DNA of 27,443 nucleotides from a virus: positions 1 through 27,443 of the IMG/VR virus record IMGVR_UViG_3300006738_000061; one strand, written 5' to 3'. The notes beneath the pieces are model-generated. The model did not search any database. It was not told the DNA's origin and was given only the letters and a program-made list of their open reading frames with translations. Of this stretch, positions 1 through 27,443 are shown piece after piece (the first letter of the stretch is position 1; each line of letters starts with the position of its first letter). The position numbers and the translations under genes were made by a program.

Positions 1-1
1 A

Positions 2-1141
2 TTATATACTATTCCGAGTAATTCTTATCGTAAATTAGATATACAAAATTGTAGTGACCAACGTAATTTTAAAGAAGCAAAAACTGACTTTAAATTTAGT
101 GGAACTTTACGACCCGAACAACAGAAAGTAGCAGATGCATTTTTTAAAAGAAAAGGGAGAGTAACTAGCGGACTCTTTCAAGCACCTTGTGGATGGGGAA
201 AAACATATGTTGGATGTAATATTATAGCTAGAGCCAATTTACCTACATTAATTATGGTTCATACTAAACTTTTATTTAAACAATGGCAGGAAGAACTTCA
301 CAAACAATTACCTGGCATTCCTATAGGAACTGTAGGTGATGGTGAATTTAATCTTCAAGAAATTACAGTCGGAATCTATAAAAGTGTATATAATAATTTA
401 ACAGCACTAAGTAATCAATTTAGTATGGTAATGGTAGATGAAGCACACTTGTGTCCAGCTGAATTATTTTCCACCGCTCTTAATAATATTAACTGTAAAA
501 TTAAAATCGCTGTTACTGCAACCCCTAAAAGAAAAGATGGAAAACATATTGTTTTAGATGATTATTTTACCTCTTTCAAAGTTTATGCTCAAGATTTAAG
601 CAAAAAAGACAATCCTCTAGTAGAATTAATTAACACAGATATTCCTTTCAATGTTTTAGACCCAAAAAGAGATTGGAGCCGTCAAGTAAATAAATTAACT
701 GAACGAAATGAATATATTCGTTTAATTAGTGAAATAGCTACTCAAGATATTGCCAACGGACGTTGCCCTTTAATACTTTCTGATCGAGTAAATATGTTAA
801 AAAATTTACAAAAATTAATTAAAGGAAGCGTTTTGCTTATTGGAGAAACTAAAGAAGAAAATAGAAAAGACATACTAAATAATACAGGTAATAAATATAA
901 AGCTATTTTATCAACTAAAATTTTTGATGAGGGTATTAGTTGTCATCGATTAGATACTTTATATCTTACTTGCCCAAGTAATAATCCAATTAAATTAGAA
1001 CAAAGAATTGGTAGAATATTACGAGAACATCCAGATAAAAAACACCCTTTAATAAGAGATTTTCAATTACAAGGAACAATTGTTCATAGACAACAACTTA
1101 ATCGCTTAAACTGGTATCAAGAAAGAGGATTTATATTATGA
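2..1141 (+). CDS. SF2 DNA/RNA helicase, UvsW-like (5' end outside window)
   Basis: The frame is open from the first bases, so the N-terminus lies outside the window and 379 residues are visible. They carry a superfamily 2 helicase core: a Q-motif-like RPEQQ (about residue 38), Walker A APCGWGKT (61-68), DEAH (146-149), motif III TATP (about 172), a motif V-like segment STKIFDEGIS and motif VI QRIGRILR near the C-terminus. In T4-like phages this type (UvsW) unwinds branched DNA and R-loops during recombination-dependent replication, and the gp46/gp47 genes downstream fit that role. The stop codon overlaps an ATG (ATGA at 1138). The family call rests on motifs only; a RadD/XPB-type helicase would look similar. 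Confidence 0.85.
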   Translation, partial: LYTIPSNSYRKLDIQNCSDQRNFKEAKTDFKFSGTLRPEQQKVADAFFKRKGRVTSGLFQAPCGWGKTYVGCNIIARANLPTLIMVHTKLLFKQWQEELHKQLPGIPIGTVGDGEFNLQEITVGIYKSVYNNLTALSNQFSMVMVDEAHLCPAELFSTALNNINCKIKIAVTATPKRKDGKHIVLDDYFTSFKVYAQDLSKKDNPLVELINTDIPFNVLDPKRDWSRQVNKLTERNEYIRLISEIATQDIANGRCPLILSDRVNMLKNLQKLIKGSVLLIGETKEENRKDILNNTGNKYKAILSTKIFDEGISCHRLDTLYLTCPSNNPIKLEQRIGRILREHPDKKHPLIRDFQLQGTIVHRQQLNRLNWYQERGFIL

Positions 1142-1223
1142 ATTTATTGAAAAAAAAAAGAAATCTTCACTAGAAAAAGAAATAGAAATTTTACTTGAAT
1201 CTAAGATTAATCCTCAAGTTGCT
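1138..1223 (+). other. Out-of-frame N-terminus of the NifU-like gene with A10 run (frameshift site)
   Basis: An ATG at 1138 overlaps the helicase stop (ATGA) and follows a good Shine-Dalgarno sequence (AGAGGA, 1124-1129, 8 nt spacing). Its own frame ends after 11 codons. A run of ten A (1150-1159) follows. A -1 shift there joins it to the frame of the NifU-like gene and adds residues typical of the domain's first helix (EKEIEILLESKINPQVA). That downstream frame is open from 1110 but has no ATG, GTG or TTG before 1224. Candidate explanations are ribosomal -1 frameshifting, transcriptional slippage, a real 1-base deletion or a homopolymer error. Confidence 0.6.
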
Positions 1224-1430
1224 ATGCATGGAGGGCGCATAGAATTTAGAGAATGGGATGCAGATAATGGAATTCTGTATTTATTCTTAAGAGGAGCTTG
1301 TAGTGGATGCTCTATGTCAAGTGCAACATTAAAAATGGGTGTAGAAAATATGGTTAAACATTATTTTCCAGAAGTAAAATTAGTAGAAGGAATAGATGAC
1401 CCAGATTCGGAAGTTGATCCTTATTACTAA
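1224..1430 (+). CDS. NifU C-terminal-domain (NfuA-like) Fe-S cluster protein
   Basis: This is a small protein matching the NifU C-terminal domain, which binds a 4Fe-4S cluster through a CxxC pair and hands it to client proteins. Visible signature: HGGRIEF, then GACSGCSMSSATLKMGVE with the two cluster-ligand cysteines, then FPEVKLVEG. Starting at the first in-frame ATG (1224) gives 68 residues and cuts off the usual first helix; this ATG has no ribosome binding site. With a -1 shift in the upstream A10 run the protein would be 97 residues from ATG 1138, a normal length for a stand-alone domain. Which phage or host Fe-S protein it serves is not visible. The fold assignment is firm, the start is uncertain. 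Confidence 0.85.
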   Translation: MHGGRIEFREWDADNGILYLFLRGACSGCSMSSATLKMGVENMVKHYFPEVKLVEGIDDPDSEVDPYY

Positions 1431-1433
1431 ATT

Positions 1434-1865
1434 ATGTATTATTTTAATTGGAAAGAATTATGGGTAGACAGTGAAGGGCAACCTGAATCAATCTTGATAT
1501 TGACACATGCTCTAACTATAGGTTATAATAATATTATTGCTAGTTCAAGTCAACAATTAATGAAGAAACTTTTTATTAATAAAATAGACTTTCAATTATT
1601 TAGAACTCGCAAATTAAAGGCATTAAAAAATAATTCTATTTTTAGTGCTTATAAATGTAAAGATAAACAAAGCTACTTTAAAGATAAGGAATTTTTATTT
1701 ACTACAATAAACCCTAATAATAAAGTAGAATATCTTTATTTATTGAGTAAACGCTCAATAACCAACACAAACCATTACATTCCAAAGAATTATGTATCTT
1801 CCAAACATTGGAAAAATACATTCGTCAAAGAACGAACTGATAAATTGGAATTCATTTTAGAATAG
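1434..1865 (+). CDS. Hypothetical protein
   Basis: I do not recognise this 143-residue protein. It is rich in Lys, Asn, Tyr and Phe, has no predicted membrane segment or signal peptide and shows no catalytic motif I can name. It starts with ATG three bases after the NifU-like gene stops and ends ten bases before the SSB-like gene, so it is co-transcribed with replication and recombination functions. Position next to an SSB would suit an accessory replication factor such as a helicase loader, but no residue pattern supports that. Confidence 0.6.
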   Translation: MYYFNWKELWVDSEGQPESILILTHALTIGYNNIIASSSQQLMKKLFINKIDFQLFRTRKLKALKNNSIFSAYKCKDKQSYFKDKEFLFTTINPNNKVEYLYLLSKRSITNTNHYIPKNYVSSKHWKNTFVKERTDKLEFILE

Positions 1866-1875
1866 GAGAAATACT

Positions 1876-2532
1876 ATGGTAGCTTGGGATAAAGCTAAAG
1901 CACCGTCACAAGGTGGCGGAGAACGACGAGAAATTCAACGATTAACTCTCCCCATTGGGGAAACTAAAGTTAGACTGGTAGGGGAAGTAATGCCTCGCTA
2001 TGTTTACTGGATTACTACTACAGAAGGAAAAAGAATGCCTTTAGAGTGTCTACGATTTGTACGCGAAGAAGAAAAATTTGTAGACACTAATGAAGATCCT
2101 TTTAAAGAATTAGGAGCGGATGTTTTTAGTGACAAACCGCAATTTGCATATATCTGTAACATAATTGATAGAAATGATGGTCAAATTAAGATTTTTGACT
2201 TGAAAAGCACTATTTATCGTCAAATTGTAGATTTTGCGTCTAATCCAGAATATGGGAATCCCGCACACCCCGAAACTGGTTATGACATTACAATAAAGAA
2301 AGAAAAAACAGGTCCACTTCCTCAAAATGTTAAGTATACTTGTTTACCTGCAAGAGCAAGCACGGCTCTTACCGAAGAGGAACAAAAAGCCGAATTATTT
2401 GATCTTGGTCGTATTTATAAGCGACAAACTTATGAAGAGCAAAAAAAGTGGATGCTCGAAAATACTGCACTTTTTGCCTCCTCTACAGGAGACGATTTTG
2501 TGCCAACTGAAACCGCAGAGGATCTAGATTAA
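1876..2532 (+). CDS. Single-stranded DNA-binding protein, gp32-like OB fold
   Basis: This 218-residue protein resembles the single-stranded DNA-binding proteins of large phages. Its core has the alternating beta-strand pattern of an OB fold (RYVYWITTTEGKRMPLECL, then KIFDLKSTIYRQIVDF and GYDITIKKEKTGPLPQNVKY). The C-terminus is acidic (ETAEDLD), as in SSB proteins that dock partner enzymes through an acidic tail. The zinc-ligand pattern of T4 gp32 is not seen. A Shine-Dalgarno sequence (TAGGAG) precedes the ATG. Its expected role is coating ssDNA during replication and recombination beside the helicase and gp46/47. The assignment comes from recalled sequence resemblance, not a search. Confidence 0.7.
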   Translation: MVAWDKAKAPSQGGGERREIQRLTLPIGETKVRLVGEVMPRYVYWITTTEGKRMPLECLRFVREEEKFVDTNEDPFKELGADVFSDKPQFAYICNIIDRNDGQIKIFDLKSTIYRQIVDFASNPEYGNPAHPETGYDITIKKEKTGPLPQNVKYTCLPARASTALTEEEQKAELFDLGRIYKRQTYEEQKKWMLENTALFASSTGDDFVPTETAEDLD

Positions 2533-3429
2533 ATGAAAAAATATAAGCTCAATGAGTTAGCACAAGCTACTGGGCAAGCACAAGAAATTGGGGAGGCTAC
2601 GACCTCCCCAACTGCTGCTATACCTACTGCTCCCGTAATTGAACAACCAGTAGGCGGAGCATTTAAAAAAATTGAAAATGGGCAAGTTGTTATTGATATG
2701 GATATTATTAGAAAAAATAATATCTTTTTTGCCACTCCCTGTTATGGAGGTCAAATTACCGACCAATACTTTTTAAGCATGTTTAGGCTAACTCAAGAGC
2801 TTATTAAGTATAATATTAATTTTCGAATTACAACTCTTAGAAACGAAAGTTTAGTTCCGAGAGCACGTAATATTCTAAATGCTATGTTTTTAGAAGCTAA
2901 AGAATGCACTCATTTAATGTTCATTGATGCTGATATTGAATTTGAACCAGAGTCAGTGATACGAATGTTAGCTATGGATAAAGAGTTAATTACAGGAGCC
3001 TATCCCAAGAAAACTTTACCAGTAGACTATGCTATTAATTTAAAATTTGCTGATAAAGAAAAAACTCAAGTAAAAGTTGATATGGGAGCAGTCGAAGTAC
3101 TTGATGCTAGTACTGGATTCTGGTTAATGAAACGTGAAGTAGTAGATAAAATGATTGAAGGATACCCAGAATTATTTTATTTAAATGATAGTAGTATTGA
3201 CCCTAAATTTAATCAATATTGTTATTCATTTTTTGATACCATTCACGATCCTGATGATAATAGATATCTATCTGAAGATTATACATTTTGTCGTCGATGG
3301 CAAAAAATAGGGGGTTCAATTTGGCTTGACCCCAATACAAAACTTAATCATGTAGGTAGTTATACTTTTGAAGGTGATGTTAATAAAATATTTAATTGGG
3401 AAGCCGTAAACGGTCCAAAACCACAATAA
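2533..3429 (+). CDS. GT-A type glycosyltransferase (Anp1/MNN9-like)
   Basis: This 298-residue protein has the features of a GT-A glycosyltransferase. There is an N-terminal strand with FFATPCYGG (about 65-73), a RNESLVPRARN helix (103-113), a strand ending in a DAD metal/nucleotide-sugar motif (LMFIDADIEFEP, D132/D134), an acceptor-side ITGAYPKK and a late acidic LSEDYTFCRRW. The first 45 residues are a low-complexity Ala/Thr/Pro/Gln segment outside the catalytic fold, possibly a linker. It starts directly after the SSB-like stop (TAA then ATG) and ends one base before a methyltransferase gene; the two may modify the same glycan. Acceptor (virion, DNA or host surface) is not determinable. Confidence 0.75.
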   Translation: MKKYKLNELAQATGQAQEIGEATTSPTAAIPTAPVIEQPVGGAFKKIENGQVVIDMDIIRKNNIFFATPCYGGQITDQYFLSMFRLTQELIKYNINFRITTLRNESLVPRARNILNAMFLEAKECTHLMFIDADIEFEPESVIRMLAMDKELITGAYPKKTLPVDYAINLKFADKEKTQVKVDMGAVEVLDASTGFWLMKREVVDKMIEGYPELFYLNDSSIDPKFNQYCYSFFDTIHDPDDNRYLSEDYTFCRRWQKIGGSIWLDPNTKLNHVGSYTFEGDVNKIFNWEAVNGPKPQ

Positions 3430-3430
3430 T

Positions 3431-4144
3431 ATGTTAGATAAATATGAAAATAAAGTATTCTCTCAATTTGGAGAAGATGGAATAACAGATTACATTTTCA
3501 CAAAAATAGGCACAGATAATGAATATTTTGTTGAAATTGGGACTCAAGATGGTAGTGAGTGCAATACACGATTTCTAAGAGAGCAACGTGGATGGACAGG
3601 AATACAAATTGATGCCAAATATGAGAACCCACTAATCAATCTTCATAAGCATATGGTTAATAAAGAGAATATTATTTCAATTTTACAATCTTATCAAGTA
3701 CCTTATAAATTTGACTATTTTTCTCTTGATATTGATGGAATAGATTGGTATATACTTAATGAAATTTTAAACTATTATGAAGTTAGGGCTTTTGTCTGTG
3801 AGTATAATGCTTGTTTAGCTGTTAATGTTGACCAAGTTATTCAATACGATCCTAATTTTTGGGATGCTGGCCCTTATAACATTTATCATGGGGCGAGTTT
3901 AAAAGCATTTTACAATCTTGCACGGTCAAAATCTTATTCTTTAGTTCATTCTAATGGAGTTAACGCTTTTTTTGTAAACGATAATTATTGGACAGGTGAC
4001 GAAGATTTTCCAAAAACAAATAACTTAGAAGCTCTTTGGAAAGATTACCCCGAATTTTTAGGATACCGTTTTGTACATGAGCATGAATCCCACGAACATG
4101 CTAACTTTAATACATCAGAGTTGCTTCTAGAATTAGAATTATGA
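3431..4144 (+). CDS. FkbM-like SAM-dependent methyltransferase
   Basis: This 237-residue protein has a class I methyltransferase motif I, FVEIGTQDGSECNT (33-46), an acidic residue at the end of strand 2 (IQIDAKYE, D61) and a motif FDYFSLDIDGID (94-105) typical of FkbM-family enzymes, which usually methylate sugar hydroxyls. It lies between a glycosyltransferase and gp47, overlaps gp47 by four bases (ATGA) and is clearly in the same operon. Pairing with the glycosyltransferase suggests that the transferred sugar is O-methylated; that is inference. Its C-terminus is rich in His and Glu (HEHESHEHANF), a possible metal-binding tail of unknown meaning. Confidence 0.7.
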   Translation: MLDKYENKVFSQFGEDGITDYIFTKIGTDNEYFVEIGTQDGSECNTRFLREQRGWTGIQIDAKYENPLINLHKHMVNKENIISILQSYQVPYKFDYFSLDIDGIDWYILNEILNYYEVRAFVCEYNACLAVNVDQVIQYDPNFWDAGPYNIYHGASLKAFYNLARSKSYSLVHSNGVNAFFVNDNYWTGDEDFPKTNNLEALWKDYPEFLGYRFVHEHESHEHANFNTSELLLELEL

Positions 4145-5100
4145 AAATTTTACTTTCCGCAGACTGGCATATTGCTCTTCATAAGAAAAAAATTCCAAGC
4201 GATTGGCAAGCTAATCGCTTTAGATTATTTTACAAAAAATTATATGAATTAGAACAAGATTGTGATATTCATATTATTGCAGGAGACGTGTTTGATAAAA
4301 AACCCGAACCAGATGAAATATGTTTATTTTTAAGTTATATCAATTCAACCTCGATTCCCACATTTATCATACCAGGAAATCATGAAGCAACTAAAAAGGG
4401 TTATACTTTTTTATCGCATTTCCATGAAGATAATGCTATTAAAAATTCAAATGTGGAAATTATTACTCAAAATATCCGTAAAGACATTCTCAGTCAAGGA
4501 TTTCAATTCTTTCCTTATGGAGAAATGCAGACAAATAATTTGCCTAAGCCTATGCCAAATGATATCTTGGTTACGCATATTAGAGGAGAAGTACCTCCGC
4601 ACATCACTCCTGAGTACGATTTTGAAAAGCTTCGTCCCTGGAAACTCATACTTTTGGGCGATTTACACTTTAATCATCGTTACTTGGATTATCCAGCTTA
4701 CTATCCTGGTAGCCCTCTAAATGTGTCTTTTGACAGAGACGAAAAAAGACAATATGGAGTAGATATTATAAATTTTAATACAATTAATGATTATTCTGTT
4801 GATTTTATTGATTTAAAATTACCTAAACTTCTTCGTAGAACTATTAAAGCAGATGAATCTATGCAAAAAGATGATTATCATCATGTTATCTATGAAATTA
4901 CAGGAAGTATTGACGAATTATCAAAAATTTCTAATCATGATCAATTAGATAAAAAAATAGCTTTTAAACCAGAAGAATCCTCTAAATTAGAATTAAAAGA
5001 TTTATCTCTAATGGAAGAATTAAAAGCTTATTTAGAATATATTAAAGTAGATGATACCAATGCGGTAATAACAGAATTTCAAGAGTTAAACATTCAATGA
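4141..5100 (+). CDS. Recombination endonuclease subunit gp47 (SbcD/Mre11-like)
   Basis: This is a calcineurin-like phosphoesterase of the SbcD/Mre11 family, 319 residues, close to T4 gp47 in length. Metal-binding motifs appear in order: SADWHI (D8, H10), GDVFDK (D49), PGNHE (N80, H81), VTHIRGE (H146) and GDLHFNH (H176). With gp46 it forms the complex that resects double-strand ends and generates 3' ssDNA for strand invasion and recombination-dependent replication. Its stop overlaps the gp46 start (ATGA at 5097), the usual translational coupling of this pair. Confidence 0.93.
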   Translation: MKILLSADWHIALHKKKIPSDWQANRFRLFYKKLYELEQDCDIHIIAGDVFDKKPEPDEICLFLSYINSTSIPTFIIPGNHEATKKGYTFLSHFHEDNAIKNSNVEIITQNIRKDILSQGFQFFPYGEMQTNNLPKPMPNDILVTHIRGEVPPHITPEYDFEKLRPWKLILLGDLHFNHRYLDYPAYYPGSPLNVSFDRDEKRQYGVDIINFNTINDYSVDFIDLKLPKLLRRTIKADESMQKDDYHHVIYEITGSIDELSKISNHDQLDKKIAFKPEESSKLELKDLSLMEELKAYLEYIKVDDTNAVITEFQELNIQ

Positions 5101-6932
5101 TTACTTTAAATAAACTTTCTATCAATAATATGTTTAGTTATGGTCAAAATAATGAAATTGACCTAAGTTCTAATAAAATAACACAATTAACTGCCCCAAA
5201 TGGAAGTGGAAAATCTTCTATCGCTCTTGTCTTGCAAGAATTACTCTATAGTAAAAATATTAAAGGTATAAAAAAGGCAGATATTCTTAATCGATATGTA
5301 AAAGAAGATACTTGGTCAGGAAAACTAGACTTTACAGTTGAAAATAAAAATTATGTCGTTGAAGTTAAAAGAACTAAGAATCAAAGCAAAGTAAAACTGT
5401 TTGAACAAACCGATACAAAAACAATAGATTTAACTGAACATAAAATTCCAGATACTTATAAAAAAATACAAGAACTTATTGGTCTCGATTTTGAAATATT
5501 TTCACAACTTACCTATCAAAGTAGTACTGATTTATTAGACTTTCTTAAAGCTACCGATACCAATAGAAAAAAGTTTTTAATCAACTTATTTAACCTTGAA
5601 AAATATCCAAATATTGGGGAAGTAATCAAATTAAAACTTTCAGAATCGGAAAAAGAGTCTTTTAAATTAGATGGAGAATTAAAAAGTGTAAAAGATTTTT
5701 TAAATGATGTTCTCATAGAAGATAAAAAGTCTTTAATTGAAGTACCTATAGTTGATGAAGAAAAAAGAAATCAATTAGCTAGTGCACAAAATAAAATTAC
5801 TGAATATGAATCTTTATGTAAGAGAATTGATAAAAATAATTTATATATTGGAGAACGTAAAGAATTAAATTTTGATATTTCTTTATCAGAACCGACTAAG
5901 ATTAACCACATATATCAGCAACAGCAAGAAATAAATGAAGAAGTAAGGTCACTTTCTATACATCAAAAAAATATAAAAAAGTCATTATCTAATTTAGATA
6001 TAACAGACAAATGCTATACTTGTGGGCAATCAATCGATAATACACAATCAATTCATTTAAAAGATAACTTAGAAGAAGATTTATTTAAAAGTAAATCAAA
6101 AAAGTCTGATTTAACACTGAATTTACTTCAAATAGAGGGTAATATTAAAGAATACGAAAATAAGATCAAACACTGGGAAAACAATAAAAAGGCTATTGAA
6201 AAATTTGAACAACTTAGCCAGTTTATAGATATCACTATACCTACAGAATATCCTGATTTTAATACATTAAAAAATGAAGTACAAATATTACAAGATGAGT
6301 TAAAAATTCAAGAAACTCAAAGAAAAGAATCTATTGAATATAATGAAAAAATAAAAACTCACAATACTAAAGTAGACACCCTAATTGAACAAAAAAGATA
6401 TTTTTTAGCTAGACAAGAGCTATTAAGTAATGATATAATTAATCTTAAATCAAAAATTAAAAATCTTAATATATTACGAAAAGCATTTAGTACAACTGGA
6501 ATTGTAGCATTTAAACTTGAGAACTTAACTAAAGAACTTGAAGCTGTTATCAACGATTATCTATCAGATTTATCAGATGGGCAGTTTCAAGTTATTTTTC
6601 GTTTAACTGGAGAAAAGTTAAATATTGTAGTCGTTAATAATGGTCAGGAATCACCAATAGAAACAGTTTCTGGAGGAGAATTTAGTAGAATTCAAACTGC
6701 TATTTTATTAGCAATTCGTAATGTTTTATCTAAAATTGGAGGAAATTATATAAATCTTCTATTCTTAGATGAAATTACAGGTGTTTTAGACGAGGCTGGA
6801 AAAGAAAAATTAATTGATATCTTACAAGAAGAAGATAATTTAAATATTTTTCTTATTTCCCATGATTTTACACACCCATTAATTGATAAAATCACTATTA
6901 TAAAAGATAACAACATTAGTTGTTTAGAGTAA
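5097..6932 (+). CDS. Recombination endonuclease subunit gp46 (SbcC/Rad50-like ATPase)
   Basis: This 611-residue SMC-like ATPase has Walker A APNGSGKSS (33-41), long Lys/Glu-rich coiled-coil arms, a zinc hook CYTC (C306, C309) at the apex, the ABC signature VSGGEFSR (524-531) and Walker B LLFLDEIT (D558, E559). It powers and positions the gp47 nuclease at DNA ends. Length is slightly above T4 gp46 (560). ATGA overlap with gp47 couples translation. Ten bases separate its stop from nrdA, with an AAGGA element between. Confidence 0.93.
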   Translation: MITLNKLSINNMFSYGQNNEIDLSSNKITQLTAPNGSGKSSIALVLQELLYSKNIKGIKKADILNRYVKEDTWSGKLDFTVENKNYVVEVKRTKNQSKVKLFEQTDTKTIDLTEHKIPDTYKKIQELIGLDFEIFSQLTYQSSTDLLDFLKATDTNRKKFLINLFNLEKYPNIGEVIKLKLSESEKESFKLDGELKSVKDFLNDVLIEDKKSLIEVPIVDEEKRNQLASAQNKITEYESLCKRIDKNNLYIGERKELNFDISLSEPTKINHIYQQQQEINEEVRSLSIHQKNIKKSLSNLDITDKCYTCGQSIDNTQSIHLKDNLEEDLFKSKSKKSDLTLNLLQIEGNIKEYENKIKHWENNKKAIEKFEQLSQFIDITIPTEYPDFNTLKNEVQILQDELKIQETQRKESIEYNEKIKTHNTKVDTLIEQKRYFLARQELLSNDIINLKSKIKNLNILRKAFSTTGIVAFKLENLTKELEAVINDYLSDLSDGQFQVIFRLTGEKLNIVVVNNGQESPIETVSGGEFSRIQTAILLAIRNVLSKIGGNYINLLFLDEITGVLDEAGKEKLIDILQEEDNLNIFLISHDFTHPLIDKITIIKDNNISCLE

Positions 6933-6941
6933 GGATTACAA

Positions 6942-9230
6942 ATGACAGAAAAAGCTATACACGTTATTAAAAGAAACGGTCACAAAGAATTAATTCATTT
7001 AGAAAAAATTCATGTGATGACTAGCGAAGCGTGTGAAGGTTTAAGTGGCGTCAGTGCGTCCCATGTAGAAATGAATAGTGATATTCAATTTTACGATGGA
7101 ATTAAAACAAGCGATATTCAACAAATTCTTGTAAGAAGTGCAGCAGATTTAATTGATTTAGAAAATCTAAATTATCAATATGTTGCTGCGCGACTGCTTT
7201 TATTCGGTTTGCGAAAAGAAGTATTTGGACAATTTGAGTATATTCCCTTAAATGAGTTAATTGAGAAGAATATTACATTAGGAGTTTATGATAAAAATAT
7301 AAGTCAATGGTATTCTGCAAAGGAATTAGAAAAAATTGATTCATATATTAAACACAAGAGAGATTTTGATTTTACTTATGCTGGTCTAAGACAAGTCATG
7401 GATAAATACCTAGTTCAAGATAGATCATCAGGACAAATTTATGAAACTCCTCAATATATGTATATGATGATTGCAGCAACTTTATTTTGCAATTATTCTA
7501 AAGAAACTAGATTAAATTTAGTAAAAAGATATTATGATGCTATTTCAACTTTTAAAATTAATATACCAACTCCAGTAATGTCGGGAGTTAGAACTCCAAT
7601 TAAACAATATGCAAGTTGTGTATTAGTAGACGTTGATGATACTTTATCAAGTATATTTAGTAGTGATAGTGCTATTGGATATTACACAGCTCAACGAGCA
7701 GGTATAGGAATTAACGCTGGCCGAATTCGAGCTATAAACTCTAAAATTAGAGATGGTGAAGTCCAGCATACTGGTGTTATTCCTTTTCTTAAAAAGTTTG
7801 AATCAACAGTTCGTTGTTGTACACAAAATGGAGTAAGAGGTGGTAATGCTACTGTTCATTTTCCTATTTGGCATAAAGAAATAGAAGATATTATTGTTCT
7901 AAAAAATAATAAAGGAACTGAAGATAATAGAGTAAGAAGAATGGATTATTCAATTCAACTTTCTAAATTATTTTATGAAAGATTTATTGAAGATAAAGAA
8001 ATAACACTTTTTAGTCCACATGATGTTCCAGAATTATATAAAACGTTTGGTTACAATGAAACATTTGATACTCTCTACAAAAAATATGAAAAAGATAAAA
8101 GTATAGATAAAAAAACAATCTCTGCAAGAGAACTATTTATGACAATCCTTAAAGAGAGAGCCGAAACTGGGCGTATCTATATTATGAATATTGATCATGT
8201 AAATGAGCATAGTTCATTTACAGATAAGGTATATATGAGTAACTTATGTCAAGAAATTACTCTTCCAACAAAACCGATTCAACACATTGATGATTCTAAT
8301 GGAGAAATTGCTTTATGTATTTTATCAGCTATTAATATTGGTAAATTAAGTTCTTTAGAAGATTTAGAAGAACTTTGCGATTTAGCAGTTAGATCTTTAG
8401 AGGAAATTATTGATTATCAAGATTACCCAGTTAAAGCAGCAGAAGAATCAACAAAAGCTCGACGTAGTCTTGGAATTGGTTATATAGGACTAGCACATTA
8501 TCTTGCTAAAAATAAAGTTAAATACGACGACCCACATGCATGGCAATTAGTAAATGAACTAACAGAAGCTTTTCAGTACAATCTATTAAAAAGTAGTATG
8601 GAATTAGCCAAAGAAAAAGGACCATGTAAAGCCTTTAATCAAACAAAATACGCAAAAGGAATATTACCTATTGACACATATAAAAAAGAAATTGATGAAT
8701 TTCTATCACCGGAGTTAAATTATGATTGGAATAGTTTACGCGAGAGCATTAGAAACCACGGACTACGGCACAGTACACTGTCCACACAAATGCCATCGGA
8801 GAGCAGTTCGGTTGTGTCGAACGCCACAAACGGAATCGAACCACCACGGGGGTTCTTGTCAGTTAAGAAATCGAAAAAGGGGCCTCTTAAACAGATTGTT
8901 CCGGGCTATTATCACTTGAGAAGTTATTATACATTGTTATGGGATATGAAAACTAATGAAGGATATAATAAAATTGTAGCCGCAATACAAAAGTATTTTG
9001 ATCAAGCTATTAGTGGTAACTGGAGTTATAATCCAGAACATTATGAAAATAATGAGATTCCGCTGAGTACAATGGCAACAGATTTAGTTAATACATATAA
9101 ATATGGATGGAAAACTTCATATTATCAAAATACTTATGATTCTAAAAAAGATGAAGATGAAGACGAGGATGAATTTGACATGGAAACAATAGTTGTACCT
9201 TCCGAAAATTGTGAAAGTTGCACGATATGA
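6942..9230 (+). CDS. nrdA: Ribonucleoside-diphosphate reductase alpha subunit, class Ia
   Basis: This 762-residue large subunit reduces ribonucleoside diphosphates, supplying dNTPs for phage replication. An ATP-cone-like domain occupies about residues 5-90. Catalytic residues are intact: redox pair C226 (ASCVLVD) and C459 (CILSAINIG), NLCQEI with N434, thiyl-radical C436 and E438, the PSESSS (618 on) and NATNGIEPPR loops, and the C-terminal swinging-arm cysteines C757/C760 (CESC). The linker before the arm contains an acidic DEDEDEDE stretch. nrdB follows with ATGA overlap. The stretch coding for about residues 600-661 differs in base composition and codon use from the rest of the gene (listed separately). 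Confidence 0.96.
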   Translation: MTEKAIHVIKRNGHKELIHLEKIHVMTSEACEGLSGVSASHVEMNSDIQFYDGIKTSDIQQILVRSAADLIDLENLNYQYVAARLLLFGLRKEVFGQFEYIPLNELIEKNITLGVYDKNISQWYSAKELEKIDSYIKHKRDFDFTYAGLRQVMDKYLVQDRSSGQIYETPQYMYMMIAATLFCNYSKETRLNLVKRYYDAISTFKINIPTPVMSGVRTPIKQYASCVLVDVDDTLSSIFSSDSAIGYYTAQRAGIGINAGRIRAINSKIRDGEVQHTGVIPFLKKFESTVRCCTQNGVRGGNATVHFPIWHKEIEDIIVLKNNKGTEDNRVRRMDYSIQLSKLFYERFIEDKEITLFSPHDVPELYKTFGYNETFDTLYKKYEKDKSIDKKTISARELFMTILKERAETGRIYIMNIDHVNEHSSFTDKVYMSNLCQEITLPTKPIQHIDDSNGEIALCILSAINIGKLSSLEDLEELCDLAVRSLEEIIDYQDYPVKAAEESTKARRSLGIGYIGLAHYLAKNKVKYDDPHAWQLVNELTEAFQYNLLKSSMELAKEKGPCKAFNQTKYAKGILPIDTYKKEIDEFLSPELNYDWNSLRESIRNHGLRHSTLSTQMPSESSSVVSNATNGIEPPRGFLSVKKSKKGPLKQIVPGYYHLRSYYTLLWDMKTNEGYNKIVAAIQKYFDQAISGNWSYNPEHYENNEIPLSTMATDLVNTYKYGWKTSYYQNTYDSKKDEDEDEDEFDMETIVVPSENCESCTI
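8738..8925 (+). other. GC-rich, codon-divergent patch inside nrdA (possible conversion tract)
   Basis: Bases 8761-8880 are about 50% G+C by hand count (32/60 and 29/60), against about 23% in 8641-8700. Codons rare elsewhere in the window cluster here: CGC, CGG, GAG, AGC, CTG, TCC, TCG, GCC, GGG and CCG. The reading frame is intact and the encoded peptide is the most conserved part of NrdA (MPSESSSVVSNATNGIEPPR). Introns and inteins of RNR genes are known to sit in such active-site loops, so a tract copied from another nrdA is plausible. Confidence 0.7.
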
Positions 9231-10327
9231 AAACTGTTTTTAATCCAAATCCTGTTGACTTTACAAAACAGCCAATGTTTTTCGGAGAACAATTAAATTC
9301 ACAACGATATGATAATTTTAAATATCCAATTTTTGATAAACTCACTCAAAGTCAATTAAGTTATTTTTGGAGGCCAGAGGAAGTTTCTCTTCAAAAAGAT
9401 AGAAACGATTTTAATGAGTTACAACCAGAACAAAAATTTATCTTTACATCAAATTTAAAATATCAAATACTTCTTGATTCAGTTCAAGGAAGAGGACCTG
9501 CTTTTGCATTTTTACCATATTGTTCACTACCAGAGTTGGAGGCTTGTATTGTTGTATGGGATTTCTTTGAAACACTACACTCACGTTCTTACACATATAT
9601 GATAAAAAATCTTTATCCTGACCCCTCTGAAATATTTGATACTATTTTAGAAAATGAAATGATTTTAGAACGAGCAGCATCTGTTACCACAGCATATGAT
9701 GATTTCATTAACTTTGCACATAGGTATCAACTAGGACTAGAAACAGACACTAAAACTCTTAAACGAAAACTCTGGAGAGCGTTAATTAATGTTAATATTT
9801 TAGAAGGAATTAGATTTTACGTATCATTTGCGTGTACATTTGCCTTTGGAGAATTACGATTAATGGAAGGATCTGCTAAAATTATATCTTTTATAGCAAG
9901 AGATGAATCTCAACACTTATCTATTACACAACATATAATTAAAAACTATAGAACAAATGAAAATGATAAAGAAATGTTAGAAGTAATCGAAGAAGAAAAA
10001 GACATGGTATATACTATGTACGATGATGCAGTAAAAGAAGAGAAAAGATGGATTGAATATCTTTTTAAAGATGGTTCAATGGTAGGGTTAAATGATAAAC
10101 TTTTAAGTGATTATGTCGAATGGATAGCTAATAAAAGAATGAAAGCAATTAATTTAAAACCAATTTATAATATTTCAGTTAGAAATGACCCTCTTCCATG
10201 GACTCAACATTGGTTGAATTCCCGAGAGTTACAAAATGCACCACAAGAAACAGAAATTGAATCTTACGTTATTGGCGGAATTAAACAAGATATTACAAAT
10301 GATACATTTAAAGGAATTAGTTTATAA
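9227..10327 (+). CDS. nrdB: Ribonucleoside-diphosphate reductase beta subunit, class Ia
   Basis: This 366-residue radical-generating subunit closely resembles E. coli NrdB. Starting at the ATG that overlaps the nrdA stop (ATGA, 9227), the ligands and radical fall almost exactly at E. coli positions: D84 (LLDSVQG), E115 and H118 (ETLHSRSYT), Y122 (radical tyrosine), E193 (NILEGIRF), E227 and H230 (ARDESQH). A start nine bases earlier (9218) is possible but shifts this numbering and lacks the coupled overlap. It forms an alpha2-beta2 enzyme with NrdA; the diferric-tyrosyl centre type follows from the conserved tyrosine. Confidence 0.96.
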   Translation: MKTVFNPNPVDFTKQPMFFGEQLNSQRYDNFKYPIFDKLTQSQLSYFWRPEEVSLQKDRNDFNELQPEQKFIFTSNLKYQILLDSVQGRGPAFAFLPYCSLPELEACIVVWDFFETLHSRSYTYMIKNLYPDPSEIFDTILENEMILERAASVTTAYDDFINFAHRYQLGLETDTKTLKRKLWRALINVNILEGIRFYVSFACTFAFGELRLMEGSAKIISFIARDESQHLSITQHIIKNYRTNENDKEMLEVIEEEKDMVYTMYDDAVKEEKRWIEYLFKDGSMVGLNDKLLSDYVEWIANKRMKAINLKPIYNISVRNDPLPWTQHWLNSRELQNAPQETEIESYVIGGIKQDITNDTFKGISL

Positions 10328-10331
10328 AATA

Positions 10332-10679
10332 ATGTCATATTTTTATAATAACTGGAATATTAAAGGTGAATTAGCTAAGGAAGATGATATATATGAAGTC
10401 TATGATAATACTAATTTACATCAATTAATTGTAAGTAAAACTATATTAAAACCTTATAAAAGTACTACAGGTCACAGACATAAAGGGCAAGAAGAAGTAT
10501 ATATATTTATTAAAGGAGATGCTCTTATGGAAATTGAACATGAAAACACTCAGACAATAAAAAAAGTTACTACTGGGTCAATAGTTCTAATTGAAGATAA
10601 TGACTTTCACCGAGTTCATAATAAAACTGGAAAGCCGATAGAATTTATATGCGTTTTCAATGGGGAGAGGTCACATTAA
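10332..10679 (+). CDS. Small single-domain cupin protein
   Basis: This 115-residue protein is one cupin barrel. Motif 1, GHRHKGQEEVYIFIKGD, gives metal ligands H48, H50 and E54 or E55; motif 2, DNDFHRVHNKTG, gives H93. Cupins of this size bind a metal and act as isomerases or dioxygenases or simply bind small ligands; specificity cannot be read from the sequence. The start at 10332 was chosen because it lies four bases after the nrdB stop; the open frame extends further upstream inside nrdB, where it is not cupin-like. It lies between nrdB and a glutaredoxin gene. Confidence 0.8.
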   Translation: MSYFYNNWNIKGELAKEDDIYEVYDNTNLHQLIVSKTILKPYKSTTGHRHKGQEEVYIFIKGDALMEIEHENTQTIKKVTTGSIVLIEDNDFHRVHNKTGKPIEFICVFNGERSH

Positions 10680-10680
10680 A

Positions 10681-10935
10681 ATGTCAGCAATTATCTATAC
10701 GGCACCACTGTGTCCTTATTGTGAGTTAGCTAAACAAGTTTTAACTGAACGAAAAATTACTTTCCAAGAATTAGTTATAGGGGTGGAAATTACCAAAGGA
10801 GAAGCGGTTGAAGAATTAGGGGTTATATTTAAACAAGTTCCTCAAATAGTGCTTAACGGTATCCATATCGGAGGGTATACTGACTTAGTTAAGTTCTTTA
10901 AAAAGAAAGATCAAAATAATGGTGAACCGAAGTAA
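10681..10935 (+). CDS. Glutaredoxin
   Basis: This 84-residue glutaredoxin has the dithiol active site C11-P-Y-C14, the cis-proline V53-P54 and the glutathione-side GGYTDL (64-69). Glutaredoxins re-reduce the C-terminal cysteines of class I RNR, so its place just downstream of nrdA-nrdB fits delivery of electrons to that enzyme. The start at 10681 follows a strong purine-rich element (GGGGAGAGG, 10662-10670) inside the end of the cupin gene; an ATG at 10660 lies in front of that element and is unlikely. It overlaps the next gene by 17 bases. Confidence 0.92.
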   Translation: MSAIIYTAPLCPYCELAKQVLTERKITFQELVIGVEITKGEAVEELGVIFKQVPQIVLNGIHIGGYTDLVKFFKKKDQNNGEPK

Positions 10936-11359
10936 AATTAAAGGATCAGCATATGAAGCAAAAATACGTGATTTATTAACCGCAGAATTAGATATTGAAT
11001 TTAAACGGATGCCTTTAAGTGGGTCACTCGAGTATTTAAAAGGGGATTTATGGACTCCCTTTGATACTGCAGGGTGGCCCTATTGTATTGAATGTAAACA
11101 TTATAAAATGGTAAATTGGAATGGATTATTAACAGCAAAATCCTCTGATCTTTACGAATTCTGGGCACAATGTATTAGAGAAGCTGAAGTAATGAAAAAG
11201 AAACCATTATTGATCTATAGGTGGAATAGGTCAAAAGATTATGTTTGTTGGAGTGATGAACTAACTATTGAAAATCAAATAGAAATTAAATGTTTTGAAT
11301 TTTATTTCAAAATGGGGTTATTAAAAGACTGGATTATGGAATACAAGAAAGGAAATTAA
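10919..11359 (+). CDS. PD-(D/E)XK-type nuclease, resolvase-like
   Basis: This 146-residue protein has the outline of a PD-(D/E)XK nuclease: an N-terminal helix with KGSAYEAKIRDLL (E13), an acidic residue in GDLW (D43) and the core IECKHYK (E58-x-K60). Such proteins in phages are often Holliday-junction resolvases or restriction-like endonucleases, and the neighbourhood of recombination genes favours resolvase-like cleavage of branched DNA. The substrate is inferred only. It starts inside the end of the glutaredoxin gene, which suggests translational coupling, and ends one base before the peptidase start. Confidence 0.65.
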   Translation: MVNRSKIKGSAYEAKIRDLLTAELDIEFKRMPLSGSLEYLKGDLWTPFDTAGWPYCIECKHYKMVNWNGLLTAKSSDLYEFWAQCIREAEVMKKKPLLIYRWNRSKDYVCWSDELTIENQIEIKCFEFYFKMGLLKDWIMEYKKGN

Positions 11360-11360
11360 A

Positions 11361-11828
11361 ATGAAATTATCAGAAAATTTTTCATTAAATGAGTTAACTA
11401 AGAGTCAAACAGCTGCTAGGCAAGGAATATCCAATCAACCTACTGAGGAGCATTTAGAAAATCTAAAAGCCTTAGTAGAAAATGTTCTACAGCCTATTCG
11501 TGACTCTAAAGGTCAACCAATTCGAGTTACTTCTGGGTATCGAAGTGCAAAGTTAAATGCAGCTATTGGAGGTTCAAGTAAATCTCAACATTCTAAAGGA
11601 GAAGCCGCTGATTTTGAAATCACAGGGTTAGATAATTATGAATTAGCAGAATGGATACAAAGTTTTATTCCCGAATTCGATCAACTCATTTTAGAATTTT
11701 ATACTTCAGGAGATCAAAACTCAGGATGGATTCATTGCTCCTATAGTAGAGAAAAAAATCGTAAACAAGTATTAACAGCTAATAAAGAAAATGGAAAAAC
11801 TGTATATCATAATGGGTTAGTTACTTAA
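11361..11828 (+). CDS. M15-family peptidase, candidate endolysin
   Basis: This 155-residue protein matches the peptidase M15 (VanY/DD-carboxypeptidase-like) fold: RVTSGYRSAKLNAAIGGS (55-72), SQHSKGEAADF with zinc ligands H77 and D84, and WIHCS with H125. Family members cut D-Ala-linked peptide cross-bridges in peptidoglycan and serve as phage endolysins or tail lysins. No signal peptide or membrane anchor is seen, so a holin would be needed for access; membrane-protein candidates lie on the opposite strand from 13404. It is the last gene before an intergenic promoter. Confidence 0.85.
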   Translation: MKLSENFSLNELTKSQTAARQGISNQPTEEHLENLKALVENVLQPIRDSKGQPIRVTSGYRSAKLNAAIGGSSKSQHSKGEAADFEITGLDNYELAEWIQSFIPEFDQLILEFYTSGDQNSGWIHCSYSREKNRKQVLTANKENGKTVYHNGLVT

Positions 11829-11836
11829 CTTAAAGG

Positions 11837-11865
11837 TAGACTAATGCCATAACTCATGGTATAAT
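11837..11865 (+). promoter_or_regulatory. Sigma-70-like promoter with inverted repeat in spacer
   Basis: TAGACT (11837-11842) and TATAAT (11860-11865) are 17 bases apart, a 4/6 match to the -35 and a perfect -10. The spacer and the front of the -10 contain an inverted repeat ATGCCAT-AACTC-ATGGTAT (11844-11862, one mismatch), which could be an operator. It lies in the largest gap between + strand genes, just upstream of the exonuclease gene. Confidence 0.6.
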
Positions 11866-11887
11866 AATAAAAATGAAAGGTTAAATA

Positions 11888-12748
11888 ATGACTGATGCTA
11901 AAGGCTGGAATGATCTAGCCGCTGTGCAAGATCAGTTAGGAGAAAAGAACAATCTTTTAATTATCGATGGAAATAATTTAGCATATCGTTGGATACAGCG
12001 TAGAAATTATAACCACTTTGAAGAAGATTATGTTAGAACTATTGAAAGTTTAGGAAACAGCTATAAAGCTAGTAGAGTTATAGTATGTTTTGATTTTGGT
12101 AAGAGTTATTACCGAATGAATATCTCTGACGATTATAAAAGCACACGAAAAAAACCCACAGATGAAGAAGAGATACAAAAATACCACGAATTTTTTGATT
12201 GTCTTAATACTATTTACGATGAATTATCGTATGACAAACATAAATATCGTGGTATTGAAGCAGATGATTTAATGACTTTTTTAGCTCTTAAATTATCGGA
12301 ATCGTATGAACATACGTGGATTATCTCCAGTGATAGAGATTTATATCAATTAGTAAACGAGAATGTTAGTATTTTTAATATTTTCTCTCGTAAAGAAATT
12401 GATTTAGAATACTTACAAGATAATTTTGAAATAACTCCTAATGAATATTTGTTATCTCGATATATTGAGGGAGACAAAAGTGATGCCATAATAGGAGTAG
12501 AAGGAATTGGTCCCAAAAGGGCACAAGGACTCGCTAAAAAATATCAAAATTTAACAGATTTAATTAAAGCATTACCAGTTAGAGGAAAAAGTAAATATAT
12601 TCAAAATCTTAATCAAAGTAAAAAATTACTTGAACGTAATGAACAAATGATTAATTTAACAAAATATAATAGAAATGCAATTATGGCAGGAAAAGATGGT
12701 GAAAAAGTATGGAAAGGATTAAACAAATATGCCGAATTTAGAAGTTAA
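11888..12748 (+). CDS. 5'-3' exonuclease / RNase H (FEN family)
   Basis: This 286-residue flap-endonuclease-family protein resembles T4 RNase H and the Pol I 5' nuclease. Acidic metal-binding residues are present: D27 in IIDGNN, D69 in CFDF, E124/D126/D127 in EADD, D149/D151 in SSDRD and D196/D199 in GDKSDA. A YKSTR helical-arch motif is at 83-87 and a helix-hairpin-helix DNA-binding element GVEGIGPKRA follows at 203-212. It would remove RNA primers and 5' flaps from lagging-strand fragments. An SD element (GAAAGG, 11875-11880) precedes the ATG. It overlaps the dUTPase gene by 20 bases. Confidence 0.9.
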   Translation: MTDAKGWNDLAAVQDQLGEKNNLLIIDGNNLAYRWIQRRNYNHFEEDYVRTIESLGNSYKASRVIVCFDFGKSYYRMNISDDYKSTRKKPTDEEEIQKYHEFFDCLNTIYDELSYDKHKYRGIEADDLMTFLALKLSESYEHTWIISSDRDLYQLVNENVSIFNIFSRKEIDLEYLQDNFEITPNEYLLSRYIEGDKSDAIIGVEGIGPKRAQGLAKKYQNLTDLIKALPVRGKSKYIQNLNQSKKLLERNEQMINLTKYNRNAIMAGKDGEKVWKGLNKYAEFRS

Positions 12749-13271
12749 AATTCAAAAAACAGAATTAGCTAAACAACTTGAGGAGTCATTAAAAATTAAA
12801 TGGGAATTAAACCAACAATTTCCTTATGATGCAGGTTTTGATTTACGAGCTTGTATAGATAGAGCAATAACTTTATTACCCACTGGGCATACTACAATTC
12901 CAACAGGAATTCATGTAGAATTTAGTAAACCAAATTGGGAAATGCAGATTAGACCTCGTAGTGGGTTAGCAGCAGAACATGGGGTTACAGTATTAAATAC
13001 TCCTGGAACTGTGGATTTTGGTTATCGTAAAGAGATTCAAGTTATATTATATAATTGTGATGTTTACGACGGGTTTCATATTCAACCAGGAGATAGAATT
13101 GCTCAAGCCTGTTTTAGAGAAATTCCAGAAGTAAATTTTACATATGTAGATGCAGTTTCAGAAACAATTACTATTCAAGACGATACGGCTAAAGCTGCAA
13201 GCTTGGCAGATGAAATGAAAAGAAAACTCTCATTAAAAAGAGGGGGACTAGGAAGTACTGGTAATCAATGA
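12729..13271 (+). CDS. dut: Trimeric dUTPase
   Basis: This 180-residue dUTP pyrophosphatase hydrolyses dUTP to dUMP, keeping uracil out of DNA and feeding dTMP synthesis. The five family motifs are visible: DAGFDLRA (34-41), RPRSGLA (75-81), GTVDFGYRKEI (93-103, uracil-pocket Y99), GDRIAQACF (121-129) and a C-terminal RGGLGSTG (171-178). The last motif has Leu where most enzymes have the Phe that stacks on the uracil ring. The linker between motifs 4 and 5 is long, about 45 residues. The stop overlaps an ATG (ATGA at 13268). Confidence 0.93.
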   Translation: MPNLEVKIQKTELAKQLEESLKIKWELNQQFPYDAGFDLRACIDRAITLLPTGHTTIPTGIHVEFSKPNWEMQIRPRSGLAAEHGVTVLNTPGTVDFGYRKEIQVILYNCDVYDGFHIQPGDRIAQACFREIPEVNFTYVDAVSETITIQDDTAKAASLADEMKRKLSLKRGGLGSTGNQ

Positions 13272-13374
13272 AAAAAATAGAAGCACCGCAATATGTCTTA
13301 TTAATAGAGGTTATACCTTATTAGACCATGATTGGTGGATATGGGCCAACGAATCTAGGTATCATGCCCCATAA
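13268..13374 (+). other. Possible frameshifted micro-gene after dUTPase
   Basis: An ATG at 13268 overlaps the dUTPase stop, but its frame ends after 18 codons. A -1 shift in the A7 run at 13271-13277 would give a 35-residue peptide ending in GYTLLDHDWWIWANESR plus YHAP and a TAA at 13372, just before the terminator. That composition looks coding, and the design repeats the NifU-like gene start. Chance is possible. No SD element is obvious beyond the coupled overlap. Confidence 0.3.
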
Positions 13375-13402
13375 AAAAAACCCCTATTTAGGGGCTTTTT
13401 TT
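13373..13402. terminator. Bidirectional rho-independent terminator
   Basis: An A8 run, CCCC, loop TATTTA, GGGG, then C and a T7 run form a hairpin flanked by A and T tracts. It works in both orientations and lies exactly between the convergent dUTPase and holin-like genes. Confidence 0.88.
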
Positions 13403-13403
13403 A

Positions 13404-13694
13404 TTAATCCTTTTTTCTATGTCCCGATCCCACATATAACCCAAACCAAGCAGCTCCGGCTCCCACTAATGTAGAAACAAACCCTGCCTGTTCTAAGGTG
13501 GGGTTTTCTAATTCCATAAACCAATTCATTCCCCGATAAAAGGCTAATCCGTATAGTAACATTAAAACTCTGGGTACAACACGCCATCTATCAATCCGTT
13601 CTGAAGATACTTTGTTATACCAACCTTGTTCTACTTTTTCTTCTTTATGCCCACTACTGTCTACATTAACAATAGTTACTTTTTCGTCACTCAT
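13404..13694 (-). CDS. Small two-TM membrane protein, holin-like
   Basis: This 96-residue protein has a charged N-terminus (about 40 residues), two hydrophobic segments (VVPRVLMLLYGLAFY, about 43-57, and AGFVSTLVGAGAAWFGLYVG, about 70-89) and a basic tail HRKKD. Short phage proteins with this shape are commonly annotated as holins, which permeabilise the inner membrane to release endolysin; function here is inferred from topology and location. The start is the ATG at 13694, which overlaps the previous gene's stop (TAATG) and has GGAG upstream. A start four codons earlier would discard this coupling. It is the last gene before the bidirectional terminator. Confidence 0.7.
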   Translation of the reverse strand: MSDEKVTIVNVDSSGHKEEKVEQGWYNKVSSERIDRWRVVPRVLMLLYGLAFYRGMNWFMELENPTLEQAGFVSTLVGAGAAWFGLYVGSGHRKKD

Positions 13695-13927
13695 TAAAAT
13701 CTCCAATCAAAATCAACACGTCTATAAGTATGAAAAGTAGAAGTTGATAATATAACATCATTTATAACTGCATCTATATTATCTTTCCAATAATATAAAA
13801 AATTATGCACTTTAGGATAAGTAGGAGAAATATCTCCTGTTTGCCAAGTAAATTCTTGAATTATATTACTATAATCTGGCATCCAATAAGAAATATTTAC
13901 TAAAACAATAACCTGTTTAGAAAACAT
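13694..13927 (-). CDS. Hypothetical protein
   Basis: I do not recognise this 77-residue protein. It has a short hydrophobic N-terminal stretch (VIVLVNISYW) and an aromatic-rich body with FTWQTGDISPTYPKVH and a DFDWRF end. The hydrophobic stretch is too short for a confident membrane segment. It overlaps both neighbours by one base (TAATG at each junction) within a run of small membrane-protein genes, so it is probably translated with them. Confidence 0.65.
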   Translation of the reverse strand: MFSKQVIVLVNISYWMPDYSNIIQEFTWQTGDISPTYPKVHNFLYYWKDNIDAVINDVILSTSTFHTYRRVDFDWRF

Positions 13928-14361
13928 TATTTATCTTCCATACGATCTAATCTTTTTTTATTATCACTAATTTTTTCATTCTGTCCAGAATCAATTATGT
14001 TTTGAAGTTTTTTTGCTTTTTCACTCACACTATCCATATGTAATTCACTATTAATAATTTTCTCTAAACGTAAAAATGGAATTCGTTCATTAGGAACATA
14101 TCTCCAAACATAACCTCTTCCATTCATTATTCCAAATACAGTAGTACTTAAACCAATTTTAACTATATTGGCATATTCTCCATCTAAATAAACATGATCT
14201 CCTTCTCGAAATGCAGGATTAATCCTGAATTTGAGACCTTGCATAAATTTAATAGAAAAATCTTTTAACCAAAGAGCTACTATTAAAGAAATTAAAATAG
14301 TAATCCAAGGCATTAAAAGCTCTGTTAATTTAAGTGTTTCTTGATTTAAAAGACTATTCAT
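13927..14361 (-). CDS. Miniature MscS-like membrane protein
   Basis: This 144-residue protein has one membrane segment (about 17-32, LMPWITILISLIVALW). It is followed by a stretch that matches the beta domain of MscS mechanosensitive channels: FREGDHVYLDGEYANIVKIG (51-70), the STT of the next strand and RYVPNERI (87-94), which corresponds to the family's ...xxPNxxx signature. The C-terminal 40 residues are charged and probably helical. Canonical MscS (about 286 residues) has three TM helices and an alpha/beta cage; here only a TM3-like helix plus the beta domain remain. Whether it forms a pore is unknown. It overlaps the gene before it by eight bases. Confidence 0.6.
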   Translation of the reverse strand: MNSLLNQETLKLTELLMPWITILISLIVALWLKDFSIKFMQGLKFRINPAFREGDHVYLDGEYANIVKIGLSTTVFGIMNGRGYVWRYVPNERIPFLRLEKIINSELHMDSVSEKAKKLQNIIDSGQNEKISDNKKRLDRMEDK

Positions 14362-14632
14362 TTTCTAATTTATTTATCCTTTTCTCAAGGTCATCTATTT
14401 TTCTTGCAATATTAGGATTTATTTTTTTCCACGCATCTGCGTCTTGATTAAACCATGTCCACCCATATCTATCACGAATATAATCTAAGAAAAAATCCCA
14501 CTTACCATAAAGCCATAATCCGATTCTAGTGTCTCGCATATATTTTACGAACATAGCACCAAAGACACTACCTACAATCGCTGTCCAGATCCAAAGGGTG
14601 TCTCCGAACATTCTATCAAGCATATCCATCAT
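14354..14632 (-). CDS. Single-TM protein with C-terminal coiled coil
   Basis: This is a 92-residue protein with one membrane segment near the N-terminus (LWIWTAIVGSVFGAMFV, about 13-29). A Trp/Tyr/Asp-rich middle follows (WDFFLDYIRDRYGWTWF), then a C-terminal amphipathic helix (ARKIDDLEKRINKLENE) with heptad spacing. It sits in the small membrane-protein cassette. I do not recognise a named family. There is no strong SD element, and starts at the first, second or fourth residue are all possible. Confidence 0.65.
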   Translation of the reverse strand: MMDMLDRMFGDTLWIWTAIVGSVFGAMFVKYMRDTRIGLWLYGKWDFFLDYIRDRYGWTWFNQDADAWKKINPNIARKIDDLEKRINKLENE

Positions 14633-14638
14633 TAGTTA

Positions 14639-14881
14639 TTATTTCTTTCTTGCTTTTTTTTGCAATTCTATTATTGTATTTATTTTCTGATCAAGTCTTA
14701 TCATATCATTATCCAACATTCTAACTCTATCAATCAAGGCTATTAATGTAGTCTTTGCTTGATTTAGTTTAGGAAGTATTTCTGTTGTAACAAACTTCCA
14801 TATAAAATAGATAAAGTAAGACATACCAACTGCAACCACAATAGGTACCCCATATTGATTAATCAATTCTGCCATATCCAT
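14639..14881 (-). CDS. Single-TM/coiled-coil protein, holin-like (tandem copy 2)
   Basis: This 80-residue protein has an N-terminal membrane segment (VPIVVAVGMSYFIYFIWKFV), then a coiled coil (LIALIDRVRMLDNDMIRLDQ) and a basic tail. The layout and the pattern ALxxRVxxxxNxxxRLD are shared with the gene immediately upstream, so the two look like a diverged tandem duplication. The architecture resembles BhlA-type small holins. The start at 14881 was chosen because an AGGAAAG element precedes it and it lies one base after the upstream stop; the frame is open ten codons further upstream. Confidence 0.65.
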   Translation of the reverse strand: MDMAELINQYGVPIVVAVGMSYFIYFIWKFVTTEILPKLNQAKTTLIALIDRVRMLDNDMIRLDQKINTIIELQKKARKK

Positions 14882-14882
14882 A

Positions 14883-15161
14883 TCAATCTTTCCTGGCGTC
14901 TTCTTTACCATCTGCAGCTGATATTCTTCTCACATCCGGTTTAATACCTAAAGCAGAACACACTAAAGTGTCAAGCCTTACTATTTCATTATTAATAGTT
15001 TTTACTCTATTATCAAGAGCTTTAATCATAATGTTTAAAGTTTGTACGCTACTAACAACAGAATTTAAAATGTATTTCAAAAGCAAAATGATAAAAAACC
15101 CACCGCCTATTACAGCTGCCACAGAAAAGCCAAGATCCGCAATTAATGTAAAAGCTTCCAT
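14883..15161 (-). CDS. Single-TM/coiled-coil protein, holin-like (tandem copy 1)
   Basis: This 92-residue protein has a membrane segment (about 9-31, including AAVIGGGFFIILLLKYIL), then a coiled coil (IKALDNRVKTINNEIVRLDT) and a charged tail. It is similar in layout and heptad positions to the next gene downstream. A pair of related small membrane proteins could act as holin and antiholin, but this is inference from architecture. The SD element is weak; a purine stretch lies about 20 bases upstream. Confidence 0.65.
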   Translation of the reverse strand: MEAFTLIADLGFSVAAVIGGGFFIILLLKYILNSVVSSVQTLNIMIKALDNRVKTINNEIVRLDTLVCSALGIKPDVRRISAADGKEDARKD

Positions 15162-15222
15162 AAGAGTAAATAATTACCGTTCCTTTATATAAATTCCCTC
15201 ACTTTCTTAATAACTATTTTAA

Positions 15223-15687
15223 TTAATCTGCATTTTTAGAGGCAGATTTGCCACCACAAAGACGAACTGAGTAATATGCAGCATATTTTTTCCATTTAGG
15301 AACTGGAGGTTCCGCAGAATTCATTCCTAATAAAAAAACTTTATCGGATATTGCCCTTGTTTTTTTCCAAGTAGGTTTATGAAAATTATTTCCGTGATAA
15401 TATTTTCTTAAACTAGCATAAAGGTGATCGTGAATAACAGCACCACGAGCTACATCCCACGGAGCGATAAAAGCCCAACAGATACGGGGAACAGAAGCTA
15501 GGTCTGTTTTCATTCCTTTTTCACAGGTAATTTTACCTGTTAAATTATTTATATTTGCGCCTACCACCTCTAAACATCTAATTTGTTTACTAGTTAATTT
15601 GTTACTAATAAACGATAAACTTTTATTTAGCACCCACGTTTTAGGTGGTGTAAATTCAGCATTAATTTTTCCGTCAAATTGTCCCAC
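15223..15687 (-). CDS. DUF1353 family protein
   Basis: This 154-residue protein has the DUF1353 signature: MKTDLASVPRICW (59-71) and ARGAVIHDHLY (80-90), with the conserved His-Asp pair. The family is common in phages, often near tail or lysis genes, and has no established biochemical role. It starts with GTG at 15687, preceded by GGAG about nine bases upstream, inside the end of the upstream gene (61-base overlap). A WKK-rich C-terminal half follows the conserved core. Confidence 0.8.
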   Translation of the reverse strand: MGQFDGKINAEFTPPKTWVLNKSLSFISNKLTSKQIRCLEVVGANINNLTGKITCEKGMKTDLASVPRICWAFIAPWDVARGAVIHDHLYASLRKYYHGNNFHKPTWKKTRAISDKVFLLGMNSAEPPVPKWKKYAAYYSVRLCGGKSASKNAD

Positions 15688-15863
15688 AATATTACTCCAC
15701 TGATACTTCTAATCTTTTTATTACTTTTTTTCAAATATGTTGGAAATACGTCGAACATAACGAATACCATAACAATCAATAATAGACTATCTCTCCAGGC
15801 AAAAATTAAATGTTCAATATAAGTTAAGTCAATATCTTTTGGATGCTTTTTATTAATAAACAC
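15627..15863 (-). CDS. Small single-TM protein with GTG start
   Basis: This 78-residue protein has one strong membrane segment (SLLLIVMVFVMFDVF, about 26-40) and a basic C-terminal half. The GTG at 15863 is preferred because GGAGAG lies six bases upstream; a TTG at 15875 is the first base triplet of that same SD region and so is unlikely to be the start. The last 61 bases overlap the DUF1353 gene in another frame, which is unusually long for this compact genome. It is the first gene of the membrane-protein cassette after a terminator. I do not recognise a family. Confidence 0.55.
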   Translation of the reverse strand: MFINKKHPKDIDLTYIEHLIFAWRDSLLLIVMVFVMFDVFPTYLKKSNKKIRSISGVILWDNLTEKLMLNLHHLKRGC

Positions 15864-15891
15864 TATACTCTCCAATTTTTAGTTAAATAAG

Positions 15892-15925
15892 AAAAACCCC
15901 TAACAAACAAAATTTTGCAAGGGGC
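15892..15925 (-). terminator. Rho-independent terminator or attenuator (- strand)
   Basis: On the - strand, CCCCTT and AGGGG (15897-15901 and 15920-15925) form the base of a hairpin with an AT-rich interior containing CAAAATTTTG, followed by five T (15892-15896). It separates the basic-protein cluster from the membrane-protein cassette. Confidence 0.65.
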
Positions 15926-15943
15926 TTAAGGGTTGGAATTATG

Positions 15944-15952
15944 ATTATATCA
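15944..15952 (-). promoter_or_regulatory. Extended -10 promoter candidate
   Basis: The - strand reads TGATATAAT, a perfect TGnTATAAT extended -10, with no recognisable -35 at 16-18 bases. It lies just beyond the stop of the 54-residue basic protein. A start about seven bases downstream would put the hairpin at 15897-15925 in the leader within some dozen bases, so the transcript would meet a terminator at once. Confidence 0.35.
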
Positions 15953-16117
15953 TTATTTTTTGTTACGCCGTATATAATTTCGTTTACGTTTTTTACGAGG
16001 TTTAGGGGCGTTTGCAACTCCAAAACTCCAATCTGCTGAAACTGTATTCTGTTTGCGTAGTCTTTTTAGTTTCCTAGGTTTTTGACTCCGTTGAAGAACT
16101 TCAGGAACAATTGTCAT
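15953..16117 (-). CDS. Short very basic protein (54 aa)
   Basis: This 54-residue protein has about 17 Arg/Lys, with clusters KPRKLKRLRK and KPRKKRKRNYIRRNKK. It starts at an ATG overlapping the upstream stop (ATGA). It has no hydrophobic segment. The charge suggests nucleic-acid binding or packaging with the virion DNA, but no family is recognised. It is the last of a co-oriented series of small basic proteins. Confidence 0.6.
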   Translation of the reverse strand: MTIVPEVLQRSQKPRKLKRLRKQNTVSADWSFGVANAPKPRKKRKRNYIRRNKK

Positions 16118-16410
16118 AATAATTTATTAGCTTTCTTATTTTCAGCAGTCTTTACTAAATCTTTAACTCTAGAAGAAGGATATTCCACAACTGGGTTATA
16201 TCCTCTATTTCGAAGAGTTTCATAATAAAGAGACTGCTTTCCATATTCATCGTTCAACTTACGCTTTTCAGTAGGCGTTAGTGTATTTTCGGTGAAACCT
16301 TGAATCTCACCTCCTATATGAACTATGTCTCCATCTCCTCTCACTTTTTCTTGCTGTTCTAACTTTTGCCAGATTGAAGAACGTGGAGGACCAGCGTATC
16401 GACTAGCCAT
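16114..16410 (-). CDS. RYAGPP-motif small basic protein (paralogue 2)
   Basis: This 98-residue, hydrophilic, probably disordered protein has an N-terminus that aligns with the gene upstream: RYAGPP, then a Gln/Lys-rich helix, VRGDGDIVHIGGEIQGFTE and a following LT. The C-terminal halves differ. No known family or catalytic motif is visible. The ATG at 16410 is used; a TTG one codon earlier is also open. It overlaps the next gene by four bases (ATGA). The conserved RYAGPP...RGDGxI...QGF block may be a docking element for a virion or host partner; that is a guess. Confidence 0.65.
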   Translation of the reverse strand: MASRYAGPPRSSIWQKLEQQEKVRGDGDIVHIGGEIQGFTENTLTPTEKRKLNDEYGKQSLYYETLRNRGYNPVVEYPSSRVKDLVKTAENKKANKLL

Positions 16411-16418
16411 CAATACAC

Positions 16419-16745
16419 CTAATATGTAGTTCCAGTTGATTTACTTTTTCTGGGTCCAAGTCTTCCCCTAGGACTACTAACTGCCTTACCCTGTGCTGAT
16501 GTAAAATGAGCGACAGGGTCAGCATGTTGATTAACTTCAGCGCGAGTTGCTTCACGAGCTAGTTCTTCATACTGATAACGTGCTCGTTTACGAGTATCAC
16601 TAAAAGTTGTGAGAACATCCTCAACAAAACCTTGAGCAACAGAACCAATTTTCATAATAGTTCCATCACCACGAATTTTCTTACGCTGAGCAATCAACTG
16701 AGCCTCAGTTAAATGAGGGGGACCTGCATAGCGTTCTTTAGCCAT
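16419..16745 (-). CDS. RYAGPP-motif small basic protein (paralogue 1)
   Basis: This 108-residue protein starts MAKERYAGPP and continues with a Gln/Lys-rich helix and IRGDGTIMKIGSVAQGFVED, aligning over about 45 residues with the next gene downstream. Its C-terminus is Ser/Arg/Gly/Lys-rich (SSPRGRLGPRKSKSTG) and probably disordered. The start lies one base after the upstream stop. I do not recognise a family outside this pair. Confidence 0.65.
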   Translation of the reverse strand: MAKERYAGPPHLTEAQLIAQRKKIRGDGTIMKIGSVAQGFVEDVLTTFSDTRKRARYQYEELAREATRAEVNQHADPVAHFTSAQGKAVSSPRGRLGPRKSKSTGTTY

Positions 16746-16746
16746 T

Positions 16747-17058
16747 TTAGCTTAATGAACCTTTAGCGGTAGTTCCGTAGCCAGGACGATAACCACTTAG
16801 CTTCTTAGCTTTTTGTGGACCTTTAGAAACTCCATCAATCGGTTCTAGACGTGCTTTACCTTTTACTTTTGGACCCGCGTTAATAAGTCCAGGCGCAGCA
16901 TATAAGACTTCATTAGAATTAACTGGATGAGTTCCGCCAAGAGGTCCCTTAGAGGTCCCTCCAGCAGGAGTCTTATCATAAGATCCCATAAGGTCAGTTC
17001 CAGCTCCTGGAACAGTTAGAATACGACGCGAAGGGGCATCTACTCCTTTTTTTGCCAT
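16747..17058 (-). CDS. Small Gly/Pro/Lys-rich disordered protein
   Basis: This 103-residue protein is rich in Gly, Pro, Lys and Ser (for example TPAGGTSKGPLGGTHP and SGYRPGYGTTAKGS). It has no hydrophobic core or membrane segment and is likely disordered. A strong SD element (AAGGAG) and a near-consensus sigma-70 promoter at 17108-17136 directly precede it, so it heads its own transcription unit with the RYAGPP pair. Function unknown; composition is compatible with a minor virion or nucleic-acid-binding protein. Confidence 0.65.
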   Translation of the reverse strand: MAKKGVDAPSRRILTVPGAGTDLMGSYDKTPAGGTSKGPLGGTHPVNSNEVLYAAPGLINAGPKVKGKARLEPIDGVSKGPQKAKKLSGYRPGYGTTAKGSLS

Positions 17059-17107
17059 TACTTTCTCCTTTTAATGAAAGATAAATATTATCCTTCTTAC
17101 TCCCTCT

Positions 17108-17136
17108 ATATTACAGGGATTTTGGTTGGTTGTCAA
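17108..17136 (-). promoter_or_regulatory. Strong sigma-70-like promoter
   Basis: On the - strand a consensus TTGACA (17131-17136) and TAATAT (17108-17113, 4/6 to TATAAT) are 17 bases apart. Upstream and overlapping the -35 by two bases lies a 14-base perfect palindrome AAAATTTAAATTTT (17135-17148), usable as an UP element or operator. It is followed by the SD and start of the gene at 17058. Confidence 0.75.
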
Positions 17137-17169
17137 AATTTAAATTTTTAGCTTATACATAAACGATAT

Positions 17170-17484
17170 TTAACTTCGTTTACGTTTTATTTCAGCAATT
17201 TTCTTGGAATTGGTCGTTCCATATAACATTCTATATGCACGATCACGAATTTTTTTACGATCTGCTGCTGATAATCCCTTAGCTTTGGGTAACATCGCTA
17301 ATGCACTACGAGCATGAGATTTATCGGGCATTGGAAAACGATAACGCGTGGAACCTCCACGAGGTCCTTTGGTTTTTTCAACGATAGTTGCTGAAGATTT
17401 ACGTGTTTTCGTTTTTATAGAACGTCCCCCACCTGGATGTTTTTGCATAATCCTAGAAGATGAACGTCTGCTTTTCTCAGGCAT
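17170..17484 (-). CDS. Small basic protein with DUF6582-like motif
   Basis: This 104-residue very basic protein has a Ser/Arg/Lys-rich disordered N-terminal half and a C-terminal segment YRFPMPDKSHARSALAML. A helical KGLSAADRKKIRDRAYRML follows. The PDKSHARSAL...K motif matches the short helical motif I associate with DUF6582-type phage proteins of unknown role. It starts one base after the previous gene ends. It could bind DNA or act as a minor head component; neither is shown. Confidence 0.65.
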   Translation of the reverse strand: MPEKSRRSSSRIMQKHPGGGRSIKTKTRKSSATIVEKTKGPRGGSTRYRFPMPDKSHARSALAMLPKAKGLSAADRKKIRDRAYRMLYGTTNSKKIAEIKRKRS

Positions 17485-17485
17485 T

Positions 17486-17677
17486 TTACTTCTTCTTTTT
17501 AAACCCGTAAGAACCTTTAGGTTTACGAGTTCCTTTAGCTACATCACGACGTCCTTTCATAGACATCTTTTTGCCTTTCTCTTTACCACTTTTTGCACCA
17601 AGTTGTTCATCTTTTCGGTCATTATAACCTTGTTTATAACCAGCCTTATAATCTGGTGAAGTTTTTTTAGCTACCAT
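17486..17677 (-). CDS. Small Lys-rich protein (63 aa)
   Basis: This 63-residue protein is strongly basic (KSGKEKGKKMSMKGRRDVAK, KKKK end) with a YKAGYKQGYNDRKDE segment near the N-terminus that is likely helical. There is a strong SD (AAGGAG) in the end of the upstream gene. No family is recognised; the charge suggests nucleic-acid contact. Confidence 0.65.
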   Translation of the reverse strand: MVAKKTSPDYKAGYKQGYNDRKDEQLGAKSGKEKGKKMSMKGRRDVAKGTRKPKGSYGFKKKK

Positions 17678-17824
17678 TTATTTTCTCCTTTTTTTAGACT
17701 TTTTCTTTTTACCAGCCATCTCTAAAGCAATTGCAGTAGCTTGTTTTATACCATAACCTTCTTTACGTAATTTACTGATATTACTATAAATAGCCTGTGG
17801 ATTTTTTCCTTTTTTAAGAGGCAT
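17678..17824 (-). CDS. DUF6496-like small basic protein (48 aa)
   Basis: This 48-residue protein begins MPLKKGKNPQAIYSNISKL and continues RKEGYGIKQATAIALEMAG with a Lys/Arg tail. It matches the short DUF6496-type proteins common in phages and in some bacteria, which have a conserved N-terminal KKGK, SNI and GxxxKQAxAIAL. Its function is unknown. Its stop is directly followed by the next ATG, and its start overlaps the upstream gene by 11 bases. It is shorter than many gene finders report. Confidence 0.75.
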   Translation of the reverse strand: MPLKKGKNPQAIYSNISKLRKEGYGIKQATAIALEMAGKKKKSKKRRK

Positions 17825-18125
17825 TTTCTTTCTTCTTTCGATCTATAACTTCTTGGTTAAGACGCTTAATATCCTCTGCCCATTGTTTAGTTTCTTCATC
17901 ACCAAGTACACCTAGTCTACGAGAAACTACATCAGGCAATAAACCTAGACTAGCACAGTGCATCGCATGGTTCATAGTTCCAAAGGCTGATATATTACCA
18001 TTCGACATAACGTATTTGCCATCGTCTCTATAGTTGCATGTATCACTAGATGTTGAAGCTGTAACACTCCCTATAAGTATAATAGTTGCTGCAGCAGAAA
18101 CTAAAAACAACGGTAATTTTCTCAT
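17814..18125 (-). CDS. Small protein with signal peptide
   Basis: This 103-residue protein has a clear signal peptide: MRKLPLFLVSAAATIILIGS then VTA before a likely cleavage. The mature part of about 80 residues has two Cys (C30, C57) and a charged helical C-terminus (WAEDIKRLNQEVIDRKKKE). The start at 18125 is preferred because AGAAGGA precedes it; longer frames run through the end of the protease gene without a leader-like start. It lies directly after the protease gene, so both may be exported together. No family is recognised; a lipobox is not evident. Confidence 0.7.
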   Translation of the reverse strand: MRKLPLFLVSAAATIILIGSVTASTSSDTCNYRDDGKYVMSNGNISAFGTMNHAMHCASLGLLPDVVSRRLGVLGDEETKQWAEDIKRLNQEVIDRKKKENAS

Positions 18126-18126
18126 T

Positions 18127-18981
18127 TTAATCCTTCTCATCTTCATTCTCTTCTTCTTCTTTTGGCTCTGGGTTATCACCAATAATAAATCCATATTTAT
18201 TCTCTCGTAAGAAAATTCGAATCTCTGCTATTGGGCGACTCCAAGCCATATGAGATACAACATTACCCCACCCATAAGCAGATACCATACTAGGAACACC
18301 TATTAATTCATATGTTCTCCGAGGACTATATACATATAAGCTGCCACCAGAATTTCCAAAAATAATAGGGGAACTTGAAAGATATAATTCATTACCATCT
18401 TGATCCCTACCATAACCAGCTAAAAGACCCATTGTAGGAAACGGAGGTTTCCCAAGTCCTGCACCTACTGCATAAACAGTCTGAAAAATCCACGGACCCT
18501 CATCTAATCCCTCTGGATATAAAGTAGCTACATAAGGCATTTGTCGCTCAGTGTCTTTAACCCTTAAGAGCGCTAAATCCCGACTCTTATCATAGGCCAT
18601 AATATCAGCTATTCGTCCCATTGTACCAATAGCAGTACTAAAGTTATTATATTCCCATAAATCAATATTTACAGGGCGTCGATTTTCGGTTTCAACGTGT
18701 TTATTTTTTTCGGGACTCCAAACTTCAGTTATTTTTATATAATTTTGAATCACATGGTAATTTGTAAGAACATAACTTGCATAACTCTGATTTTCATCTA
18801 ACTCAGAATAAATTACCGTGCCAGAGCCAGTACCATTAGCTAACCTTACAAGCACTGTCGGATATAACATTTCCATATGTTCTTGCTCAGGTGTAATCCC
18901 ACTTTTCTTAGGATTAGCATAACCCAAAGAAGTACTAAATATTAAAATTGCTACTAAAAACACTGTTGAAAATATCTTCAT
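18127..18981 (-). CDS. Exported trypsin-like serine protease
   Basis: This 284-residue protein has a signal peptide (MKIFSTVFLVAILIFSTSLG, YAN cleavage) and a trypsin/DegP-type protease fold. The catalytic triad is visible as H76 (LTNYHVIQN), D135 (SRDLALLRV) and S211 (FGNSGGSLY). There is no PDZ domain; the C-terminus is a Glu-rich acidic tail (EPKEEEENEDEKD). Start 18981 was chosen for the leader and an AAGGGA element. It would act in the periplasm or at the virion or envelope. It lies between a Cys-rich micro-protein and a small signal-peptide protein. The substrate is unknown; virion maturation, tail-tip processing or host envelope damage are possibilities. Confidence 0.85.
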   Translation of the reverse strand: MKIFSTVFLVAILIFSTSLGYANPKKSGITPEQEHMEMLYPTVLVRLANGTGSGTVIYSELDENQSYASYVLTNYHVIQNYIKITEVWSPEKNKHVETENRRPVNIDLWEYNNFSTAIGTMGRIADIMAYDKSRDLALLRVKDTERQMPYVATLYPEGLDEGPWIFQTVYAVGAGLGKPPFPTMGLLAGYGRDQDGNELYLSSSPIIFGNSGGSLYVYSPRRTYELIGVPSMVSAYGWGNVVSHMAWSRPIAEIRIFLRENKYGFIIGDNPEPKEEEENEDEKD

Positions 18982-19018
18982 TATTTTTTTCCCTTCACTT
19001 ATCTTCGTCGATAATCCA

Positions 19019-19132
19019 TTAATCATCCGTAGTTGTACAGTCACAACAACCAGAACCAGGTACACAAGGACTGCATTCACAAGGGTCACACATACACTCA
19101 GGAATAGGACACGTTACTGAATTCTCTGACAT
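19019..19132 (-). CDS. Cysteine-rich micro-protein (37 aa, 9 Cys), metallothionein-like
   Basis: The frame MSENSVTCPIPECMCDPCEC continues with SPCVPGSGCCDCTTTDD and stops. Nine of 37 residues are Cys (8, 13, 15, 18, 20, 23, 29, 30, 32), spaced as CxC, CxxC and CCxC, with Pro, Asp and Glu between and no basic residues. An AGAGGTG element lies about seven bases before the ATG and a promoter (19180-19208) upstream, so it appears to be a real gene. Density and spacing suggest a metal-thiolate cluster or dense disulfides. It has no signal peptide. I know no family match. Confidence 0.7.
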   Translation of the reverse strand: MSENSVTCPIPECMCDPCECSPCVPGSGCCDCTTTDD

Positions 19133-19179
19133 AATAAACACCTCTTTTTTAAAAAATTTACACGCAAAATAATGTATAA

Positions 19180-19208
19180 ATTATACTTAATTTTTATACA
19201 GTCGGCAA
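19180..19208 (-). promoter_or_regulatory. Sigma-70-like promoter for the Cys-rich/protease unit
   Basis: On the - strand, TTGCCG (19203-19208, 4/6) and a perfect TATAAT (19180-19185) are 17 bases apart, about 50 bases before the Cys-rich gene. Inverted arms GTATAAA and TTTATAC flank the -10 region (about 19174-19199) and could be an operator. Confidence 0.6.
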
Positions 19209-19224
19209 TATTTAAATTATTAAA

Positions 19225-20472
19225 TTACAACTTACCAACCACCGCATAAATTAATTTAATTCCTAATTCATCAGAAGACTCTAAGGCTCTTCCAACTACA
19301 GCAAAGATATTTTTTGTCTCGGCTGCTATTGCAATCCCAGTCTGAGAACTTGCTACCAAACGTTGTCCTTTTAAAACTTTACCAATTACTTTTACTGGAA
19401 CTTTACCTGCTAAAGCAACATAGGGATGAGTCTCGTTAGAACCACCACCTGCATTCATAGCATAAGCAGGCTGGGAAGAAATCACTCCAAAAACATCAGG
19501 GGTACTTTCACGATCAGTTTTTGTAATTTCTTTTTCTCCTCCAATCATTACAACATCCCCATCTTCTAACAACATATCAGACTCAAATCGTTCCGCCAAG
19601 TCAGCGTAAAGAGCAGAAGTTGCTTGCCCATAAAAATTAGTAGCATGCATTGAACGCCATTTATTAGCTGCACCTCCAAGATCATAAGTAGTAGTAGCAT
19701 TAGGATAAAAACCTCCAACATTAGCTAAAGTACGAAGTGTCCCTCCTGTAACAACTCCTAGTTGATTAGTAGGAAGCCAACTAAGTCCCGTATTGATTTG
19801 GGCATTACCGCATAGAGCGGGAGTAGTTTCACTGCCGCCACCAAGCCGTACTTGTCCAGTTAGATGAGTATTACCATTAACTTCTAGATTAGCTTGGGGT
19901 ACTCTACCATCATTATACCCAACTGCTAAACTTCGAGTAACAGAAACATTACCTGTTACATTTGCAGCATAAGAAATTGAAATGGGATTAGCTAGTTTAG
20001 CAGAAGTAATAGTTCCGTCGGCAGGAACACTTACATCAGCAATGGCTCCAGCAGCATTAGCTGTTCTTAAATAAAGACGATTATTAGCAGCACCAGCAGA
20101 GTTGCCAACTACACAAATTAACTCACCCTCTTCGAATGCCGTAAATTTCCCTCCAGATCCTAATGCGCCAGCAGTTGCTAAATCTTTAACAATTCTAGTT
20201 CCTATTCCAACCCTTGTAAAATTACGAATTATATGCCCAGCCTGTCCTCTAAAGTGATTACTATCTCTAATATAGAGAGCAGCATTAGCAGAATCCCTAT
20301 AAAGCATTCCATCTTTAAGAGCAGTACTTCCTTCATTAACAACGTCCCCTGCCGCAGGTAATTGATTCCCATAAAAACATCTAAGCACTGCCTCAAAACT
20401 ACTATTCCAATTCGTGCGTGAAACAGCCAACGTTTGAGACGCTGCTGGTAATGTAAAACTATATGATGACAT
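19225..20472 (-). CDS. Tail fibre protein
   Basis: This 415-residue protein has the build of a marine-phage fibre: an N-terminal attachment part, Gly/Ala/Asn/Thr-rich beta-repeat middle, a motif YDLGGAANKWRSMHATNFYG (263-282) followed by ATSALYADLAERFESD (284-299), and a compact C-terminal domain. The ADLAE motif followed by a small beta-rich domain is common at the end of fibre proteins, where it may be a trimerisation or chaperone domain. It would bind the host surface. It is transcribed after the J-like and fn3 genes, and a new promoter for the next unit begins just after its stop. Confidence 0.75.
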   Translation of the reverse strand: MSSYSFTLPAASQTLAVSRTNWNSSFEAVLRCFYGNQLPAAGDVVNEGSTALKDGMLYRDSANAALYIRDSNHFRGQAGHIIRNFTRVGIGTRIVKDLATAGALGSGGKFTAFEEGELICVVGNSAGAANNRLYLRTANAAGAIADVSVPADGTITSAKLANPISISYAANVTGNVSVTRSLAVGYNDGRVPQANLEVNGNTHLTGQVRLGGGSETTPALCGNAQINTGLSWLPTNQLGVVTGGTLRTLANVGGFYPNATTTYDLGGAANKWRSMHATNFYGQATSALYADLAERFESDMLLEDGDVVMIGGEKEITKTDRESTPDVFGVISSQPAYAMNAGGGSNETHPYVALAGKVPVKVIGKVLKGQRLVASSQTGIAIAAETKNIFAVVGRALESSDELGIKLIYAVVGKL

Positions 20473-20488
20473 TTTTTATTTTCTCCTT

Positions 20489-23400
20489 TTAAATTCCTAC
20501 TGCTTCTACAGTAACTTTGCCTACGTTTATAAGTCGATCAGCGGCTGATTCTTGATCCTTTCCAGGATAATTAGTACTATCTACTATCGCCCCATTTGAA
20601 GCAAAATATAAATTAACATTAGCATATTGATTCGTAACATTACTCACCACAGCTATAAGACCAATTCTAGTATTACTAATAGTAGCTGTTACCGAAGGAG
20701 CATTTTTAAATTCAGTACTTATATAATTAAATCCTACTCCATCTTTACCAGCATCAACAGTTGGCCCTTTAGTAAGAATAATATCTTTTGTTTGTATAAA
20801 AGTTTGTTCTGCTAATTCAATTGTATAATTTAAAGCTTCTAAAAGATAGTTATTCTGAGCTGGATTTGCGTTTTGAACCTGTAATCTTACTTGAAAAAAT
20901 CTAAATTTCTGATCACTAGCAGTAGCACCCAAAAAACCACTAGCTGTATTAAAGCTTACAAAAGCATTAGTTTTTACATTACCATTTGAAGCCTGAGCAA
21001 ATACAAAGTTGGTAGGGTCACTTGCCAAATGTACATTACTAGTAGCTAAACGTATATCGACGTTTTGGGTTATAACAGATGGATCACCAAAAAATGATTT
21101 AGTAGGAATATCAAGATATTGATTTAAATTAACTATTTTATAGGTAGCTGCGTTTTGAGTTACATTAGGCATTGCATTAGCTGTTATACGATAACGAGTA
21201 CCTACTCCCGCAACAACTTGAGAAGTATAGACATTTCCTAATTCAAGAGCCACTGCATTTATTTTACCTGCAATTAATGCAAAAGAATTAGCATTAGCAA
21301 CATCTCCAGCATGCTGCCCTGAATTCCAAATAGCATAAATATTTCCACTAAATACTTTAGCATCATTTAATGTAGAAACTGATCCTGATAGATCGGTTGA
21401 ATTAGACGTTAATGTATGAGTAATAAAATTATCAAAAGCTAATGTTTCGGAACTAGATACAATATGATCACTAAGAAAGTCACCAATTCCTATGCCTCCA
21501 GATGCAGCTTTATCTATAAGAACGTTAGCTGATCTTATTCCTGGTCGTCCTTTATGTACATCACTTGTTGCCGAAACTATCTCTATACCTTGAGAACTAC
21601 CCCAAGTATCTGAACTAATTACATTAGAACTTAAAGAAACTATAATTTTACCTGTTACATTAGATCCTAAATCTCGAATTTGAGCTATATACTCAGCTGC
21701 TCCTCCAGAAGCAATACGATCATGAGCATCATCAGTTTCACTCCAACCACTTGCTGTTCCATTAGAATTATCTATTTTTGTACTGGGCGTTTGAGCAGTA
21801 ATCGTAGCATCTCGAAGTAATCTATCTGCATAAACTAATCCATCTCTATTTCCCGTATCACTCGGAAAATTAGTCTCTGCAGAATTAGAATTTGTAACTG
21901 CTGCTCCCAACTTAGTATTAGCAAATGGTTTATTAGGAGAACTTTCACTATAAGCTTTGTAAACATCTTGTGATTGTGAGCGACGAGCTTGAAATTGGTA
22001 ACCAGTATAATCAGCACTTGCATTTCTACTTGTATCTACTGTACGAATTATATAAGTACCCATTTCATAATCAGGTACAGGAATAGTTACATTAGTAGCA
22101 GGAGCAGATACTAAAGCTACTTCACGCGCACGTCCAAATGCAGCGGACAAGTCACTCTGACTATCTACATCTATTTTCTCTGTTAGTCTTCTGATTTCAA
22201 TATGTTCTAAATCCAAATCTTGAAGAATAGGTGCTCCATCGGTTCCCACCGTTACTGGTAGGGTCCAATTCATCACTATATTATTATCATTTTGTCCAAC
22301 AATAAAACTTAATACGTTAGAAGGTTGTTCAGTTTTACCTATAATTTGTTGACTAACTTCATGAGAAATACCTCTAACGTCTTTATTTAAAGGAGTAACT
22401 CTAACTAAGAGAGTAATTTGTCCTTGAACTATTCGATCAATGTTTTGTAAAGTAAATCTTATTACTCCATCCTCTGCACCTTCTTGATTAACTTTAACGG
22501 TATTAAAAGAAGTTAACGGTAATAATTGATTAACATTACCGATAATTTGAGCAGTTCCAGAAATCCTATAAGAAATTTCATAGTCAGTTACTGATTGATT
22601 CTCAATAGTATCAAAAGAAATGGTTGCACGAGTAGAAATACCTCTTGTCGTATCAAGATATAAACTTTCTGTAATAGAAAGATTTTGAACTCTCTGAATT
22701 GGTATCTGTCTAACAACAACTGATTGACTTGTATAAGGACTAAATCTTCCTGCAGAATTTTTATTTCGGGCTCTTACCGCATTTAAACCTATAGGAACAT
22801 TAGGAATAATTTTTCGAGAAGGTTGACCAAAGAAATATTGTTCATACTCAAGTCTACTTGCTAATTGATAAATTTGATTATTAGCCAAATTCCAATTACC
22901 TGGATGAGATGTAGCATTATAATCAAAAGTTAGAGTATTAGAAGTTTGAAGAACATTTCCTATAAATCCTAATGGATCATTTGTAATATTAATTAAAGTT
23001 GCTCCACCAACATTAGCTCTAAGAGGAGTACTTAGAGTAAGACGATAAACAGTATTAGCAGTAATTCTTGCATTATAATCTTCAGGAAAATGGGGGTCAT
23101 AACTTACATTAGCTACAGCATAAGTATTTCCTGTAAATAATGTTACATTATCGCCTTTTTCAATCGCAGGAACAGTATAGTAAGTAGCCTCAGTACGGGA
23201 TCTTTGAGGGTTATTAACACTGTCAAAATCAAAATTAAGATTATTACTATCAGCTGTAAAAGAATAATCAGAATCAGTTATTAAAATTCCATCAATATAA
23301 AATTTGATAAAATTCTTATCCTTAACATTAACTCCAAGTGGTAAAGTTTTATTTCCAGTAAATCCTTTAACATTATTGTCAAGAATTAAAGTCCTAGTAG

Positions 23401-23986
23401 ACCCAGCAACATAAACATTTCCTGCTTTAACAGTATTCGGTCTCCATCCAGCTGTAGTAGTAGTAGTTGCCGCTCTTAAATGATCTTTATCAATTAATTG
23501 AGAAAAAGTAACATAAAAAGGAGCTGTTGGGATAGTAGTAGATAGAGTCTGATCTCCAGCATGTTCATTTACAATTTCTACAAAATTTTGAGATATATCA
23601 TATGTTGCAATATTATAACTAAGTTCAGTACTCGTTGGTAATGCTCCTACAAAATTTTCGGGAGAAATATCTGTAGTTTTATCCTTTAAAGGAATAGTAA
23701 CAAAATCAAAACCTTTTATAAATCCACTTGCTGCTTGAAAAGTAGTATCATTAACAGCTAAAACATGTTTATCAAAATTATAATCATGTAATTGATCAAA
23801 ACCAACTACAGTAAATCTTAAATTTCCATTTGGTCTATCATCAGTTTGATTAACTACACTAGCAGAGTTTGCAAGTAGCGGAATGCTTCCAAACGTAGTT
23901 TGAAAACCATTTTTTCCTAATAAAATAGAGGCAAAATTATTAGAAAAATCAGATGTATTAGCTAATTTAAATTTAATATTTGCCAT
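20489..23986 (-). CDS. Large tail tip/fibre protein with fibronectin-III-like repeats
   Basis: This 1165-residue protein lacks membrane segments or enzymatic motifs. Fibronectin-III-like repeats can be picked out around residues 385-425 (end of one), 430-550 and 552-665 (WTLPV...IEIRR pattern). The flanks are rich in Asn/Val/Thr, with recurring short words such as GNVY, GNTY and GNIYA. In lambda-type tails such domains form the C-terminal half of J; here they are in a separate gene that starts inside the J stop (TAATG), so this may be a split J or a central fibre. It likely carries receptor specificity with the following fibre. Confidence 0.7.
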   Translation of the reverse strand: MANIKFKLANTSDFSNNFASILLGKNGFQTTFGSIPLLANSASVVNQTDDRPNGNLRFTVVGFDQLHDYNFDKHVLAVNDTTFQAASGFIKGFDFVTIPLKDKTTDISPENFVGALPTSTELSYNIATYDISQNFVEIVNEHAGDQTLSTTIPTAPFYVTFSQLIDKDHLRAATTTTTAGWRPNTVKAGNVYVAGSTRTLILDNNVKGFTGNKTLPLGVNVKDKNFIKFYIDGILITDSDYSFTADSNNLNFDFDSVNNPQRSRTEATYYTVPAIEKGDNVTLFTGNTYAVANVSYDPHFPEDYNARITANTVYRLTLSTPLRANVGGATLINITNDPLGFIGNVLQTSNTLTFDYNATSHPGNWNLANNQIYQLASRLEYEQYFFGQPSRKIIPNVPIGLNAVRARNKNSAGRFSPYTSQSVVVRQIPIQRVQNLSITESLYLDTTRGISTRATISFDTIENQSVTDYEISYRISGTAQIIGNVNQLLPLTSFNTVKVNQEGAEDGVIRFTLQNIDRIVQGQITLLVRVTPLNKDVRGISHEVSQQIIGKTEQPSNVLSFIVGQNDNNIVMNWTLPVTVGTDGAPILQDLDLEHIEIRRLTEKIDVDSQSDLSAAFGRAREVALVSAPATNVTIPVPDYEMGTYIIRTVDTSRNASADYTGYQFQARRSQSQDVYKAYSESSPNKPFANTKLGAAVTNSNSAETNFPSDTGNRDGLVYADRLLRDATITAQTPSTKIDNSNGTASGWSETDDAHDRIASGGAAEYIAQIRDLGSNVTGKIIVSLSSNVISSDTWGSSQGIEIVSATSDVHKGRPGIRSANVLIDKAASGGIGIGDFLSDHIVSSSETLAFDNFITHTLTSNSTDLSGSVSTLNDAKVFSGNIYAIWNSGQHAGDVANANSFALIAGKINAVALELGNVYTSQVVAGVGTRYRITANAMPNVTQNAATYKIVNLNQYLDIPTKSFFGDPSVITQNVDIRLATSNVHLASDPTNFVFAQASNGNVKTNAFVSFNTASGFLGATASDQKFRFFQVRLQVQNANPAQNNYLLEALNYTIELAEQTFIQTKDIILTKGPTVDAGKDGVGFNYISTEFKNAPSVTATISNTRIGLIAVVSNVTNQYANVNLYFASNGAIVDSTNYPGKDQESAADRLINVGKVTVEAVGI

Positions 23987-26900
23987 TAGGGAATCACCTT
24001 AAGAATATCAGATATACTACTTGGAGTAGCGTATTCATAAATTGTTTTAATTGCAATTGGATATCCTGATACATTTGTTGAATCCGAAACTTCAAGATCA
24101 GTCACTATTGTTCCATCAGGAAGATTATGTGGGTATGGTGTCAATTTAAAGTCAGGAGTAGGAGGGGGTACTAAAGGACTAAAAGTATCTACATAACGCA
24201 CCGGAGTATAATTAATGGCGGTGTCTGAATCCACAAAAACATTAGCGATATACTCTGAAGCGGTAACAGTAATTTTTTCTTCTTCGTCTCTCGAAATAGT
24301 TGAAACCTTAAAAAATTTATCAGTAGTATCACGATAAAAACTATTAGGATCAACTTCTCCTAAATTCCAGGAATCACCAATTGCTGGTCGAGTATTTGAA
24401 CTCCACGCAAAATTACTATTCCAAGTTTTAGTTTTCAGATCAAAATATTTAATAGCTCGAACCTCGATAAAATCAGCCCCTGTTACAACATTTGAAACTA
24501 CATTAGCCGCGGCATTTCCGCTTCCACCCACAATCGTATTAGCTGCGGTATTAGATAACATATATAAACTAATATCTTCATTTCGATTACTAAAAACTCG
24601 TAATCCTACTGGTAAGGTATTAGCTGTAAAGGTAGACATAGTAATAGCGGGAACTGTAAAATGTTCCAATCTTATATTAGCATAACTAGAAGTAAGAAGG
24701 GGGTTGGTAGGTTGTGTGGCACTAGATCCTCGTAAAGTACTATTTCCGCTTACTCTTCCCCCGAATCCGTAAGATGTTCCAATCATTTTTTGTTGAACGG
24801 CAATTAAATCACCAGGAGATAGACCTATAGCTGAAGTATCTGTCTCAAATCCTATTTTTCTTCGAACAAATTTACTTGATGCTATTAGATATTGAGCATA
24901 TCGCATAGCTTGACTTCTACGAGTTACACCAGGTAACTCAATACTTTGAATATTCTCAATTTGATTTAATTCATCAACAGAAATGGGGTCATCCACTCTC
25001 ATTGTTTCTCTTTTATAATGATTATTAGGATTAATATAATTTATATCTACCCCTGTAATAATATCGCTCTCACTAATACCACTAATTGCAACACTATCGG
25101 GTTTCATATTAGTTTCATTAAAAACCATAATAGGTACTTCATCTGGCATATCAATTTGAAGAGATAATTTTCCACCACTATAAATAATAACTGATCTTAG
25201 TGTTCCACAAATTTGATTTAATAAATCAAACGCTTGTTGTTGGTCACTTAGTAATAAATCTAATATAAATCTGCGTTCTTTTACAGCAATACCTTCATTA
25301 ATTCCCAATAAAGTTTCTCTAACTGTTGCAAATTTAGTTCGGGGCTTATGTCGATAACTACCATCAGAAAATCCATCTACTCCATACCATTTTCCAGTGG
25401 TTACATCTACTCCATCACAATATTGGGCAATTTTATAAAATTGAAATTTATCAATGTTTTCTTCAGGAATTCCTAATCCATAATTAGGATTAATTAACAA
25501 ATCAAAAATTATCCATGCAGGATTTTGAGTCCAAGAAAAAACAAATGCTCCGTCCCAAATCCCTTTATAAATTTGAGGGTTAGCAGCTGTATAAGTAGTA
25601 TCAGTGCCTCCACTCTGTAATCTATATCCATGTGTAGTATAACCATTAACTCCAGTTTCGGGTAATTCTAATTCTCTCCAATCTATTTCTCCATTAGCTA
25701 AAATAGGCTGATCATAATTAGAAGGAACTGGTGTTAATAATCCTTTTACTATACTAGTTGCTGTGGGAACTCCGCCAACATGTTCATTATGAGCTAATAA
25801 AGCATAACCTACTGCAGATGTCCTCGGATAAGCAGTTCTTTCTTCTTTAATTTCTAGCCAATTTTGAAAAGAAACTACATCTTGAATCTTAGAAGAATCC
25901 GAATCATCAGAAGTTTTCTCAATAGTAAATTTATATCCACCCCTATTTCGATCTTCTTTCGCAATAGGATAATTTATTTGAAATTGAAAAGGTGTATTTG
26001 TTTTATTATTAAAATCTTTAGTAATTCCAGAGGTTGTTTGATTACCATTATCATCAGTAGTTTTTAATATATCAGTTCCTGTTCTATCAAATACTTTAAT
26101 ATTTATACTCAAATTATAGTTAAAGATACTTCCACTAGTATCCATTCTTAATAAACTTTGAATTGAAAATGTAAAAGTTATGGCACTAAAGTCATCTACA
26201 CTTGTATTTTGAAGTGTTACTTTTGATTGAGGAACTCCTATAACATTACCTTTACGTAAAGTAATAGCACTTGCTAAAGATTGCGGAACAACTGTTCGAG
26301 TACCAAATACAGGCATCTCTGATTGAGTAAGAGTTCCTGTTCTTTCTAAAGTTTTAAATAAATCTGTATTAGCCGCACCATCTCCATCTAAATTAATCAG
26401 ATCATCAATAGTTCCTTCATTTAATTCAATATCTTGAGGTCCTAACGGATTAATTCTATAAATAGGGCCTTCACCTAAAGCAATAGTTGTTAAAACAATA
26501 TCTGTAGAAAATAAATTATTAGGTTCCTCAGTAGGAGCTGGAGCAGGTGAGCCTCCCCCTTTTCCTCCACCTTTATTATGAACTCTAAACCCATTAACAA
26601 AAAAAGTATGATAATCTTTTACAGTTAATGTATAAACTACTTCTGGTTGTAAGTGTTGAATTGATAATATTTTTTGAGGCTCATTTTTTAAATCAAGTAA
26701 ATAATCACCTTTTTCAAAATCTGAAGCATAAGCATATTGGCCATTCGCTTTTAATACCCAATGATTAGGAGTAGCTATTAAACGCCCCATCCCTAACATA
26801 AATTCTAATACTTCTTGTTTACCATGAGTATAAACTTCAGTAACAGGTCTAGTTAATACTTCTCCGTCGGGAGTATAACAAAGAACATTATCACCAATCT

Positions 26901-27024
26901 GAAAATCTTTAATAGCCGTACTTCCTGAAGGAGTTAATACTAAAGCATCTCCTGGAAAGCATCCGCCTTTAGCTCCATGAATAGGTGGAGCTGCATTAAT
27001 TGTAGTAATTTGACGTTGAGACAT
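23986..27024 (-). CDS. J-like tail tip attachment protein with inserted Hint domain
   Basis: This 1012-residue protein follows an I-like gene (stop directly followed by ATG) and shows the J-type core, for example IALGEGPIYRINPLGP (181-196) and NPAWIIFDLLINPNYGLGIP (501-520) followed by IDKFQFYKIAQYCD. J forms the tail tip that contacts the receptor. The Gly-rich N-terminus (HGAKGG, KGGGKGGG) is interrupted by a 129-residue intein-like domain at 22-150. The fn3 region expected at the C-terminus of lambda J is absent and found in the next gene. A GGAG element precedes the start. Confidence 0.85.
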   Translation of the reverse strand: MSQRQITTINAAPPIHGAKGGCFPGDALVLTPSGSTAIKDFQIGDNVLCYTPDGEVLTRPVTEVYTHGKQEVLEFMLGMGRLIATPNHWVLKANGQYAYASDFEKGDYLLDLKNEPQKILSIQHLQPEVVYTLTVKDYHTFFVNGFRVHNKGGGKGGGSPAPAPTEEPNNLFSTDIVLTTIALGEGPIYRINPLGPQDIELNEGTIDDLINLDGDGAANTDLFKTLERTGTLTQSEMPVFGTRTVVPQSLASAITLRKGNVIGVPQSKVTLQNTSVDDFSAITFTFSIQSLLRMDTSGSIFNYNLSINIKVFDRTGTDILKTTDDNGNQTTSGITKDFNNKTNTPFQFQINYPIAKEDRNRGGYKFTIEKTSDDSDSSKIQDVVSFQNWLEIKEERTAYPRTSAVGYALLAHNEHVGGVPTATSIVKGLLTPVPSNYDQPILANGEIDWRELELPETGVNGYTTHGYRLQSGGTDTTYTAANPQIYKGIWDGAFVFSWTQNPAWIIFDLLINPNYGLGIPEENIDKFQFYKIAQYCDGVDVTTGKWYGVDGFSDGSYRHKPRTKFATVRETLLGINEGIAVKERRFILDLLLSDQQQAFDLLNQICGTLRSVIIYSGGKLSLQIDMPDEVPIMVFNETNMKPDSVAISGISESDIITGVDINYINPNNHYKRETMRVDDPISVDELNQIENIQSIELPGVTRRSQAMRYAQYLIASSKFVRRKIGFETDTSAIGLSPGDLIAVQQKMIGTSYGFGGRVSGNSTLRGSSATQPTNPLLTSSYANIRLEHFTVPAITMSTFTANTLPVGLRVFSNRNEDISLYMLSNTAANTIVGGSGNAAANVVSNVVTGADFIEVRAIKYFDLKTKTWNSNFAWSSNTRPAIGDSWNLGEVDPNSFYRDTTDKFFKVSTISRDEEEKITVTASEYIANVFVDSDTAINYTPVRYVDTFSPLVPPPTPDFKLTPYPHNLPDGTIVTDLEVSDSTNVSGYPIAIKTIYEYATPSSISDILKVIP
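26575..26961 (-). other. Hint / bacterial intein-like (BIL type A) domain within the J-like protein
   Basis: Residues 22-150 of the J-like protein form a complete mini-Hint domain without endonuclease. Block A is CFPGDALVLTPSG with Cys1 (C22). Block B is GRLIATPNHWVL with the TxxH motif. Block F is VYTLTVKDYHTFFVNGFRV and block G ends in His-Asn (149-150). The +1 residue is Lys, not Cys/Ser/Thr, as allowed in type A BIL domains. It is flanked by KGG on both sides, encoded by AAAGGCGGA before and AAAGGTGGA after. N-S acyl shift and Asn cyclisation residues are present; classical splicing is not expected. Confidence 0.85.
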
Positions 27025-27443
27025 TTAATTAGCTCCTGGAGGAAATAACGCTGAAACTTTTATAAACTCATTTCGTCCGTGTTCAATAGTTCTAATTTCT
27101 CCACTCACAAATTGACCTCCAATACGAGTTCTTCCGTATATAATAGGAACGGGAACATTAGAATTTGTAGTATTTTGTAACCCTTGAAAAATTTTATTCT
27201 CTGACCTAGCCTCCGAGTCAGTAGTTTGTGCACCTTCAACAGCAAGCTTTGGGGGTTTCATCATCATTGTCATGACTCCACTGATAATCATGCTAACGCC
27301 CATCGATATCATCATACTAGCTACACTCATACCAGCAATAGTCAGTGCCCCTGTAGTTATCGTCGCACCTGCGAAACCTCCGGCCGACAACATCACTCCC
27401 GCTATTGGGGGGAAATAAATGGCTATTACTATTAAGGCAATTC
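27025..27443 (-). CDS. Tail tip assembly protein I-like (5' end outside window)
   Basis: The frame stays open to the window edge, so the N-terminus is missing; 139 residues are visible. A long Ala/Gly/Met-rich hydrophobic stretch (about 60 residues, including IAGMSVASMMISMGVSMIIS) is followed by KIFQGLQNTTNSNVPVPIIY then GRTRIGGQFVSGEI. The FxGxxNTTxxxxxVPIxYGR pattern is characteristic of lambda gpI-type tail assembly proteins, which help assemble the J tip. The J-like gene begins immediately after its stop. Confidence 0.8.
   Translation of the reverse strand, partial: IALIVIAIYFPPIAGVMLSAGGFAGATITTGALTIAGMSVASMMISMGVSMIISGVMTMMMKPPKLAVEGAQTTDSEARSENKIFQGLQNTTNSNVPVPIIYGRTRIGGQFVSGEIRTIEHGRNEFIKVSALFPPGAN

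Follow-up and report, generated by a model that had tools for sequence, protein, structure and literature searches.

A Hint domain in the N-terminal linker of a lambda J-like tail-tip protein and the predicted self-processing of tail tips in aquatic phages

Two decades after bacterial intein-like (BIL) domains became known, little is understood of what they do in nature. In type A BILs, formation of an N-terminal thioester and Asn cyclization may be followed by ligation through the freed amine, without a nucleophile at +1 (PMC4031507). Cleavage products dominate for these domains (PMC4031507; PMC7664689), and according to PMC7765530 type A BILs cannot ligate. The bacterial proteins from which BILs are described are non-conserved, and the domains lie in their hypervariable regions (PMC7765530).

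The DNA analysed here (the window) is a stretch of 27,443 nucleotides covering positions 1 to 27,443 of the IMG/VR virus record IMGVR_UViG_3300006738_000061. In the window, a lambda J-like tail-tip protein was confirmed to have a Hint domain, encoded by 26575-26961, inserted in its N-terminal Gly/Lys linker. The features of this locus are as follows.

23986..27024 (-): lambda J-like tail-tip protein with Hint insert, 1012 aa (phrog_31, E=6e-93; Pfam Phage-tail_3, E=1e-15; FNIII-A_GpJ, E=2e-8)
26962..27024 (-): N-terminal flank (N-extein-like), 21 aa, MSQRQITTINAAPPIHGAKGG, with Gly at -1 (sequence and motif P.[IVL].G[ASG])
26575..26961 (-): Hint domain, 129 aa, without endonuclease (profiles, PDB match, AF2, Foldseek)
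26959..26961 (-): Cys22 codon, Cys1 of the Hint and predicted thioester former (sequence; 83/83 J-Hints)
26761..26772 (-): block B, T85-P-N-H88 (TxxH; T and H in 83/83 J-Hints)
26608..26610 (-): block F His139 (His in 80/83 J-Hints)
26575..26580 (-): terminal His149-Asn150, predicted Asn cyclization (83/83 J-Hints)
26551..26574 (-): KGGGKGGG linker, with Lys151 at +1 (empty-site relatives likewise have Lys after GG)
23986..26550 (-): remainder of the J-like protein (J profile matches)
27025..27441 (-): tail assembly protein I-like gene immediately upstream of J, truncated at the window end (phrog_32, E=1e-20)

Codons 22-150 of the J ORF correspond exactly to 26575-26961 and encode CFPGDALVLT...FRVHN (14.55 kDa). 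The Hint is preceded by the 21-aa N-flank, which ends in HGAKGG, and is followed by KGGGKGGGSPAPAP; the C-side sequence directly after Asn150 is KGGGKGGGSPAPAPTEEPNN. An internal start after the Hint was rejected because there is no ATG, GTG or TTG between residues 151 and 236 of the window J. No Hint was found within the visible part of the protein I-like gene (27025..27441). Several relatives of the window phage (L002 and L004-L008) have two tandem protein I-like genes upstream of J. Elsewhere in the window, inspection by eye pointed to a small ORF at 1224-1430 (+) resembling the NifU C-terminal iron-sulphur scaffold domain, and to a trypsin-like serine protease-like ORF (GNSGG) at 18127-19089 (-) between tail genes and small ORFs.

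The best Pfam match of the domain was PT-HINT on J residues 28-152 (E=5e-14, above the curated cut-off), and Pfam Hint matched just above its cut-off (E=4e-7). Intein_splicing matched the C-terminal part of the Hint below cut-off (E=4e-6), and the TIGR01445 and TIGR01443 matches were weak and also below cut-off. The phmmer search matched PDB 2lwy, described as a 'bacterial intein-like domain' (E=9e-8), as well as several inteins. The AF2 model of residues 1-158 (pTM 0.80) showed a confident Hint with disordered flanks and block-mean pLDDT values of 85-97 over residues 21-150. In the AF2 model of J residues 1-420, the Hint and a beta domain were confident but their mutual arrangement was not (pTM 0.44), and the linkers were disordered. 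Top Foldseek matches were BIL2 of the T. thermophila BUBL locus (6y75), the C. thermocellum BIL (2lwy) and mini-inteins, with hedgehog 1at0 ranked lower. The block-F aspartate typical of inteins was not evident in the window Hint. J chains in the PDB matched the window J with E down to 2.5e-26, and the solved lambda-type J chains align to it from residue 155, near their own N-terminus, with a KG-rich short start.

The sequence-only reading had assigned the segment to the Hint/BIL fold and had proposed a search against Hint profiles; PT-HINT, 2lwy, AF2 and Foldseek are concordant with this assignment, and both PT-HINT and Hint lie above cut-off. Its description of the domain also held: Cys22, T85-P-N-H88, block-F His139 and His149-Asn150 are all present, the domain has only 129 aa and no endonuclease, and its position in the Gly-rich N-terminal linker of J is exact to the base. 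The two outcomes it had predicted, cleavage and rejoining to AKGG-KGGG, both stand as predicted possibilities.

The Hint domains in J proteins (J-Hints) share with A-type BILs, such as that of C. thermocellum (PDB 2lwy), the Hint fold, Cys1, TxxH and the terminal His-Asn, and both have a non-nucleophilic +1 residue and no endonuclease. The window Hint has the N- and C-terminal splicing motifs and the His-Asn of an A-type BIL and, like it, no nucleophile at +1. Unlike known BILs, J-Hints have a conserved structural protein of phages as their host, occupy a fixed position in its Gly linker and are missing from some alleles. The window domain is called BIL-like rather than a typical BIL because its host is the conserved tail-tip protein J and not a hypervariable, non-conserved protein. 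Class 1 mini-inteins of Vibrio phage helicases have the same fold and motifs and are in-frame inserts like the J-Hints, but the helicase inteins that were read have Cys at +1 whereas tail-tip Hints have Lys, Ala or Gly. The window domain is likewise an in-frame insert with empty-site homologues, and it has Lys151 where a class 1 intein has Cys, Ser or Thr. BIL2 of the Tetrahymena thermophila BUBL1 locus (PDB 6y75) was the best Foldseek match (TM about 0.77-0.81) and has the Hint fold, but its host protein context differs and no ubiquitin-like domain was seen in the window J. Pretoxin Hint (PT-HINT) was the best Pfam match, but the window J has no toxin or secretion architecture, and what comes after its Hint is the J body instead of the C-terminal toxin of a secreted protein. 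The core domains of lambda J-like tail-tip proteins are present.

In the closest IMG/VR relatives (L001-L009 and L017), both the Hint and its flanks are as in the window J. L010, which is 47% identical to the window in the J body, has an empty site (...PQIRGAKGG-KGGGAEPYTP...). A J-body alignment scan gave 80 loci, some filled and many empty. Further filled lineages contain quite different Hints (L040/L073, L041-L043, L044-L053, L054-L057 and L071), all with Cys1, TPNHW, His-Asn and Lys at +1. Many empty J proteins share the context P.I.G(A/S/G)KGG-KGG, so a Lys at this position is usual for J even where the insert is missing. The flanks of empty-site relatives are GAKGG-KGGG, as in filled ones. 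Lys+1 thus appears to be the host protein's own residue and not a catalytic novelty. The sequence-only reading had drawn attention to this Lys, but it is not special: empty-site relatives have the same Lys, and Ala, Gly and Ser are found in other J lineages. Nor is the insert an oddity of one phage; it recurs in tail proteins of aquatic phages.

In the window's lineage (K family), the motif P.[IVL].G[ASG] was found in 27/27 distinct filled N-flanks and 26/28 empty J N-termini, and in 0.8% of shuffled flanks. A stricter form of this motif was repeated after the Hint in none of 22 K-family C-flanks. Since the motif is only upstream of the Hint, mature J would keep it only by rejoining or by no processing at all. 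For this lineage, the predicted rejoining to AKGG-KGGG fits the comparative data better than simple cleavage.

A total of 83 distinct complete J-Hints were collected from the Hint-alignment scan, a scan with the body of an Ala+1 J lineage, and earlier loci; these sequences are related, and counts among them are not counts of independent events. Their pairwise identity had a minimum of 28% and a median of 43%, and they formed seven groups at 50% single linkage. Cys1, the T and H of TxxH, the penultimate His, the Asn and Gly at -1 were present in 83/83, and the block-F His in 80/83. Degraded catalytic residues among homologues would have spoken against the sequence-only reading, and these residues were intact in every J-Hint. 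Their invariance across all seven groups argues that the chemistry is maintained. The +1 residue was A, K, G and S in 44, 36, 2 and 1 J-Hints, respectively; it was therefore non-nucleophilic in 82/83, the exception being Ser. No endonuclease was present in any J-Hint seen. The dN/dS of the Hint was mostly 0.05-0.3 for pairs of moderate divergence, similar to that of the J body or somewhat higher, and one near-identical pair gave a noisy value of 0.53. Judged by these ratios, the Hint is under purifying selection. Because Cys1 and TxxH are invariant even though C-terminal cleavage alone does not need them, the chemistry at the N-terminal junction is probably selected, which favours ligation or, failing that, excision of the Hint from both flanks.

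Among the Hint matches in 50,697 cultured-phage records there was no Hint-bearing J, and nearly all J relatives among the cultured-phage matches listed align only from about residue 159. The scan of genome contigs with the J body yielded nothing, and the one with the Hint alignment yielded four.

In 22/24 distinct C-flanks of the A family, a second copy of the motif, AGLGLGI.G(A/S)GGGG, comes directly after the Hint, and the upstream copy is also retained (31/33). The A-type loci L201 (filled) and L197 (empty) have J bodies that are 98.6% identical over 697 aa. Their DNA is about 92% identical in both flanks, and the extra part consists of the Hint and AGLGLG. As such closely related J alleles without the domain exist, we consider that the A-type Hint is dispensable there. 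About 24 bp of the target are present on both sides of the A-type cassette of L201, and these duplicated target codons may tell how inserts arise without an endonuclease. G-type J-Hints were found in contigs of Oxalobacter sp. OttesenSCG-928-P03 (L262), Betaproteobacteria (L260) and Chloroflexi (L261), which are probably prophages or binned phage contigs and offer a possible experimental system for J-Hints. The G-type junction, HN-GGHR(E/D)R(Y/H)PV(I/V)AG(A/S)GG, is built as in the A type, and some empty J genes of the same bacterial family begin with MTSLIIGAGGGGKNGGG or similar, as read from the likely start. In both types, C-terminal cleavage alone would already yield a normal-looking J start.

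Hints were also found outside the N-terminal linker of J. The poly-Gly linker of protein I holds a Hint in about 25 contigs (L141 and L263-L288, with gpI at about 4001-5311 in most), with the junction HN-GGGGK or HN-GGAGK. Several adjacent J-like proteins hold a second, diverged Hint in mid-protein, whose +1 residue is R, G or M. A Gp38-like polyglycine adhesin has a Hint between poly-Gly stretches, with the junction HN-KGGGKGT (L140:2450-3715 and the L151 ORF from 2648). The nearest cultured-phage matches to the L041 Hint were the helicase mini-inteins of Vibrio phages, which have Cys at +1 and served as a control. Hints in a Vibrio phage gene adjoining the capsid gene and in a Proteus phage helicase-like protein also have Cys at +1. 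In a Ruminococcus phage (L101:694-6196), three nearby Hint proteins, with A or S after HN, have a pretoxin-like build.

On a J-body tree of 72 rows, the filled or empty state changed 6 times, compared with a shuffled mean of 21.9, which indicates that the Hint is passed on in most cases, with occasional losses or gains. In the Hint tree, a quick tree with few columns and weak resolution, the tail-tip Hints were not strictly sorted by +1 residue. The K-family Hints of L048 and L132 fall within the Ala/Gly group, which suggests that the +1 residue goes with the host J and not with the Hint. A Lys side-chain isopeptide, with Lys+1 as a catalytic novelty, is scarcely credible given this grouping and the same Lys in empty-site relatives.

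From the observed domain, fold, intact residues, empty sites and purifying selection, we infer the chemistry and role as follows. Cys22 would attack the Gly21-Cys22 bond, assisted by T85 and H88, so that the 21-aa N-terminal peptide is held as a Gly thioester. Asn150, assisted by His149, would then cyclize and free the amino group of Lys151. This amine may attack the Gly21 thioester, giving the rejoined ...HGAKGG-KGGGKGGG...; as an acyl donor, Gly at -1 offers the least hindrance. Alternatively, the thioester may be hydrolysed in the last step, and J would start at Lys151. In the window's lineage, rejoining would be kept by selection and cleavage would be a side product. Our main reading is that an active A-type-BIL-like Hint excises itself from J and that rejoining is the selected product in the K family, with a probability of roughly 0.5. 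Self-excision is supported by the Hint profile, the PDB and fold matches, the invariant Cys1, TxxH, His-Asn and Gly-1, the low dN/dS, the empty alleles, the long retention on the J tree and the lack of an internal start codon after the Hint. By analogy, the mostly cleaved products of known A-type BILs would argue against rejoining, and conservation of the N-flank could reflect the needs of the Hint rather than those of mature J. The block-F aspartate that is not evident in the window Hint and the dispensability of the A-type domain also weigh against the main reading.

A cleavable leader, in which the Hint cuts C-terminally (and N-terminally slowly) and is discarded with the N-terminal peptide so that mature J begins at Lys151 (KGGGKGGGSPAP...), seems rather unlikely but deserves weight. 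The non-nucleophilic +1 residue of nearly all J-Hints, the predominance of cleavage for BILs in the literature and the alignment of solved J chains from residue 155 are what it would predict, and in the A type cleavage would restore the motif that is repeated directly after His-Asn. Against this, C-terminal cleavage can do without Cys1 and TxxH, yet both are invariant; the K family would lose its P.I.G motif, and the upstream motif copy persists in the A type too. It is improbable that the domain is a degenerate selfish mini-intein, a remnant without a +1 nucleophile that is tolerated in the Gly linker with no benefit to the phage. Sporadic presence, empty sites and near-identical alleles with and without the Hint are in keeping with such a remnant, as is the Cys kept at +1 by phage helicase mini-inteins of the same fold; but invariant catalytic residues and low dN/dS are the opposite of decay, self-spread is unexplained without an endonuclease, and the domain recurs in other tail proteins. 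That the Hint stays unprocessed as a folded appendage at the N-terminus of J, with a role in assembly or sensing, is highly improbable, as a passive fold would not need invariant Cys1, TxxH and His-Asn, even though AF2 gives an autonomous domain between disordered linkers and the near-isogenic empty alleles indicate that J tolerates both states.

The domain type and its chemistry are already known. Relative to the open-access literature searched, the new elements are the host proteins, the fixed insertion site, the occurrence of such domains in more than one tail-tip protein and the empty alleles as natural controls; no report of Hint domains in J or I was found in that literature, which is no proof of absence. 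Similar Hints in tail-tip proteins of many aquatic viruses suggest a tip that trims itself, or rejoins its own ends, before it comes into use. We suggest only tentatively, and with considerable doubt, that Hints which excise themselves from Gly-rich linkers, and rejoin the flanks without a side-chain nucleophile at +1, mature the tail-tip proteins of many aquatic phages, namely J, I and some adhesins. With fixed hosts (J and I), fixed sites, empty controls at 98% identity and invariant residues, the choice between cleaving, splicing and neither is directly addressable by experiment. If the tip is matured in this way, a self-processing step would be added to siphophage tail assembly, and the invariant Gly at -1 with K, A or G at +1 would represent natural substrates for nucleophile-free ligation. 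If true, this would be a natural, selected nucleophile-free protein ligation and would give BIL-type chemistry a biological role.
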